This document shows positions 1 through 64,000 of a DNA stretch of 64,000 bases, in pieces (positions within the stretch are counted from its first letter, which is position 1; every line of letters starts with the position of its first letter). The position numbers and the translations under genes were made by a program. The notes below the pieces were generated by a model. It worked only from the letters and a program-made list of their open reading frames with translations. It was not told where the DNA came from and ran no database searches. The DNA comes from Bacteroidales bacterium. Lineage in GTDB: Bacteria > Bacteroidota > Bacteroidia > Bacteroidales > UBA932. The DNA is taken from assembly GCA_017469845.1 (NCBI GenBank), contig JAFUFP010000041.1:62001-126000 (forward strand), in the 5' to 3' direction.

Positions 1-1
1 C

Positions 2-1138
2 CTCACTCCTTACAAGTCATATTTCCTTGAAACTCTTTCGGATGAGCAGAAAAAGAACCTCAGCAACCCGGACAACCTCATAGCCTGGACAAGGGACAAC
101 ATCAAGGTCCTTGACGAACCGACGGCATGGATGATTCCCATGTCACCGAAGGGTGTCTTCGAAAACCGTGCTGCGTTCGCTTCGTCAAGAGACGTGTTCT
201 TCGTTTCGATCGCAAGAACCCTAGGCATAAACGCCAGAATCGATCCGGTCACCGGAAAAGTCCAATATGTCAAGCCCGGCTCCACCGCGTCTTCTTGGAC
301 AGACGTCGACTTCGAGGCCTCCGTACAGACTTCGGCTCCACAGGGGACTTTGGTTCTGGATTACAATCCCACTCCTCTCATCAGCGATCCCCAGTACTAC
401 AGTCATTTCTCGATCAGCAAAATCATAGACGGAAGCACCAGTCTCCTTTCCTTCGATGAAGGTCAGGTGGACATGGGTGGCGGTGTAGGCTGGAAAGATA
501 TCTTCAGACAGGGTGCGAAGATGGACGTCGGGACATACATCATCGCCATGGGTAACCGCCTCTCTGACGGATCCGTTCCCGTGACAGCACAGCTTTTCAC
601 AATCGAAGAAGGGAAGACCACCCATGTGGACCTTACAATCCGTGAAAGCACCGCCGGAGTATCCGTTCTCGGAGAGTTCAACTCAGAGTCCACCTTCAGA
701 CCTTCCGACAACAAAGGCAACCTCGAAAAAGAAAATGCGACCATCCTTTCCAAGACAGGAAGGGGATTCTTCGTCCTTGGGGTTCTTGAAGTGGGAAAAG
801 AACCGACCAATCACACTCTCCGCGATATAGCGGCGGCGAAGGCGGCATTCGAGAAATGGGGAAGACCCATCATTCTCCTGTGCCAGGATGAAACGGCTCT
901 CTCTAGACTTATTAAGGAAATTGACGAAGGCCGTTACGGAGAATTGCCCTCAACGGTCATGCTCGGAATCGACACTGATGGCGCTATCGCGTCACAAATC
1001 AAAGACAATATGAAACTTTCAAATGACAACCTGCCTCTGTTCATAATAGGGGACACCTTCAACAAGATCTATTTCCTCTCGCAGGGATACACGATCGGAA
1101 TCGGTGACCAGATGCAGGGAACCATCGTGAAACTGTAA
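2..1138 (+). CDS. Transglutaminase-like domain protein, 5' truncated by window edge
   Basis: The reading frame is open from the first bases of the window, so this is the 3' part of a longer gene; the internal ATG at 131 is not a real start. The visible part begins inside a transglutaminase/protease-like core: the stretch SRDVFFVSIARTLGINARID matches the helix that normally carries the nucleophilic Cys (CxD..a..lalcRalGIpAR), but Ser occupies the Cys position. A beta-rich middle follows. The last ~110 residues (from about nt 770) look like a thioredoxin-like fold without a CxxC motif. Probably an exported protein of the Bacteroidota transglutaminase family, possibly catalytically inactive. The tricorn protease gene starts 30 nt downstream and is probably co-transcribed. 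The family assignment is by motif only. Confidence 0.7.
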   Translation, partial: LTPYKSYFLETLSDEQKKNLSNPDNLIAWTRDNIKVLDEPTAWMIPMSPKGVFENRAAFASSRDVFFVSIARTLGINARIDPVTGKVQYVKPGSTASSWTDVDFEASVQTSAPQGTLVLDYNPTPLISDPQYYSHFSISKIIDGSTSLLSFDEGQVDMGGGVGWKDIFRQGAKMDVGTYIIAMGNRLSDGSVPVTAQLFTIEEGKTTHVDLTIRESTAGVSVLGEFNSESTFRPSDNKGNLEKENATILSKTGRGFFVLGVLEVGKEPTNHTLRDIAAAKAAFEKWGRPIILLCQDETALSRLIKEIDEGRYGELPSTVMLGIDTDGAIASQIKDNMKLSNDNLPLFIIGDTFNKIYFLSQGYTIGIGDQMQGTIVKL

Positions 1139-1168
1139 TAACTAACATAAATCAACGAACTGTCAATC

Positions 1169-4100
1169 ATGCTAAAGAAAGTAATCTCTCTCGTGGCGAT
1201 TTCGGCCTCACTGGCCATTTCCGCCAGCGCACAGGAAAGCGGCGAAGCCCGCCTTCTGAGATTCCCCGCAACCAACGGTAAGGAGGTTGCATTCTCCTAC
1301 GCCGGAGATCTTTGGACCGTTCCCATCAACGGTGGCGAAGCCAAACGACTCACATCCCATGTGGGTTACGAAATGTTCGCCAGGTATTCTCCTGACGGAA
1401 AGACCATCGCATTCACCGGAGAATACGACGGCAACCGTGAAGTCTACCGCATCCCTTCAACCGGAGGAGAACCGGTAAGGCTGACTTACACTTCCACGAA
1501 CAGCAGGGACGACCTCGGAGACAGGATGGGTCCCAACAACATGGTCCTCACATGGTCTCCCGACGGAAAATCCATCGTATATCGTAACCGTATCGGTGAC
1601 GGCTTCGAGGGAAAACTCTGGACCGTCTCACCGGAAGGCGGAATGAGCGAACAAATCCCCCTTCCTGAAGGCGGCTTCTGCTCTTATTCCCCCGACGGAA
1701 AGAGGCTCGCATACAACCGCGTAATGAGGGAGTTCCGTACTTGGAAGTACTACCGCGGAGGTATGGCCGATGACGTATGGATCTATGACCCCAAGGCAAA
1801 GAAAGTGGAGAACATAACCTCCAACGATGCCCAGGACATTTTCCCCATGTGGATCGGAGATGAGATATTCTTCGCTTCGGACAGGGACATGATCATGAAC
1901 CTTTTCTGCTACAACACAAAGACGAAGCAGACCTCGAAGGTCACCGATTTCGACACCTATGATGTAAAATTCCCCAGCACTGACGGAAAGATCATCGTCT
2001 TCGAAAACGGTGGTTACATCTACAAGTTCGACCCTTCTACCCGCAGGTCAGAAAAGATCACCGTAACCCTCGCTTCCGACGTCGTCTACTCCAGGACAGA
2101 GACCCGCAACCTCGGAAACACCAGAGGCTCGATGAGCGTTTCTCCCGACGGAAACCGCATGGTCATTACCGCCAGGGGTGAAGTCTTCGACGTTCCCGTT
2201 GAGAAAGGCGTAACGAAGAACATCAGCCGTTCTCCCGGATCAAACGACCGCGGTGCCGCATGGAGCCCTGACGGCAAATACATCGCTTGGATCGGTGACG
2301 CAACCGGTGAAACAGAAGTGTACCTCTACGATGTGGAAAAAGGCGGAGAGGCAAAAGCCATCACCTCCGGCAACGACACCTACATTTCATCCCTCCAATG
2401 GAGCCCCGACGGAAAGAAGATCCTCTACACGGACCGCAAGAACCGCCTGGTTGAACTCGATCCCAGCGGATCGAAGAGAGTCCTCATGCAGAACCCCGAA
2501 TCCGGATTCTCGGGTGTCCAGTACTCCGCTGACAGCAAGTGGCTCACGTACACCAAGCCCGCAAAGAACGAAATGAACGTCGTTTACGTCTACAATATCG
2601 CTTCCGGCAAGGAGTATGAAATAACCGAAAGATGGTACAATTCCGGTTCTCCCGTATTCAGCGAGGACGGAAAATACCTCATCTTCACCTCAGACCGTGA
2701 CATCAACCCCACCTACGGAAGGGTAGAATGGAACTTCACCCTCGGAAACATGAGCGCCGTATACATGGCCATGCTCGCAAAGGACACCCCTTCTCCTCTC
2801 CTTGCCAAGGATGGCGCATCCGCACCCGAAAAGGCTGAAGCCCCCAAGGGCCCCGCAGCGGGAGGCAATGCCGAAGCAAAAGGCCCGGCGGAAGTGAAGG
2901 TCGACCCTGACGGCATCTTCGCCCGCATCATAAAGCTCCCTATCCAGGGCGGAATGGCAAGAGGATTCTACTGCGACGGAAAGCGCCTCTATTTCGGATC
3001 CCAGAGAGGTACCAGCGTGTTTGACTTCGCCACCGGAAAGACAGAGGATTGCGTTGAGGCATCCATGTCTTACCGCTTCGGCAACAAGAAGGCCATCTTC
3101 TCCGGAAGGGGCGGAACATATGTAGCCGCTGTCGCTCCCAAGGTTGCCCTGAGGGACAAAGTGGAAACCGGTGACATGGTCGCTACCATCGATTACGCCC
3201 AGGAGTGGCCTGAAATCTTCGACGAGGTCTGGAGAGCTTTCCGTGACGGATACTACCTCGAAAACATGCACGGACGTGACTGGAAGGGTGTCAAGGAAAA
3301 ATATGCAGTCCTTCTCCCTTACGTGAAGACCCGCCTCGATCTGAACTACGTCATCGGTGAAATGATCGGAGAGGTCGCCAGCGGACACGCATACGTCAAC
3401 CCCGGAGAATATCCCAAGGCCCCCAGAATCGACATGGGTCTTCTCGGAGCTGAAATCAGCCGTGACAAGAGCGGATACTACAAGATTGACCGCATCCTTG
3501 AAGGTGCACCCTACAGCGAAAGCCTGAGGTCCCCTCTCAGAGAACCGGGACTCGGTGTTGAAGCGGGCAATTTCATCACAGCGATCGACGGAATCCCTGT
3601 AAAGGATGTTGACAACATCTATAAACTTCTCATCGGAAAGGCCGGTGTTCTCACCGAACTTACCGTCAACACCAAAGCCGCTGAGGGCGGAAAGAAGGTT
3701 GTCGTGAAGCCCATCGCAAACGAGTATCCTCTCTACCATTATGAGTGGGTTCAGAACAACATCAGGACCGTTGAAGAAAAGTCCGGCGGAAAGATCGGCT
3801 ACATCTACATTCCCGATATGAGCCAGGAAGGTCTGAGCGAATTCGCGAGATACTACTATCCTCAGCTTGACAAGGAAGCTCTCATCATCGATGACCGCGC
3901 CAACGGTGGCGGAAATGTATCCCCTATGATCATCGAACGTCTCATGAGGCAGGTTTACCGTATGACAATGAGCAGGAATTCCACAATGACAGGAACCGTT
4001 CCCGAAGGAACACATACAGGTCCGAAGGTTCTCCTTATCAACAAGTACTCCGCTTCCGACGGAGACCTGTTCCCTTGGAGCTTCAAGGCCAACAACCTCG

Positions 4101-4417
4101 GAACCGTAATCGGAACCAGGACATGGGGAGGTATCGTAGGTATCAGCGGATCACTCCCTTACATGGACGGTACCGACGTCAGAGTTCCTTTCTTCACGAA
4201 CTATGACGCCAAGACCGGACAGTGGATCGTTGAAAACCATGGTGTTGATCCTGACATCCTCCTCGACAATGATCCCATCAAGGAATTCGAAGGCGAGGAC
4301 CAGCAGCTCCTCAAGGCAATTGAGGTCGCCATGGAGCAGCTCAAGGACCGTAAGCCTCTGCCCGGAGTTCCCGCTCCCAGAACATTCCCTGACCTGGGTC
4401 TTCCTCAGATCAAATAA
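1169..4417 (+). CDS. Tricorn-type S41 peptidase (PD40 propeller, PDZ, C-terminal protease)
   Basis: 1082 residues, close to archaeal tricorn. A Sec signal peptide (MLKKVISLVAISASLAISASAQ) predicts export to the periplasm. Residues ~25-560 form repeated PD40/WD-like blades (recurring SPDGK), followed by an Ala/Pro/Lys-rich linker (~550-580), a second beta region, a PDZ domain (~770-850) and the S41 core. The catalytic set is visible: His740 in SGHAY, nucleophile Ser963-Asp964 in YSASDGD, and Glu1022 in VENHGVDPD. The Ser that precedes the His in archaeal tricorn is Gly here. Expected role: processive cleavage of peptides in the cell envelope. It follows the transglutaminase-like gene by 30 nt and ends at a strong hairpin. 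Only the exact substrate is unknown. Confidence 0.93.
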   Translation: MLKKVISLVAISASLAISASAQESGEARLLRFPATNGKEVAFSYAGDLWTVPINGGEAKRLTSHVGYEMFARYSPDGKTIAFTGEYDGNREVYRIPSTGGEPVRLTYTSTNSRDDLGDRMGPNNMVLTWSPDGKSIVYRNRIGDGFEGKLWTVSPEGGMSEQIPLPEGGFCSYSPDGKRLAYNRVMREFRTWKYYRGGMADDVWIYDPKAKKVENITSNDAQDIFPMWIGDEIFFASDRDMIMNLFCYNTKTKQTSKVTDFDTYDVKFPSTDGKIIVFENGGYIYKFDPSTRRSEKITVTLASDVVYSRTETRNLGNTRGSMSVSPDGNRMVITARGEVFDVPVEKGVTKNISRSPGSNDRGAAWSPDGKYIAWIGDATGETEVYLYDVEKGGEAKAITSGNDTYISSLQWSPDGKKILYTDRKNRLVELDPSGSKRVLMQNPESGFSGVQYSADSKWLTYTKPAKNEMNVVYVYNIASGKEYEITERWYNSGSPVFSEDGKYLIFTSDRDINPTYGRVEWNFTLGNMSAVYMAMLAKDTPSPLLAKDGASAPEKAEAPKGPAAGGNAEAKGPAEVKVDPDGIFARIIKLPIQGGMARGFYCDGKRLYFGSQRGTSVFDFATGKTEDCVEASMSYRFGNKKAIFSGRGGTYVAAVAPKVALRDKVETGDMVATIDYAQEWPEIFDEVWRAFRDGYYLENMHGRDWKGVKEKYAVLLPYVKTRLDLNYVIGEMIGEVASGHAYVNPGEYPKAPRIDMGLLGAEISRDKSGYYKIDRILEGAPYSESLRSPLREPGLGVEAGNFITAIDGIPVKDVDNIYKLLIGKAGVLTELTVNTKAAEGGKKVVVKPIANEYPLYHYEWVQNNIRTVEEKSGGKIGYIYIPDMSQEGLSEFARYYYPQLDKEALIIDDRANGGGNVSPMIIERLMRQVYRMTMSRNSTMTGTVPEGTHTGPKVLLINKYSASDGDLFPWSFKANNLGTVIGTRTWGGIVGISGSLPYMDGTDVRVPFFTNYDAKTGQWIVENHGVDPDILLDNDPIKEFEGEDQQLLKAIEVAMEQLKDRKPLPGVPAPRTFPDLGLPQIK

Positions 4418-4441
4418 GGGATAGTACCCGCACTATACAAT

Positions 4442-4474
4442 ATATCCCCGGGCGGAACTTCCACCCGGGGATAT
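4442..4474. terminator. Bidirectional terminator between convergent tricorn and aspartyl protease genes
   Basis: A perfect 11-bp stem (ATATCCCCGGG at 4442-4452 with CCCGGGGATAT at 4464-4474) encloses an 11-nt loop that can pair further (GGAA/TTCC). It sits between two converging genes, so it can serve both strands, although the T tract after it is weak. Confidence 0.7.
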
Positions 4475-4517
4475 TCGCTTTCTTCCCGTACGTCCGTTTT
4501 GTAGGAAAAGGTGAACC

Positions 4518-5921
4518 CTATTCCGAATAGAGGTCTTCGCGAGTCGCTCTTATGCTCTTCGTTTTCCCTTCCGGAGACTGGAACACCATGAAGTTGTTTC
4601 CAAGTTTCAGAGCTTCAAAATCCTCCACTGAATGAATCTGGACGCCGTCCACGGAAAGAAGAAAATCTCCGCTTCTTACTCCTTTCTCATAGAGGCCGCT
4701 ATCCTTGAGGACGCTGATCACCCTTAGACGGACATCCTCATCAAGGTAAGGATCCGCTCGCATCCCTTCCGTCGCCAGATAAATCTTTCCGTTGCTGTTG
4801 ACAAGTACCTCGGATTCGGACAGCCTTATCGAAAGAATCCTTCTCTCGGCCACAAAAGTATCGAATCCTCCATAAGGTTCGAACGTTATGTGGTAATTGT
4901 ACGGCTCAATGATGACGGCGGTATAGTCCAAAAAGGGTAGACCGATCGTTCCGTCCGAGGGAACCGTCTGCATGGAAACGTTCTTCAGTTTGAGGCCGGA
5001 GACATTGACGGTGGGCACCTTCAGCGAATGAGTCTGGGAGAATTCTCCCGGTCCATAAATTCCTATTCCTGAAGAAGGTCTTTCTCCGGCAACGGTTATT
5101 CCGGCGACATAATCCCTGTATACCGGAGAGGATGCCATTCGCCTATAGTACTTCTCTCCCATGGAAAGAAGGGTTCTGCTTGCACCGGTATCGAACGTCG
5201 GCTTGAACTTGAAACCTCCTATTGAAACGGGGATGGAAGGCGTAAGATATCCGTCATATCTGAAGGAAATGGCCCCCCGCGAAACGCCGCCGTCTTCACT
5301 GAGCATTCTGAATGAGGCTTTTTCCGTGGCGAAGAAATCCCTTATGTCCGTGATTACCATTATGCCCTGTTCCACATCTATCTTCACGTTCAAGCCCCTT
5401 CTTATGAAATTGAATCCCACCATGGCGTCAACCCCATAGGATTCAAGAACCGCAGATGCCTGGAAAGAGGACTTCGGAGCAACGAACATCGGATAGTTTC
5501 CGTAAGTGGTTCCCCCTATCGTGATGGGGGGAGCTATCACCACAGGGAGCTGCATCTCCACACGATTGATGTCATTGACAGGGAGATTTACACCCGTTGT
5601 CGTCACATCGAAAGGAATGTCGCCTGTATCCAACTCTCCGTAGAAAAATCCTATCGCGGATCCGGTATCCAACGCCAGGCGCAGAATCCGTCCCTCAACT
5701 TCGGCTTCGAATATAAGGTATCCTCCGGGAGTGACATCGATAGCCACCGTATCAACGAAATTCGTCCTGGAAACCTCTATCATCGAGGCGCTTCGGTTAA
5801 TCGAAAACCGGCTTTTGAATATACCGGCCGACGAAGAGAAGGCAAAAAGGGAAAAGAGGACCATCGATGAAATGGTCCTCATAAAAAAGTTCATATGATG
5901 TACTGATGTCATTTGACTCAT
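4518..5921 (-). CDS. Retropepsin-like aspartyl protease with PDZ domain, exported
   Basis: Two aspartyl-protease lobes are present in one chain: DTGS in LALDTGSAIGF (~residue 85) and DTGA in FDTGASRTLLS (~residue 245), each followed by the hydrophobic-Gly pattern of pepsin/retropepsin folds. A PDZ-like domain occupies roughly the last 90 residues. The hydrophobic N-terminus (NFFMRTISSMVLFSLFAFSSSA) is a signal peptide. The start at 5921 overlaps the stop of the OhrR-like gene by 4 nt (ATGA), which suggests translational coupling; internal ATGs at 5894 or 5882 would give a more typical signal peptide and remain possible. It is the last gene of a leftward operon with glutathione peroxidase and OhrR. 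Whether it takes part in the peroxide response is unknown. Confidence 0.82.
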   Translation of the reverse strand: MSQMTSVHHMNFFMRTISSMVLFSLFAFSSSAGIFKSRFSINRSASMIEVSRTNFVDTVAIDVTPGGYLIFEAEVEGRILRLALDTGSAIGFFYGELDTGDIPFDVTTTGVNLPVNDINRVEMQLPVVIAPPITIGGTTYGNYPMFVAPKSSFQASAVLESYGVDAMVGFNFIRRGLNVKIDVEQGIMVITDIRDFFATEKASFRMLSEDGGVSRGAISFRYDGYLTPSIPVSIGGFKFKPTFDTGASRTLLSMGEKYYRRMASSPVYRDYVAGITVAGERPSSGIGIYGPGEFSQTHSLKVPTVNVSGLKLKNVSMQTVPSDGTIGLPFLDYTAVIIEPYNYHITFEPYGGFDTFVAERRILSIRLSESEVLVNSNGKIYLATEGMRADPYLDEDVRLRVISVLKDSGLYEKGVRSGDFLLSVDGVQIHSVEDFEALKLGNNFMVFQSPEGKTKSIRATREDLYSE

Positions 5922-6352
5922 TTGAGCGTGTCTATAAGTGAATCAAGAGTCGGTGCGAGAAAAGCCACCTGGTCCTGGTCCAGATTCGTGCAGGAGAATT
6001 TCTGAAGCAGCTGAAACGGGATGTTCATGGCTTGCTCCTCCAATTCCTTACCCTTGTCAGTCAAGGAGACTATCACCTGCCTCGCATCTTCGGTACCCTT
6101 TTTCCTGGAAAGAAGCCCTTCGTCCTCCATCCTTTTGAGGAGCGGAGTAACGGTATTCGTGTTGAGAAGAAGCCTCTTCGCTATATCGTTTACCGGCTGG
6201 GAATCCTTTTCCCACAGAACGAGCAGAACCAGATATTGGGGATACGTCACACCAAGCTTTTCAAGCATGGGGCCGTATGCTTGGGTTATGAGTCTGGATA
6301 CGGTATAAAACCGGAAACATAATTGATTGTCCAATTTCAACTGCTCGTACAT
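5918..6352 (-). CDS. ohrR: OhrR-type MarR family peroxide-sensing regulator
   Basis: 144 residues with a MarR winged helix. The N-terminus NQLCFRFYTVSR aligns with the OhrR sensing segment: Cys12 matches the peroxidatic Cys15 of Bacillus subtilis OhrR, and Tyr26 and Tyr37 match its Tyr29 and Tyr40, which hydrogen-bond the Cys. The segment TYPQYLVLLVLWE is also diagnostic. Family members repress genes for organic-peroxide defence until the Cys is oxidised. There is no second Cys equivalent near the C-terminus apart from a Cys in FSCTNLD, so one-Cys or two-Cys behaviour is open. It lies 41 nt downstream of glutathione peroxidase on the same strand and probably regulates its own operon. No clear OhrR operator palindrome is visible upstream of the peroxidase. 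Confidence 0.85.
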   Translation of the reverse strand: MYEQLKLDNQLCFRFYTVSRLITQAYGPMLEKLGVTYPQYLVLLVLWEKDSQPVNDIAKRLLLNTNTVTPLLKRMEDEGLLSRKKGTEDARQVIVSLTDKGKELEEQAMNIPFQLLQKFSCTNLDQDQVAFLAPTLDSLIDTLK

Positions 6353-6393
6353 GACAAATGAGGTTTAATGGTTTTCAGTACAACACTCTGCCG

Positions 6394-6876
6394 TTACTCG
6401 GCAAGAAGATCCGCTATTCTCTTCTCGAGAGCCTCGGGAGTCGTCACGGGCGCGAATCTCTCAACTTTAGAGCCGTCCTTCGAGATGAGGAACTTGGTGA
6501 AGTTCCATTTGATGGCATTTCCGAGGAATCCCTTGGTGGCTGATTTGAGATATTTGTAGATGGGATGAGCATCATCGCCATTTACATTTATCTTCTTCAT
6601 CAAAGGGAATGTGACTCCGAAATTGAGTTCACAGAACTGGGCGATTTCGGAATCCGAACCGGGCTCCTGATGAGCGAACTGGTCGCAAGGGAAACCCACT
6701 ATTACCAGGCCCTGGTCCTTGTACTTCTGATAAAGAGCTTCAAGACCTTTGTATTGGGGAGTGAAACCGCACTTGCTCGCCGTATTCACGACAAGAAGCA
6801 CTTTACCTTTATACTGGCTGAAATCAACTTCACGACCTTTGTTGTCGAGAGCGTTGTAATCGTATATCGTCGCCAT
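6394..6876 (-). CDS. Glutathione peroxidase family (thioredoxin-dependent) peroxidase
   Basis: 160 residues, full length for bacterial GPx. Peroxidatic Cys36 sits in NTASKCGFTPQ, Gln70 in FAHQEPG and the tetrad Trp in WNFTKF. A second Cys (Cys82, in QFCELNFGVTFP) is in the position of the resolving Cys, so the enzyme is most likely a two-Cys, thioredoxin-reduced peroxidase rather than a true glutathione enzyme. It has no signal peptide and is cytoplasmic. It is the first gene of the leftward operon with ohrR. Its promoter -7 box lies 28 nt upstream and abuts the left end of the IS110 element, which may have changed its upstream regulation. Confidence 0.95.
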   Translation of the reverse strand: MATIYDYNALDNKGREVDFSQYKGKVLLVVNTASKCGFTPQYKGLEALYQKYKDQGLVIVGFPCDQFAHQEPGSDSEIAQFCELNFGVTFPLMKKINVNGDDAHPIYKYLKSATKGFLGNAIKWNFTKFLISKDGSKVERFAPVTTPEALEKRIADLLAE

Positions 6877-6903
6877 AATGTCCGTTTTATTGTGTTGCGT
6901 TTA

Positions 6904-6934
6904 CAAATATAAGGACCACAAGCGACTTTTGCAA
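6904..6934 (-). promoter_or_regulatory. Promoter of the peroxidase-ohrR operon, next to the IS end
   Basis: Read on the minus strand: a perfect -7 box TATATTTG (6904-6911), with a TTGC -33-like element (6931-6934) 19 nt upstream. If the proposed IS left end at about 6914 is right, the -33 element is supplied by the insertion sequence, so this would be a hybrid host/IS promoter. Confidence 0.6.
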
Positions 6935-7075
6935 TTCGCTTCCCCGAAAGAGTTGAACAAAAGGGCCCCCGTGCAGCATTGTCGCTAAGGGAAGGTCTGG
7001 CGAGACGGGGCCTTCGATGTCGCTTTTGGTGGGTGTTGAATGTCTTCTCTTCGGAAATTCCTATCTTGCAAAAAA

Positions 7076-7249
7076 GGAAGGCTGGAAAGGTGCAGTGAAG
7101 CCGAATTTGAATTAGCGGTCTAATCCCTCGAATATAAGATGGCTCCTGGGGTCGAGTCCCCGATAGTGCAGGCGAAGATGCATAGCATCCGGTCCGCGAG
7201 TAGAAAAATTCAATGAAGAGTCTCCCCCGGGGCATCCTTCCAGCCTTCC
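7076..7249 (+). ncRNA. Candidate IS110 bridge RNA
   Basis: GGAAGGCTGGAA (7076-7087) is perfectly complementary to TTCCAGCCTTCC (7238-7249), and two more pairs form after a bulge. This closes a 174-nt domain, about the length of the described IS621 bridge RNA (~177 nt). Inside are hairpins ATTAG-CGGT-CTAAT (7111-7124), GGGG-N6-CCCC (7148-7161) and GATGC-ATA-GCATC (7177-7189). A -7-like TATCTTGC (7062-7069) is placed to start RNA at about 7076. Possible guides: AATATAAG (7131-7138) equals host sequence 6906-6913, and AGTAGAA (7199-7205) equals the right end at 8746-8752. Location and pairing are seen directly; the function is inferred from the family. Confidence 0.55.
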
Positions 7250-7271
7250 ACAATTTAAGCGTTCCAAAGTT

Positions 7272-8750
7272 ATGCAAAGAGACGGTAAAATCAAAAAATT
7301 CGACGAGGCTCTGCGGAAGGGTCTCGTCAACACGGTGGAAGACGTGGAATCTTACAAGCTCAGCATCTGTCACCCCAACAGCGCGGGCATCGACATCGGC
7401 TCCAGGGAGAATTACGTTGCGATACCTCCTTCGGTCGCCAAAGAACTCGGAGTCAGCGTGGTGAGGACCTTCCCCACGACCAGTTCCGGCCACTACGAAT
7501 GCGTGGAGTACCTCGTCGACTGCGGGGTGACCCACGTGGCGATGGAGTCGACGGGACACTACTGGCAGACGCTCCGCAACGCCCTCGAGCAGCACGGAAT
7601 AGAAGTGGAGGTGGTGAACCCCCGTCACTTCAGGATGGTGCCGGGGAAGAAGACCGACGTCCAGGACTGCCAGTGGCTGCAGCTGCTGCACATGTACGGT
7701 CTCCTGAAGGGTTCATTCATCCCAGATGAGGAGATCCAGATGCTGCGCACCCTGAACCGGATGCGGCGCAAGATCATCGAAGAGATCACCAAGCAGGTGA
7801 ACCGCATGCAGAAGGCTCTCGTGGGGATGAACATCATGCTCGGGAACGTCGTCAGCGACGTCACGGGTAAGACCGGCATGGCCATCATCTGCGCCATCCT
7901 CGACGGCGAACGCGACCCTTTCAAGCTGGCGGAGCTCCGGGACGGGAGGTGCAAACGCAGCGAGGCCGAAATCGCCGAGGCGCTAAACGGGAACGGCCGC
8001 AAGGACCTCATGTTTGAGCTGGCGTTCGCCAAGGAAAATTACGAGCACCAGATGGCGTGCCTGGAAATTCTCGACAAGGAAATCGTCAAGATGGTGGAGT
8101 CGCTCCCCGACGCCAAGCCCCTGGACGAGGACGTGGACCCCGATCCCAAGGGCGGCGATGAGGCCCAAAAGAAGAAGACCGACCGCAGGAGGGCGGGGAA
8201 AAACTCGCTCCGAACAGATGTGAACATGGAGGACCTGCTCGCAAGGAAAACCGGCACGAGGATCACGGATCTCGACGGGTTCGGTGTGTCAACCGTGCTC
8301 ACGCTGCTGTGCGAGGTCGGGAGGGATCTGAGCAGGTTCCCGGACGCCGCACACTTCGTGGCTTACCTTGGGCTGGCACCACGGAACAAGATCACCGGCG
8401 GAGTGCTCCTGTCGTCGAAAACGGACAGGAATAAGCATCCAGCCGCGATAGCCCTGAAGTCGGTGGTGCCATCGCTCTCGCTGACCGATGCTCCATTGGC
8501 ATCTTTCTATCACTCCGTCAGGGGAAGAAGCGGGACAGGAAAAGCCATAACCGCGGTAGCAAGAAAGTTGGCCATCCAATATTACATGGCACTATCATAT
8601 GGCGTCGCCTACGTCAAGAAGGGGGAACAATTGCGAAAAGAGAATTCAGAAAAACGCAAGCTGGCCAAGTTTTTAGCCACGGCTCAGAAGCTCAATATTC
8701 CAATCGATTATGAAAAAATGCAGAATTGTTGCGATGCATTTGTTCAGTAG
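7272..8750 (+). CDS. IS110-family transposase (DEDD recombinase)
   Basis: 492 residues. The N-terminal RuvC-like DEDD domain shows Asp41 (AGIDIG), Glu92 (AMESTGHYW) and Asp129/Asp132 (KTDVQD). A long helical region follows, then a charged low-complexity insertion (~290-320, PDPKGGDEAQKKK), then the C-terminal Transposase_20-like domain with LxGFG (~340) and GLAPRNKITGG (~375-385), the region that carries the catalytic Ser in this family. IS110 recombinases act with a bridge RNA to join donor and target at a short core. All key residues are present and the frame is intact, so the element may be active. Third codon positions are markedly G/C-rich compared with neighbours. Confidence 0.93.
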   Translation: MQRDGKIKKFDEALRKGLVNTVEDVESYKLSICHPNSAGIDIGSRENYVAIPPSVAKELGVSVVRTFPTTSSGHYECVEYLVDCGVTHVAMESTGHYWQTLRNALEQHGIEVEVVNPRHFRMVPGKKTDVQDCQWLQLLHMYGLLKGSFIPDEEIQMLRTLNRMRRKIIEEITKQVNRMQKALVGMNIMLGNVVSDVTGKTGMAIICAILDGERDPFKLAELRDGRCKRSEAEIAEALNGNGRKDLMFELAFAKENYEHQMACLEILDKEIVKMVESLPDAKPLDEDVDPDPKGGDEAQKKKTDRRRAGKNSLRTDVNMEDLLARKTGTRITDLDGFGVSTVLTLLCEVGRDLSRFPDAAHFVAYLGLAPRNKITGGVLLSSKTDRNKHPAAIALKSVVPSLSLTDAPLASFYHSVRGRSGTGKAITAVARKLAIQYYMALSYGVAYVKKGEQLRKENSEKRKLAKFLATAQKLNIPIDYEKMQNCCDAFVQ

Positions 8751-8777
8751 AAGTTCTTTTTGCGATAGTTTCCATTC

Positions 8778-9233
8778 CTACAGCTGCTTGACCAGCCAAT
8801 TCTGGAGACCTATCATATCGATGAGAGAGAGCTGCTGTTCACTCCAGTACATGTCCTGCTCTTCGTCCTTGAGATACTCTTTGAGGATATCGTAAGTGGT
8901 GACGTCCTCTTTGACCGCATCCATGCTCTTCCTGAGAAGCTCGATTCCGTTGACTGATACCTTGTAGTCCTCTTTCAGGAAATCGACCGGATTGGAAAAG
9001 ATCTTAGCCTCGGGAGCGGCCTGAACCTTGGGGGAGCCTCCCAGATCAAGGATCCTGTCGATGAACTTCTCGACATAACCCATTTCCTCGGAAGAATGCT
9101 CAGAATACTTGTCTCCGAGAACGGATAAACCCTGGGAAGCGAAAACCTTGCCCTGAACCTTGTGGGCATATGACTGTGCTGAAAGACCTGTTGCGAAAAG
9201 CTGGAGGATGTCTATTGAAACTTGTGCGTTCAT
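8778..9233 (-). CDS. Bacterioferritin-like protein with a degenerate diiron site
   Basis: 151 residues starting at MNAQVSIDIL; in-frame codons further upstream cross the promoter and are not used. The four-helix pattern matches bacterioferritin, with EEMGYVEKFIDRIL in helix B and LKDEEQDMYWSEQQL plus IGLQNWL at the C-terminus. Compared with E. coli Bfr, Glu51 and Glu127 are kept (Glu50, Glu124) and so is the haem Met52 (Met51). But ExxH is ExxY at Tyr53 and ExxD at Asp127, the Glu94 position is Ser93 and the Glu18 position appears to be Gly16. Ferroxidase activity is therefore doubtful; storage, haem binding or DNA protection are alternatives. It has its own promoter with flanking dyads. Confidence 0.75.
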   Translation of the reverse strand: MNAQVSIDILQLFATGLSAQSYAHKVQGKVFASQGLSVLGDKYSEHSSEEMGYVEKFIDRILDLGGSPKVQAAPEAKIFSNPVDFLKEDYKVSVNGIELLRKSMDAVKEDVTTYDILKEYLKDEEQDMYWSEQQLSLIDMIGLQNWLVKQL

Positions 9234-9267
9234 GATATTGTATTTTTTATTGTTTGACTTATAAATT

Positions 9268-9319
9268 ATATCGTTCACGACACAAATATAGAAACAATAG
9301 TTTATATCGCAAGCGATAT
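9268..9319 (-). promoter_or_regulatory. Ferritin-like gene promoter bracketed by ATATCG operator-like dyads
   Basis: On the minus strand a perfect -7 box TATATTTG (9283-9290) has a TTGC element 18 nt upstream. A perfect inverted repeat ATATCGC-AA-GCGATAT (9304-9319) covers the -33 region. A related but imperfect dyad starting ATATCGT (9268-9281, TCGT-TC-ACGA core) lies just downstream of the -7 box. Two related sites flanking the promoter suggest a repressor or metal/redox-responsive regulator; which one is not known. Confidence 0.55.
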
Positions 9320-9394
9320 TTTTAATTTTTTTTGTCATTAATTTTTCTGATGGTGCTGATTATATTTGATTAATAGCTTATAATCAGTATATTA

Positions 9395-9428
9395 TAAAAA
9401 TAATCGCCGGAAGAAAAATTCCTCCGAC
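9395..9428 (-). terminator. Probable terminator of ksgA
   Basis: On the minus strand CGTCGG pairs with CCGGCG (one G-T pair), with an inner AA/TT after a bulge and a TTTTTC loop, followed by the AT-rich tail ATTATTTTTATA. It lies 28 nt after the ksgA stop codon. The rest of 9234-9456 is AT-rich and shows no gene. Confidence 0.45.
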
Positions 9429-9456
9429 GAAATATCTCCAGTGTCTGCAGGGCTTT

Positions 9457-10251
9457 TTACTCCAACATTCTTGTCAATGAAATGAACTCCTCAACCCCCA
9501 GCCTTTCTGGCCTAAGATCAAATACGGGATCGGCTGCGAACTCCTTCAACCTCTCTTCCGACCATCCTTCCCTCTCGGCTTTTGCATTGATAAGCGGTTT
9601 GAGAGAATTGCGCATTGTCTTTCTCCTTTGACCGAAAGAAGTCTTCACAACGGCCTTGAAAAGGGAATACTGGACACCCAGATCCTCGCGGGAATTCCTC
9701 CGAAGACGGATGACGGCTGACTGGACCTTGGGCGGAGGTGCGAAAGCGCCTTGACCCACGGTGAAAAGATACTCTATATCATACCAAGCCTGAAGGAGGA
9801 CTGAAAGAATGCCGTATGTTTTGGTTCCGGGCTTTTCGGCGATCCTCTCGGCGACTTCCTTCTGAATCATACATACAACTTCGGGGATCCTGTCCTTGAA
9901 ATCGATGATTTTGAAGAAAATCTGGGATGAGATATTGTACGGAAAATTGCCGATTACGGAAAATTCTCCTCCGAAAGTTTTTGGAAGGTTCATCTTCAGG
10001 AAGTCATCCTGAAGAAGCTTTCCCTGCATGTCGGGGAAATGCCGCATCAGATAATCGACCGATTCCCCGTCTATCTCGACCAACTTCAAAGAAATATCGT
10101 CTCTCTGAAGAAGATACTGGGTAAGGACACCCATGCCCGGACCGACTTCAAGTACATCACCGGGATGTTGAAGAGCGGAGACGATATTTTTGGCAATGGT
10201 CTGATCAGTGAGAAAATGCTGACCGAGGGATTTTTTTGCACGAACTTCCAT
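9457..10251 (-). CDS. rsmA: 16S rRNA adenine-1518/1519 dimethyltransferase KsgA
   Basis: 264 residues, the normal length. The start MEVRAKKSLGQHFLTD is the family's conserved N-terminus. SAM-binding motif I is VLEVGPGMGVLTQYLL, and motif IV NFPYNISSQ is the catalytic NxPY-type loop. The enzyme dimethylates two adjacent adenines near the 3' end of 16S rRNA late in small-subunit assembly. It is divergent from aspS, and the two promoters share a palindrome. Confidence 0.96.
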   Translation of the reverse strand: MEVRAKKSLGQHFLTDQTIAKNIVSALQHPGDVLEVGPGMGVLTQYLLQRDDISLKLVEIDGESVDYLMRHFPDMQGKLLQDDFLKMNLPKTFGGEFSVIGNFPYNISSQIFFKIIDFKDRIPEVVCMIQKEVAERIAEKPGTKTYGILSVLLQAWYDIEYLFTVGQGAFAPPPKVQSAVIRLRRNSREDLGVQYSLFKAVVKTSFGQRRKTMRNSLKPLINAKAEREGWSEERLKEFAADPVFDLRPERLGVEEFISLTRMLE

Positions 10252-10290
10252 AAAAACTCAATTGTAGCGCAAAGATAACGCAAATCACTT

Positions 10291-10307
10291 CAAAATTACT
10301 AATTTTG
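10291..10307. promoter_or_regulatory. Back-to-back -7 boxes of ksgA and aspS in one palindrome
   Basis: CAAAATTACTAATTTTG is a perfect 17-bp palindrome around one C. Its left half read on the minus strand and its right half read on the plus strand are both TAATTTTG, matching TAnnTTTG. The first points to ksgA (40 nt to its ATG), the second to aspS (53 nt to its ATG). No clear TTTG -33 element is seen in either direction. Confidence 0.6.
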
Positions 10308-10360
10308 TGGTCTTGAACCCGCATAGGGCATACAGATCGAACAAAAGAATCAAAAACAAT

Positions 10361-12136
10361 ATGTACAGAACTCACACTTGCGGAGAACTCCGCCTCGCCA
10401 ACTGTGGACAAAATGTAACTTTGGCCGGTTGGGTGCAGAAATCAAGAAAACTCGGAGGAATGACATTCATTGACCTCCGCGACCGCTATGGCATCACACA
10501 GCTCGTCGTTGAAGCCGACGCTCCCGCGGAACTTGTCGATACCGCCACATCTCTCGGACGTGAATTCGTAATCCAGGCAAAAGGAGAGGTCGTCGAGCGC
10601 CAGAGCAAGAACCCGAAAATGGCGACCGGCGACATTGAGATAAAACTGGACGCTATCACTATACTGAACAAATCTGCCGTTCCTCCTTTCACGATCGAAG
10701 ACAACAGCGACGGCGGTGAAGACCTCAGGGCGAAATACCGTTATCTCGACCTTAGGAGAAACCCTCTCCGTGAAGCTCTCATGCTCAGGCACAAGATTGC
10801 CCATGAAGTACGCAACTTCTTGGATTCAAAAGGATTCATGGAGATTGAGACTCCTTATCTCATCAAATCCACTCCGGAAGGAGCAAGGGATTTCGTGGTT
10901 CCTTCAAGAATGAATCCCGGACAGTTCTACGCCCTTCCCCAGTCCCCCCAGACATTCAAGCAGCTTCTGATGGTCGCCGGTTACGACAGATATTTCCAGA
11001 TCGTGCGTTGCTTCCGTGACGAAGACCTCAGGGCCGACCGTCAGCCGGAATTCACCCAGATCGACTGTGAAATGTCCTTCGTTGAGCAGGAAGACGTTCT
11101 CAATACCTTTGAAGAGATGATGAGGACCCTGTTCAAGAACGTGATAGGTGTCGAAATCGCCAACCCCATTCCCAGAATGAGCTGGTTCGACGCTATGGAC
11201 AAGTACGGTTCCGACAAGCCCGATATCCGCTTCGGTATGACCATCCACGAGTTGACAGCGGTTGCCAAAGGTAAAGGATTCGGAGTGCTGGACGGAGCCG
11301 CATACATCGGAGCTATCGCCGTTCCTGGAGCCGCTGAATACACCAGAAAGCAGATAGACGAACTTACCGAGTGGGTAAAACGCCCTCAGGTAGGAGCTAA
11401 GGGTCTTATCTATATAAAGGTGAACCAGGACGGTTCCTTCAAATCTTCCATCGACAAATTCTACTCTCCGGAGGATCTGGAAAAGATCGCAGCAGCAGCA
11501 GAAGCTTCCAAGGGAGACCTTATCCTCATAATGAGCGGAGATAACTGCCGAAAGGTTCAGACCATGCTCGGTGTTCTCCGTCTTGAGATGGGTAACCGCT
11601 TGGGCCTGAGGAATCCCAAAGAATTCGCACCTCTTTGGATCGTGGACTTCCCTCTTCTCGAGTGGGATGACGAGACACAGAGATTCTATGCGATGCACCA
11701 CCCCTTTACCGCTCCCAAGCCCGAGCACGAGAAATACTTCTACAGCGACAAGAAGGAAGATCTCGAGAAAGTTTGCGCCAACGCATATGACTTCGTCCTC
11801 AACGGAAGTGAACTCGGAGGTGGATCAATCCGTATCCACAATGCCGATGTCCAGAAGAGGATGTTCGAAGTTCTCGGCATAGGTCCCGAAGAAGCCGAAT
11901 ACAAGTTCGGATTCATCATCAACGCATTCCGCTTCGGTGCACCGCCTCACGGAGGTCTGGCGTTCGGATTCGACAGGGTATGCGCCCTGTTCGGAGGTTC
12001 CGATTCCATCCGTGACTACATCGCCTTCCCGAAGAACAACCAGGGACGTGACGTCATGATAGATTCTCCTTCAGAAATCGACCAGATCCAGCTTGATGAG
12101 CTGCAGATCGATATCCGCAAGAAAGTTGAAGAATAA
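10361..12136 (+). CDS. aspS: Aspartyl-tRNA synthetase
   Basis: 591 residues from [11 protein letters not shown]; a GTG 54 nt upstream in frame overlaps the promoter and is rejected. Order of domains: OB-fold anticodon-binding domain (~1-110), class II catalytic core with motif 2 [18 protein letters not shown], a bacterial GAD insertion (~300-420), and motif 3 GGLAFGFDR near the C-terminus. The long GAD-containing form is the usual bacterial AspRS. Whether it is discriminating or also charges tRNA-Asn cannot be told with certainty from the sequence by eye. Confidence 0.97.
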
Positions 12137-12151
12137 CTGAATACCTTATAT

Positions 12152-12175
12152 GAGCCAGGCCTTTTGACCTGGCTC
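12152..12175 (+). terminator. Hairpin after aspS
   Basis: A perfect 8-bp stem GAGCCAGG (12152-12159) with CCTGGCTC (12168-12175). The T tract is poor (TTGTGAT) and the next ATG is only 11 nt away, so it may be a weak terminator or attenuator before the CpXC gene. Confidence 0.5.
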
Positions 12176-12185
12176 TTGTGATACG

Positions 12186-12839
12186 ATGGCCTTCATTAAA
12201 GAAATTCAAGCCCGATGCTCCTCCTGTGGTGAAAATCACACCATAAGCACATACGGCAGCATCAATGTTTCCGAGGATCCCCTTCTCAAGGAAAAGGTGA
12301 AAGACGGTTCTCTTTTTGTATGGGAATGCCCGCACTGCGGCCAACTGAACCTCGCCAAATACACCACCCTGTACCATGATCCAGACGGTAAACTCATGGT
12401 ATGGCTTCTTCCTCTGGGAGAATCCCTTGATCCGGGGACAGAGAACGGTATGGCGAATATAGCCGAAGAACTGGATGATTATACCCTCAGAAGAGTTGAC
12501 GACATAGGATCACTCATCGAAAAAGTGAACATTTTCGACGCGGGTCTCGATGACATCATCATCGAAATGTGCAAGTATGTCACAAAGATGGAACTTGTCG
12601 AGAAAACTCCCCAAAAGAGGGCGGAAATCATGGCCGCCCCGTTCAAATTCTACAGAATGGGAGGTGCGGACAATGAAATAACCCTGTCCTTTCCGATGGA
12701 CGGAAACATGCACGGGGTCAATATAGGCTTCAACGTCTACGAGGACTGCACCGGAATACTCCGGAGAAACCCCACCATAAAGCCGGAAAGCGGCTTTGCC
12801 CGCATCGATTCAGCATGGCTGGGCAAGTTCTTCAGATAA
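12186..12839 (+). CDS. CpXC domain protein (zinc ribbon)
   Basis: 217 residues. The N-terminal ~130 residues match the CpXC family: Cys11-x2-Cys14 (ARCSSCG) and Cys-Pro-His-Cys (WECPHCG, ~residue 46) form a likely zinc ribbon, followed by LAKYTTLYHDPDGKLMVW. The C-terminal part has no motif I recognise. The biochemical role of the family is unknown. It is cytoplasmic (no signal peptide). It lies close behind aspS, but a hairpin intervenes. Confidence 0.8.
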   Translation: MAFIKEIQARCSSCGENHTISTYGSINVSEDPLLKEKVKDGSLFVWECPHCGQLNLAKYTTLYHDPDGKLMVWLLPLGESLDPGTENGMANIAEELDDYTLRRVDDIGSLIEKVNIFDAGLDDIIIEMCKYVTKMELVEKTPQKRAEIMAAPFKFYRMGGADNEITLSFPMDGNMHGVNIGFNVYEDCTGILRRNPTIKPESGFARIDSAWLGKFFR

Positions 12840-12874
12840 GAACGAATGTCCTTTACAGACGAAATAACGACGAA

Positions 12875-12925
12875 ACAAGGGTGACCGAGTTCCTTTTCAG
12901 GACAAGGCCACCCTTTGTGTGATTT
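12875..12925. terminator. Terminator between CpXC gene and galK
   Basis: ACAAGGGTG (12875-12883) pairs with CACCCTTTGT (12909-12918) with a one-base bulge; an inner TCCT/AGGA hairpin is also possible. On the plus strand it is followed by GTGATTTTT. It separates two convergent genes. Confidence 0.6.
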
Positions 12926-12936
12926 TTCGGGATATT

Positions 12937-14088
12937 CTACTGCAGAAGACGTGCTCCGTCGCTGATCACGACATTGTAAATCTTGGGAGCGTGTCCGAAT
13001 TTCTCGGTGAACTGATCGACTGCCGCGGAAATGAATCCTTCGTAAAGTTCATCCTTTACGAGGTTGATGGTACATCCGCCGAATCCTCCACCCATAACCC
13101 TGGAGCCGGTAACATCGTACTTGCGGGCGAGTTTATTGAGGAAATCAAGTTCTTCGCAGCTGACTTCATACAGACGGCTGAGTCCGAAATGAGTCTGATA
13201 CATCATTTCTCCTACGGTCTCGTAATCACCTCTCTCCAAAGCGTCGCACACATCAAGGACCCTCTGGACTTCACCGATGACATACTCAGCGCGGAGGAAA
13301 TCCTCTTCAGGAATCTGATCCCTTACCTCGTCGAGCCATACCCTCTTGGCGTCGCTCAGGAATTCAACCTCAGGATGATTCTTACGGATGGCTGCGGCGG
13401 CATTCTCGCAAGAAGCCCTTCTCTTGTTGTACGCTGAGGAAGCGAGTTCATGCTTCACGCATGAATCGATGAGAACTAGTTTGTATCCTTCGGGATTGAA
13501 GGGGAAATACTTGTATTCAAGAGTCTTGCAATTGAGACGGATAAGGCTTCCCTTCTTTCCGAATACGGATGCGAACTGGTCCATGATACCGCACTTCACT
13601 CCGCAGTAATTGTGCTCGGTGCTCTGACCGATCTTGGCGAGTTCGAACTTGTCAATACCGTTATCAAAAAGATAGTTGATAGCGAAAGCGAAGGTGCTTT
13701 CGAGAGCGGCTGATGAAGAAAGGCCGGCGCCGAGAGGAACGTCTCCCGCAAAAACCGTATTGAATCCTTCTACCTTACCTCCCCTTTTGATGGTCTCGCG
13801 GCAAACTCCGAAGATGTAACTTGCCCAGCTCTGCGAAGGCTTGTCGGATTCTTCAAGTCCGAATTCCACATACTCATCATAATCAAGGGAATAAGCATGA
13901 ACTTTGGAAGTTCCGTTGAGTTTGATTTCAGCTACGATTCCGCAGTCAATGGCTCCTGGGAAAACGTATCCGCCATTATAGTCGGTATGCTCACCGATAA
14001 GATTGATACGACCGGCTGAAGCGAAGAGCTGTCCATCCGTTCCATACAGGGTTCTGAATTTTTCCTGTATTCTTTCTTTCATATCCAT
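12937..14088 (-). CDS. galK: Galactokinase
   Basis: 383 residues from MDMKERIQEKF (E. coli GalK has 382). GHMP-kinase motifs: GRINLIGEHTDYNGGYVFP (substrate-binding signature, ~residues 27-45), GLSSSAALE (ATP loop, ~120) and MGGGFGGCTINL (motif 3, ~335). It phosphorylates galactose at C1 in the Leloir pathway. The open frame extends upstream into ychF territory, but the -7 box at 14138 fixes the start at 14088 (or ATG 14082). No galT, galE or galactose transporter is adjacent in this window. Confidence 0.96.
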   Translation of the reverse strand: MDMKERIQEKFRTLYGTDGQLFASAGRINLIGEHTDYNGGYVFPGAIDCGIVAEIKLNGTSKVHAYSLDYDEYVEFGLEESDKPSQSWASYIFGVCRETIKRGGKVEGFNTVFAGDVPLGAGLSSSAALESTFAFAINYLFDNGIDKFELAKIGQSTEHNYCGVKCGIMDQFASVFGKKGSLIRLNCKTLEYKYFPFNPEGYKLVLIDSCVKHELASSAYNKRRASCENAAAAIRKNHPEVEFLSDAKRVWLDEVRDQIPEEDFLRAEYVIGEVQRVLDVCDALERGDYETVGEMMYQTHFGLSRLYEVSCEELDFLNKLARKYDVTGSRVMGGGFGGCTINLVKDELYEGFISAAVDQFTEKFGHAPKIYNVVISDGARLLQ

Positions 14089-14137
14089 AATATAGAATGT
14101 GTTTGGTTTTTGATTCGTGTTTATAAGTGACCGAACA

Positions 14138-14145
14138 CAAATATA
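14138..14145 (-). promoter_or_regulatory. galK promoter -7 box
   Basis: TATATTTG on the minus strand, 49 nt upstream of the galK ATG. The -33 element is not clear. Confidence 0.6.
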
Positions 14146-14200
14146 ACCAAGATTTTTCAATTTGGGAATCCGCTTGAGGGGCAATAACAGGAAAAAGCCG

Positions 14201-14208
14201 TACCTTTG
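14201..14208 (+). promoter_or_regulatory. ychF promoter -7 box
   Basis: TACCTTTG matches TAnnTTTG and lies 28 nt upstream of the ychF ATG. A TTG lies upstream at 14174 with a spacing longer than consensus. Confidence 0.55.
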
Positions 14209-14236
14209 CACATAAACAATAAGATTTAAACATAAC

Positions 14237-15340
14237 ATGTCTTTAAAATGCGGTATTGTGGGCCTTCCCAACGTAGGAAAATCCACTCTCTTCAATTGCA
14301 TAAGTTCAGGAAAGGCGCAGAGTGCCAACTTCCCTTTCTGTACCATAGAACCGAATCTCGGATCGACCAATGTCCCGGACAAAAGGCTTGATGTCCTCAC
14401 TGAAATCTGCAAGCCGAAGAGAACTATTCCGGCGACCGTGGACATCGTCGACATCGCTGGTCTTGTAAAAGGAGCAAGCAAGGGAGAAGGTCTCGGGAAC
14501 CAGTTCCTCGCCAACATCAGGGAAACTGATGCTATACTTCACGTTCTGAGGTGCTTCGATGACGGAAACATCGTGCATGTGGACGGATCCGTTGACCCGG
14601 TGAGGGACAAGGAAGTCGTCGACGCTGAACTTCAGATAAAGGATCTGGAAACCGTTGAATCAAGACTGGCAAAGGTCCAGAAGCAGGCGAAGGTCGGTGG
14701 AGACAAAGACGCAAAGAAACTCACTGACCTTCTGGAAAGATACCGTGAAGCCCTCGTCCAGGGAAAATCCTGCCGTACTGTGGAACTCCTCAATGAAGAG
14801 GAAGCCGCTATGGCGAAGGACCTTTATCTTCTCACCAACAAACCGGTGATGTACATATGCAATGTCGATGAAGCATCGGCTTCTTCAGGAAACGCATATG
14901 TTGACGCAGTGAGGGAAGCGACAAAGGATGAGAACGCTGAAATCCTCATCATCGCGGCCAAAACAGAATCTGAAATAGCCGAGATAGAGGAATACGAAGA
15001 CAGACAGATGTTCCTTGAGGAACTGGGTCTCGAGGAATCCGGTGTCGTAAGGCTTATCCAGGGAGCGTACAGGCTTCTCGGCCTGCAGACATTCTTCACG
15101 GCCGGAGCCGACGAGTGCAGGGCCTGGACCATATCAAAGGGAGACAAAGCTCCCAAGGCGGCGGGTGTCATCCACAGTGATTTCGAAAAAGGATTCATAA
15201 GGGCGGAGGTCATCAAATACGAAGACTTCGTCAAATACAAATCAGAATCCGCTGTAAGGGCCGTCGGTAAACTCTCCACCGAAGGAAAGGAATACGTGGT
15301 CCAGGATGGAGACATAATGCACTTCCTGTTCAACGTCTAA
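14237..15340 (+). CDS. ychF: Redox-regulated ATPase YchF (Obg-like)
   Basis: 367 residues, full length. It begins MSLKCGIVGLPNVGKSTLFNCI with the P-loop at the very N-terminus. The G4 position is NVDE in MYICNVDEA instead of NKxD, which explains the family's ATP rather than GTP preference. A coiled-coil insertion (~130-170) and a C-terminal TGS domain (~280-365, AWTISKGDKAP...VQDGDIMHFLFNV) follow. Family members bind ribosomes and take part in stress tolerance. It is a single-gene unit with its own promoter and terminator. Confidence 0.96.
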   Translation: MSLKCGIVGLPNVGKSTLFNCISSGKAQSANFPFCTIEPNLGSTNVPDKRLDVLTEICKPKRTIPATVDIVDIAGLVKGASKGEGLGNQFLANIRETDAILHVLRCFDDGNIVHVDGSVDPVRDKEVVDAELQIKDLETVESRLAKVQKQAKVGGDKDAKKLTDLLERYREALVQGKSCRTVELLNEEEAAMAKDLYLLTNKPVMYICNVDEASASSGNAYVDAVREATKDENAEILIIAAKTESEIAEIEEYEDRQMFLEELGLEESGVVRLIQGAYRLLGLQTFFTAGADECRAWTISKGDKAPKAAGVIHSDFEKGFIRAEVIKYEDFVKYKSESAVRAVGKLSTEGKEYVVQDGDIMHFLFNV

Positions 15341-15372
15341 GAAGACCCGAATCCGGAATACAACAATGAAAG

Positions 15373-15394
15373 CCTCCCACATGGGAGGTTTTTT
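15373..15394 (+). terminator. Rho-independent terminator of ychF
   Basis: CCTCCC-ACAT-GGGAGG stem followed directly by TTTTTT, 32 nt after the ychF stop. Confidence 0.85.
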
Positions 15395-15484
15395 GCTTTG
15401 TACTTCCTGCCGATGACAAGAAAAACGCACCTCCCGAAAGAGATGCGTCATTCTTATTAAAGGTGGTACTGGGTCAGTATTCTA

Positions 15485-17581
15485 TTAATAGAAACGTGCC
15501 CTATTGTCTTTCACGTCATTGTCCTGCATCATGACGGGAAGGAGATACTGTGTAAGATACTGAGCCTCCTGGAGGTCACGGTTCTTGGAGTCCTCTTCGG
15601 TGAAGAAGGCGCCTGTATCACGACCGGTAACCTTGAAGACATATACTCCTACTGAACCTGCGACGGGACCGCAAACCTGTCCTTCGGGAGCAGCTGAAAG
15701 CGCACCGATGAACTTGGGATCAAGGCTCTGGGAAGTCAATGAAGAGAAAGCTATACCGCTCTGGCTGCTGACGGTAGAACCGAGAGTCTCGGCGATCTGC
15801 TCAAGGTCGTTCATTCCGGAGATCTTCTCCTTGATTTCAGCGGCCTTCTTTTCGGACATCTTGTCGAAATAGAGTTGCTCACGGATTACGGAAGCGGCCT
15901 CATTGACTGTAGCATATCCTTCTTTGTGGATATCCTTGACGGTAGCTATGAAGAAGTAATTGTTGTCTACAGTGATGATAGGTGAAACCTTTCCGGCCTT
16001 GTTGTCGAAGATCCAACGGGTAACCTCCTTGGTGTTGTCGATGGCACCAAGCTGATTGGAGCTCTCAAGAAGGTTGCTTACAGGATGAGAGTAAACACCG
16101 AGAGTATCAACTGCCTTGCGGTAGTTCTGATAGCTTCCTGCAGCGGCTGTTGCGAAGGTGTTGGCCCTGTTGTAGTAGTCATTGAAGGTTTCCTTGCTGG
16201 CAAGAGCCTCTTTCTCGAGGATGGCAACCTGCTTCTTGGCTACGGGAGCGGTCTTCTTGGTGACCTCAACGATATGGGTACCGTACTGGGTCTTGAGGAT
16301 ATAAGGCTTGTTGAGAGCTGCGGTGAAGACACCCTCGAAGCCGGGGATCATATAATTCTGGGTCATCCAACCGATGTTACCCATTTCACCGTCAACGGTG
16401 GAACCCTGGTCATCGGAATAGAGAGCTGCGAGATTCGCGAAGTTCTCTCCATTGTTGATCACATTGAGAAGTGAGTCCGCAACGTGATCAGCGTCAGCTG
16501 ACTGGAGAAGGATATGCTTGACGTAAGCTGAGTCAGGAATCATCTGGGAATCCATAACCCTGGCTACGTAGAAGGTATTTCCGGAAGTGATGATATCTGA
16601 AACACCGGCGTCATTGCTGCTCCATACGAAGTTGTCGATGTCTGAAGAAATCGTTGAAAGCTCTCCCTGCTTGTACCAATACTCGGAATAAGCCCTGTCT
16701 GAGTTCCTGAGAAGGAAGTTGCGGACATTGTCTGACTGCGCGAACTCCTCGTACATCTCGGCAACGCTGTTCTTTGTGGACTCGATGTCGGTAGCTGAAG
16801 GAACAACCTCATAAACGACATATTCCATGTCCCTGCTTGCCTGCTGACGGAAGAGATTCTTGTGGGAATTGTAGTATTCCTTGATCTCATTGTCGGAAAC
16901 GACGATAGAACTGTCGGTGGTATAGCTGTAGGGAACCATCACGAAATCAACATCTGTAGTGTTGTTGTTCTCGGCGATCTTCCTGCGGAGCATAAGAGGG
17001 TTGGTGATGTTGCTCTGTGTGAAGAGGGAAGCGTACTTCTCATAGTACTGCTCGTTGAGAACATTTTCCTGCAGATAATCCCAATAGAGTTTGAGCTGAC
17101 CTGTTTCGTCAGCATTTATGTTGCGTACGAAAGTGAGGACAGCATCCTTGGAGAAGCTTCCGTTTTCGTCAACGAAAAGGGGATTCTGGGAAATGAGGGG
17201 GGAAATGTAATTTCCGGTGGAGAGGTCAACAAGTTCATCTTCTCCTACGGTGATACCGGCAGCATTTGCCTCGGGAATGAAGAGATGCTTGTAAACGAGG
17301 TTCTGCCATGCGGCATTCCTGATCTGCTCCTGCTGAGCTGCGCTGGAAGCAGAAGTTCCGGAAATGATTTCATTGACTGAGGTCATGCGCTGGACATCCT
17401 CCTGGAAATCGGTATAGGAAATTGACTTGTTGCCGATTTCTCCTACATCGTACTTGGAAGACATTGACTGGAATGCTGAAGCGATATCACTAGGTGATAC
17501 GATGAATGAAAGCAGACCCAGGGCAATTATTATGGATGCCGCCAAACCGAATTTTACGCGAATTTTTTCAAGAACCGCCAT
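15485..17581 (-). CDS. PpiD-like membrane-anchored peptidyl-prolyl isomerase/chaperone
   Basis: 698 residues. The start MAVLEKIRVKFGLAASIIIALGLLSFIVSP gives a single N-terminal membrane anchor, so the rest is periplasmic. A SurA_N-type chaperone region (~35-180) is followed by a parvulin domain (~345-440: YVKHILLQS, GNIGWMTQNYMIPGFE, TQYGTHIVEV) and a second, poorly conserved parvulin-like region (~520-620). The layout is that of PpiD, the foldase at the SecYEG exit that helps outer-membrane proteins fold. It follows lptC on the same strand, but a terminator-like hairpin lies between them. Confidence 0.88.
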   Translation of the reverse strand: MAVLEKIRVKFGLAASIIIALGLLSFIVSPSDIASAFQSMSSKYDVGEIGNKSISYTDFQEDVQRMTSVNEIISGTSASSAAQQEQIRNAAWQNLVYKHLFIPEANAAGITVGEDELVDLSTGNYISPLISQNPLFVDENGSFSKDAVLTFVRNINADETGQLKLYWDYLQENVLNEQYYEKYASLFTQSNITNPLMLRRKIAENNNTTDVDFVMVPYSYTTDSSIVVSDNEIKEYYNSHKNLFRQQASRDMEYVVYEVVPSATDIESTKNSVAEMYEEFAQSDNVRNFLLRNSDRAYSEYWYKQGELSTISSDIDNFVWSSNDAGVSDIITSGNTFYVARVMDSQMIPDSAYVKHILLQSADADHVADSLLNVINNGENFANLAALYSDDQGSTVDGEMGNIGWMTQNYMIPGFEGVFTAALNKPYILKTQYGTHIVEVTKKTAPVAKKQVAILEKEALASKETFNDYYNRANTFATAAAGSYQNYRKAVDTLGVYSHPVSNLLESSNQLGAIDNTKEVTRWIFDNKAGKVSPIITVDNNYFFIATVKDIHKEGYATVNEAASVIREQLYFDKMSEKKAAEIKEKISGMNDLEQIAETLGSTVSSQSGIAFSSLTSQSLDPKFIGALSAAPEGQVCGPVAGSVGVYVFKVTGRDTGAFFTEEDSKNRDLQEAQYLTQYLLPVMMQDNDVKDNRARFY

Positions 17582-17722
17582 TTTATTTTGATTTTATTAT
17601 TATCGTGTTTTTAGTCTATTTCCATACCGGAAAATAGATATGGACCGCGAAGATAACAATTTTCCGTCAATTCATCACTATTTTTTGAGAATCATTCATT
17701 TATTATGGCCCAAAAGATACTG

Positions 17723-17756
17723 AAAAGAGGGCCCTGGATATATCTCCATGACCCTC
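17723..17756 (-). terminator. Terminator after lptC
   Basis: On the minus strand GAGGGTCATGG pairs with CCAGGGCCCTC (one bulge, one G-T pair) and is followed by TTTTC. It lies ~40 nt after the lptC stop. The remaining ~140 nt to the PpiD gene are AT-rich, with a TATCTTCG near-match to a -7 box at about 17660. Confidence 0.6.
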
Positions 17757-17797
17757 TTCATATGAAATCCAAATTTTACTCCGACAGTATGGTTGCG

Positions 17798-18430
17798 CTA
17801 CCTTTTTCCGGGCATCGGACCTATGAAATTGACCGTGTCTATTATGACTTCGGTCGTGTCCTGAACAACGACGAAAGTATTGTTGAAAGGCACCAGCAAT
17901 TCCGCATTGCGGGCCCTTTCGTCGGATCTCATACCGTAGCCCTGCATGAATCCTGAAGGGGAATACATCCTGATATAGCAGTCAGTATATATTTCTCCGG
18001 CCTTGCGGTCCCAATAGATGGTATCGGTTTCCATAGTCTGCTGATTGACTATATTCTTTATGACCACATTGCCGTACGCCATCCATATTTCTTCCGTGCT
18101 GCCGTTGGCCTTGTTGTGTCTGGCTTCATTTGCACGGATGGTGGATTCCAGGACTTCGTCATCGGTATAGGCATATACGTTGATCCCTTCCGGGAAAAGT
18201 TCATATGAAAGAGTATCCGTATTGTATCTTTCCATTATTGGAGCGAATACCCTCATCTGAATCTTTCCGTTCTCGGTCTGGACAATATACATGCTGTCCA
18301 CTGTCTGGAGAGGGGTGGAAGCCAAATTGAGTTCTTCGGCTTCCGAAAGTTTGGATTTACAAGAATATACGATAATAGCAACCGCAATTGCGGTTGCCAT
18401 TATCCTCATAATATTCAATAATTTGTCCAA
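17798..18430 (-). CDS. lptC: LPS export protein LptC, lipoprotein form
   Basis: 210 residues. An N-terminal hydrophobic segment ends in VYSCKSK, a lipobox-like Cys near residue 24, as is common in Bacteroidota LptC. The beta-jellyroll repeats of the LptC/LptA/OstA fold are visible (ANEARHNKANGSTEEIWMAYGNVVIKNIVNQQTMETDTIYWD, then GEIYTDCYIRMYSPSGFMQGYGMRSDE). It carries LPS from the LptBFG transporter to LptA. It starts 4 nt after the TPR gene stop and is translated in the same operon. ATGs at residues 8 and 11 are alternative starts. Confidence 0.88.
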   Translation of the reverse strand: MDKLLNIMRIMATAIAVAIIVYSCKSKLSEAEELNLASTPLQTVDSMYIVQTENGKIQMRVFAPIMERYNTDTLSYELFPEGINVYAYTDDEVLESTIRANEARHNKANGSTEEIWMAYGNVVIKNIVNQQTMETDTIYWDRKAGEIYTDCYIRMYSPSGFMQGYGMRSDERARNAELLVPFNNTFVVVQDTTEVIIDTVNFIGPMPGKR

Positions 18431-18434
18431 AATT

Positions 18435-19760
18435 TTACTTCTGGGTCCTGACTGTTGTGGTAGCCCTCATGCCTCCGCAGGAAACAGTGTAGGACTGTCC
18501 GTTTGTAAGGTCATACATGAAAGCGTCAGCGGTCTTGGGGAAGTAAACGCTGTAGGAGCTGATCATGCGGTTGCAATCCTCAGTGAGGGAAGGATCGGCT
18601 GCCTTGGCCTTGTTCATGTAGTCGCAAGCTACCCAGTAAGGGGAACGCCTTGAGATTTCATCACCGCCGCAGGAAGTGGAAGCCCAGATGGTTCCGATCA
18701 GGTAGTAAGCCTTACCTGCGTTGTTGGGATCGAGCTCAAGAGCTTTCTGAGCTGCCTCGAAACCCTTTGCGCTGAGACCGTTCTTTACGCAGAATGTAGC
18801 ATACTGCATATTGTATTCAGCGGCCTGTGCGGTTTCAAGATCGGGGCTGCTGACAGCTTCCTCGATGTACTTGCTTGCAAGCTCGACGTTGTCGCGGGAT
18901 GCATAGAGCCTGTACAGATAGTAAGCTGACTGAGCGGTAGGATTGGTGTTGTACATGGTGGTAACAGCCTTGAGATAAAGGTCGTTGTCAGTACAATCAT
19001 CAGTCATCGACATCATCTTGACGATGTTGGTGGCGAGATCAGCGTCGTTGGGAGCAGCCTCATACCTGGGAGTGAACAGGGAGATGAGGTTGTCGCAGCT
19101 GGCGACCTTGCTGGTGATGAAGAGACCTTCCATATCGGATTTCACCTTGCTGTTCTGCTCTGCCTCTGAATCATTGGCGGGAGTAGCCTTGGAAAGGATG
19201 TCAAGGTTATTCTGATAAGTGGAGATAACCTTTTCAGCGTCAATCTTACCATCCTGATAAAGAGCGATGGCTGCATTGAGGTCGTTGATCAGAATGCTTG
19301 CCTTGGTCTCCTCCTTGTTGGTCTCGATGATCTTGTTGAGGCGGTTGTACAGATCCTGAGGATCGTCCTTTATATAATTTACGAGGTCGGTTCCCAGGTT
19401 GTTGATAGCTGTTACAGCATATTTGGGATAATACTCAGCCCTTGTGTTGTGAAGGGTTATGAGAGTGTCGATGAGAGCCCTCCTGTAAGATGCATTTGAA
19501 GCGTTCTCAGCAATAAGTCTACGAACAAGTACTGTTCCGTCAGTAAAGATACTCTGACGAGCCTGAGGGGGGCAAAGTTTATAGGCCTTCCTCCAGTTGG
19601 GAATTGCGTCGTTGTAGTTCTTCTGCTTGTAGTACTGGTCGTAGTATGACAGATATTTGATGCACTCAGCACTGTCAGCGCCATACTTACTCTGGGCGCG
19701 CATGATGTTTCCGCCCAGAACGACTGCAATTGTAGCAAGTAAAATAGTCAACCTTTTCAT
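18435..19760 (-). CDS. Exported tetratricopeptide-repeat protein, Bacteroidota-specific
   Basis: 441 residues with a signal peptide (MKRLTILLATIAVVLGGNIMRAQ). TPR-like helical pairs are visible at ~35-70 (YYKQKNYNDAIPNWRKAYKLCP) and again at ~270-370 (SAYYLYRLYASRDNVELASKYIEEAV, GFEAAQKALELDPNNAGKAYYLIG). The protein ends in a short Thr/Arg-rich tail. It probably acts as a periplasmic scaffold. The position 4 nt upstream of lptC suggests a role in envelope assembly, but no function is known to me. Confidence 0.85.
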   Translation of the reverse strand: MKRLTILLATIAVVLGGNIMRAQSKYGADSAECIKYLSYYDQYYKQKNYNDAIPNWRKAYKLCPPQARQSIFTDGTVLVRRLIAENASNASYRRALIDTLITLHNTRAEYYPKYAVTAINNLGTDLVNYIKDDPQDLYNRLNKIIETNKEETKASILINDLNAAIALYQDGKIDAEKVISTYQNNLDILSKATPANDSEAEQNSKVKSDMEGLFITSKVASCDNLISLFTPRYEAAPNDADLATNIVKMMSMTDDCTDNDLYLKAVTTMYNTNPTAQSAYYLYRLYASRDNVELASKYIEEAVSSPDLETAQAAEYNMQYATFCVKNGLSAKGFEAAQKALELDPNNAGKAYYLIGTIWASTSCGGDEISRRSPYWVACDYMNKAKAADPSLTEDCNRMISSYSVYFPKTADAFMYDLTNGQSYTVSCGGMRATTTVRTQK

Positions 19761-19835
19761 CGTATCAATGCTTTTTTAATTGTTGCAATTCAATAATCAT
19801 ACCACTTCGGGCAACTCCTCAGTGAACTAGGTCCG

Positions 19836-19867
19836 CAAATATAGTGAATTTCGGTATTCTTCGGCAA
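19836..19867 (-). promoter_or_regulatory. Promoter of the TPR-lptC unit
   Basis: TATATTTG (19836-19843) with TTGC (19864-19867) 20 nt upstream on the minus strand, 75 nt before the TPR start codon. It lies directly behind the stop of the upstream barrel gene, so the TPR gene need not depend on read-through. Confidence 0.6.
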
Positions 19868-19869
19868 TA

Positions 19870-21186
19870 TTAATTGTAATGGAATTTCTGGAACCATATG
19901 TCGTGAATGTTGAATCCTATCACGAACATGGCATATCTTTCACGTGTCAAAGTACCCTTCGTACTGCCCTTCTGGCCCAAATCGACACCAAGTGAAATAC
20001 CGTTGTACCATCTGAATACGGGCAACGTCACACCGAAGGTCACACCCATCGCATTGACGTTGTTTCCGTCCAATTTATAATAAGAAGTGTCGTAATACGC
20101 TCCGAATCTGTAGGCCCACCGTCGCAAATAATATCGGATATCATTCCTGTTGGGAACAATTTCGAAACCGGCACGGAAAGATTGGGATACTGCGGGGGAG
20201 AATACAGTCGTTCCCACATTGGAGAAACCTCTCGTATTTTCGAAATGGGAACCTGTCCAATCGGATCTTATATAATCGAATTCAAGTACCCACTTGTCTC
20301 CCTTACGGAAAGAAATGCCTACTCCCAGTTCATCTCCCAGACGGGCCTTGGTTGATTTTCCGAGTGTGTCGAGACTGTAGTTGAGTGTATCCCTCACACT
20401 GGAGATGGTCGCGAACTGATATTCGGTGGAATAACCCTTGATGTCGGCTCCCAATCTATAGGTGGCTCCAAGGGTCATGCTTACGTCGTTTCCCAAATTC
20501 CTGTCATACTGGACACCGAACTTTCCGGTCAGTGCCTTCAATTCAAGAACATTACCGCTGGAAATTTCCCTGTAACTCGTATTGGAGAACGACATGGTGG
20601 TAGTCTTGTCTATATTACCGAAGTAATAGATACCCTGTGCACCGAGGGACAGATGGTCCCAAAGCGTGACTCCTCCACCCAAAAACAGCTGATAAAGTCC
20701 ACCGTTTCCGGATGAAGAATAAAGGATGTTTCCGGTCTTTCCTATAATTGAAGGATCTGTGACCCGGTGTGAGAAATCATATCCTACATTGCTGAAAGGA
20801 GTGATTCCTAACATCATTGCGGATTTCCTGTATATGGGGAAACTGAAGACAATGTCATTGAGGTTGAAAACGTTGCTGGCCGAGGAATAATTTCCCTGAC
20901 GGAAAAGTTTGTTTTCTGAGTTCAGACCGACGTCCATCATGAACGAGAGGGTATCCCTTGCCGTAACGGCGGCAGGATTCATGTAATTCACGAATCTGTG
21001 GCTTCTGGAAGCTATACCTACTCCTCCCATGGAACGGCTGTATGCAGGACCGTCCTTTATGATGTCACCCACACCAAAAACAGAATAGGGGGAATATGTA
21101 TTGTAAGCCCCATCCTGTGCATGGGAAGAAAATGCCGCCAATGTTATCAGCGACATACAAAGTATAATAGCATTCCTAATTTTCAT
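19870..21186 (-). CDS. Outer-membrane beta-barrel protein (FadL/OMPP1-like fold)
   Basis: 438 residues from MKIRNAIILCMSLITLAAFSSHAQ, a clear signal peptide; the ATG 21 nt upstream is less likely. The mature part begins YNTYSPYSVFGVGDI and has alternating hydrophobic strands throughout, with aromatic girdles and an aromatic-rich C-terminus (DIWFQKFHYN) typical of barrel proteins. The motif MGGVGIASRSHRFVNYMNPAAV resembles the plug region of FadL-like transporters. The ligand is unknown. The gene overlaps the coaX stop by 11 nt and belongs to the mfd-coaX operon. Confidence 0.82.
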   Translation of the reverse strand: MKIRNAIILCMSLITLAAFSSHAQDGAYNTYSPYSVFGVGDIIKDGPAYSRSMGGVGIASRSHRFVNYMNPAAVTARDTLSFMMDVGLNSENKLFRQGNYSSASNVFNLNDIVFSFPIYRKSAMMLGITPFSNVGYDFSHRVTDPSIIGKTGNILYSSSGNGGLYQLFLGGGVTLWDHLSLGAQGIYYFGNIDKTTTMSFSNTSYREISSGNVLELKALTGKFGVQYDRNLGNDVSMTLGATYRLGADIKGYSTEYQFATISSVRDTLNYSLDTLGKSTKARLGDELGVGISFRKGDKWVLEFDYIRSDWTGSHFENTRGFSNVGTTVFSPAVSQSFRAGFEIVPNRNDIRYYLRRWAYRFGAYYDTSYYKLDGNNVNAMGVTFGVTLPVFRWYNGISLGVDLGQKGSTKGTLTRERYAMFVIGFNIHDIWFQKFHYN

Positions 21187-21901
21187 TCCGCAAATATTCG
21201 TCAGCAATTAATGCCAACCCCATCAAAACGAGGTTACAAACTACAAATATCGATGTTTTAATCCTTTTTGCAAAATAATTCGCGTCACCTCCGGTGAACA
21301 CAACTATATTGTCCGGGTATACTCCCAGGTATCCCTCTATTTCAAACATTATGCCCGACACGACTCCGGATGTTATCGAAGTATTGAATGAATCGCCTAT
21401 TACAGGAGTATCGGAAGGGGTATCGAGACGGGGAAGTGCCCTTGAATATCTGTTGATGGCTTTGAATCTGGTACGGCAACCGAGAGATATGTTTCCGCCC
21501 AAGTACTTCCCTTCCTTGTCCGTGAAATCGACAGTGAGGGTGGTCCCGAAATCAACGACTGAACATCCTTTCCCTTTGAAAAGATATCTGGCGGCAAGAA
21601 TGGATGCAGCCCTGTCGTAAGACAGATATTCGGGTAAACCTTTTTCCTTCAGAATATCAGTGTGCTCACTATCCAGAATCAGCAGTTTGCCGCACTCGCC
21701 TTTGAACAATTCCGCATCCCGACCGGAAATGGTATATACCGATGATATGACCATCACATCCGGTTTTTCCTTTGTAGTGAGCGAAAGGATGAATTCCTGA
21801 ACTTTCTCTCCCTGGTAACGGAATGTTTTTCCTAGAGTCATCATGTCTGACCATGATGCCTTGACCGCGGTATTTCCAATATCCACTATGAGATTAGACA
21901 T
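21176..21901 (-). CDS. coaX: Type III pantothenate kinase
   Basis: 241 residues of the ASKHA fold. Phosphate loop 1 is LIVDIGNTAVKAS at the N-terminus, phosphate 2 is VDFGTTLTVDF (~115), GGNISLGCRTR (~135) binds pantothenate, and FTGGDA (~205) is the adenosine motif. It carries out the first step of coenzyme A synthesis and, like other type III enzymes, should resist CoA feedback and need a monovalent cation. It starts 5 nt after the mfd stop and overlaps the barrel gene downstream. Confidence 0.95.
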   Translation of the reverse strand: MSNLIVDIGNTAVKASWSDMMTLGKTFRYQGEKVQEFILSLTTKEKPDVMVISSVYTISGRDAELFKGECGKLLILDSEHTDILKEKGLPEYLSYDRAASILAARYLFKGKGCSVVDFGTTLTVDFTDKEGKYLGGNISLGCRTRFKAINRYSRALPRLDTPSDTPVIGDSFNTSITSGVVSGIMFEIEGYLGVYPDNIVVFTGGDANYFAKRIKTSIFVVCNLVLMGLALIADEYLRNEN

Positions 21902-21906
21902 CTTGC

Positions 21907-24900
21907 TTATCGTTTTTTATCGGATGAAGAATCAAGTTTTTTCAATAAATCATACGCCTTCTTTATCGACTCCACGCTTCGGCAAACGATCCTGAGTTTA
22001 CCGTCCTTCTGCTTCATTTCAAAAAGATTGCCAGTCGAAACTTTCTCCATTATGGAAGTGAACGTATCGGTCCTGTAGTACTGGGACATCGGATTGGAAA
22101 TGAAGAAGGCGATGAGGATTCCGTTCTTTATTATTATTTTTTCGAAACCGAGTTTTTCTCCCAGATGCCTTATCCTCACTATATCGAAAAGGCTCTTCAG
22201 TTCCTGCGGCATCTGACCGAATCTGTCCTCCAGCCTCGAAGCGAATATATCGAGTTCCTTGTCTTTTGAAATGGAGTCAAGTTCCTTGTATATCCTTATC
22301 TTCTCCGCTGAAATGTCAATATAGCTGTCCGGTATGAAAGCCAGCTGATCGGTTTCTATGGTACAGTCCTCAACATAGGTGTCCCTGACATTCTTCGAAG
22401 TGAGACCCGTTTCGACACCGAGTTCCTCCATGGCTTCAGAAAGGATCTTCTGATATGTTTCGTATCCCATATCGGATATGAAACCGCTCTGCTCAGCACC
22501 CAGAAGATTGCCGGCACCCCTGATGTCAAGATCCTGCATCGCTATATTGAAACCGCTGCCGAGGTCAGAGAATTCTTCTATGGCCTTCAATCTTCTTCTG
22601 GCGTCATCGGTAAGAGTGGTAAGGGGAGGAACAATCAGATAACAGAAAGCCTTCTTGTTGGAACGTCCTACTCTTCCCCTCAATTGATGAAGGTCACTGA
22701 GTCCGAAGTTCTGAGCCTGATTTATTATTATAGTGTTGGCATTGGGTATATCCAATCCGTTTTCCACTATCGTCGTGCAGAGCAACATGTCATAATCACC
22801 CTGCATGAAATCAAGCATCTTGTTCTCCAAGACCTTTGGTTCCATCTGTCCATGCGCTACGCAAATCTTCATGTCGGGGACAAGACGATGCAGAATATCA
22901 TGTATTCCATCCAGTTCTTCGACCCTGTTGTGGAGGAAAAATATCTGACCTCCTCTCGACAGTTCATAATTTATGATGCTCTTTATCTCGTTTTCGTCAA
23001 AGAGCATTATCTCTGTCTGGACCGGAATCCTGTTCGGAGGAGGAGTATTGATTATAGAAAGGTCCCGCGCTCCGAGTAGAGAGAATTGAAGGGTTCTGGG
23101 GATAGGAGTAGCCGTCAGAGTCAAGGTGTCGACCGAACTCTTCAACTGGCGGAGTTTCTCCTTGGCGCTTACGCCGAATTTCTGTTCCTCATCTATTATG
23201 AGAAGTCCCAAATCCTTGAAAACGAAATCCTTTCCCAAGATTTTATGGGTTCCTATCACTATATCCGTTTTCCCTTCAGACAAGTTTTTCTTTATCGCAC
23301 TTATTTCCTTTGCCGTCCTCAAGCGGCTGACATATTCTATATTGCAAGGAAAACCGGACAATCTTGAAGAGAAAGTCTTGTAATGCTGAAGGGCCAATAT
23401 CGTAGTTGGAACCAGCACAGCCACCTGTTTACTGTCACAAACGGCCTTGAACGCTGCCCTGACCGCTATTTCGGTCTTTCCGAATCCCACATCTCCGCAC
23501 ACAAGACGATCCATCGGACTCTTGTCTTCCATATCTCTTTTGACGGCTTGGGAAGCTGTCATCTGATCGGGTGTATCTTCATACATGAAAGAAGATTCAA
23601 GCTCTTCCTGAAGATAAGTGTCGGCCGAATACGCGAATCCCCTGGAAGCCTTCCTCTCAGCATAAAGCTTGATAAGTTCCTTGGCGATGTCTTTTACCTT
23701 TGACTTGGCCGTGGATTTGAGATTCTGCCAAGTCTTGGATCCCAGTTTGTTTATTCTCGGAGGAACCGAATCCTTTGACTTGAATCTGGATATCTTGTGA
23801 AGGTTGTGTACGGATACGAATACCACGTCTCCGTCCTTGTACATGAGTTTCACAACTTCATGCATCCTTCCTTTGTCGTCCCTCATCCTGACAAGACCAC
23901 CGAATATTCCCACTCCATGGTCTATATGCACGATATAGTCACCTATATTGAAAGAACTCAGGTCGTTGAGGGTCAATTGCTCGCTCTTCTCGACAGTTCT
24001 TCGGAGCGAAACCCTATGGAAACGGTCGAATATTTCATGATCGGAGTAACAACAAATGAAATCATCCGAATCGATGAATCCGCTGTGGACATTGTGTCCC
24101 GGGATGAATTCGGGAAAAAGACCGCCGTTCTGGGCGAGGATATTCCTCAGACGTTCAAGTTGGGATTCCTTTTCCCCGAAAATCTTCACCTTGTACCCAT
24201 GCTCAATTTTAGCCCTTATATCTTCAGTGAGGAGTTCGAAGTTCTTGTTGAAGACGGGTTGGGGTGAAATATGGAACTGGACCGCATTCTGCACGGCATT
24301 GTCTCCCTGTCTGGAAAGAGGGACCTCAAGGAACACTTTCCTGAACTTATCCACTTCGCTGAAAAAATCCCTTCCGCTGTACATGTCGGATGAATCGAGC
24401 CACACAAGCGTATCTGAGGGAAGCATTTCGAGAATGCTCGTTTCACCCGCTTCCTGGTCGGAAACGAGGTCGGACACTATATCTATAGATGTCACTACCT
24501 CTTTTGAAAGCTGGGTATTGCAATCGAATACGTTTATCTTCTCCACCTCATTCCCGAAAAAGGATACCCTGTAGGGATTATTGTAAGAATAAGAGAAAAT
24601 ATCCACTATCGAACCCCTGATGGCATACTGCCCCGGAGCCGATACGAAATCAACCTTTTCGAATCCTTTTTCATAAAGGGACTTCTTGAGGGTCTCGTGA
24701 TCTATCTCATCACCTGTTTTTATGGTTAGAATGGATCCCTCTATGGTTCTTTTGTCAGGAACTTTTTCTTCAAGAGCTTCAGGATAGGTCACTATGATGA
24801 GAAGTTCTCCATCATTCGACATCAGTTTTCCGATGGCGGAAGTCCTCTGTACTTCGAGAGTAGCCTTGTAGTTGCTCTTTTCCACACTCCTTCCCGAATC

Positions 24901-25122
24901 CGGAAGAAAGAAAATGCAGTCACCTTTATACAGATAATAAAGGTCTGAAGCACAATATTCGGCGGCCTCCCTGTTGGGCAACAGGACAAGATGAACCCCG
25001 CTGTCAGCCACATTGCTGACAACGAACCACCGCGCTGACAAAAACAATCCGCTGCAGAAGGTTTCCCGGGAAAGGGAAACTCTTTTTGCCAGGATTGAGG
25101 TTGAACCCGAACTTATCAACAT
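21907..25122 (-). CDS. mfd: Transcription-repair coupling factor
   Basis: 1071 residues, a little shorter than E. coli Mfd (1148). A UvrB-like N-terminal part (~1-330) is followed by the CarD-like RNA polymerase interaction domain (~390-460, FNIGDYIVHIDHGVGIFGG), the RecG-like translocase with Walker A GDVGFGKTEIAVRAA and DEEQ box, the TRG motif region, and the C-terminal autoinhibitory domain. It removes stalled RNA polymerase and recruits UvrA. The start lies at the edge of an AT-rich intergenic region. It is first in the operon with coaX and the barrel protein. Confidence 0.96.
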   Translation of the reverse strand: MLISSGSTSILAKRVSLSRETFCSGLFLSARWFVVSNVADSGVHLVLLPNREAAEYCASDLYYLYKGDCIFFLPDSGRSVEKSNYKATLEVQRTSAIGKLMSNDGELLIIVTYPEALEEKVPDKRTIEGSILTIKTGDEIDHETLKKSLYEKGFEKVDFVSAPGQYAIRGSIVDIFSYSYNNPYRVSFFGNEVEKINVFDCNTQLSKEVVTSIDIVSDLVSDQEAGETSILEMLPSDTLVWLDSSDMYSGRDFFSEVDKFRKVFLEVPLSRQGDNAVQNAVQFHISPQPVFNKNFELLTEDIRAKIEHGYKVKIFGEKESQLERLRNILAQNGGLFPEFIPGHNVHSGFIDSDDFICCYSDHEIFDRFHRVSLRRTVEKSEQLTLNDLSSFNIGDYIVHIDHGVGIFGGLVRMRDDKGRMHEVVKLMYKDGDVVFVSVHNLHKISRFKSKDSVPPRINKLGSKTWQNLKSTAKSKVKDIAKELIKLYAERKASRGFAYSADTYLQEELESSFMYEDTPDQMTASQAVKRDMEDKSPMDRLVCGDVGFGKTEIAVRAAFKAVCDSKQVAVLVPTTILALQHYKTFSSRLSGFPCNIEYVSRLRTAKEISAIKKNLSEGKTDIVIGTHKILGKDFVFKDLGLLIIDEEQKFGVSAKEKLRQLKSSVDTLTLTATPIPRTLQFSLLGARDLSIINTPPPNRIPVQTEIMLFDENEIKSIINYELSRGGQIFFLHNRVEELDGIHDILHRLVPDMKICVAHGQMEPKVLENKMLDFMQGDYDMLLCTTIVENGLDIPNANTIIINQAQNFGLSDLHQLRGRVGRSNKKAFCYLIVPPLTTLTDDARRRLKAIEEFSDLGSGFNIAMQDLDIRGAGNLLGAEQSGFISDMGYETYQKILSEAMEELGVETGLTSKNVRDTYVEDCTIETDQLAFIPDSYIDISAEKIRIYKELDSISKDKELDIFASRLEDRFGQMPQELKSLFDIVRIRHLGEKLGFEKIIIKNGILIAFFISNPMSQYYRTDTFTSIMEKVSTGNLFEMKQKDGKLRIVCRSVESIKKAYDLLKKLDSSSDKKR

Positions 25123-25384
25123 TTACGGTAAAAAATCTGTTGAAAACCTGTTGATAACCCTGTTCGAAAAATTACAAAACTAAATTTTTCCGGAACGTAT
25201 CTTTTTTATAAGCAAAACTGATTTTTCAAAAACAAATCAAATTCCAAAAAGTTTTCAAAAAGATAAAAAGGAGGTTTTCAACAATTTATCAATATATCAA
25301 AATATTACTGCTCAGTAAATTACAAACTTAATCAACAAACTCACAGCTATAACATCATCATCACTTTCTTAAATTAAAAAAGAC
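25123..25384. other. AT-rich intergenic region with DnaA-box-like repeats (candidate origin)
   Basis: No gene is present between divergent mfd and ruvB. The stretch is very AT-rich and carries TGTTGAAAA (25138-25146), TGTTGATAA (25149-25157, one change from TTATCCACA on the other strand), TTTTCAACA (25275-25283), TTATCAATA (25286-25294) and TAATCAACA (25329-25337). A further TTATCAACA lies at 25113-25121 in the mfd start. Clustered 9-mers in AT-rich DNA between diverging genes fit a replication origin, but no perfect consensus box is present and dnaA is not in the window. Confidence 0.3.
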
Positions 25385-25392
25385 TATATTTG
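25385..25392 (+). promoter_or_regulatory. ruvB promoter -7 box
   Basis: TATATTTG, 19 nt upstream of the ruvB ATG. The leader would be about a dozen nucleotides. Confidence 0.6.
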
Positions 25393-25411
25393 TAATGTTA
25401 AAAATGATGCC

Positions 25412-26473
25412 ATGGCAGATGACTTCAACCCGCACAATTCGGGAAAGGACAAAGATAAGGATTTGGAAGAAAAAATTCGCCCCCAGGAAATAGAAGATTT
25501 CACGGGACAGGCTAAGATAATATCCAATCTGAAGATTTTCATCCAAGCGGCGAAGATGAGGGGCGAGTCATTGGACCACGTCCTCTTTCACGGTCCTCCC
25601 GGTCTTGGAAAGACTACCCTCGCCCATATCATAGCAAATGAGTTGGGGGTAAACATGAAGATAACTTCCGGCCCCGTCCTTGACAAGCCGGGTGATCTTG
25701 CAGGCCTTCTCACGTCCCTGGAAACCGGTGATGTCCTTTTCATCGATGAGATCCACCGCCTTTCCCCGGAAGTTGAGGAATACCTTTATTCCGCGATGGA
25801 GGATTACGTGATTGACATCATGATCGACAAAGGTCCCGGTGCCCGTTCTGTCCGCATTTCCCTCAATCCTTTCACTCTTGTCGGAGCGACCACAAGAAGC
25901 GGTCTTCTCACGGCACCTCTTCGCGCCAGATTCGGCATCACTTGCGCCATGGAATACTACGACACTCCCGACCTTGAAAAGATAGTGAAAAGGAGTGCCA
26001 GGATACTAAATATAGGTATAGAGGACAATGCGGCCAGGGAAATAGCTTTGAGGAGCCGCGGAACTCCCCGTATAGCGAACGCCCTTCTCAAAAGAGTCAG
26101 GGATTTCGCCCAGGTAAAAGGCGACGGACATATCGATATCGCCATTTCACGCTATGCCCTCGATGCTCTCAACATAGACAAGAGGGGACTCGACAAGATC
26201 GACAACAATATCCTCCATACGATCATCACGAAATTCCGTGGTGGCCCCGTCGGAATAGGAACGATCGCTACGGCCGTAGGAGAAGACTCAGGAACTCTGG
26301 AGGAGGTATACGAACCTTTCCTCATAAAGGAAGGATTCATCCAGAGAACCCCCAGAGGAAGGATGGCCACACAGCTGGCGTATGAGCATCTGGGACTCCA
26401 GAAGTACATGACTTCCCAGGAACCGGGACTGTTCGATGATCCTGAGATAATCCCCAACGGACTTTTCGGATAG
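25412..26473 (+). CDS. ruvB: Holliday junction branch migration helicase RuvB
   Basis: 353 residues. An AAA+ ATPase with Walker [13 protein letters not shown], Walker [10 protein letters not shown], sensor 1 GATTRSG, arginine-finger segment LRARFGI, and a C-terminal winged helix ([16 protein letters not shown]). It forms the hexameric motor that RuvA loads on Holliday junctions. A short charged N-terminal extension ([13 protein letters not shown]) precedes the core. ruvA is in this window but separate (35.1 kb, minus strand). Confidence 0.97.
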
Positions 26474-26529
26474 AAGGGCAAAGTATTCCTCTCATTCAAT
26501 TGAATCAGTACAGCAAAAATATACAGGTC

Positions 26530-27651
26530 ATGAAAAGGCTTCTTATCATTCTTATTACTCTTGCAGCATCCTTTCCGGCCTTTTGCTGCACTTCTGTCAT
26601 TATTTCAGGAAGAGTCACTTATGACGGCAAACCCGTCATGATGAAGCATCGTGATACGGGTCAGCTCAACAACCGTATAGAAAGATTCAAGGGAGACAAG
26701 TTCGACTTCATCGCCCTGGTGAATTCCGATTGGAGAACCAAGCCTCTGAGCAAGTACGGCTTTTCCGGAGAAGCCTGGACCGGGGTGAATTCCGCCGGTT
26801 TCAGCATAATGAATACCGCCACTTACGATCTCAAGGACGATGACGTCCCAGCCGAAGAGATGGACAGGGAAGGCATTGTCATGTTCCGTGCTCTCGGAAT
26901 TTGCGAGACCCTGGAGGATTTCGAGAATCTCCTCAATTCTCTTCCCAGGCCTATGGGAGTGGAGGCCAATTTCGGAGTCATTGACGCGCATGGCGGTGCA
27001 GCTTATTATGAAGTCAACAACACCAAGTGGGTGAAGTTCGACGTCAATGATGAGCCTTCCGGTTACAGGGTTGTCACCAATTTTACCCAGACCGGCCGTC
27101 CTGAAGACCGTAAAGGAGTTGACAGGTACGAAAAGGCGAGTGTCATCATGAAGACGATAGGGACGTACGTGAATACTTCCCACATCGGAGCCAAGGACAT
27201 GAAGAGGAGAATCACCCACAAGGACCTCATCAACCGTATTTCAAGAAGCGGAAGCCCCATTCTCAGGGACATCACATCAGCCTGTATCGTCATCGAAGGA
27301 GTAAAGGATGGAGGCAATCCTTCGCAAACTGTTATGTGGACCGCTCTAGGAAGTCCCGCATCAACGGTTTATGTTCCCCTTCTGGTTATGAAGGAGGATC
27401 ACATACCGTCGTATCTGAAGTCTTCTGAAACCTCGGAAAATGCCATTTTGTGCGACAATGCGATCCGTTTGACGGGAAAGAACGTCACTGAACAATGCCG
27501 TGAGGTGGAGAAGATAATCGACCGCAGGTTCGAAAGCATATATCTGAGATGGACCAGAGGTTTTCTGCCGTATGAACGCTTTTGTCGTCTCTATGACAGC
27601 ATCTGCCGTAAGTATTTTGAGGTTTACGAAGAAAAATTGAATGATTATTAA
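26530..27651 (+). CDS. Exported Ntn-hydrolase (C45 / choloylglycine-hydrolase-like)
   Basis: 373 residues from MKRLLIILITLAASFPAFC; in-frame codons further upstream are less likely. The signal peptide is followed directly by Cys-Cys-Thr-Ser-Val; Cys20 (CTSV) is in the position of the N-terminal nucleophile that signal-peptide removal exposes in exported bile-salt/penicillin acylase-type enzymes. Supporting features are the conserved Arg in KHRDTG, NSAGFSIMNTATY, and ANFGVIDAHGGAAYYEVNN. It should hydrolyse a linear amide bond in the periplasm; candidates include N-acyl amino acids, bile-salt conjugates or acyl-peptides. It is 56 nt behind ruvB and may be co-transcribed, with no evident functional link. 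Confidence 0.82.
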   Translation: MKRLLIILITLAASFPAFCCTSVIISGRVTYDGKPVMMKHRDTGQLNNRIERFKGDKFDFIALVNSDWRTKPLSKYGFSGEAWTGVNSAGFSIMNTATYDLKDDDVPAEEMDREGIVMFRALGICETLEDFENLLNSLPRPMGVEANFGVIDAHGGAAYYEVNNTKWVKFDVNDEPSGYRVVTNFTQTGRPEDRKGVDRYEKASVIMKTIGTYVNTSHIGAKDMKRRITHKDLINRISRSGSPILRDITSACIVIEGVKDGGNPSQTVMWTALGSPASTVYVPLLVMKEDHIPSYLKSSETSENAILCDNAIRLTGKNVTEQCREVEKIIDRRFESIYLRWTRGFLPYERFCRLYDSICRKYFEVYEEKLNDY

Positions 27652-27747
27652 TCATTGCAGGTCTCTACAATTGCGGTTTTGCTTAAAAATGACTAAAATT
27701 GCAGTTAAATTGGAACTCCCATAAAAATATTCATTAACAACTATACA

Positions 27748-29694
27748 ATGGCCGATAAATTAATTTCCAAGATTCCTGATGGACCTTTGGCTGAAAAGTG
27801 GACCAAAAGAAAGTCAGAAATTCGTCTTGTAAGTCCTAACAACAAAAGGAAACTCGAAGTCATCGTAGTGGGAACCGGTCTCGGAGGAGCTTCCGCAGCA
27901 GCTTCTCTGGGTGAACTCGGTTACAATGTGAAGGTGTTCTGCATCAGTGATTCACCCCGTCGTGCTCACTCTATCGCCGCACAGGGTGGTATCAATGCAG
28001 CCAAGAATTACCAGAATGACAACGATTCCGTTTACCGTCTCTTTTACGATACCATCAAGGGAGGTGATTATCGTGCACGTGAGGCTAACGTCTACCGTCT
28101 TGCCGAGGTCAGTGCAGCCATCATCGACCAGTGCGTAGCGCAGGGAATTCCTTTCGCACGTGAGTACGGTGGTTATCTCGCGAACCGTTCCTTCGGTGGT
28201 GTACAGGTAAGCCGTACATTCTACGCCAGGGGACAAACCGGACAGCAGCTCCTCTTGGGTGCTTACGCTTCACTCAACAAGGAAATCGCCGCCGGTACCG
28301 TAAAGAGCTATCCTCGTCATGAGATGCTCGACCTTGTCATCATCAACGGTGAGGCAAAGGGTATAATCGCACGTAACCTCGTTACCGGTGAGCTCGAAAG
28401 ATTCGGTGCCCACGCTGTCGTCATCGCTACCGGAGGATATGGAAATACCTATTTCCTTTCCACCAACGCTATGAACAGCAACGGTTCAGCTGCATGGCAG
28501 TGCTACAAGAAGGGTGCTTTCTTCGCCAATCCTTGCTTTGCGCAGATCCACCCCACTTGTATTCCTGTACACGGTGACCAGCAGTGCAAGCTTACCCTCA
28601 TGTCAGAATCCCTCCGTAACGACGGACGTATCTGGGTTCCCAAGAAGAAAGAGGATGTGGAGAAACTCCGCAAGCATCAGATCAAGGCTTCCCAGATTCC
28701 CGAGGAAGACAGGGATTACTATCTCGAGCGCCGTTATCCCGCTTTCGGTAACCTCGTTCCCCGTGACGTCGCTTCAAGGGCAGCCAAGGAGAGATGCGAT
28801 GCCGGTTTCGGTGTGAATGAAACAGGACTCGCCGTTTACCTCGACTTCGCTGACGCTATCAAGCGTCTCGGTCATCAGAGGGTCGCTGAGCGTTACGGAA
28901 ACCTCTTCGAGATGTATGAGAAGATCACCGCTTCTTCTCCTTGGGAAGAGCCTATGATGATCTATCCCGCTATCCACTATACCATGGGAGGTATCTGGGT
29001 TGATTACGATCTGCAGACCACCATCCCCGGTCTTTATGCTATCGGTGAAGCCAACTTCTCAGATCACGGTGGAAACCGCCTCGGTGCTTCCGCCCTTATG
29101 CAGGGTCTCGCCGACGGTTACTTCGTTCTTCCTGTCACCATCGGTGATTATCTCTCACACAAGTTCGCGGAGCCCAAGACCGACACCAACTCTCCTGAAT
29201 TCGAGGTTGCCCAGAAAGCTGTCCAGGAGCGCATCGACAAGCTCTTCTCCATCAAGGGTAAGAAGACTGTTGACTCTCTCCACAAGAGACTCGGCAACAT
29301 CATGTGGGAATATGTCGGTATGGCCAGAAGCGCTGAAGGTCTGAAGACCGCCATCAAGGAAATCAAGGAACTCAAGAAGGAATTCTGGTCTGACGTATGT
29401 GTTCCCGGAACACAGTTCGAGTTCAACCAGGAACTTGAGAAGGCTCTCCGCCTTGCTGATTTCCTCGAGATCGGTGAACTCATGGCACGTGACGCCCTCA
29501 ACCGTAACGAGTCCTGTGGCGGTCACTTCCGTATCGAGAGCCAGACCGAAGAAGGTGAGGCCAAACGTGACGACGAAAACTACATGTACGTCGCCGCTTG
29601 GGAGTACAAGGGAGAGGATGAGGAGCCTGTTCTCCACAAGGAACCTCTCAAGTATGAGTACATTCATGTCGCTACCAGAAACTATAAAGACTAA
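27748..29694 (+). CDS. frdA: Fumarate reductase/succinate dehydrogenase flavoprotein subunit
   Basis: 648 residues, the Bacteroides-type length. The FAD-binding Rossmann motif is [19 protein letters not shown], and the flavin-linkage region [14 protein letters not shown] carries the His for covalent FAD. Substrate and catalytic signatures are [10 protein letters not shown] and [14 protein letters not shown], with [27 protein letters not shown] near the FAD. It is the terminal reductase of anaerobic fumarate respiration, which produces succinate. Unlike typical Bacteroides loci, no cytochrome b (frdC/sdhC) gene precedes it; a C45 hydrolase gene does. Confidence 0.96.
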
Positions 29695-29700
29695 GGAAGT

Positions 29701-30480
29701 ATGGAATTCAATTTAAAGATATGGCGTCAGAAAAACGCCAAGGCTCAGGGACATTTCGAGACTTATCATATTTCTGGTATCGAAGAGGATGCATCCTTCC
29801 TCGAGATGCTCGATATTCTGAATGAGCAGCTTATAAGGGAAGGTATGGATCCTGTTGCAGTTGACAAAGGATGCAAGAGCAGCGGTCCCGTATCTTTCGA
29901 TCACGATTGCCGTGAAGGTATTTGCGGAGCTTGCTCCCTTTACATCGACGGTAGGGCACATGGTCCGGATGATCACGTCACCACATGCCAGCTCTTCATG
30001 CGTCATTTCAAGGACGGCGCTACCATTACAGTCGAACCTTGGAGGAGCAGCGGTTTCCCTGTAATCAAGGACCTCGTTGTCGACCGTACGGCGTTTGACA
30101 AGATTCTCCAGGCAGGCGGATTCATTTCCGTCCGTACCGGTGCGGCTCAGGATGCCAACAATATTCTCATCTCACATGAGAATGCTGAGAAGAGTATGGA
30201 TGCGGCAGCTTGCGTAGGTTGCGGTGCTTGTGTAGCTACTTGCAAGAACGGTTCAGCTATGCTGTTCGTAGGTGCAAGGGTAAGCTCACTTGCTCTTCTT
30301 CCTCAGGGACGTCCTGAAGCAGCCCGTCGTGCCCGCGCCATGGTCGCGAAGATGGATGAACTCGGCTTCGGTAACTGTACCAACACCAGAGCTTGTGAGA
30401 TGGAATGCCCCAAGGGTATTTCCGTCGATCACATCGCAAGGCTCAACAGGGAATTCCTCAAAGCGAAATTCCGTCAGTAA
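29701..30480 (+). CDS. frdB: Fumarate reductase/succinate dehydrogenase iron-sulfur subunit
   Basis: 259 residues. The [2Fe-2S] ligands lie in [15 protein letters not shown] and TCQL. The [4Fe-4S]/[3Fe-4S] ligands lie in [14 protein letters not shown] and [14 protein letters not shown]. It passes electrons between the membrane quinol site and FrdA. It starts 6 nt after frdA and is translationally linked. A strong bidirectional terminator follows. Confidence 0.96.
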
Positions 30481-30496
30481 AGTCTGCGGCAGCATC

Positions 30497-30528
30497 AAAA
30501 AAAGGAGTCCTTTTGGGCTCCTTTTTTG
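30497..30528. terminator. Bidirectional terminator between frdB and hflX
   Basis: AAAAAAAGGAGTCC-TTTT-GGGCTCCTTTTTT: a 13-bp stem with A and T tracts on both sides, so it works on either strand between two convergent genes. Confidence 0.9.
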
Positions 30529-30544
30529 ATATATCGTACGGCTT

Positions 30545-31735
30545 TTACCAAAGAAAATTGTTGAACGGATATCTTCCGGCATGTATTTCAGCGACCATTT
30601 TGTATATGTCATTTCTGAGTTTAGGAATGCCGATTTTCTCCTTCGCTGAAATGAATATGCATGGAGTCTTCTCCTGTGCTATCCAACTGTTTTTCAATTC
30701 CTCAAGCGATACATTGTCCTTGTTTTTGGGTTCGAGCGAGAATTCGTCATACTCTTCGTAGGTATAGGCGTCGATCTTGTTGAACACGACATAGACAGGT
30801 TTGTTGTTGGCGCCTATATCCATGAGGGTCTGTTCGACAACCTTCATCTGTTCTTCGAAGTCAGGTGCAGATATATCAACCACGTGCACCAGAATGTCAG
30901 CTTCCCTTACCTCGTCCAATGTGCTTTTGAACGCTTCCACCAGTTGGGTAGGGAGTTTTCTTATGAAACCTACAGTATCGCTGAGAAGGAAAGGTACATT
31001 TTCGATGACTACTTTCCTTACCGTAGTGTCGAGTGTAGCGAAGAGTTTGTTTTCCGCGAACACGTCACTTTTGGCCAGGATATTCATCAGAGTGCTCTTG
31101 CCTACATTTGTATATCCGACCAATGAAAGTCTCACCAGAGAGCCTCTATTGCTTCTCTGGGTGGCCATTTGCTTGTCGACTTTCTTCAGCTGTTCCTTAA
31201 GTCTCGTGATTCTTTCCTTGACGATTCTTCGGTCTACCTCTATCTGGGTTTCACCCATACCTCCTCTGGTTCCTCTACCTCCTCTCTGCCTCTCAAGGTG
31301 GGTCCACATACCTGCCAGTCTCGGCAGCATATAGTTGTATCTCGCGAGTTCAACCTGCATTTTCGCATAGGATGTTTTGGCCCTTTGGGCGAATATTTCC
31401 AAAATCAGGCTTGTCCTGTCTATGACTGAACTCGTTTTTATGATCTTTTCTATATTCCTCTGCTGCATACCGGTAAGTTCATCATCGAATATTACATACC
31501 TGATGCAATTTTCCTCACAGTATTGGGCTATTTCCTCCAGTTTTCCGCTTCTGATGTAGGTAGCGTTGTCCGGTTTATCCACTCTCTGGACAAACTTCCT
31601 GTCTCCGGTGGCACCGGCAGTTTCGGCCAGGAATTCCAGTTCATCCAGATATTCCATGACCTTTCTTTCATCATCTCCGTCTTTTATTATTCCTACGAAT
31701 ACTGCCTTTTCTATATTCTCTTCGTTATTGGACAT
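30545..31735 (-). CDS. hflX: Ribosome-associated GTPase HflX
   Basis: 396 residues. The N-terminal HflX domain includes YIRSGKLEEI and the long helical linker with GRGTRGGMGETQIEVDRR. The G domain has G1 GYTNVGKSTL, G3 DTVGF and G4 NKID. Family members split stalled or hibernating 70S ribosomes under stress. It lies downstream of the TonB gene on the same strand with a terminator between. No clear promoter box is seen in the short gap. Confidence 0.95.
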   Translation of the reverse strand: MSNNEENIEKAVFVGIIKDGDDERKVMEYLDELEFLAETAGATGDRKFVQRVDKPDNATYIRSGKLEEIAQYCEENCIRYVIFDDELTGMQQRNIEKIIKTSSVIDRTSLILEIFAQRAKTSYAKMQVELARYNYMLPRLAGMWTHLERQRGGRGTRGGMGETQIEVDRRIVKERITRLKEQLKKVDKQMATQRSNRGSLVRLSLVGYTNVGKSTLMNILAKSDVFAENKLFATLDTTVRKVVIENVPFLLSDTVGFIRKLPTQLVEAFKSTLDEVREADILVHVVDISAPDFEEQMKVVEQTLMDIGANNKPVYVVFNKIDAYTYEEYDEFSLEPKNKDNVSLEELKNSWIAQEKTPCIFISAKEKIGIPKLRNDIYKMVAEIHAGRYPFNNFLW

Positions 31736-31757
31736 ATATATGAATTGGTTTTCAATT

Positions 31758-31785
31758 GAAAAAAGGCTGGCCCTAAGGTCAGCCT
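31758..31785 (-). terminator. Terminator of the TonB gene
   Basis: On the minus strand AGGCTGACC-TTA-GGGCCAGCCT, a stem with small mismatches, followed by TTTTTTC. Confidence 0.75.
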
Positions 31786-31808
31786 GATGTTCTGATAGGT
31801 CCGTTCGT

Positions 31809-32501
31809 TTATCGGAGCTGGAAGATAACAGGGAAGGTGTAGGTTACCTTTACGGCACGGTCCCTCTGTTTGCCAGGTTTCCACTTGGGAGAGCTGGAAA
31901 CAACGCGGACAGCCTCCTTGTCAAGAGCGGGATCAACACCACGGAGAACTTTCACGTTTGAAACTGAACCGTCGGCGTTCACGGTGAACTGGAGCGTTAC
32001 ACGACCCTGTACACCGTTCTCCTTTGCGATTTCAGGATAAACGAGTCTCTGGTTGACCCACTTTGAGAACTCGTTGGCGTCTCCTCCATTGAATGAAGGT
32101 TTCTCCTCAACGAGCTGGAAAGGAATTGCCTCCTCTTCAACAACCTCTTCTTCTACCTCCTCTACGTAGTCCATGATTTCAACACCCATGTTGGCATCAT
32201 CCTCGAGGTTGAGGAAAGTATCATCCTCAAGTTTGATGTCATCGTCGACGATGTCGATCTGGTCTGAAAGGACAGGGATCTTGGGAGCAGCCTCGGGCGG
32301 GGGAGGGGTTTCCTCGGTAATAGGAACCATGTCCTCGATCTCCACGACTGCTTCTTCCTGCTCAAACATGGATACTTTCTTCTCCTTGGTTGTGTACTCG
32401 AAAGCACCCAACACAACGAGCAGAGCGAACACAAAACCAATCTCAGTGAACAAGAGTTTCTTGTTCTCCAAGCTGGCTTTTTCTGATTTTTTGATCTCCA
32501 T
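31809..32501 (-). CDS. TonB-family energy transducer with acidic linker
   Basis: 230 residues. A cytoplasmic N-tail (~18) leads to one membrane helix (LLFTEIGFVFALLVVLGAFEY). The linker (~40-140) is unusually acidic (runs such as EEVEEEVVEEE and DDDIKLEDD) rather than Pro/Lys-rich, with only a short PPPP segment. The TonB_C domain follows (~145-230: WVNQRLVYPEIAKENGVQGRVTLQFTVNADGSVSNVKVLRG). It transmits proton-motive force to TonB-dependent outer-membrane transporters or carries another load. No exbB/exbD gene is nearby. Confidence 0.9.
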   Translation of the reverse strand: MEIKKSEKASLENKKLLFTEIGFVFALLVVLGAFEYTTKEKKVSMFEQEEAVVEIEDMVPITEETPPPPEAAPKIPVLSDQIDIVDDDIKLEDDTFLNLEDDANMGVEIMDYVEEVEEEVVEEEAIPFQLVEEKPSFNGGDANEFSKWVNQRLVYPEIAKENGVQGRVTLQFTVNADGSVSNVKVLRGVDPALDKEAVRVVSSSPKWKPGKQRDRAVKVTYTFPVIFQLR

Positions 32502-32530
32502 ATCAGTTGTTTTTGTAGCGGTTTGCGGTT

Positions 32531-32561
32531 CAAAGTTATGAATTATTATCCTTTAATCAAA
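32531..32561 (-). promoter_or_regulatory. TonB gene promoter, full consensus
   Basis: On the minus strand TTTG (32558-32561), 19-nt spacer, TAACTTTG (32531-32538): an exact match to the Bacteroidota sigma consensus, 29 nt before the ATG. Confidence 0.75.
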
Positions 32562-32608
32562 TTTTTTCCATTTCAAATGTGTTTTGGTCGCTCCTTTTGC
32601 GGGCGATT

Positions 32609-32640
32609 TTTGTAAAATATGCTGATTATAGATAATTTTG
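32609..32640 (+). promoter_or_regulatory. ybeY-mnmG promoter, full consensus
   Basis: TTTG (32609-32612), 20-nt spacer, TAATTTTG (32633-32640), an exact consensus match. The position favours the ATG at 32675 over the upstream in-frame ATG at 32648, which lies only 8 nt after the -7 box. Confidence 0.75.
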
Positions 32641-32674
32641 CCGTCAATTGAGGTTTCTTTCAAACGGTATTGTA

Positions 32675-33097
32675 ATGGTAAGTTATTTTTTTGAAGACAC
32701 TGATTTCAAATTCAAAAACCGCAGGTTAAACAATATGTGGCTCAAGATGGTTGCCGAGAGTGAAATAAAGAAACTCGGTGCTTTGAGTATAATCTTTTGT
32801 TCCGACAATTATATACTTGACATCAATCAGAGATATCTGCAGCATGACTATTTCACCGATATAATAACATTCGATTATTGTGAAGGGAATACTCTTTCCG
32901 GTGATCTTTTCATCAGCGTTGATTCCGTCAGGGAGAACAGTATCTTCTATAACGTTGACTTCGAAACAGAACTCAATAGAGTCATTGTCCATGGTCTTCT
33001 TCATCTTATCGGTTATGATGATCACACCGAAGACGACATCAAGGTCATGCGTGGAAAGGAGAACTATTATCTCGATATAAGGACCAAACTGGCCTAG
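32675..33097 (+). CDS. ybeY: rRNA maturation endoribonuclease YbeY
   Basis: 140 residues from [17 protein letters not shown], the usual N-terminus in this phylum. The zinc site is [12 protein letters not shown] (HxxxHxxGxDH-type), preceded by the conserved TDIITFDY strand and SGDLFISVD. It is needed for 16S rRNA 3' end processing and ribosome quality control. The mnmG start follows the stop by 4 nt, so the two form an operon. Confidence 0.94.
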
Positions 33098-33101
33098 GCA
33101 T

Positions 33102-35036
33102 ATGCTTTTTGATTTTGACGTTATTGTAGTGGGTGGAGGTCATGCCGGCTGTGAAGCTACCATGGCTGCCGCCAATATGGGATCCAGGGTTTTGCTTGTA
33201 ACCATGGATTTCAACGCTCTGGCCAAAATGTCCTGCAATCCTGCGGTCGGCGGCATCGCGAAAGGACAAATAGTAAGGGAAATCGACGCTCTCGGCGGAT
33301 ATACAGGAATAGTTACCGATATGTCCACTCTCCAGTTCAGGATGCTCAACAAGTCCAAGGGTCCCGCCATGTGGAGTCCAAGGGCCCAATGTGACAAGAT
33401 GGCCTTTTCCCTTAATTGGAGAAGCATTATCGAGAAACAGCCGAATGTTTCCGTATACGTCGATACTGTCACTTCTTTTTCCTTTGACGGTAACAGGGTA
33501 ACCGGAGTCAATACACAGACCGGTGCTTCTTTCAAAGCCAAAGCCGTCGTTCTTACAGCCGGTACTTTTCTAAGTGGGAAATTGTTCATCGGTCTTACTT
33601 CTTTCGAAGGCGGAAGGATAGGGGAGTTGTCTTCTTATGGAATAACTGAACAGCTTGTTTCAATGGGACTGGTTTCATCCCGAATGAAAACCGGTACCCC
33701 TCCCAGGATCGACATCAAATCCGTCGATGTATCCAAGTCCATCGTTCAGGTGGGGGATCCTTCTCCGGCGAGATTTTCTTTCCTTCCTGTTTCTTCTTCC
33801 ATCCAAGGCAAGAATGAACAGATGCCCTGTTTCATTTTCCATACCAACACCGAGGTTCATGACATTCTCAAGTCGGGCTTCGAACAGTCTCCTCTCTTCA
33901 CTGGACTCATTCATGGAAAAGGTCCAAGATACTGCCCTAGCATAGAGGACAAGCTTCGGACTTTCTCTGACAAGGATTCTCATCAACTTTTCCTGGAACC
34001 GGAAGGAAGGAACATTTTTGAGTACTATTTGCAGGGATTTTCTTCCTCTTTACCTCTAAAAGTTCAAATTGATGCTCTTAGGGCCATTCCAGGATTCGAA
34101 AAAGTTCAGCTTTTACGACCTGCTTATGCCGTTGAGTATGATTATTTTGATCCAACTCAATTAAAGCAATCACTTGAAGTCAAGAATTTCGAAAATCTGT
34201 TCTTCGCCGGTCAGATCAACGGCACAACGGGTTATGAAGAGGCTGCCGCCCAGGGTATAATGGCAGGTATCAACGCTCATCTCAAGATAAACGGAAAGGA
34301 TCCGTTCATCCTTAGACGTGATGAAGCTTATATAGGAGTTCTTATCGATGACCTTATAACGAAGGGTGTCGATGAACCTTATCGTATGTTCACTTCCAGG
34401 GCCGAGTATAGGATCATCCTTCGTCAGGATAATGCGGATTTCAGATTGACGTCCAAATCTCATTCTATCGGATTGGCTTCCGATTACAGATATGAGTATA
34501 CAGAGAAAAAGTACTCTCACGTGAACTCCATATTGAGTTTCGCGGATAGCTTCTCAATCAAACCAAATATTGTCAATCCTTATCTCGAATCCGTCGGATC
34601 CAAGGTGGTTGATGAATCCAAGCGTATCTCGGATATTGTCTCCAGACCAGACGTTCATCTTAAAAATCTCTACGATATTGTTCCACGTGGAACATTAAAT
34701 AAGTTCGGAATTGATTCCATCACTCCTTTTGTTTCCGATCAGTCACTCGATGATCAAACAGTTTCTTACTACAAAGAAGAGGTTTTGGATTCAGCTGAGG
34801 TATCTATCAAGTATAAAGGATACATCGAGAGGGAACAATTGGCCGCTGATAAGATTTCAAGATTGGAGAACCTTATCATTCCTGAGAATTTCGATTTTGA
34901 CAAATTGAATGGTCTGTCAATTGAATGTAGGCAGAAATTGGCCAGATACAATCCAAGAACGATTGCTCAGGCTTCAAGAATATCCGGAGTATCACCCTCA
35001 GATATTTCAGTTCTACTGGTATATTTCGGAAGATAG
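33102..35036 (+). CDS. mnmG: tRNA uridine-5-carboxymethylaminomethyl modification enzyme MnmG (GidA)
   Basis: 644 residues. The FAD Rossmann motif is [14 protein letters not shown] at the N-terminus; signatures are [22 protein letters not shown] and the second FAD region [18 protein letters not shown]. With MnmE it modifies the wobble uridine of several tRNAs. The genes known as gidA are often close to chromosome origins. Codons for IVPRGT at 34679-34694 form a perfect parS-like palindrome. Third codon positions are more T-rich than in genes to the left. Confidence 0.97.
34679..34694. other. parS-like site 1, inside mnmG
   Basis: TGTTCCACGTGGAACA, a perfect 16-bp palindrome. It equals the general parS core TGTTNCACGTG with symmetric arms and is read as VPRGT in MnmG. 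The Pro codon is CCA, where CCT or CCC is commoner in neighbouring genes. It is likely a ParB (Spo0J) binding site. Confidence 0.7.
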
Positions 35037-35071
35037 TTTTCTTCTTTCCACATTTGAATTACGGATAATAT

Positions 35072-35104
35072 AAAAAAAGATGTTCCACGTGGAACATCTT
35101 TTTT
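35072..35104. terminator. mnmG/ruvA bidirectional terminator with parS-like site 2 as its stem
   Basis: The same 16-mer TGTTCCACGTGGAACA (35081-35096) is flanked by A7-GA on the left and TCT6 on the right, giving a nearly perfect ~32-bp palindrome with A and T tracts. It lies between convergent mnmG and ruvA, so it can act both as a terminator on either strand and as a ParB site. Confidence 0.75.
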
Positions 35105-35124
35105 ATATCTCAGCATTATATTGC

Positions 35125-35712
35125 CTAAAGCTTCTTGAGAGCTTCTTTTATTATATCTTCAACCTTAGCGTCAGGATTTTTCTTGATGATATCCGGTATT
35201 ACTTTATTGATGTTGACTTTGCTGAATCCAAGCATTGTGAGTGCTATCGTAGCTTCTTCTATGTTTGCGTTATTTGTTGTCATAGTCGGTAAAGTAGCAG
35301 CTGTTCCGCCACCCTTCACAATCTTGTCTTTCAGATCCAGGATTATTCTCTGGGCAGTTTTAAGACCGATTCCTTTGACTGATTTGATTCTTGCTACGTT
35401 TTCTCCGATGATAGCGTTCCTGATTTCTTCATCACTGAGTGAGGAAAGCATCATTCTGGCTGATCCTACACCAACTCCATTCACGCTGATGAGCAGTTTG
35501 AACAGTTCTCTCTCATCTTTTGTGGCGAATCCAAAGAAAGATTCTTCGTCTTCCCTTATGTAATGGAATACATATATTTTGGCGGATTCTTTGCCCTGCA
35601 AGGTTTCGTATGTCTGCAAAGATATGTTGATGCTGTATCCTATACCTCCGCATTCCAGAATCAATTCAGCGGGATTGATTTCTTCAATTTTGCCCTTTAT
35701 GTAATCGTACAT
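35125..35712 (-). CDS. ruvA: Holliday junction DNA-binding subunit RuvA
   Basis: 195 residues from MYDYIKGKIEEINPAELILEC; an ATG 24 nt upstream is out of line with the family. An OB fold (~1-65) is followed by two helix-hairpin-helix motifs (~70-140: LLISVNGVGVGSARMML and IKSVKGIGLKTAQRIILDLKDK) and the C-terminal RuvB-binding three-helix domain (~150-195). It tetramerises on Holliday junctions and recruits RuvB. Confidence 0.95.
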   Translation of the reverse strand: MYDYIKGKIEEINPAELILECGGIGYSINISLQTYETLQGKESAKIYVFHYIREDEESFFGFATKDERELFKLLISVNGVGVGSARMMLSSLSDEEIRNAIIGENVARIKSVKGIGLKTAQRIILDLKDKIVKGGGTAATLPTMTTNNANIEEATIALTMLGFSKVNINKVIPDIIKKNPDAKVEDIIKEALKKL

Positions 35713-35733
35713 CAGTTTATGATTTATTTTACA

Positions 35734-35764
35734 CAAAAATATGCCAAATAACCTTCAAGTCCAA
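35734..35764 (-). promoter_or_regulatory. ruvA promoter
   Basis: Minus strand TATTTTTG (35734-35741) with TTGG (35761-35764) 19 nt upstream, 21 nt before the ruvA ATG. Confidence 0.55.
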
Positions 35765-35773
35765 GAAAGTTTG

Positions 35774-35781
35774 TAAATTTG
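35774..35781 (+). promoter_or_regulatory. sufS operon promoter -7 box
   Basis: TAAATTTG, 21 nt upstream of the sufS ATG. It lies close to and diverges from the ruvA promoter. Confidence 0.6.
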
Positions 35782-35802
35782 TCTCCCTTTAGAATTTGAG
35801 AA

Positions 35803-37026
35803 ATGAATGTTAATGAGTTAAGAAATTTTTTCCCGGCTCTTGAAACGGAAATCTTCGGAAAGAAGTTGGTTTATTTCGATAACGCGGCTTCTTCCCAGAG
35901 GTATATTCGTGCCGTAAAGCGCCAGGAAGATCTTTCTCTTCATTGTAACGCCAATATTCATCGCGCAGTACATAAGCTTTCTGCAGATGCGACTGAGGAA
36001 TATGAGTCTACCAGAAATGCTGTAAAAGATTTTTTGAACGCTTCCTCCAGGGAAGAGATAGTGTTCACTTCCGGCACCACAAATTCCATCAATTTGGTCG
36101 CTTTCTCTTTCGGTGAAACGTTCATCCACGAAGGTGATGAAATAGTGGTTTCCGAAGCGGAGCATCATTCCGATATAGTACCCTGGCAGATGCTATGTTC
36201 GCGCAAGAATGCCGTCCTCAAGGTCATAAAGGTAGATGACAACGGAATTCTGGATATAGATTCTCTGACTTCAGCGCTTTCCGAAAGGACAAGGATTGTT
36301 GCGGTAACACACATATCCAATGTCCTTGGATTGGTCAATCCGGTAAGAGAAATCATTTCGATTTGCCATTCAAAAGGAATTCCAGTTCTTATTGACGGTG
36401 CCCAGGGTATAGTACATCAAAGGGTTGATGTTCAGGAACTTGATTGTGATTTTTACGCTTTTTCGGGTCACAAGATTTACGCTTCAACCGGTACTGGAGT
36501 ACTATATGGCAAAAAGAAGTGGTTGGAAGCGATGATACCTTATATGGGTGGGGGTGAAATGATAGATCATGTAAGTTTTTCCGGAACTACTTATGCTCCT
36601 CTTCCCGGAAAATTTGAAGCAGGTACCCAGAATTTCAATTCCATCCCTACTTTAAAAGACTCTATTGAGTTATTTAAATTGCTACAAGATAATGAGTTGA
36701 AACTTTATTGCGATAAAGTCTCCTCTTTCATGTACGACGCATTGACATCTGACTCCAGAATCAAGCTGTATGGTGTTCCATGTGGAACAGTTTCCAAGAT
36801 ACCGCTATATTCGATTACGGTGAAAGGTGTTCATCATGAAGACCTTGCGCTTCTTTTGGATAAAATGGGAATAGCTACAAGATCCGGTCAGATGTGCGCT
36901 GAACCCCTTATGGACCGTTTCGGAGTCACTGGAATGTTGAGAATATCTTTGGCCCCTTACAATACGATGGAAGAAGCTCAGTATTTCATAAAGTGCCTGG
37001 ACAAGGCGATAGCTATGCTGTCTTAA
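35803..37026 (+). CDS. sufS: Cysteine desulfurase SufS
   Basis: 407 residues, fold-type I PLP enzyme. The PLP lysine is in FSGHKIYASTGTG, the substrate-cofactor region is EAEHHSDIVPWQ, and the catalytic Cys lies in TRSGQMCAEPLMDRFG near residue 365, the short-loop arrangement of group II (SufS/CsdA) enzymes that need SufE. It supplies sulfane sulfur for Fe-S cluster assembly. It is first in the operon with sufE, a DUF59 gene and folK; sufBCD are not in the window. The third parS-like site lies in its coding sequence. Confidence 0.95.
   Translation: MNVNELRNFFPALETEIFGKKLVYFDNAASSQRYIRAVKRQEDLSLHCNANIHRAVHKLSADATEEYESTRNAVKDFLNASSREEIVFTSGTTNSINLVAFSFGETFIHEGDEIVVSEAEHHSDIVPWQMLCSRKNAVLKVIKVDDNGILDIDSLTSALSERTRIVAVTHISNVLGLVNPVREIISICHSKGIPVLIDGAQGIVHQRVDVQELDCDFYAFSGHKIYASTGTGVLYGKKKWLEAMIPYMGGGEMIDHVSFSGTTYAPLPGKFEAGTQNFNSIPTLKDSIELFKLLQDNELKLYCDKVSSFMYDALTSDSRIKLYGVPCGTVSKIPLYSITVKGVHHEDLALLLDKMGIATRSGQMCAEPLMDRFGVTGMLRISLAPYNTMEEAQYFIKCLDKAIAMLS
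36774..36789. other. parS-like site 3, one mismatch, inside sufS
   Basis: TGTTCCATGTGGAACA differs from the two perfect sites by one base in the centre (T for C) and is read as VPCGT in SufS. It lies 1.7 kb from site 2. A weak or decayed parS copy is likely. Confidence 0.5.
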
Positions 37027-37038
37027 TTTTGAATTGAA

Positions 37039-37476
37039 ATGGAAGGAATCAATAGCAATAAATCTTTGGCCGAAGTAGAGAACGGAATCATCGAGGACTT
37101 CTCTATGTATGAAGAATGGCTTGACAAGTACGAATATCTCATCGATTTGGGAAAGAACCTCGAACCTTATCCTGAGTCGGCAAGAACAGAGGACAGGCTC
37201 ATCAAAGGTTGCCAGTCCCGTGTTTGGCTCGACTCCAAGTTTGAAGACGGTAAGTTGTACTTCGCTGCCGACAGTGACGCCATCATAACAAAAGGCATCA
37301 TCTCTCTTCTGATAAGTGTGTATTCAGGAAGAACTCCCCAGGAGATCCTTTCTTCCGACTTTTCATTCATAGACAAGATCGGTCTGAAGGAAAATCTGTC
37401 CCCCACACGCTCAAACGGTCTGGTTTCGATGATTTCGACCATAAAAGCCCTTGCATTGGAAAAAAGTAACGTTTAA
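37039..37476 (+). CDS. sufE: Sulfur acceptor SufE
   Basis: 145 residues. The acceptor Cys is in LIKGCQSRVWLDSKF (~residue 57), followed by the conserved ITKGIISLLISVYSGRTPQEIL. SufE takes persulfide from SufS and stimulates it. The gene starts 12 nt after the sufS stop. Confidence 0.95.
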   Translation: MEGINSNKSLAEVENGIIEDFSMYEEWLDKYEYLIDLGKNLEPYPESARTEDRLIKGCQSRVWLDSKFEDGKLYFAADSDAIITKGIISLLISVYSGRTPQEILSSDFSFIDKIGLKENLSPTRSNGLVSMISTIKALALEKSNV

Positions 37477-37487
37477 TTGATTTTCTG

Positions 37488-38012
37488 ATGAGTTTGAAAG
37501 ACCTTTTTTCAAAGTCCGATAATACTGTAGAAAACACCCCTACAGATGCTTCTAAGGCGGTTTTTGAAGATAATAAACCGACAGATGAGGCCTCTGAGAA
37601 TCCCGTTTCCGGAAAAACTGTGGACCCCTCATCGGGAAAAACGGATTCTGAAGGGGCTGTCGAGGCTTCCACTTCTGAAGTTCTGACTCCCGAAGATGTC
37701 AAGAATCTGGCCCCGCTTTATTCTGACGTGGTCCTTGCTCTGAAGCAGGTTTATGATCCGGAGATTCCCGTCAACATATATGACCTGGGTCTTATCTATG
37801 AGCTGAACATAAACAAGGCTCATGATGTTTACATCAAGATGACCTTCACAGCTCCTAACTGTCCGATGGCCGATGATGTGATGATGGATGTCAAGACTTC
37901 GGTTGAAGACGTACCCGGTATCAAGTCCTGTACGATCGACCTCACCTTCGAACCCGTATGGGATCAGAGCATGCTTTCGGAAGAAGCAAGGGTGGAATTG
38001 GGTTTTGACTGA
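37488..38012 (+). CDS. DUF59/MIP18-family iron-sulfur carrier (SufT-like) with acidic N-terminal extension
   Basis: 174 residues. The C-terminal ~105 residues form the MIP18/DUF59 domain (VVLALKQVYDPEIPVNIYDLGLIYELNI, FTAPNCPMADDVMMDVKTSVEDVPGI) with the conserved DPE motif and the reactive Cys in APNCPMAD. The first ~70 residues are Ser/Thr/Glu-rich, without predicted structure. Domain relatives help mature Fe-S proteins. It lies 11 nt behind sufE and is probably SufT-like, but the N-terminal extension is not a usual SufT feature. Confidence 0.88.
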   Translation: MSLKDLFSKSDNTVENTPTDASKAVFEDNKPTDEASENPVSGKTVDPSSGKTDSEGAVEASTSEVLTPEDVKNLAPLYSDVVLALKQVYDPEIPVNIYDLGLIYELNINKAHDVYIKMTFTAPNCPMADDVMMDVKTSVEDVPGIKSCTIDLTFEPVWDQSMLSEEARVELGFD

Positions 38013-38016
38013 TACG

Positions 38017-38508
38017 ATGGATAAACTCGGAGTATATCTTTCATTGGGTTCGAATATCGGAGACAGGGAGAAGTATCTCCGTGCGGCGATATCCAGATTG
38101 GAAGAATACTTTCTCTGCGGAGCAGTCGTTTCTTCATTTTTGGAAACGGAACCTTGGGGATTCGAATGTGAAAACAATTTCATCAATTGCGTGGTCCGTT
38201 TCGACATTCCTTCCGCCGATCAGAATCCCTACCTTCATTGTCATAGGATTTTGTCGGTATGCAAGGAGATTGAGTCTTCGTTGGGAAGGGAACAGAATGT
38301 GGAATTCGACAGCCAGGGGAAAAGAGTTTATCATTCAAGACCCATTGATATTGACATAATTTTTTATGGAAACGAGGAGGTTGATCTGCCGGATCTGAAG
38401 GTTCCTCATCCTCTTGCCGGAGAAAGGGATTTCGTATTGATTCCGCTTGCCGAGGTGGCAAAAGAAGGCATAAAGGACAGATTTCCCCGCATATTTTCCT
38501 CAAAATGA
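38017..38508 (+). CDS. folK: 2-amino-4-hydroxy-6-hydroxymethyldihydropteridine pyrophosphokinase
   Basis: 163 residues from MDKLGVYLSLGSNIGDR; the in-frame codons upstream overlap the previous gene and are rejected. The HPPK signature is RPIDIDIIFYGNEEVDLPDLKVPHP, with the two metal-binding Asp residues in DIDI. It adds pyrophosphate to the pterin precursor of folate. The start is 4 nt after the DUF59 stop, so it shares the suf transcript, an arrangement without obvious functional logic. Confidence 0.94.
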   Translation: MDKLGVYLSLGSNIGDREKYLRAAISRLEEYFLCGAVVSSFLETEPWGFECENNFINCVVRFDIPSADQNPYLHCHRILSVCKEIESSLGREQNVEFDSQGKRVYHSRPIDIDIIFYGNEEVDLPDLKVPHPLAGERDFVLIPLAEVAKEGIKDRFPRIFSSK

Positions 38509-38509
38509 T

Positions 38510-38517
38510 TATTTTTG
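38510..38517 (+). promoter_or_regulatory. glyS promoter -7 box
   Basis: TATTTTTG, beginning one base after the folK stop and 27 nt before the glyS ATG. Confidence 0.55.
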
Positions 38518-38544
38518 CATCCTCAATAAAATAAAAGAAGTAAG

Positions 38545-40083
38545 ATGACACAGGAAGAACTTTTCAAGATTCTGGTTGCCCATTGCAAGGAGTATGGTTT
38601 CATATTCCCTTCCAGCGAAATCTATGACGGTCTGGCTGCCGTTTATGATTATGGTCAGATGGGTGTTGAACTCAAAAACAACATAAAGAGATATTGGTGG
38701 GAAGCCATGACACGTCTCCATGAGAACGTTGTCGGAATCGATTCCTGCGTTTTCATGCATCCCAAAACATGGGTAGCTTCAGGTCATGTGGCCGCTTTCA
38801 ATGATCCTCTCATCGACAACAAGGATTCAAAGAAGAGGTACAGAGCCGACAATCTCATTGAGGATTACCTCGGAAAGATCGAGGAGAAGATGAACAAGGA
38901 AGTCGAAAAAGGTCGCCGCAAGTTCGGTGAGAATTTCGATGAGGCCAAATTCCGTGAGACCAATCCCAACATTCTCCGTGAGAAGAAGAAATACGATGAA
39001 GTTCATGAGCGTTATCTCGCAGCAGAGAATGCCAATGACCTCAAGGCTTATCGTGACATCATAGTTGATTGCGGTATCGTCTGCCCCATTTCCGGAACAG
39101 CGAACTGGACTGAAGTCCGTCAGTTCAACCTCATGTTCAGCACTTCCATCAGCAATACCGGAGCCAACGATGACAAGATATATCTCCGTCCTGAAACTGC
39201 CCAGGGTATCTTTGTCGAGTACCTCAATGTGCAGAAGACCGGCCGTATGAAGATTCCTTTCGGAATAGCCCAGATCGGTAAGGCTTTCCGCAATGAGATC
39301 GTTGCCCGTCAGTTCATATTCCGTATGAGGGAATTCGAGCAGATGGAAATGGAATTCTTCTGCAAGCCCGGAACCGAAATGGAATGGTTCAAGGCATGGA
39401 AGGAAAACCGTATGAAGTGGCATGTCAACCTCGGTATGGGAGCGGAGAACTACCGTTTCCACGATCACGAGAAACTTGCCCACTATGCGAATGCGGCTAC
39501 CGATATAGAGTTCAATTTCCCGTTCGGATTCAAGGAACTTGAGGGTATTCATTCAAGGACCGACTTCGATCTTGGAAATCATCAGAAACTCAGCGGAAAG
39601 AAGATCCAGTACTACGATCCCGAGACTCAGGAAAGCTATGTTCCTTATTGCGTCGAGACTTCAATCGGAGTGGACAGGATGTTCCTTGCCGTTCTCTCAC
39701 ATTCATACAATGTGGAGCAGCTTGAAAACGGAGAATCAAGGGTTGTTCTCAGCATTCCCGCTCCTTTGGCTCCTGTCAAGGTCGCTGTTCTTCCCCTCGT
39801 GAAGAAGGACGGTCTTCCCGAGAAGGCACAGGAGGTCGTCAATCTTCTGAAGTACGACTTCGCTTATCAGTATGATGAGAAAGATTCCATAGGAAAGCGT
39901 TATCGTCGTCAGGATGCCATCGGAACTCCTTTCTGCGTCACCATCGACAACGAGACAATGCAGGACAATTGCGTCACCGTCCGTGACCGCGACACCATGC
40001 AGCAGCAGAGGGTTCCCATCGCTGAGCTTCGTGACCTGATTGACAAGAAGGTCAATATGGTCAATCTCCTGAGGAACCTGTAG
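38545..40083 (+). CDS. glyS: Glycyl-tRNA synthetase, homodimeric class II type
   Basis: 512 residues. Motif 1 and the insertion domain are followed by motif 2 (FRNEIVARQFIFRMREFEQMEMEFF) and motif 3 (VETSIGVDRMFLAVL), then the anticodon-binding domain (~400-500, VAVLPLVKKDGLPEKAQEVVNLLKYDF). This is the eukaryote/archaea-like single-chain form also used in Bacteroidota, not the alpha2beta2 form. It is a single-gene unit with its own promoter and terminator. Confidence 0.97.
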   Translation: MTQEELFKILVAHCKEYGFIFPSSEIYDGLAAVYDYGQMGVELKNNIKRYWWEAMTRLHENVVGIDSCVFMHPKTWVASGHVAAFNDPLIDNKDSKKRYRADNLIEDYLGKIEEKMNKEVEKGRRKFGENFDEAKFRETNPNILREKKKYDEVHERYLAAENANDLKAYRDIIVDCGIVCPISGTANWTEVRQFNLMFSTSISNTGANDDKIYLRPETAQGIFVEYLNVQKTGRMKIPFGIAQIGKAFRNEIVARQFIFRMREFEQMEMEFFCKPGTEMEWFKAWKENRMKWHVNLGMGAENYRFHDHEKLAHYANAATDIEFNFPFGFKELEGIHSRTDFDLGNHQKLSGKKIQYYDPETQESYVPYCVETSIGVDRMFLAVLSHSYNVEQLENGESRVVLSIPAPLAPVKVAVLPLVKKDGLPEKAQEVVNLLKYDFAYQYDEKDSIGKRYRRQDAIGTPFCVTIDNETMQDNCVTVRDRDTMQQQRVPIAELRDLIDKKVNMVNLLRNL

Positions 40084-40103
40084 CGGTTCACCATCAACAT
40101 CTG

Positions 40104-40140
40104 AAGGGTCCTTTCAATGAGGGGGCCCTTTTTTGTTTTT
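40104..40140 (+). terminator. Terminator of glyS
   Basis: AAGGGTCC (40104-40111) pairs with GGGCCCTT (40123-40130; one G-T pair) followed by TTTTGTTTTTT. Confidence 0.85.
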
Positions 40141-40147
40141 TAAGTGT

Positions 40148-40155
40148 TATCTTTG
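40148..40155 (+). promoter_or_regulatory. Promoter -7 box of the TPR regulator gene
   Basis: TATCTTTG, 15 nt upstream of the ATG at 40171. It rules out the upstream GTG at 40144. Confidence 0.6.
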
Positions 40156-40170
40156 TGCTCGTTCCAACTA

Positions 40171-41841
40171 ATGAAGGTTATGAGAAAAACGGCTCTGTTG
40201 CTACTTTTTCCTTTGTCATTGACACTTTCCCTGTATTCATGTTCAAACCGCTCCCAAAGAGCGATTATGGACGAATTGGGGCAAGTTGTGGAAACTTCCC
40301 CGGACAGTGTGTTGTCCGTATTGGGTAAGATGGACAAGGGAAAACTCTCTTCGCAAAGGCTTCAGGCGGATTATATACTCCTCAATACGATCGCTCTCAG
40401 TGAAGCGTACGGCAACATTCCTCTCGCTGACGAGCCTTCTCTGAGGAAAGCGGCTGAATTTTTCGGCAGCAAAGGACCGGAAGACAAGGCTACAAAGGCG
40501 TATTATCACCTTGGCAAGATGCAGTTGGAATCCGGTAATCCCGGAGGTGCCCTCGTTTCTCTGTCAAAGGCTGAAAATCTTTCAAAGGATGATTATCAGA
40601 GCGGCAGAATATGCAGGGAAATAGCCAAGACCTTCAATTATCTAATGAACAATGCGGATGAGGCCTCATATATGAAGAAGGCGGCTGAATATTTCGCGAA
40701 GGCCGGGTATACGGACGAAAGCGGAATGGCTCTTCTTCAGACGGGTCAGGCTTATTTCAATCTCGGAGATTATGATTCCGCCGAGGAAATATACAAATCC
40801 GTTCTCTATACCTCCCACCAGAACAGGGACACTCTTTTGGAGGTGAATACGCTCCGCGCTTATTCTTCTCTCAACCTTTCCAAATCCGAGCAGGATCCCG
40901 TACTTGCCATCAATATGCTTGCAAGGGTTTCGGATCAGCTCGGCTTCACTTTATCTTCTACGGACAAGGGTAACCTCGCATATGCCTATTGTCTTCTGGG
41001 CAGAAATTCCCAGGCGGACAAGTGGTTGGCGGAGGCCTTACGGAGCGCCGAATCAGACGATCAGCGCAATAATTTGAGATTCAGGGAATATCAGATCAAA
41101 GCCAGGGAAGGGAACAATTCCGGAGCTCTTTCCGCATTGGAGAGCGTGATGGAAAACAATAATGAATCCATGAATTCCGCCCTCATCCAGTCCGTCATTT
41201 CTTCTCAGAAGAGTTATTACGAGAAAGAAACCTCGACTGCAAGAGAAAAGCTCGAATCAGCGAGATTGAGGTTCTACATACTGGTCCTTTTCATCTTTAT
41301 CCTTGCCATCATCGGGTACAACTATTACAGGCTCCAAAGACTCCGTGTCCAGAAGGAATTGTCCGAAGAAAAAGCGGAAACCGAACGTGTCATGTCTTTG
41401 GCTGAAGATCTCCGCAAGCAGCTTCAGGAAGTGAGCAACCAGCCTTCCGGAAAGATGTCGGAGAACTTCGAAGTACTTGAAAGGCTCTGCGAACAGTTCT
41501 ACATATATGAGGGAACGGACAACCTTCAGCCGAAAATCCTCAAGGAAGTCAATTCCATCATAGATGAACTCCGCAGCAATCCGGCTTATCTTGAGCAGAT
41601 ACTGAACAGCAATTCAAACGGAATAATGAAGAAGTTCCGCTCCCAGTTCCCGTTGCTCAAGGAAGAAGATATACGGCTTTTCTGTTTCAATGCGGCCGGT
41701 CTTTCTTCGACCACCATTTCCACTCTGTTCGGAAAGGACAAGCAGTATATCTACAACAGACTTTACCGTCTCAAAGGACGTATTTCTTCATCGAACGCTC
41801 CGGACAAGGATCTGTTCATGAAGTATATTTCCAAGGGATAG
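40171..41841 (+). CDS. Membrane-spanning TPR protein with C-terminal helix-turn-helix-like domain
   Basis: 556 residues from MKVMRKTALLLL (or 553 from the ATG at 40180). A signal peptide ends at LYSCSN, a lipobox-like Cys. The extracytoplasmic part (~25-365) holds TPR-like repeats (KAYYHLGKMQLESGNPGGALVSLSKAE, ALLQTGQAYFNLGDYDSAEEIYKSVL). A membrane helix at ~370-392 (FYILVLFIFILAIIGYNYY) leads to a coiled coil (~393-440), and the last ~120 residues end in a LuxR/HTH-like segment (LSSTTISTLFGKDKQYIYNRLYRLKGRI). Such proteins in Bacteroidota are thought to signal across the inner membrane to DNA; the ligand and target genes are unknown. Lipidation at the Cys and a spanning helix are both plausible but not proven. 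Confidence 0.8.
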   Translation: MKVMRKTALLLLFPLSLTLSLYSCSNRSQRAIMDELGQVVETSPDSVLSVLGKMDKGKLSSQRLQADYILLNTIALSEAYGNIPLADEPSLRKAAEFFGSKGPEDKATKAYYHLGKMQLESGNPGGALVSLSKAENLSKDDYQSGRICREIAKTFNYLMNNADEASYMKKAAEYFAKAGYTDESGMALLQTGQAYFNLGDYDSAEEIYKSVLYTSHQNRDTLLEVNTLRAYSSLNLSKSEQDPVLAINMLARVSDQLGFTLSSTDKGNLAYAYCLLGRNSQADKWLAEALRSAESDDQRNNLRFREYQIKAREGNNSGALSALESVMENNNESMNSALIQSVISSQKSYYEKETSTAREKLESARLRFYILVLFIFILAIIGYNYYRLQRLRVQKELSEEKAETERVMSLAEDLRKQLQEVSNQPSGKMSENFEVLERLCEQFYIYEGTDNLQPKILKEVNSIIDELRSNPAYLEQILNSNSNGIMKKFRSQFPLLKEEDIRLFCFNAAGLSSTTISTLFGKDKQYIYNRLYRLKGRISSSNAPDKDLFMKYISKG

Positions 41842-41871
41842 TATCCCTCCCGGACAATACACGACGGCATA

Positions 41872-42014
41872 TACAAAACAAACGGGCACTTGACCAGCAA
41901 ACCAATTTAGTCAAATGCCCGTTCTGAATTTTCTGGCAATTCAGTGCCACCTTTAATATTTTATTTCAAACTTATCAGTTTGGTATTTCAGGGCTTGTTC
42001 AGCGCCTTTTTTAC
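41872..42014 (-). ncRNA. Candidate orphan small RNA, ~140 nt
   Basis: In a 444-nt gene-free stretch a minus-strand promoter is followed, ~90 nt later, by a strong hairpin: AACGGGCA-(T)-TTGAC with GTCAA-(G)-TGCCCGTT (41881-41923), then TTTGTTTTGT on the minus strand. In between lie CTGAATT-N7-AATTCAG and CAAAC-N6-GTTTG hairpins. No open reading frame is present. Size and layout suit a regulatory sRNA or a 6S-like RNA; it should be compared with the Bacteroidales-1 and 6S-Flavo families, which I cannot do by eye. Confidence 0.5.
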
Positions 42015-42019
42015 AATAG

Positions 42020-42050
42020 CAAAGGTACGGCGATATTCCTATGCCACCAA
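42020..42050 (-). promoter_or_regulatory. Promoter of the candidate small RNA
   Basis: Minus strand TTG (42048-42050), 20-nt spacer, TACCTTTG (42020-42027), matching the Bacteroidota consensus. No protein gene lies downstream on that strand before the glyS region. Confidence 0.55.
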
Positions 42051-42232
42051 CTTTTTTCCTTTGTAAAAACTCTCACACCTTAAAAAATATATACTGATTA
42101 TCAATTAGTTATAAAATTTAATTCTCCCAAAAAACTCTCATCTTTGTAAATAATTGTAAATCAGTTAATTGTATAATTAATTAAAAATAAATCATTTATC
42201 TATTTTAGCCATTTCCCGCAAAATTTCTCAAC
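42051..42232. other. AT-rich gene-free stretch
   Basis: Very AT-rich, with no open frame, no clear DnaA-box cluster and no perfect promoter. ATCTTTG at about 42140 is one base short of a plus-strand -7 box. Confidence 0.4.
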
Positions 42233-42270
42233 AAAAAAATCCCCACCATGTGGCAGGGATCCTTATGGGG
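42233..42270 (-). terminator. Terminator of the DUF4923-like gene
   Basis: Minus strand CCCCA (42266-42270 side) pairs with TGGGG (42241-42245 side) around an inner GGATCC-containing loop and is followed by a run of seven T (complement of 42233-42239). Confidence 0.6.
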
Positions 42271-42285
42271 TATTTTGGAATGAAA

Positions 42286-42828
42286 TCAGTCCTTTTCAAG
42301 AGAACATCCGATTTGCATTCTGTTGTATTGTCCGGATAAGGAATGGATGGATTTCAGTACATCGCTCCGCTTCCCCGCCTTTGAAAGAGATTTCCTCAAG
42401 AAGGTGAGGAATCTTGATTCTTCGAACAGCATACAGCACTGCGATGAGGTGCCGTTGACGGTGCCTGTCATCGAAAGATAATTCATATTCTTGCCGAACT
42501 GAAGCTGGATTCTGCTGCCTCCGTCAAGAGTTCTCCAAGTCCCTTCCAATGGGATTCCCATGAATGTGCAGTTGAAAGAGTAGTCTTCGTTGAAGGAGAA
42601 AGTCATGCTTCCTTCATGGATTCCCGCTTCTTGAAGATATTCGTCAATCCTATCTTTCATTCCTGACGAAACCGCTTTTCCTGCCACGTTCGAATAGATG
42701 TCGTCATCTCCGAAATCAATGGCCGAACCCTCAAACGACCATTGACCGGGAATCTGGACCGCCTCATTTGCTGAAGCGGCAAGTGGCAAAAGAAAACATG
42801 CGAATAAAATCGTGAGGAGCCTACTCAT
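42286..42828 (-). CDS. Exported lipocalin-like protein, DUF4923-like
   Basis: 180 residues with a signal peptide (MSRLLTILFACFLLPLAASANE). The body has the pattern of a small beta-barrel that starts IPGQWSFEGSAIDF, contains GTWRTLDGGSRIQLQFG, and is followed by a helical C-terminus. This resembles DUF4923 proteins common in Bacteroidales, for which no function is established. It lies 28 nt behind the ThiL-like gene on the same strand. Confidence 0.7.
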   Translation of the reverse strand: MSRLLTILFACFLLPLAASANEAVQIPGQWSFEGSAIDFGDDDIYSNVAGKAVSSGMKDRIDEYLQEAGIHEGSMTFSFNEDYSFNCTFMGIPLEGTWRTLDGGSRIQLQFGKNMNYLSMTGTVNGTSSQCCMLFEESRFLTFLRKSLSKAGKRSDVLKSIHSLSGQYNRMQIGCSLEKD

Positions 42829-42856
42829 ACCTTTGGTCCGGAATTCATCAGAAGGA

Positions 42857-43867
42857 TCAGTCTTCGTCTTCGTTCTTCCATCCCTGGGCTTTCATCGGCA
42901 ATTCCACTCCTTCAGGAGTAACGAGGACGCAGCCGACCTCCTTTTTTGCGAGGTGTCCGATGATGTCGAAAGTCTGAAGATCGTGACGCAACTTTTCCAT
43001 CTGCATGATCGGAACGCAGAAGAGCAGTCTATAGTCATTCCCTCCGTTCATTGCCGCTGAAATCGGATCCACGTCGATTTCTTTGCCCAATGAGAAGGAA
43101 TTTCCTTCGAAAGGAATTCTGTCGGCATATATTTTTACGCCCAGACCGCTATCCCGTGATATTCTCATGCAGGCATCGGCCAATCCATGTTTCACGAGCG
43201 TTCCGCCGGAGGGGGTTATTCCGCTTTCTTCGAGTGTTTTCAGGACATATGGACTCAATTCAGGTTTGAGGTACGAACCTACTATCATCTTGTAGGGAGA
43301 AAGGTCAGGTTCCTTACCGGTTTGGTCGAACTGCTTCTTTCCCCTTTCCAGGACCTGCATACCCAGATATGCGGCACCGAGGCTTCCGCTGACGCATATG
43401 AGGTCCTTGCTTTGCGGAGAAGGGCTGTTTTCGCAGAAATATTCACTCTTCTCTCCACTCATTCCAATTCCTATTGAAAGGCCGTTTTTCGAAGGTGCCA
43501 GTTCCAGCGAAACGCTTCCGTATGAATAATCCTTTGCGGCGGATATCATACCCTCCCAAAGTTCCTTTATGTGACCGTAATCCAGTTTGGCCGATATTCC
43601 CAATTTGACATCAAGGGTTCTGGGGTGGGCACATTTGGAATACAGATAAGCGCTTGCCACTGTGACGCATTTGTATCCCAAGTGTTTGAGGGGAAAATAT
43701 ACCAAATCGAAGTCCACGCCTTCAAGGAAGAGTTCATTTCCCGTGATTACAACCGAACCTTTCTTGGGCGTAAAAGAACTGTTCCCGTGAGAATCGAATG
43801 GAGTTCCTGAATATAACTGTCCGATCGCTCTTTCAATACCTATTTCTGAAAAATTGTTTTCGCTCAT
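42857..43867 (-). CDS. AIR-synthase/ThiL-like protein lacking metal-ATP residues
   Basis: 336 residues. The backbone aligns with thiamine-monophosphate kinase (EGVDFDLVYFPLKHLGYKCVTVASAYLYSKCAHPR corresponds to EGVHFDL..PLKHLGYKA..NFSDIYAMNG.P). But the acidic motifs that bind Mg-ATP are gone: GDDAA is replaced by the FDSHGNSS region, the NxSD Asp is absent (ASAYLY) and GGDTT is replaced by SVSLELAPS. The C-terminal AIRS_C region is still recognisable. It probably has no kinase activity; a regulatory or changed-substrate role is possible. It is transcribed leftward with the DUF4923-like gene. Confidence 0.75.
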   Translation of the reverse strand: MSENNFSEIGIERAIGQLYSGTPFDSHGNSSFTPKKGSVVITGNELFLEGVDFDLVYFPLKHLGYKCVTVASAYLYSKCAHPRTLDVKLGISAKLDYGHIKELWEGMISAAKDYSYGSVSLELAPSKNGLSIGIGMSGEKSEYFCENSPSPQSKDLICVSGSLGAAYLGMQVLERGKKQFDQTGKEPDLSPYKMIVGSYLKPELSPYVLKTLEESGITPSGGTLVKHGLADACMRISRDSGLGVKIYADRIPFEGNSFSLGKEIDVDPISAAMNGGNDYRLLFCVPIMQMEKLRHDLQTFDIIGHLAKKEVGCVLVTPEGVELPMKAQGWKNEDED

Positions 43868-43905
43868 CGCAAGACGGAATTTGAACTGTTGATAGAGATT
43901 TCAGG

Positions 43906-43913
43906 CAAAAATA
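43906..43913 (-). promoter_or_regulatory. Promoter -7 box of the ThiL-like gene
   Basis: Minus strand TATTTTTG, 38 nt upstream of the ATG. Confidence 0.5.
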
Positions 43914-43960
43914 ACTCTTTTTACGCGAATCTCGGGCATATGACGCATTTTATCTTTCGG

Positions 43961-44069
43961 ACGATAAACGTATCGTGAGAGTCGATAATCGAAGAATACA
44001 TACCCCGGCAGCTTATGAATTGTAAGTTTATCGTGCGATTTTCTGCGGTTAATCGTCACCCGTTTACGA
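43961..44069. repeat. Overlapping ACGAT/ATCGT dyads in the divergent thiL-like/iorA region
   Basis: ACGATA-AACG-TATCGT (43961-43976) is a perfect dyad. ACGATAAAC (43961-43969) is also the inverse of GTTTATCGT (44026-44034), and CGTTTACGAT follows at 44060-44069, with further ATCG words between. The rest of 43868-44184 holds two opposing promoters and no gene. The dyads could be operators for the aryl-pyruvate operon. Confidence 0.4.
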
Positions 44070-44112
44070 TTTGTCATTCTCAGAAGCAATCGGAAATGGT
44101 TATTTTTTTGTT

Positions 44113-44120
44113 TAATTTTG
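44113..44120 (+). promoter_or_regulatory. iorA operon promoter -7 box
   Basis: TAATTTTG, 64 nt upstream of the iorA ATG. No clear -33 element, which would fit a promoter that needs an activator. Confidence 0.55.
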
Positions 44121-44184
44121 TAAGTGCCGGGGCAGTAAACCTTCTGTTTGCGGGCAAAAACAACAAAGAAAGACGAACTTTTTG

Positions 44185-45786
44185 ATGAAAGAGAAAAGAT
44201 TATTGCTGGGCGACGAAGCCATAGCCCTCGGGGCCATATATTCCGGCCTTTCCGGTGTGTATGCTTACCCCGGCACACCATCAACCGAAATCACGGAATT
44301 CATACAGAATGATCCTCTTGCCAAAGAAAGAGGGATAAGGAGCCGCTGGTGCACCAACGAAAAAACAGCCATGGAGGCTGCGCTAGGAATGTCGTACGCG
44401 GGCAAACGTGCCATGGTCTGCATGAAACATGTGGGAATGAACGTATGTGCCGACGCGTTCGTGAACTCCGCCATTACCGGTGTCAACGGCGGAATAGTAG
44501 TCATCGCCGCGGATGATCCTTCGATGCATTCTTCGCAGAATGAGCAGGATTCCCGTTTTTACGGGAAGTTCGCGATGATTCCCATAATTGAGCCCTCCAA
44601 TCAGCAGGAATGTTTCGACTGCATGGCTCATGCGTTTGAACTTTCGGAAAAATTGCGTCTTCCGGTTCTTCTCCGCATGGTCACGCGTCTCGCTCATTCA
44701 AGGGCGGCCGTCAATATCGGCGTTCCTTGTCAGCAGAACTGTCTCAAACCGGACGATGAAAGGGGAAGATGGGTTCTTCTTCCCGGTAATGCCAGAAAAC
44801 AATACGATAGCCTCATATCCAAGCAGCCTGAAATAGAGTCATGCGCCCTGGAGTCTCCTTACAATAGACTTGAATTGGGAAAAGAAGGCGGAACCGGTGT
44901 CATCGCATCTGGTATCGGATATAATTATGTTAAGGAGGCTTCTCCCGAAGGGATATCCATCCTGAAATTGTCCCAGTACCCGATTCCGAAAGAGGAGGTC
45001 AAGAAATTGTCCTCCCATTGCAGCGATATAGTCGTTGTTGAAGACGGACAACCGTTCATAGAGGAACAGCTGAAGGCGATTTTGGCGGCGGACTACCCTA
45101 TCTCCGGCCGTCTTACCGGCAGGTTGCCAAGGACCGGAGAACTCAACCCCGACAATGTGACTGCCGCTTTCGGAAAAACCTCTTCGGCTGTTTATCAGAA
45201 GGCTGTCAACATTTCTCCCCGTCCCCCGCAGCTTTGCCAAGGCTGCGGCCATCGCGACGTGTATACCGCCCTCAACAAGGTTTTGGAGGAATATCCGACA
45301 GCGAGAGTATTCGGGGATATCGGTTGTTATACCCTCGGAGCCCTTCCCCCTTTCCGTGCCATAGATTCCTGCGTTGACATGGGCGCGTCCATTACGATGG
45401 CTAAAGGTGCTGCGGATGCCGGATTGTATCCGGCCATAGCCGTTATAGGAGATTCTACGTTCACACATTCCGGAATGACCAGTCTTCTGGATGCCGTCAA
45501 TGACAATTCCCCGATTACGGTCATACTTTCCGACAATCTCACTACTGCAATGACCGGGGGTCAGAATTCCGCCGGAACACATAAGTTCGAGGCCATATGC
45601 CTCGCTCTCGGAGTGGAGAGGGAGCATCTGCACGTGGTCGTTCCGTTGCCGAAGAACATGGATTCGATAACGGAAACGATCCGTCGTGAAATCGATTATA
45701 AGGGAGTCTCCGTCATCATTCCGCAGAGGGAATGCATGCAGACTCTTTCGAGGAAGATGAGGGCGAAGAAAAACTCCACCAAATAA
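44185..45786 (+). CDS. iorA: Indolepyruvate:ferredoxin oxidoreductase alpha subunit, short form
   Basis: 533 residues from MKEKRLLLGDEAIALGA (a TTG just upstream is not needed). The N-terminal pyrimidine-binding region (YAYPGTPSTEITEF, NEKTAMEAALGMSYAGKRA) is followed by the ThDP/Mg-binding half with CQGCGHRDVYTAL, GDIGCYTLG and GDSTFTHSGMTSLLDAVNDNSPITVI. Archaeal IorA ends in an 8Fe ferredoxin domain with CxxCxxCxxxC motifs; here the protein stops at QRECMQTLSRKMRAKKNSTK without them. It oxidatively decarboxylates aryl pyruvates to aryl-acetyl-CoA with IorB. Confidence 0.93.
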   Translation: MKEKRLLLGDEAIALGAIYSGLSGVYAYPGTPSTEITEFIQNDPLAKERGIRSRWCTNEKTAMEAALGMSYAGKRAMVCMKHVGMNVCADAFVNSAITGVNGGIVVIAADDPSMHSSQNEQDSRFYGKFAMIPIIEPSNQQECFDCMAHAFELSEKLRLPVLLRMVTRLAHSRAAVNIGVPCQQNCLKPDDERGRWVLLPGNARKQYDSLISKQPEIESCALESPYNRLELGKEGGTGVIASGIGYNYVKEASPEGISILKLSQYPIPKEEVKKLSSHCSDIVVVEDGQPFIEEQLKAILAADYPISGRLTGRLPRTGELNPDNVTAAFGKTSSAVYQKAVNISPRPPQLCQGCGHRDVYTALNKVLEEYPTARVFGDIGCYTLGALPPFRAIDSCVDMGASITMAKGAADAGLYPAIAVIGDSTFTHSGMTSLLDAVNDNSPITVILSDNLTTAMTGGQNSAGTHKFEAICLALGVEREHLHVVVPLPKNMDSITETIRREIDYKGVSVIIPQRECMQTLSRKMRAKKNSTK

Positions 45787-45801
45787 AACGAAACGGTCAA
45801 G

Positions 45802-46374
45802 ATGAAAACAGATATCAAACTTTCAGGTGTAGGCGGTCAGGGTATCCTGTCCATCGCTACGGTAATCGGACAGGCTGCGACAGCATCCGGAATCAATCTA
45901 AAGCAGGCCGAAGTCCATGGTATGAGTCAAAGGGGAGGTGACGTACAGAGTGATCTGCGACTTTCCACCGAAGAAATCTTCAGCGACCAGATCCCTTTGG
46001 GAGGTGCCGATCTGATAATATCCATGGAACCGATGGAAGCGCTCAGATATCTTCCGTATCTGTCAGCGGACGGTGTGATAGTCACTTCATCCAAGCCTTT
46101 CGTGAACATCCCGAATTATCCTGACGAAAACGCCCTGATGGAAGAGTTGGGCCGGTATACGGTACATTCGCTTGACATCGAGAATATCGCGCTATCGATC
46201 CAGGCTCCCAAAAGCGCCAATATGGTTCTTCTGGGCATGGCCGCCAAGTATATCGGAATCATCTCCGAACAGGACCTCAAGGAAGCCATAAGGGCGGTAT
46301 TCTCCAGAAAGGGTGAGAAGGTGGTGGAAGACAACATAAAAGCATTCGAAAAGGGATATGAAAGTATTCAGTGA
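45802..46374 (+). CDS. iorB: Indolepyruvate:ferredoxin oxidoreductase beta subunit
   Basis: 190 residues, the usual length. It starts with the gamma-domain motif LSGVGGQGILSIATVIGQAA and contains QAEVHGMSQRGGDVQSDLRLS. It binds the CoA side of the reaction in the IorA-IorB complex. It starts 15 nt after iorA and overlaps the next gene by 17 nt, so the operon is tightly coupled. Confidence 0.95.
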   Translation: MKTDIKLSGVGGQGILSIATVIGQAATASGINLKQAEVHGMSQRGGDVQSDLRLSTEEIFSDQIPLGGADLIISMEPMEALRYLPYLSADGVIVTSSKPFVNIPNYPDENALMEELGRYTVHSLDIENIALSIQAPKSANMVLLGMAAKYIGIISEQDLKEAIRAVFSRKGEKVVEDNIKAFEKGYESIQ

Positions 46375-47680
46375 AAATCTCGTCGAAGAGGCAAGGACCC
46401 AATGCCGCGTTTCCGATCTTTCGAATGCCACAATCGGAGAAATACTGCTTGTAGCACAGTATCTTGAAAGAAAAACCGGAATCCCCTTCATACGTATGGA
46501 TCAGGGTTCCCCCGGTCTTCCCCCGAACCATTATGGAGTTGAGGCGGAAAAGGAAGCCCTGGATGCCGGTGTCGGGTCACAGTATCCTCCGGCGGACGGA
46601 GTTCCCCCTCTCAAGAAAGCCGCCAGCGAATTCGTGAAGGCGTTCATTGACATCGACGTCAATCCTTTGGGGTGCATTCCTACCACAGGATCCGTCGCCG
46701 GTTCTTTCGGTTCGTTCATAGCCTGTACCCAGAGGATCCCCGGAAAAAACAAGGTGCTTTTCATTGATCCCGGTTTCCCTATCCAGAAATCACAACTCCG
46801 TGTTCTGGGAATAGAATGGAAAGAATTCGACATATATCCGTTCAGGGGCGAAAAACTGGAAGCGAAGCTGCGTGAAGAACTTTCCGGTGGGGACATCGGA
46901 GCCATCGTATATTCAAACCCCAACAATCCTGCCTGGATATGTCTCGAGGAAAGTGAACTTGCCGTCATCGGAAAACTTGCCACCGAGTTCGATGTCATAG
47001 TGATGGAGGACCTGGCGTATTTCTGCATGGATTACCGCCGTCCCCTCGGCCATCCCTATGAGGCGCCTTTCGTCCCTTCCGTGGCCAGATATACGGACAA
47101 TTACATCCTGATGCTTTCTTCTTCGAAGATTTTCTCGTATGCGGGCCAGAGAATGGCGCTCATATGTATAGGAGACAAGCTTTTCAACAGACACTATCCC
47201 GCTTTGGCGGAAAGATACAAAGATGCGGGAGTTTTCGGGCAGACACTTACGGCGTCCATCCTTTACATGATAACTTCCGGATGCACCGCTTCAACGCAGT
47301 ACGCCTACGCCAAGATGCTGGAAATGTCCTGCAAGGGGGAAATCAACTTTGTGGAAGATACCCGTGTATACGAGGAAAGGGCCTACAAGATGAAAAAGAT
47401 CTTCAAGGAGAACGGATTCAACATAGTTTATCCCAGGGATGTGACGATGGAGGTCGGAGACGGATTCTTCTTCACCATAGGATATCCCGGAATGAGCGGA
47501 GGCACTCTTCTCCGGGAACTACTGTACTATGGCGTAAGCTGCATATCCCTGTCCACCACCGGAAGTGAAAGAGACGGAGTCAGGGGGTGCACTTCACGCA
47601 TGAAGGAAGAGCTTTATCCTGTTCTTGAAGAAAGGATGAAGGCCTTCAGAGAAGATCATCCCGTCCCCGAGGGGTGTTAG
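46358..47680 (+). CDS. PLP-dependent class I/II aminotransferase, probably aromatic
   Basis: 440 residues. Fold-type I features: YSNPNNPAWICLEESEL (NNP turn), the Asp/Tyr pair in VMEDLAYFCMDYR, the PLP lysine in LSSSKIFSYAGQRMALICIG, and the C-terminal carboxylate-binding Arg in TTGSERDGVRGCTSR. By context it converts phenylalanine, tyrosine or tryptophan to the aryl pyruvates used by IorAB. The preference is inferred from the neighbours, not from active-site residues. It overlaps iorB by 17 nt. Confidence 0.87.
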   Translation: MKVFSENLVEEARTQCRVSDLSNATIGEILLVAQYLERKTGIPFIRMDQGSPGLPPNHYGVEAEKEALDAGVGSQYPPADGVPPLKKAASEFVKAFIDIDVNPLGCIPTTGSVAGSFGSFIACTQRIPGKNKVLFIDPGFPIQKSQLRVLGIEWKEFDIYPFRGEKLEAKLREELSGGDIGAIVYSNPNNPAWICLEESELAVIGKLATEFDVIVMEDLAYFCMDYRRPLGHPYEAPFVPSVARYTDNYILMLSSSKIFSYAGQRMALICIGDKLFNRHYPALAERYKDAGVFGQTLTASILYMITSGCTASTQYAYAKMLEMSCKGEINFVEDTRVYEERAYKMKKIFKENGFNIVYPRDVTMEVGDGFFFTIGYPGMSGGTLLRELLYYGVSCISLSTTGSERDGVRGCTSRMKEELYPVLEERMKAFREDHPVPEGC

Positions 47681-47714
47681 TAAACGAATGAAACAATCAA
47701 AACGAACATAACAA

Positions 47715-49025
47715 ATGATCTGGAATCCCAACAAGGAATGTATGAGCCGCGATGAAATGAGTTCATTGCAGGGCAAGAGGTTGCACAAGATCGTCGAGTA
47801 CGTATATCACAATGTCCCTTTCTACCGCAACAAGTTGCAGGAAATGGATATAACCCCGGATGACATACAGACGATAGAGGACATAGTGAAGTTGCCTTTC
47901 ACAACCAAAAAAGATCTCCGTGACAATTATCCTTTCAAGTTGCAGGCTGCTCCCCAGAGCCAGATAATAAGGATACACGCCTCTTCCGGAACCACCGGAA
48001 ATCCCACCATTGTGGGATACACTAGAAAGGATATCGGCGTATGGAGTGAATGTATGGCGAGATGTCTTACAGCCTACGGAATAGGTAGGGATGACATCTT
48101 CTCCGTATCTTACGGATATGGACTTTTCACCGGAGGGCTCGGAGCCCACAACGGAGTCGAGATGGTAGGTGCGGCGGTAGTGCCCGCCTCGACCGGAAAT
48201 ACCGAAAAGCATGCGAAACTGATCCGCGACCTCGGTATTACAGGTATAGCGTGTACACCTTCTTATGCCCTTTATCTTGCGGAGACCATGGACAGATTGG
48301 GAATTACCAAAGACGACATAAAGCTGAAGGTCGGCGCGTTCGGTGCAGAACCCTGGACGGAGAGCATGAGGAAAGAGATCCAGGAACGTTTGGGCCTCAA
48401 AGGATACAACCTTTATGGTCTGAGCGAGATAATGGGTCCGTCCGTGAGTTACGAGTGTATGATGCAAAACGGTTCCCATATCAATGAGGATCATTTTTAT
48501 CCCGAAATCATCAACCCCGTAACTGAAGAAACCCTGCCTTACGGTCAATCCGGAGAACTTGTCTTTACCACTCTTACCAAGGAAGGAATGCCGCTTCTGA
48601 GATACCGCACCAGGGACCTGTGTTCATTGATGGACGGGAGATGCGAATGCGGAAGGACGAGCGTAAGAATGTCCGCGATTACGGGAAGAAGCGACGATAT
48701 GCTCATCATCCGCGGAATCAACGTGTTCCCCTCACAGGTTGAAAGCGTTGTCCTCAGCATGAAGGAATTCGCTCCGAGGTATCTTCTCATTGTCGACCGT
48801 ATCAACAATCTTGATACGCTGCAGATCCAGGTGGAACTCCGTCAGGAGTATTTCACGGCGACTTTCGATACCCCCGCCGCCATCGACGAACTGCAGAAGA
48901 GACTTGCCGCGAAACTCCGCAGCGTCCTCAGCATCGGTGTAAATGTCCAGCTCAAGGCCCCGAATTCCATCGAAAGGAGTCAAGGCAAGAGCGTACATGT
49001 GATAGATAACAGGAAATTGGTATAA
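47715..49025 (+). CDS. paaK: Phenylacetate-CoA ligase family, paralogue 1
   Basis: 436 residues of the adenylate-forming family. The P-loop-like motif is HASSGTTGNPTIVGYT (~90-105), followed by YNLYGLSEIMGPSVSYEC (~230), YRTRDL (~305) and GRSDDMLIIRGINVFPSQVE (~330), then the mobile C-terminal domain. It interconverts aryl acetates and aryl-acetyl-CoA. After IorAB it may run toward acetate, making ATP from aryl-acetyl-CoA, or it may reactivate imported aryl acetates. It begins 34 nt after the aminotransferase. Confidence 0.93.
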   Translation: MIWNPNKECMSRDEMSSLQGKRLHKIVEYVYHNVPFYRNKLQEMDITPDDIQTIEDIVKLPFTTKKDLRDNYPFKLQAAPQSQIIRIHASSGTTGNPTIVGYTRKDIGVWSECMARCLTAYGIGRDDIFSVSYGYGLFTGGLGAHNGVEMVGAAVVPASTGNTEKHAKLIRDLGITGIACTPSYALYLAETMDRLGITKDDIKLKVGAFGAEPWTESMRKEIQERLGLKGYNLYGLSEIMGPSVSYECMMQNGSHINEDHFYPEIINPVTEETLPYGQSGELVFTTLTKEGMPLLRYRTRDLCSLMDGRCECGRTSVRMSAITGRSDDMLIIRGINVFPSQVESVVLSMKEFAPRYLLIVDRINNLDTLQIQVELRQEYFTATFDTPAAIDELQKRLAAKLRSVLSIGVNVQLKAPNSIERSQGKSVHVIDNRKLV

Positions 49026-49033
49026 CTTTCAAA

Positions 49034-50359
49034 TTGACAACTGTTTTGGATTATTCACCCTACTTCAATCCCCCGATTGAGACAATGTCCCGGGAGGAAA
49101 TCAGATCTCTTCAGTCCGCCTCTCTCAGACGGGTTGTCCGTCATTGCATGAATTCGGAGTTCTACAGAAAAAAGTTCAGCGAATTGGGTATAACTCCCGA
49201 CGATATCAAGTCCGTTGATGACTTGAGGAAGCTGCCTTTCACTTCGAAGGAGGATTTGAGGGAGAATTATCCTTTCGGCTTGTCGTGCGTTCCCCTGAAG
49301 GATTGCGTGAGGCTCCATTCCTCTTCCGGTACTACCGGCAATCCAACCGTCGTCCTTCATACGCAAAAGGACCTGGACGACTGGGCCGAAGCCGTAGCAC
49401 GATGCCTTTGGATGGTGGGATCCCGTCCGGAGGATGTGTTCCAGAATTCCGCGGGCTACGGGATGTTCACAGCGGGACTCGGTTTCCAATACGGGGCTGA
49501 GAAGGTGGGAATGCTCACCGTACCGGCCGCCGCCGGAAACACCACCCGTCAGATAAAGTTCATAAAGGACTTCGGAACCACCGTTCTCCACGCCATTCCC
49601 AGTTACGCTTCCAGAATCTACGAGGTAATGAAAGCGGAAGGGGTGGATCCGGTCAGGGACACCAAACTGAGAGTTCTCTGTATCGGTGCCGAACCCCATA
49701 GTGAGCAGCAGCGTAAGCGCATAGAGGAGGATCTCGGAGTGAAGGCGTACAATTCGTACGGAATATCTGAAATGATGGGACCCGGGGTCGCATTCGAATG
49801 CCAATGCCAGAACGGGCTTCACATTTGGGAGGATTATTTCATTGTTGAGATCATAAATCCCGATACTTTGGAACCCGTTCCCGAGGGAGAACTCGGTGAA
49901 CTTGTCATCACAACCCTGAAAAGGGAGGCCATGCCGCTTCTCCGTTACAGGACCAGGGACCTTACCAGGATAATTCCCGGAGAATGTCCTTGCGGAAGAC
50001 ACCATCTGAGGCTGTCCAGACTCCAGGGAAGGAGCGATGACATGATCATACTCAAGGGTGTCAACATCTTCCCTATCCAGGTGGAAAAGATTCTGCTGGG
50101 ATTCGAAGAACTCGGAACGGACTTCCTCATCACTCTTGAAAACAAGGAAAGCAACGACACGATGACTGTCGAAGTTGAACTGAAGGGCCTGTTCACCGAC
50201 GATTACCGGAAACTTCAGGCTCTTCAGAAGGAAATCACCCGCCGTCTCAAGGATGAAATTCTTGTGACACCGGAGGTAAGAATCGTACCCAAGGGTACTC
50301 TGGCGGCTTCCGACGAGAAGAAGGCCGTCCGGGTACGCGACCTCAGAAAGAATTATTGA
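49034..50359 (+). CDS. Phenylacetate-CoA ligase family, paralogue 2 (TTG start)
   Basis: 441 residues, clearly a tandem relative of the preceding gene: HSSSGTTGNPTVVLHT, YNSYGISEMMGPGVAFEC, YRTRDLTRI and GRSDDMIILKGVNIFPIQVE lie in the same order. No ATG precedes the conserved NPPIETMSREEIRSLQ segment, so the start is the TTG at 49034 (or TTG 49046). The gap to paralogue 1 is 8 nt. Two copies in one operon suggest different aryl substrates (for example phenyl- versus indole- or hydroxyphenylacetate) or opposite physiological directions. Confidence 0.92.
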   Translation: MTTVLDYSPYFNPPIETMSREEIRSLQSASLRRVVRHCMNSEFYRKKFSELGITPDDIKSVDDLRKLPFTSKEDLRENYPFGLSCVPLKDCVRLHSSSGTTGNPTVVLHTQKDLDDWAEAVARCLWMVGSRPEDVFQNSAGYGMFTAGLGFQYGAEKVGMLTVPAAAGNTTRQIKFIKDFGTTVLHAIPSYASRIYEVMKAEGVDPVRDTKLRVLCIGAEPHSEQQRKRIEEDLGVKAYNSYGISEMMGPGVAFECQCQNGLHIWEDYFIVEIINPDTLEPVPEGELGELVITTLKREAMPLLRYRTRDLTRIIPGECPCGRHHLRLSRLQGRSDDMIILKGVNIFPIQVEKILLGFEELGTDFLITLENKESNDTMTVEVELKGLFTDDYRKLQALQKEITRRLKDEILVTPEVRIVPKGTLAASDEKKAVRVRDLRKNY

Positions 50360-50384
50360 AAATAAACAATTAAAACAACCACAT

Positions 50385-50813
50385 ATGACTATCAATCAGT
50401 TATCCATTTTTCTGGAGAACAGATCCGGAACACTTACGAAGGTTTTGGATATCTTCAAAGAAAACAATATCCAGATCATAGCATCCACCATTGCCGATAC
50501 CGCTGAATACGGTATTTTGAGGATAATCTGTTCTGACCCGCAAAAGGCATACTCCGAATTGGAGAAAGGCGGCATAGCCGTCGCCCTTTCCGACGTGTTC
50601 GCCATCGAACTGGACAATAAACCGGGACAGGCTGCGGATACGATAAAACTTTTCAGCAACAAGGACATCAGTATCATCTACATGTATTCATTCCTGTTCC
50701 ATGGAAAGGGTATCCTTGTCTTCCGTACGGACAATACTGATGAAGCTCGCGAAGTCATTCTGAAATCAAAACTTCACAGCGTCACCGGAAAGGAACTCGC
50801 CGATTGGGAATAG
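50385..50813 (+). CDS. Tandem ACT-domain protein
   Basis: 142 residues made of two ACT units (~1-70: QLSIFLENRSGTLTKVLDIFKENNIQI; ~71-142: FAIELDNKPGQAADTIKLFSNKDISI). ACT domains bind amino acids, and stand-alone double-ACT proteins often accompany paaK/ior operons in Bacteroidota. It probably senses an aromatic amino acid to tune the pathway, perhaps by binding the ligase or an unknown regulator. It is the last gene of the six-gene operon and is followed by a terminator. Confidence 0.9.
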   Translation: MTINQLSIFLENRSGTLTKVLDIFKENNIQIIASTIADTAEYGILRIICSDPQKAYSELEKGGIAVALSDVFAIELDNKPGQAADTIKLFSNKDISIIYMYSFLFHGKGILVFRTDNTDEAREVILKSKLHSVTGKELADWE

Positions 50814-50844
50814 CGCTTTCCCAATGTCTGTCAACCTTACAATG

Positions 50845-50881
50845 TTTCCCTTTGGATGTCCTCCGAAGGGAAATATTGTTT
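50845..50881 (+). terminator. Terminator of the aryl-pyruvate operon
   Basis: TTTCCCTTTGG-N7-CCGAAGGGAAA, an 11-bp stem with one G-T pair, followed by TATTGTTTTC. Confidence 0.75.
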
Positions 50882-50908
50882 TCAGATGCGCCATAAACGG
50901 TTTTTCGA

Positions 50909-50939
50909 TTGCAGAATAAGTACGGAAGTGTTATTTTTG
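50909..50939 (+). promoter_or_regulatory. Promoter of the EEP-family gene
   Basis: TTG (50909-50911), 20-nt spacer, TATTTTTG (50932-50939), 67 nt before the ATG at 51007. Confidence 0.6.
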
Positions 50940-51006
50940 TCCTAAACTGCAGGATTGTGTCCTCAGTAGAAGCACATTTCATAACATGACAAACTATTCC
51001 GTTACG

Positions 51007-51846
51007 ATGAAAAAGTTATTTTGGGCTTTTTTGATAGTATTACCCGTCATCTGTTCGGCAAAAGGGCCGAAAACACCCGCCCAACTTTCCGTAATATCTT
51101 ATAATATCAGAATGGGTGAAGCCAATGACGGCACGAACTCTTGGACTTACAGATATCCCGCGTCCGCGATGATGATAATGGATCAGATGCCGGACATTTT
51201 CGGACTTCAGGAAGCTTACGATTATCAGGTCAACTATCTTTCCGAGTACTGTTCGGGATACAAAGGTGTAGGCGTCGGACGTGAGAACGGAAAACACGAA
51301 GGTGAGCATATGTCCATCTTCTACAACACCAAGACTATCAAACTTCTCAAATGGGGAACATTCTGGCTTTCCGAAACCCCCGACACTCCTTCAATGGGAT
51401 GGGATGCAGCCTGCAAGAGAACCGCGACGTGGGCTCTTCTTCAGGACAAGGCGTCCAAGAAGAAATTCTATTTTGTGAACACCCATCTCGACCATGTGGG
51501 AGTTGAAGCCAGAAAGAACGGTCTGAACCTCATTGTTGAAAAAATAGCCCAGATCAACCCGGAAGGCTATCCGATGGTCCTTTCCGGAGACTTCAACATT
51601 CCGCAGAGCGCTCCGGAACTGAAAGTGCTGGACGGCAAGATGAAAAGCGCAAGGACAACGGCCGCCAAGACAGACAACTCCATCACTTACAATGCCTGGG
51701 GCAAGAAAGAGTCCGCTTCGGTAATCGACCATATCTATTACAGCGGATTCAGCAGCTGTCCGGTATTCGAGGTTGTGACTAAACCATACTACGACAGAAA
51801 CTATATCTCTGATCATTTCCCCGTCAAAGCGATACTGATATTTTAA
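51007..51846 (+). CDS. Secreted endonuclease/exonuclease/phosphatase (EEP) family enzyme
   Basis: 279 residues from MKKLFWAFLIVLPVICSA (signal peptide); an ATG 21 nt upstream is less likely. EEP core motifs appear in order: SYNIRMGEAND (Asn), IFGLQEAYDYQ (metal Glu), NTHLDHVG (catalytic His/Asp), LSGDFNIP (Asp-Phe-Asn) and the terminal SDHFPV (Asp-His). Metal-dependent phosphodiester or phosphomonoester hydrolase in the periplasm or outside; family members act on nucleic acids, sphingomyelin or inositol phosphates, and the sequence does not decide. The next gene follows after 21 nt. Confidence 0.9.
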   Translation: MKKLFWAFLIVLPVICSAKGPKTPAQLSVISYNIRMGEANDGTNSWTYRYPASAMMIMDQMPDIFGLQEAYDYQVNYLSEYCSGYKGVGVGRENGKHEGEHMSIFYNTKTIKLLKWGTFWLSETPDTPSMGWDAACKRTATWALLQDKASKKKFYFVNTHLDHVGVEARKNGLNLIVEKIAQINPEGYPMVLSGDFNIPQSAPELKVLDGKMKSARTTAAKTDNSITYNAWGKKESASVIDHIYYSGFSSCPVFEVVTKPYYDRNYISDHFPVKAILIF

Positions 51847-51867
51847 TGGAGCTGAACTTATAGAGCC

Positions 51868-53103
51868 ATGAAAAAGTATTTCTTCATTGTCCTTATTAGT
51901 GTGATCGCGGCCTCGTGTTCGCATCGCACAGGATTGAAACATTCGTCCCCCGAATCCCAGGGAATGAATCCTGACAACCTGGAGAGGATTGACAGTGCGG
52001 TCAATGACGCGATATCCCAGAAAATCATCCCCGGTGCCGTTATCTCCGTAGTGAGAAACGACAGAATCGTATTCCTTCGCTCTTATGGCAACAAATCCGT
52101 CGTTCCTGATGTTGAACCCATGACGGAGGACACGATGTTCGACCTTGCGTCCTTGAGCAAGTGCGTGGGTACCACTTTATCCTTCATGCAGCTTGTTGAA
52201 AGGGGCCAGGTCCGCCTTTCCGATCCTGTGAGCCGTTATATACCCGGGTTCAAACCATGGGTTGATCCCGTGACCGGTGAAGAGGACGAAATAACCATAC
52301 AGGACCTTCTCACTCATTCTTCAGGCCTTGACGCTTACATAGGTGTCGCTTCTTATGTGAAAGAGTATGGCGAAAACACTCCCGAAAAACTGATGGAATA
52401 TATAGCGACGAAGGTAAAGCGGAATTTCAAACCGGGAACTGACGTCATCTACAGCTGCCTGAATTTCGTGACACTGCAGAATATCCTTCAGAACGTTACC
52501 GGCGAGCGTCTGTGCGATTACGCCCAGAAGAATGTTTTCGATGTACTTGAACTGGCGCATACATGCTACTTCCCTCTGTACGGAAGACCGCAGTCCAACC
52601 CCAACGCCGCTGAATTGGCGAAGCTTTGCGCACCGACCGAGGTTCAGGAGGACGGCCTTCCTCTCGTTGCCGCCGTACATGACCCCATCGCACGTCAGAT
52701 CAATGCAGGAAATTCCGGAAACGCGGGAGTGTTCTCAAATGCAGAGGATCTGAGCGTAATCGCCGCTACGATCCTTCGTGGCGGTTCCATCGGCGGAAAG
52801 AGAATTCTCGGCAAGGAAACGGTCCGCAAGATGATGGAAATCCCCAATGACAATGATCCTCGGGTCGCCAGGGCTCTTGGTTGGGACACTTATGACATGT
52901 ATCCCGGCACCAGCGGCGAAATCTTCGAAAGGCAGCATACGGTCGGCCACACCGGATATACGGGAACATCCATAATCCTGGATCCTGACACCAATACCGG
53001 TCTTATCATTCTCGCACACCGCGTCCATCCGAAGGATGTCGGCTCCATGGCTCGTTTGAGGGCCGTTGTGGCGAATATCGTCGCCGGGTCGATAGACGAA
53101 TAG
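51868..53103 (+). CDS. Beta-lactamase-family serine hydrolase, lipoprotein
   Basis: 411 residues. The signal peptide has a lipobox (VIAASCSHR). The class C/EstB-type residues are visible: SLSK (SxxK, ~95), YSCLN in the place of the YxN tyrosine (~195), and GHTGYTG as the HTG/KTG element near the C-terminus. Such enzymes are esterases, D-amino-acid peptidases or peptidoglycan-active hydrolases; true beta-lactamase activity is not implied. It lies 21 nt behind the EEP gene and is probably co-transcribed. It ends at a bidirectional terminator. Confidence 0.9.
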   Translation: MKKYFFIVLISVIAASCSHRTGLKHSSPESQGMNPDNLERIDSAVNDAISQKIIPGAVISVVRNDRIVFLRSYGNKSVVPDVEPMTEDTMFDLASLSKCVGTTLSFMQLVERGQVRLSDPVSRYIPGFKPWVDPVTGEEDEITIQDLLTHSSGLDAYIGVASYVKEYGENTPEKLMEYIATKVKRNFKPGTDVIYSCLNFVTLQNILQNVTGERLCDYAQKNVFDVLELAHTCYFPLYGRPQSNPNAAELAKLCAPTEVQEDGLPLVAAVHDPIARQINAGNSGNAGVFSNAEDLSVIAATILRGGSIGGKRILGKETVRKMMEIPNDNDPRVARALGWDTYDMYPGTSGEIFERQHTVGHTGYTGTSIILDPDTNTGLIILAHRVHPKDVGSMARLRAVVANIVAGSIDE

Positions 53104-53131
53104 TCCACCCGCCCGAAAACCAGCAGAAACG

Positions 53132-53166
53132 AAAAAAACCGCACCCTTCCTGAGAGTGCGGTTTTC
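53132..53166. terminator. Bidirectional terminator between serine hydrolase and dnaE
   Basis: AACCGCAC pairs with GTGCGGTT around an 11-nt loop; seven A precede it and TTTT follows, serving both convergent genes. Confidence 0.85.
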
Positions 53167-53180
53167 GTATGCCTGTACCT

Positions 53181-56100
53181 TTAAACGGCTTTTTTGATCA
53201 CTTTATAGGCGATTCCCATATTGGAAAGTTCGCGGATGAATTCAGAAGTCACCGCCACGCGGAACTTGTTCGACTGGAAATCGATCTTGTACTTGGTCTC
53301 CGGATCGTAAAGGTACATATTGAGAGGAGTCTTTCCGGGGTTGGTCTTCACCAGATGAACAAGATGTTTCCGGAAGTCTTCATTCAATTGGGGTGTTGTC
53401 ACCTGTATAGCGAATCCGGTGAGGAACTCTTCAGTAACGTTTCCCAGGAGGATGATCCTCTTTATCTTGAGGGCATAGGGAGAGGTCTTCCCCTGTGCCG
53501 CATCTTCCGGTTTGACCCTCCATTTCTCGGCTATTTCACCTTCTATCAGGACAGGAGTATGGACCTGCATGTACCCCATGAAGGCTTCGTGGTCCTTTCC
53601 GAACAGGGACAGTTCGTAGGATCCGTTGTAGTCCTCTATAATGGTTCTGGAGTAGGGTTTCCCGACTTTCGTGGTCAGGGCCGTGTACGAAGTTATGTAT
53701 CCTGCGGTAGTCACCTTCTGCGGAGATTTCTTTTCTTCGCATTCCTGTATCTTATCGGCCAGCGCACTTATAGGACAACTCACGAAGTTCTCCATCTCGA
53801 AGCGGTACTTGTCCAGAGGGTGTGACGACAGGTACATTCCGACGAGTTCCTTTTCTTTCTGCAGAAGGAGGAGCTGGTCCTCGTCGGCGATGAGTGCCGG
53901 AGGTTCGGGCTTGACCATTTTCAGCTCTTCGATTTCTCCGAAGAGAGAGAAGGCGTTCTCTTCTTCCCCTTTTTTCGAATTGATGCCGTAGTCGATAAGT
54001 TCGTCGATGAACTCCTTACCGGAATTCCCCGGCAGGAAATATCTTGTTCTCTCTATTCCGAAGGATTCGAGAGCACCCGAATACACCAGAGCTTCGAATG
54101 ACTTGCGGTTGATGACTCCGGCCATCCTCTCCGCGAAATTGTAGATATCCGTGAAAGGACCGCCCTGTTCGCGCTGCTTGATGATTTCATCGACGACGTT
54201 TGCTCCGAATCCCTTCATTCCGCTGAGGGCGAAGCGTACGTCACCGGTCTTGTTCACGGTGAAATGAGCGGCGCTTTCGTTCACGTCGGGGTTGAGGATT
54301 TTGATCCCATGGCTGCGGCAGTCATCCATGATCTTCTTGATCTCATCCATGCTCTTCGCGCAGGTGAGGCACGATGCGAAGAACTCGGAAGGGTAGTGAC
54401 ATTTGAGCCAGCCGGTCTGGTAACTTACCCAGGCGTAGCAGGTAGCATGAGATTTGTTGAAAGCGTATTGGGCGAATTTCTCCCAGTCCTTCCAGATTTT
54501 GTCAAGTATCTTTTCCGGATGTCCCCTGTCGATTCCTCCGGTCATGAACTTGTCCTTCAGTGAGTTCAGAATGTCGATCTGTTTCTTTCCCATGGCTTTA
54601 CGGAGTTTGTCCGCTTCGCCTTTTGTGAATCCCGCCAACTTTTGGGAAAGAAGCATCACCTGCTCCTGATAGACAGTTACGCCGTAAGTGTCATTCAGGT
54701 ATTCCGCCATTTCGGGAAGGTCGTATTCTATGGGCTCCAATCCCAATTTCCTGTTCACGAAGTTGGGAATGTAATCCATAGGACCCGGTCTGTAGAGGGC
54801 GTTCATTGCGATGAGGTCCTCAAATCGGGAAGGGTGGAGTTTCTGAAGCCATGTCTGCATACCTTCGGATTCGAACTGGAACACGCTTACTGTGTCTCCG
54901 CGTCCGTAAAGATCGTATGTTGGCTTGTCATCGATCGGTATGGCCTCGATATCTATCTCTTCTCCGGTTCTTTCCTTGATGATGTCAAGGCAGTTGTGGA
55001 TGATGGAGAGCGTGATGAGGCCGAGGAAGTCCATCTTCAGCATGCCGACGTCCTCGATATAGTGTCCGTCATATTGGGACGTGCGGACATCTTCTCCGGT
55101 ATCCTTATCTTTCGCGATGGTTATGGGAAGGAAGTTCGTGAGGTCTCCCCTGCCGATGATGGTTGCGCAGGCATGCATTCCCGTCTGGCGGATACTTCCT
55201 TCGAGCGCCTTTGCGTATTTGAGGACTTCCTTGTTCAGTTCAGAACCGTGTTCGAGCTCTTCCTTGAATTCCGGAACGAGGCGGAAGCAGTTGGCGAGGG
55301 TGATCTTGACGTCGACATCTTCCAGTCCTTTCTGGAAAGTCTTCTTGACCATGACCTTTTCTCCGTCATGTTCTTCTTCCACCTCCTTCTCGATCATCTT
55401 GAAGCCGGGCTTGAGTTCATCGAGCTTGGGGTTGAAGGGATATTCCTTTTCCTTCTTTTCGCTCAGACGGTCGGGGACCATCTTTGTGAGGCGGTTGGAC
55501 TCTTCGATGGAGACGTGGCTTATCCTGGCCACATCCTTTATGGCGCTCTTCGCGGCCATGGTTCCGAAGGTGATGACCCTGGAAACGTGGTCGGCGCCGT
55601 ATTTCTTTTCGACGTATTCATGGGCCTTGGTGAGGTCTTCGAAATCAACGTCGATATCAGGCATGGAAATACGGTCGGGGTTCAGGAATCGCTCGAACAG
55701 GAGTTGATACCTGATAGGGTCAAGATTGGTTATCTTTAGGCAGTAAGCTACTACCGATCCTGCCGCTGAGCCACGGCCGGGACCCACCATGCTGCCCATC
55801 GCCCTTGATGCGGCTATATAGTCCTGCACTATGAGGAAATAGTCCGGGAATCCCATTCGGGAAATTGTCTTCAGCTCGAAATCGATGCGTTCCGCCTGCT
55901 CATCCGTGAACACCTCTCCGTACCTCTGGTGAGCTCCCTGGTAGGTAAGATGGCACAGATAGGCTACCGAATGGCAGAATCCGTCTCCCCTGTAATTGCC
56001 TTTCTTGTCGCACCTTCCGGCATCGATGACGTCCTTGTACTTTTCCATCTGGGCGTCGATGTCCTTCATGAATTCGGGATCGATTTCATAGACGGGGAGG

Positions 56101-56972
56101 ATCGGGTCGCAGTCGATGGAGTAGGATTCGATCTTGTCGAGGATTTCCAGGGTGTTGGAAAGGGCCTCCGGGTGATCCGGGAACAGGGCTGCCATTTCTT
56201 CCTCGCTCTTGAGATATTCCTGCTGGGTATATCTCATCCTGTCCGGATCATCGACATATGCGTTAGTAGTAAGGCAGATGAGCCTGTCATGGACAGGTCC
56301 GTCTTCCTTGTTCACGAAGTGCACGTCATTGGTCGCCACGACCTTTACGTTGTGCTTCTTGGCCAATTCGAAGATGGCCTTGTTGCAGATTGACTGATGT
56401 TCGTAAACTTCAAGGTCCATTCCCGGGACCTCGGTCTTGTGGAGCATCACTTCAAGGTAATAATCGTCTCCGAAGACCCTCTTGTGCCATTCGATGGCCT
56501 CGTCCACGGCAGCCATGTTCCCCTCGATGATGTTTCTGGGAATCTCACCGGCAAGACATGCCGAGGAGCAGATGAGGTCTTCGTGATATTTCTCGATAAC
56601 CTCATGCATCACCCTGGGCTTTCCGTAATACAAGCCCTCCGTATGCGCGATTGAAACGATCTTCACGAGATTCTTGTAGCCGTTGTAATTCTTGGCCAGG
56701 AGAATCAGGTGATAGTATTTCCTGTGATTGGTGTCTTTCAGTTTGTGGTCATACCCACGGGTTACATAGATTTCACAGCCGATGATGGGCTTTACGTTCG
56801 GGTGCTTCTTGGCGAACTTGAAGAACTCCTTGACACCGTACATGTTTCCATGGTCGGTGATGGCAAGGCCTGGCATCCCAAGCTCCTCGGCACGGTTGAA
56901 AAGGTTCGCGATGGAGGACTGTCCGTCGAGAATCGAGTATTGTGTATGGACGTGTAGATGTACAAATGACAT
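53181..56972 (-). CDS. dnaE: DNA polymerase III alpha subunit
   Basis: 1263 residues from MSFVHLHVHTQYSILDG; the ATG 24 nt upstream is not the family start. The N-terminal PHP domain (HLHVHTQYSILDG, AITDHGNMYG) is followed by the polymerase core with the catalytic Asp pair in MPDIDVDFED and GPGRGSAAGSVVAYCL, the fingers, tandem HhH (MKGFGANVVDEI) and the OB-fold domain (~1040-1130). It is the replicative polymerase of the chromosome. It is a single-gene unit with a -7 box at 56994. Confidence 0.97.
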   Translation of the reverse strand: MSFVHLHVHTQYSILDGQSSIANLFNRAEELGMPGLAITDHGNMYGVKEFFKFAKKHPNVKPIIGCEIYVTRGYDHKLKDTNHRKYYHLILLAKNYNGYKNLVKIVSIAHTEGLYYGKPRVMHEVIEKYHEDLICSSACLAGEIPRNIIEGNMAAVDEAIEWHKRVFGDDYYLEVMLHKTEVPGMDLEVYEHQSICNKAIFELAKKHNVKVVATNDVHFVNKEDGPVHDRLICLTTNAYVDDPDRMRYTQQEYLKSEEEMAALFPDHPEALSNTLEILDKIESYSIDCDPILPVYEIDPEFMKDIDAQMEKYKDVIDAGRCDKKGNYRGDGFCHSVAYLCHLTYQGAHQRYGEVFTDEQAERIDFELKTISRMGFPDYFLIVQDYIAASRAMGSMVGPGRGSAAGSVVAYCLKITNLDPIRYQLLFERFLNPDRISMPDIDVDFEDLTKAHEYVEKKYGADHVSRVITFGTMAAKSAIKDVARISHVSIEESNRLTKMVPDRLSEKKEKEYPFNPKLDELKPGFKMIEKEVEEEHDGEKVMVKKTFQKGLEDVDVKITLANCFRLVPEFKEELEHGSELNKEVLKYAKALEGSIRQTGMHACATIIGRGDLTNFLPITIAKDKDTGEDVRTSQYDGHYIEDVGMLKMDFLGLITLSIIHNCLDIIKERTGEEIDIEAIPIDDKPTYDLYGRGDTVSVFQFESEGMQTWLQKLHPSRFEDLIAMNALYRPGPMDYIPNFVNRKLGLEPIEYDLPEMAEYLNDTYGVTVYQEQVMLLSQKLAGFTKGEADKLRKAMGKKQIDILNSLKDKFMTGGIDRGHPEKILDKIWKDWEKFAQYAFNKSHATCYAWVSYQTGWLKCHYPSEFFASCLTCAKSMDEIKKIMDDCRSHGIKILNPDVNESAAHFTVNKTGDVRFALSGMKGFGANVVDEIIKQREQGGPFTDIYNFAERMAGVINRKSFEALVYSGALESFGIERTRYFLPGNSGKEFIDELIDYGINSKKGEEENAFSLFGEIEELKMVKPEPPALIADEDQLLLLQKEKELVGMYLSSHPLDKYRFEMENFVSCPISALADKIQECEEKKSPQKVTTAGYITSYTALTTKVGKPYSRTIIEDYNGSYELSLFGKDHEAFMGYMQVHTPVLIEGEIAEKWRVKPEDAAQGKTSPYALKIKRIILLGNVTEEFLTGFAIQVTTPQLNEDFRKHLVHLVKTNPGKTPLNMYLYDPETKYKIDFQSNKFRVAVTSEFIRELSNMGIAYKVIKKAV

Positions 56973-56993
56973 ATCAGGCAGGTTTGAGGAAAG

Positions 56994-57001
56994 CAAAGAT
57001 A
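56994..57001 (-). promoter_or_regulatory. dnaE promoter -7 box
   Basis: Minus strand TATCTTTG, 21 nt upstream of the dnaE ATG. Confidence 0.55.
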
Positions 57002-57112
57002 ATGAAAAGCCTCCACCTGCGGAAAAGAAAATATACCTTTCTCTGAATGTTTTTATACTTCGTTAATATTCATATTTTTACGTAGACTTGAAGTTGCCGG
57101 AACGGGATTGAC

Positions 57113-57144
57113 GTAAAAAGGGGACCACCGTTATGGCGATCCCC
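57113..57144 (-). terminator. Terminator of secDF
   Basis: Minus strand GGGGATCGCC pairs with GGTGGTCCCC (two mismatches) around ATAAC and is followed by TTTTTAC. Confidence 0.65.
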
Positions 57145-57173
57145 CTTGTTCAAGTGTATGGTAAGTGTGAATC

Positions 57174-60100
57174 TTACTTTTTCTTTGCGGGAGCTTTCTT
57201 CTCCTCGGCCTTGATTGTAGCATCGTACATGATAGGAGTACCGATCATGAGGGATGCGTAGGTACCGATGATGATACCGAGGATGAGAGCTACTGCGAGA
57301 CCCCTGATTGACTCACCGCCGAAGATTGCGATCGCAAGCATGGTAAGGAGAGTTGTCAATGAAGTGTTCATTGTACGGGACAGGGTTGCGTTGAGAGCGG
57401 TGTTGACGGTATCCTTGAAGCTGTCCTTGGGATGAAGTCCCCTCATCTCACGGATACGGTCGAAGATAACCACGTTATCGTTGATAGCGTAACCGATGAT
57501 GGTAAGGATAGCCGCAATGAACGTCTGGTCAACGTCAAGGTTGAACGGCAGGATTCCGCTGAAGAGCGAGAAGAAGCCGATGACGATGAGAGCGGTATGT
57601 GCAAGTGATGCGACACCACCGAGACCCCATGTCCATCCGCGGAACCTTACGGCGATGTAAGCGAAGATCACGAACAGAGCGATGATGACGGCAATGATAG
57701 CGTCCCTCTTCATATCGTTTGCGATGGTAGGTCCTACCTTATCGGATGATATGATACCGTTAGGGTTGTCGAGTGTCGATGTGAAGTCTCCGAGGGTCAT
57801 GTTCTTGTTGCTGAAGAATCCCTTCAAAGCGTTGAAGAGCTTCTGCTCGACCTCGGCGTCAACAGCTGTGGACTCGTCCTCAACCTTGTACTGGGTGGTG
57901 ATCTTCATCTGGCTCTCGCCTCCGAACTGCTTGACCTCAACAGCTCCGTCGAATTCAGCCTCTGCAGCGCTGCGGATTTCCTCAGCTGTGACAGGGGTGT
58001 CGAACCTTACGACGTATGTACGTCCACCGGTGAAATCAACACCGTAGGTAAAGCCCTTGAAGCAGATAGAGAGGATGGAGATGAGGATGAGAATTCCGGA
58101 AACTGTATAGGAAATCTTCTTCTTTCCGATGAAGTCGACCTTCGTGTTCTTGAGGAAGTTCTTGGTGAGGTTGTTCTCGAAAGTGATGTTCTTACCCTTA
58201 TTGATACGGGAATCGAAGATCAGTCTTGTGATGAAGATAGATGTAATGACTGAAGTGATGATACCGATGATGAGGGTAGTAGCGAAGCCCTGGACAGGAC
58301 CGGAACCGAATATGAAGAGGACGACACCGGTGAGGAGGGTGGTAACCTGACCGTCGATGATGGCTGAGTAAGCGTTGCTGTAACCGTCGGCGACAGCCTT
58401 GCTCAGACCCTTACCTGCCGCAAGTTCCTCCTTGATACGCTCATAGATGATGACGTTCGCGTCAACTGCCATACCGAGGGTCAATACCAAACCGGCGATA
58501 CCGGGCAGAGTAAGTACAGCTCCGAATGAAACGAGGGTTCCGAAGAGGAAGAGAACGTTGCAGAGGAGGGCGACGTCAGCTACAAGACCTGCTCCCTGAT
58601 AGAAGAAGACCATGTAGATGAGCACGAGGATGAACGCGATGATGAAGGAGATGAGACCGGCCCTGATGGATCTTGAACCGAGGGAAGGTCCTACGACCTG
58701 CTCCTGGATGATCTTTGCGGGAGCGGGAAGTTTACCGGATTTCAGGACGTTGGTAAGGTCAGTAGCCTCTTCAACGGTGAAGTTTCCGGATATCTGTGAG
58801 CTACCACCGGAGATTTCAGTCTGGACGGTAGGGTATGAGTATACGAGACCATCGAGAACGATGGCGATCTGCTTTCCGATGTTGTCTTTGGTCAGACGGG
58901 CCCAGACATTGGCGCCTTCGGCGTTCATTGTCATGGAAACTGTGGGGTTACCCTGGTTCCTTCCGGTTCCGTCATAAGAAACTCTCGCGTCGGTTACGCT
59001 ACCTCCGTCGAGAGGAGCCTTTCCGTCACGGGTTGCGGCCTTGATGGCAACGAGCTCATACCAGTTTCCTCCGGCAATCATCTGTGAAGGCTTGACGGAC
59101 CACATGGCGCGGAACTCTGCAGGGAGGAGATCCTTGACCTGGGTCATGTTGAGGAGACGGTTGACAACAGCGGTGTCACTTCCCTGAGCGTAACCTATGC
59201 AGGCGTTGCCCCTGGCGTTGGAGGGCTGGAGAACGGCGAAGAGAGGGTTCTGCTTCTTGTAGTTCTCGAGAGCGGCGTCATCCTCAGCTGCGCTGTTGCT
59301 CTGGATCTCTTCTCCGAGAAGGTCGGTAGTGTCAGCTGCGGCAGTCTGCTCGGCAGCCTCTGCGGGAGCGGCCTCTTCAGCGGCCTGCTCTCCAGCCTGG
59401 AGCTGTGCGAGAAGGGTGTTGGCATCTACGAGATAAGGATAGATCTCCTGGTTGTCGTAAGTTGTCCAGAATTCGAGGGATGCTGTTCCCTGGAGCAGCT
59501 TCCTTACACGCTCGGGCTCTTTGACACCCGGGAGCTCAACGAGGATACGTCCGCTGTTTCCGAGCTTCTGGATGGAAGGCTGGGTAACACCGAAGCGGTC
59601 GATACGGCTACGGAGAACGTTGAATGAGTTGCTGATGGCACTCTCCGCATCCTCACGGATTATAGTGATAACCTGGTCGTCGGTTGATTCGGGCTTGATA
59701 CGGTCCCTCATTTCATAAGTTCCGAAGACCTGGGCGAGCCTCTGTCCTCCGCTGACCTCTTTCCAAGCATCAGCGAAGAGGGTGATGAAATCAGCCCTTG
59801 AATTGACGCTGCGCTCTTTGGCGAGGTTGATAGCCTGTTCGAACTGGGGTGTCGCATTGTCTGCGGCGAGGGCCTTTACGAGATCTTCAAGCTGAAGCTG
59901 GAGCATGACGTTCATACCACCCTTGAGGTCCAGACCGAGGTTGATCTCTTTTGCCTTGACATCTTTGTAAGTGTAGCCGAAATAGACCTTCTCATTTGAG
60001 ATGGAGTCAATATACCACCTGTTCCTGTCTTTTGACAGAGAATCAAGGGTATAAGCCTTGTCAGCCTCGGCGAGTTTACTGTAGGCGGCGCTCTGCTGGA

Positions 60101-60236
60101 AAGCTGCTACTGCGTTCTCGGCATACTTTTCAGCCTTCTTTTCCTGTATGCTTGTTACAGCGGTGAAGGCAAGCTGCCAGACGCAGGCCAGACCAAGCAA
60201 GATGGCCACCAATCTGATTGCACCTTTGCTTTGCAT
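57174..60236 (-). CDS. secDF: Fused protein translocase SecDF
   Basis: 1020 residues in one chain, as in many Bacteroidota. The SecD half (~1-690) has the N-terminal helix, the P1 periplasmic domain with GLDLKGGMNVML, an Ala/Glu-rich low-complexity insertion (~275-310), and the SecD transmembrane block with GMAVDANVIIYERIKEEL. The SecF half (~700-1020) has YGVDFTGGRTYVVRF and GYAINDNVVIFDRIREMRG. It uses proton-motive force to pull exported proteins out of SecYEG. A Lys/Ala tail (KAEEKKAPAKKK) ends the protein. Confidence 0.97.
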   Translation of the reverse strand: MQSKGAIRLVAILLGLACVWQLAFTAVTSIQEKKAEKYAENAVAAFQQSAAYSKLAEADKAYTLDSLSKDRNRWYIDSISNEKVYFGYTYKDVKAKEINLGLDLKGGMNVMLQLQLEDLVKALAADNATPQFEQAINLAKERSVNSRADFITLFADAWKEVSGGQRLAQVFGTYEMRDRIKPESTDDQVITIIREDAESAISNSFNVLRSRIDRFGVTQPSIQKLGNSGRILVELPGVKEPERVRKLLQGTASLEFWTTYDNQEIYPYLVDANTLLAQLQAGEQAAEEAAPAEAAEQTAAADTTDLLGEEIQSNSAAEDDAALENYKKQNPLFAVLQPSNARGNACIGYAQGSDTAVVNRLLNMTQVKDLLPAEFRAMWSVKPSQMIAGGNWYELVAIKAATRDGKAPLDGGSVTDARVSYDGTGRNQGNPTVSMTMNAEGANVWARLTKDNIGKQIAIVLDGLVYSYPTVQTEISGGSSQISGNFTVEEATDLTNVLKSGKLPAPAKIIQEQVVGPSLGSRSIRAGLISFIIAFILVLIYMVFFYQGAGLVADVALLCNVLFLFGTLVSFGAVLTLPGIAGLVLTLGMAVDANVIIYERIKEELAAGKGLSKAVADGYSNAYSAIIDGQVTTLLTGVVLFIFGSGPVQGFATTLIIGIITSVITSIFITRLIFDSRINKGKNITFENNLTKNFLKNTKVDFIGKKKISYTVSGILILISILSICFKGFTYGVDFTGGRTYVVRFDTPVTAEEIRSAAEAEFDGAVEVKQFGGESQMKITTQYKVEDESTAVDAEVEQKLFNALKGFFSNKNMTLGDFTSTLDNPNGIISSDKVGPTIANDMKRDAIIAVIIALFVIFAYIAVRFRGWTWGLGGVASLAHTALIVIGFFSLFSGILPFNLDVDQTFIAAILTIIGYAINDNVVIFDRIREMRGLHPKDSFKDTVNTALNATLSRTMNTSLTTLLTMLAIAIFGGESIRGLAVALILGIIIGTYASLMIGTPIMYDATIKAEEKKAPAKKK

Positions 60237-60330
60237 TTTAAATTACTATTATTTAATTGTTACAATTTCGTTTTTGGTGCTGTTTTCACGCATGTGGAAA
60301 CGTCATTTCACACTACGGGAAAATAGGCTG

Positions 60331-60338
60331 CAAATTTA
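60331..60338 (-). promoter_or_regulatory. secDF promoter -7 box
   Basis: Minus strand TAAATTTG, ~94 nt upstream of the secDF ATG, so the leader would be ~90 nt. The rest of 60237-60482 shows no gene. Confidence 0.5.
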
Positions 60339-60482
60339 CTACTTTTTTCTTAGAAAGAAAGTTTCTTACAACTATTTCTTGTTTTCAGCCTCCAGTTCGC
60401 TGTGGCAACATCCAAGCGGGAGTCCCATTTGCGATGCCTTAGAGTTTTCCCCGGAAGAAGATTATTTATTGCAACTATTTTT

Positions 60483-60490
60483 TAATTTTG
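60483..60490 (+). promoter_or_regulatory. Promoter -7 box immediately before the PD40/SPOR gene
   Basis: TAATTTTG ends 9 nt before the ATG at 60500. Transcription would start within about 2-6 nt of the start codon, so the mRNA is nearly leaderless. Confidence 0.5.
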
Positions 60491-60499
60491 CATCCAACT

Positions 60500-62362
60500 A
60501 TGAATTTTTCTTTGTCACATATTTTGTCCCTTCCGGTTGCGGCCCTTCTTGCCTTGGCAGCCGGTTTTGACGTATCGGCCCAAAATACGGATACTTTGTC
60601 TGTAGAACAGTTCCGGCGAAAACTTGCCGAGGTGGAAAGCTTGAGGAAAAGTTACAATTTTCCCGGAGCGATGGACCTGTGCGCCGAAATCGAAGATTCC
60701 GTTTTCCCGGACTCCCTTTCCAAGGAGTTGTCGGAAATCAGTCTTCTTTCAAGCAACGGTGAAAACATGATGGACTTCTGCAGTTCACCTGTCGCAGTGG
60801 CGAAAAAGAGGTTTTCAGTGAAGGACTTTTTTCTTCATTATCCTCTTCGGGACCGTTCCTGGAGAAAGACCCCCAATGTCCTTGATACTCTTGGAGGGTC
60901 GGTAGCGCCGGCGGTTTATTTCGAAGAAGGGGACAAGGAGATTTTCTTCTCCGCAACAGAGCAGGACGGGACCAGGAACATATTCCGTACAGCTTGGCGT
61001 GATACCGTATGGTCCGCTCCGGAGTTGGTCTCGGAAAGCACGACATCTCCTTCGGAAGAAATCTTTCCCATGGTTTCACCGGACGGAAACAATCTTTATT
61101 TCGCCTCCAAAGGCCTTTTCGGAATGGGTGGATACGACCTTTACGTATCTTCGAAGGATCCCAAAACCGGAGAATGGGGCGTACCTGTCAACATGGGGTT
61201 CCCCTATTCTTCTCCGTATGACGATTTCCTGTATGCGGTGACCGATGACTTCAAATATGCCGTTTTTGCCTCGAACCGTGAATGCGGCCCGGGCAGTGAC
61301 AGCGTTTATGTTTATGTACTCGAATATGACGCTTCTCCGGTGAGGAAACGGATCACCTCCCCCGCTGAACTTCTATCGTTATCGAAGCTTGCCCCCAAGA
61401 GTGTTTCCTCCGCGTCTTCCTCTTCCGGAAACACGAAGATAGACTCTTATATGAATCTGTATTCCAGCGTCTCCGACCTGCGTGAGAGGATTTCAGCTTA
61501 TTCGGGAAGGATGGAAGAGGTCCGCTCGTCGCTCTCTTCGGCTTCATCGGACAAGAGGGAGTCCCTTCTTTCCGAACTTACCAAGATGGAACAGGAGATA
61601 CCGCTTCTTCAGGATTCCCTCACTAAAAGCACTGCCAGACTCCAGGACCATGAAATGGACCTTCTGTCGGAAGGAATCGTCATCGATCCGATCAAGGAAA
61701 TGCGCAAGAGGAATACTTCACAAACTGTTGCCTTCTCTTTCCCCTCGATGAAGATTGGCCCGGATCCCGATATCAGAATACTCAAGCCGGAACCGGTCTT
61801 TGACTACACATTCCAGGTGCTTGCCGAAGGACGATATGCCCTTGACAATACGCTTCCGGAAGGCCTGGTGTATCAGCTGCAACTATTCTCCCAGCAAACC
61901 AAGGCGGAGGTTTCAAAACTTGGCGGACTGAGTCCGGTTTTCTTCAGGGAAGAACCCGGCAAGGTTGTCCATACGGCAGGAGTTTTCCGGACATACAAAG
62001 ACGCGTTGGCGAATCTTCCCAAAGCGAGGAAGACTTTCAAGAGCGCATTCATCGTGGCGTTCCTGGACGGCAAGAGCGTGACGGTGGCTCGTGCCAGGGA
62101 ACTCGAGAGGACGATTCACGAGATGTTCCTCATCAGGATATACCCCAGTGACGGAGCGAACCTCAGCGCTGCCGCCCGATCCGCGGTTTCCGCGGTCAGC
62201 GATCTTGATCTTGTAAGGGTTTCTGATTCCGGAACGGTATCCTATATTCTCGGCAATTTCGATTCCAAGGAAGAAGCTGAATCCACCGCGAAGACTCTTC
62301 GTTCAGCCGGCCTCGCCAACGTCAACGTTGAATCGGCAGGTCTGTCTTCTCCGAAGATTTGA
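60500..62362 (+). CDS. Exported PD40-repeat protein with C-terminal SPOR domain
   Basis: 620 residues from MNFSLSHILSLPVAALLALAAGFDVSAQ, a clear signal peptide; the TTG 12 nt upstream is inside the promoter. The N-terminal helical part (~30-110) is followed by TolB/PD40-like blades (~130-290: FPMVSPDGNNLYFASKGLFGMGGYDLYVS), a coiled coil (~320-390) and two SPOR-like units at the C-terminus (~445-620, e.g. GVFRTYKDALANLPKARKTFKSAFIVAFLDGK). SPOR binds denuded peptidoglycan, so the protein probably works at the cell wall, perhaps during division. A terminator follows. Confidence 0.82.
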   Translation: MNFSLSHILSLPVAALLALAAGFDVSAQNTDTLSVEQFRRKLAEVESLRKSYNFPGAMDLCAEIEDSVFPDSLSKELSEISLLSSNGENMMDFCSSPVAVAKKRFSVKDFFLHYPLRDRSWRKTPNVLDTLGGSVAPAVYFEEGDKEIFFSATEQDGTRNIFRTAWRDTVWSAPELVSESTTSPSEEIFPMVSPDGNNLYFASKGLFGMGGYDLYVSSKDPKTGEWGVPVNMGFPYSSPYDDFLYAVTDDFKYAVFASNRECGPGSDSVYVYVLEYDASPVRKRITSPAELLSLSKLAPKSVSSASSSSGNTKIDSYMNLYSSVSDLRERISAYSGRMEEVRSSLSSASSDKRESLLSELTKMEQEIPLLQDSLTKSTARLQDHEMDLLSEGIVIDPIKEMRKRNTSQTVAFSFPSMKIGPDPDIRILKPEPVFDYTFQVLAEGRYALDNTLPEGLVYQLQLFSQQTKAEVSKLGGLSPVFFREEPGKVVHTAGVFRTYKDALANLPKARKTFKSAFIVAFLDGKSVTVARARELERTIHEMFLIRIYPSDGANLSAAARSAVSAVSDLDLVRVSDSGTVSYILGNFDSKEEAESTAKTLRSAGLANVNVESAGLSSPKI

Positions 62363-62401
62363 GAACGGATTTCCGGGGCGGCGTTTCGGTCGGACATTAA
62401 G

Positions 62402-62433
62402 AAAACGGGATGGCTTCCACCACCCCGTTTTTT
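62402..62433 (+). terminator. Terminator of the PD40/SPOR gene
   Basis: AAAACGGG-A-TGG pairs with CCA-C-CCCGTTTT around CTTCCA, followed by TTTTTT. The remaining ~95 nt to floA show nothing clear. Confidence 0.85.
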
Positions 62434-62528
62434 GGTAAAAATATGTATCCGAAAGTTATCTTTAAAACGGATGTTAATTTAACCCTTGTGAAATTATATC
62501 CCGTCCGCTTTTGACAAACTTTTGATTA

Positions 62529-63479
62529 TTACTGCTTTGCTATGTTGTCTCTCATCTCGGTGTCAGCCTGGATGTTTTTCATCCTGTAGTAGTCCATGAT
62601 ACCGAGATTTCCGGAGCGGAAGGCCTCCGCCATAGCGAGAGGAACCTGAGCTTCGGCTTCAATAACCTTCGCTCTTGCCTCCTGTGCCTTGGCTTTCATT
62701 TCCTGCTCAAGAGCAACAGCCATCGCCCTTCTTTCCTCGGCGCGGGCCTGGGCTATATTCTTGTCGGCATCAGCCTGGTCCATCTGGAGGACAGCTCCGA
62801 TGTTCTTTCCGATATCGATGTCCGCGATATCAATTGAGAGAATCTCGAATGCGGTGCCGGCGTCAAGTCCTTTCTTGAGGACCACCTTTGAAATGGATTC
62901 GGGCATTTCCAGAACTTCAGCGTGGCTTTCAGCGGAACCGATGGAGGATACGATACCTTCACCTACTCTCGCAAGAACCGTTTCTTCTCCTGCACCTCCG
63001 ACGAGCTGGTTGATGTTTGCCCTCACGGTAACCCTGGCTTTGCATATAAGCTGTATACCGTTCTTTGCAACCGCTGTAACAGGAGGGGTGTTGATGACCT
63101 TTGGATTGACTGACATCTGGACAGCCTCGAAGACATCCCTACCGGCCAGATCGATTCCGGCAGCGGTTTTGAAGTCAAGCGGAATGTTCGCCTTGTCCGC
63201 CGAGATCAGGGCATTCACGACTTTTGGAACGTTTCCTTTGGCGAGATAGTGGGCTTCCAGTTCATTTGCCTTCAGTGTCAGACCGGCTTTTGTTCCGGTA
63301 ATGAGGGCGATTACGATGGTTTTGGGGTTGACACCTCTCCAGCGCATGAGAACGAGCTGGATCAGAGATACGCGCACTCCCGAGAGAATCGCCTGGAACC
63401 AAAGGGCAACAGGGAAGAACCACAGGAGTATAACCAGGCCTATGATTATTATTCCGGCCCAAATCAGTATACCTTCCAT
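62529..63479 (-). CDS. floA: Flotillin-like protein FloA (UPF0365)
   Basis: 316 residues, full length. An N-terminal membrane hairpin ([28 protein letters not shown]) is followed by the SPFH domain (~45-200, [33 protein letters not shown]) and an Ala/Glu-rich coiled-coil with [25 protein letters not shown] near the C-terminus. It forms membrane microdomains in other bacteria. It lies 42 nt behind nfeD, its usual partner. Confidence 0.95.
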
Positions 63480-63521
63480 ATAAGAAATATTAGTGGTTAA
63501 TAATTCAGAGAGATTGTAAGG

Positions 63522-63980
63522 CTACGCTTTCTTTACGAATACCTTGTTTTCCTCAACCCTTTCAACGATGATGTCGGAGCCGGAATCGATCATCCCTTCA
63601 ACTGAAGTGACTTCGACGGTTTTGTCTCCGATGCGTGCGGATCCCATCGGGGCGAGGCGGGTAACGGCCTTTCCTTCCTGTCCTACAGTGAATTCATTCG
63701 CCTTCGGTTCTTTGGATCCGATGACCGTATTGAGTTCAAACTTTTTCCATGTCTTGTCCCTCATCAGGAAACAAAGAAGACCCACGACCAGCAGTATGTT
63801 GACGGCTGTCACGATTATGCCCGCAGCTACACTGATGGAAAAAGCAAAGAAGCAGGAGGCGACCAGAGCCGCTATTCCGAGGAAACCGGCGACACCGATT
63901 CCGGGAATCAGGAAGACTTCTGCAAGAAGCAGGAGGATGCCGGTAAGTACAAGAAGAATGATAAGTCCCATAATTAACAA
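63522..63980 (-). CDS. NfeD-family membrane protein, partner of FloA
   Basis: 152 residues from MLIMGLIILLVLTGILLLLAEVF (an ATG at residue 4 is an alternative). Three to four membrane helices (~1-75) are followed by a soluble OB fold (~85-152: GQEGKAVTRLAPMGSARIGDKTVEVTSVEGMIDSGSDIIVERVEENKVFVKKA). There is no ClpP-like protease domain, so this is the short NfeD1b type. The upstream region lies outside the window, so earlier operon members cannot be excluded. Confidence 0.92.
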   Translation of the reverse strand: MLIMGLIILLVLTGILLLLAEVFLIPGIGVAGFLGIAALVASCFFAFSISVAAGIIVTAVNILLVVGLLCFLMRDKTWKKFELNTVIGSKEPKANEFTVGQEGKAVTRLAPMGSARIGDKTVEVTSVEGMIDSGSDIIVERVEENKVFVKKA

Positions 63981-64000
63981 TCAGGTGTTGTTATATGAAG

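What the first reader, a model, noticed from the sequence alone, without database searches (positions are those of the whole stretch)
7076..7249. A 174-nt closed RNA fold in the IS110 left end: candidate bridge RNA
A perfect 12-bp complementarity (7076-7087 with 7238-7249) closes a domain of the size described for IS110 bridge RNAs, with at least three internal hairpins and a -7-like box (7062-7069) placed to start at its 5' edge. It sits in the ~360-nt non-coding left end before an intact DEDD transposase. This would be a bridge-RNA system in a Bacteroidales host, with a long-form transposase (492 aa, charged insertion).
Basis: partly seen in the sequence, partly recalled or inferred. Interest (0 to 1): 0.85.

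Follow-up and report, generated by a model that had tools for sequence, protein, structure and literature searches.

The report
IS110 bridge RNA aimed at promoters
A small mobile DNA element in a Bacteroidales genome carries the gene for a folded guide RNA whose two guide stretches match the element's own right end and the host's promoter "-7 box", so the element appears to be aimed by RNA at the start of host genes.

Summary
In detail: 7076-7087 and 7238-7249 are perfectly complementary and close a stable 174-nt fold. (1) A covariance model built only from other IS110 left ends finds window 7084-7241 as its sole hit in 64 kb (E 5e-4, rough); the family's helices covary strongly. (2) A second copy and an empty site give IS = 6913-8750, core AA, right end 0 nt. 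(3) Loop 1 holds AAUAUAAG (7131-7138), equal to the DNA left of the insertion; loop 2 holds AGUAGAA (7199-7205), equal to the element's right end. Across 67 relatives (53 for loop 2) such guides match their own flank or right end far better than those of other elements. New points: the target is the Bacteroidota -7 promoter box (TAnnTTTG), abutting four of five insertions in this genome and that of the closest relative; the guide order is the reverse of that reported for IS621 and ISEc21; about 70-bp non-coding derivatives (MITEs) also occur. The RNA itself and its activity are untested. New variant of a known kind.

The parts
6913..8750 (+). IS110-group insertion sequence, 1838 bp, without its core
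   Evidence: Exact 141-nt overlaps with a second copy split over contigs C43 and C30; core from the empty site of a derivative; the core of this very copy is inferred
6904..6912 (+). Left target CAAATAT plus core AA (6911-6912); on the minus strand TATATTTG, the -7 box of the gpx gene that starts at 6876
   Evidence: promoter consensus from PMC7366714
8751..8752 (+). Right copy of core AA
6913..6963 (+). Left-terminal segment that is kept, about 90% alike, in three MITE-like derivatives
6952..6963 (+). Subterminal inverted repeat, left copy (GTTGAACAAAAG), against 8737-8747 (CATTTGTTCAG)
   Evidence: Sequence
7062..7069 (+). Imperfect -7 box TATCTTGC, candidate promoter of the RNA
   Evidence: Sequence; position matches perfect TAnnTTTG in 19 of 47 Bacteroidota relatives
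7076..7249 (+). Bridge RNA; the conserved family core is 7084-7241
7076..7093 (+). Closing stem, 5' side (pairs with 7232-7249)
   Evidence: closing stem covaries in relatives
7099..7144 (+). Target-binding stem-loop: stem 7099-7103/7140-7144, apical hairpin 7111-7124
7131..7138 (+). Left target guide AATATAAG, equal to 6906-6913
7145..7231 (+). Stem enclosing the donor loop (7145-7151 with 7225-7231)
7177..7189 (+). Apical hairpin of the donor-binding loop, GATGC-ATA-GCATC
   Evidence: homologous hairpin covaries in relatives
7199..7205 (+). Left donor guide AGTAGAA, equal to the right end 8746-8752
7272..8750 (+). DEDD recombinase, 492 aa; its stop codon is the last base triplet of the element

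Best explanation
The 174-nt fold is the bridge RNA of an IS110-group insertion sequence. It is transcribed from the left end and bound by the element's DEDD recombinase. [quoted passage not shown] Its second loop (AGUAGAA) base-pairs with the element's right end in the excised circle. The recombinase then joins the two at a 2-bp AA core, so the element lands immediately upstream of, and keeps intact, the -7 box of a host gene. Shown here: element ends, homology of the structure, family covariation, both guide matches, promoter-box targets. Inferred: transcription, protein binding, recombination, and that the ~70-bp derivatives are moved in trans by the same kind of machinery.
For: Fold more stable than shuffles. 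Model R2, built without the window, has one hit in 64 kb, 7084-7241, 26.6 bits, E 5e-4. Family helices covary: 97.7% of cells paired, covariation 0.489 against 0.217 shuffled; with the window included 94.2% and 0.664 against 0.200, on an alignment fitted to the structure. Loop-1 guide against own flank: 34% of 67 elements have exact matches of 9 nt or more, 2.9% of mismatched pairs. Loop-2 guide against own right end: 58% of 53 have 8 nt or more, 10.6% of mismatched pairs. In the window both guides lie in the predicted loops in the right order; 0 of 5000 shuffles hold both. Ends and core from a second copy and an empty site. Four of five insertions abut TAnnTTTG with a gene start 20-99 nt on.
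Against: The R2 score of the window is the lowest of the 20 sequences and E-values are rough; model R1 missed the window. The window's donor match is only 7 nt and ties with a chance match. No convincing right-target or right-donor guide in the window. No expression data. The promoter of the RNA is an imperfect -7 box.
Confidence: 0.92

Rival explanations
1. The fold is a cis-regulatory leader or attenuator of the transposase mRNA with no guide role.
For: It lies directly upstream of the start codon (22 nt), and a role of small RNAs in recombinase expression was proposed for ISPpu9 (as cited in PMC11208160).
Against: A leader does not explain why the variable loop stretches track each element's own flank and own right end.
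Confidence: 0.04
2. It is a bridge RNA, but the promoter-box target is accidental: the guide reads an AT-rich word that happens to occur at promoters.
For: Only two full copies, three MITEs and one relative were seen; one MITE lies elsewhere (TTATTTTTAT). Insertions sharing a guide are not independent.
Against: CAAANNTA occurs at 3.4e-4 per base, so 4 of 5 gives P about 6e-14 under independence. The nearest relative has a different guide (AAAAGUAAC) and sits at another -7 variant, TACTTTTG.
Confidence: 0.13
3. The ~70-bp repeats are host repeats that serve as the target, and the element proper starts near 6963 and ends near 8736.
For: The repeats contain both terminal segments of the IS joined together.
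Against: An empty site without the repeat exists in the second IS110 of the same genome. Both IS copies carry the same variant of the left segment, unlike the repeats. The transposase reading frame would end in host DNA.
Confidence: 0.03

Closest known systems
IS621 bridge RNA system (IS110 group; PMC11208160, PMC11208158)
   Same: Upstream ncRNA of about 175 nt, target loop before donor loop, left guides equal to left target and left donor, 2-bp core, DEDD recombinase, targets a functional or repeated host signal
   Different: Left guides lie 3' of each apical hairpin instead of 5'; one long-range stem closes the whole RNA; core AA; 492-aa protein against about 328; target is a -7 promoter box instead of a REP
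ISEc21 seekRNA (IS110 family; PMC11187229)
   Same: NCR upstream of tnp; RNA regions matching the target
   Different: ISEc21 has the bottom-strand match 5' of the top-strand match; here the bottom-strand match is 3'
IS1111 group (ISEc11, ISPa11, ISKpn4; PMC11187229)
   Same: Order of the strand matches (top-strand complement first, bottom-strand match second); TG variant of the SG motif is known there
   Different: RNA is upstream, not downstream; no near-terminal 11-13 bp sTIR with 7 bp and 3 bp extensions
IS110-proper subgroup with long transposases (395-455 aa; PMC11187229)
   Same: Protein length class; relatives found here in many phyla carry the same RNA
   Different: The window element is divergent (36-42% aa to full-length relatives; 54% to a partial one) and has a -7-box guide

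Membership tests
IS110-group element with bridge RNA | Recombinase with DEDD RuvC-like domain and Tnp_20 domain | tested here: met
   PF01548 and PF02371 above cut-off, NF033542, IS621 and ISCro4 as best solved relatives; the conserved Ser is Thr here, as in 12 of 54 relatives examined
IS110-group element with bridge RNA | Long left end upstream of the gene and short right end | tested here: met
   Left end 359 nt, right end 0 nt
IS110-group element with bridge RNA | Structured RNA homologous to left-end RNAs of relatives | tested here: met
   R2 hit 7084-7241, E 5e-4; covariation
IS110-group element with bridge RNA | Loop complementary to the target | tested here: met
   AATATAAG, 7131-7138 against 6906-6913
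IS110-group element with bridge RNA | Loop complementary to the donor end | tested here: met
   AGTAGAA, 7199-7205 against 8746-8752; short (7 nt)
IS110-group element with bridge RNA | Right target and right donor guides | tested here: inconclusive
   Right-target signal in the family (p 0.0006), none convincing in the window; no right-donor signal
IS110-group element with bridge RNA | RNA is made and bound by the recombinase; RNA-directed recombination | not testable with these tools
   Needs small-RNA sequencing and assays
IS621/ISEc21 guide layout | Left (bottom-strand) guide 5' of the apical hairpin and of the right guide | tested here: not met
   Left guide lies 3' of the hairpin in the window and in the family
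IS1111 group | RNA downstream of the transposase and 11-13 bp sTIRs close to both ends | tested here: not met
   RNA upstream; right end 0 nt; the left copy of the inverted repeat is about 40 nt inside the left end

The most novel reading that the evidence does not exclude
A clade of IS110 elements in Bacteroidales has bridge RNAs whose target guide is the host's -7 promoter box, so that they insert just upstream of -7 boxes in one orientation, leave the box intact and may supply a replacement -33 region. They do so with a guide layout reversed relative to IS621, and they spawn ~70-bp RNA-less, protein-less derivatives that move in trans.
Probability: 0.55. Interest if true: 0.75.

Novelty: new variant of a known kind. 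Interest (0 to 1): 0.6.

Why it matters
Bridge RNAs are known in IS110 elements, but this family shows the same logic with the left guides on the other side of each loop, in an RNA closed by a long-range stem, across many phyla. That gives a second scaffold to compare with IS621 and possibly to program. A bridge RNA aimed at the promoter -7 box is a clear case of an RNA-guided element choosing a functional host signal, and it makes insertion-site choice in Bacteroidales predictable from sequence. The MITE-like derivatives suggest that the ends alone can be mobilised in trans.

Tried and rejected
tRNA-like feature suggested by GGGGTCGAGTCCCC: ARAGORN finds none. Known Rfam family: none. Reading GGUCC (7191-7195) as a right donor guide: it falls in the family's conserved CCCG anchor, and the family shows no right-donor signal. 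First model R1 (Bacteroidota only): no hit on the RNA in the window; the broader R2 finds it. Host-repeat reading of the short repeats: rejected by the empty site. Exact empty site of this copy in relatives: the ferritin-gpx spacer is too diverged to fix the core. No relatives in the viral contigs. Pattern search for the left end in 150 genomes of the genus: only the own genome. A literature search for IS110-derived MITEs returned only papers on arachnids.

Full report
Observation. The two 12-nt arms 7076-7087 and 7238-7249 are perfectly complementary and the stem continues inward (7089-7093 with 7232-7236). The 174-nt fold is more stable than all 200 dinucleotide shuffles (z -2.95). ORF 7272-8750 encodes a 492-aa IS110 transposase with both Pfam domains, named 'IS110 family RNA-guided transposase' by NCBIfam. 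Its best solved relatives by sequence are the IS621 and ISCro4 recombinases. Rfam and ARAGORN give nothing in the window.

Ends of the element. The same genome holds a second copy cut by contig breaks. C43 ends with an exact 141-nt overlap (window 6901-7041) after an unrelated left flank. C30 begins with an exact 141-nt overlap (8614-8754) before an unrelated right flank. Three further ~70-bp repeats (C67, C17, C8) join the first ~50 bp of the left end to the last ~15 bp of the right end. One of these sits in a stretch also present, without the repeat, in the left end of a second IS110 of this genome (C24/C22). The comparison gives empty ATAAAAATAACAAATGTGCC and filled ATAAAAAT-AA-[GAACCAC...TTCAGTAGA]-AA-CAAATGTGCC, hence a 2-bp AA core. 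The repeats are therefore MITE-like deletion derivatives of the element and not its target. Applied to the window: core AA 6911-6912 and 8751-8752, IS 6913-8750, left end 359 nt, right end 0 nt. In some related species ferritin and gpx are direct neighbours without the IS, as expected for an insertion between them.

Is the RNA conserved? The left ends of relatives (36-47% aa identity, several phyla) hold a common RNA. An alignment of 23 Bacteroidota-type left ends gives 32 pairs, 17 with compensatory changes by RNAalifold. With the structure counted directly, 97.7% of cells pair, 18 pairs have changes on both sides, covariation is 0.489 against 0.217 shuffled, and slid controls are at most 0.126. 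The closing stem itself covaries in all five of its pairs. Model R1 from this alignment finds the RNA upstream of most other relatives but not in the window. Model R2, from 47 relatives without the window, has exactly one hit in 64 kb: 7084-7241 on the + strand, 26.6 bits, E 5e-4. R2 also finds the RNA of the second IS110 of this genome and of the nearest relative L084. E-values of these models are rough by the tool's own statement. The window is thus a divergent member, and its perfect 12-bp arm is a local extension of a shorter conserved closing stem.

Guides. In each loop the family shows an apical hairpin, then a CCCG-like anchor, then a variable stretch. In loop 1 the stretch ends just before a (N)UGG that closes the loop. 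Comparing each element's loop-1 region with its own upstream flank gives exact matches of 9 nt or more in 34% of 67 elements against 2.9% of mismatched pairs, and the longest matches sit mostly at the variable stretch. Examples are TTGCGAGCC, TAATCAGCGT, TATTCAGCAT and AAAAAAGTAT. Loop 2 compared with the sequence around the transposase stop gives matches of 8 nt or more in 58% of 53 against 10.6% of mismatched pairs. In the window the loop-1 stretch is CGAAUAUAAGA-UGG, matching 6906-6913 (AATATAAG), and the loop-2 stretch is CCGCGAGUAGAAAA, matching the right end AGTAG-AA. None of 5000 shuffled RNAs carries both in order. The 5' side of loop 1 complements the right target across the family (permutation p 0.0006; the same test on DNA 15-60 nt further on gives p 0.2-0.6). 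No such signal was found for the right donor side, and none is convincing in the window itself.

What the target is. The guide reads CAAATAT-AA, the reverse complement of TTATATTTG, allowing one G-T wobble. The Bacteroidota housekeeping promoter has TAnnTTTG at -7 and TTTG near -33 (PMC7366714). Both full copies abut TATATTTG, with gene starts 27 and 20 nt downstream. Two of three MITEs abut TAACTTTG, with likely gene starts 50 and 99 nt downstream. The third MITE lies inside another IS end. The word CAAANNTA occurs at 3.4e-4 per base in the window, so 4 of 5 is about 6e-14 if the insertions were independent, which those sharing a guide are not. The nearest relative L084 has a different guide (AAAAGUAAC) and abuts a different -7 variant, TACTTTTG. 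Reading outward from the left end, TTG lies 20 nt from the -7 box in the copies examined; a replacement -33 element is possible but untested.

Mechanism and comparison. Shown: ends, core (from the derivative), homologous covarying RNA, both left guides, promoter-box targets. Inferred from IS621 and ISEc21 work (PMC11208160, PMC11187229): transcription, binding by the recombinase, and recombination of circle and target at the core. It meets the defining features of an IS110-group bridge-RNA element that can be tested by sequence. It differs from the IS621/ISEc21 layout in that the left (bottom-strand) guides lie 3' of the hairpin and the right-target complement lies 5'. This is the order reported for IS1111 seekRNAs, yet the RNA is upstream as in IS110. 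Whether other IS110 members drawn in Fig. 6d of PMC11208160 share this order could not be read here, since figures are not held.

Limits. No expression or activity data. The core of this very copy is inferred. Only a handful of insertions of this clade are known. At the conserved serine position, 13 of 55 proteins including the window's have Thr where 42 have Ser.

Noticed in passing
L080 (C67), L081 (C17), L082 (C8), ~70 bp each: MITE-like derivatives made of the first ~50 bp and last ~15 bp of an IS110 element, lacking RNA and transposase; the three are alike and about 10% different from the full IS.
   Followed up: partly
L081:1464-1735: A second, nested derivative: the left end of the other IS110 of this genome (C24/C22) next to a right-end-like AGAAGAATCC, with the ~70-bp MITE inserted inside it.
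   Followed up: partly
L113 (C24) and L114 (C22): A second IS110 in the same genome (36% aa) with the same kind of RNA; its target guide AAAAAAAG matches its flank GAAAAAAG and its donor guide TATAGAAG its right end.
   Followed up: yes
6913-6945, minus strand: Outward from the left end TTG stands 20 nt before the -7 box of the gpx gene, also in the MITEs; the element may supply a replacement -33 region.
   Followed up: no
L026, L027, L029, L030, L035, L046, L083 and others: Many Bacteroidota relatives sit next to GTTRGGC-like or CGTTNGGC-like words, reminiscent of integron attC sites; their guides end in ATTC or ATCC.
   Followed up: no
7272-8750: The conserved C-terminal serine of IS110 recombinases is a threonine here (GLAPRNKITG) and in 12 of 54 other relatives examined.
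   Followed up: partly
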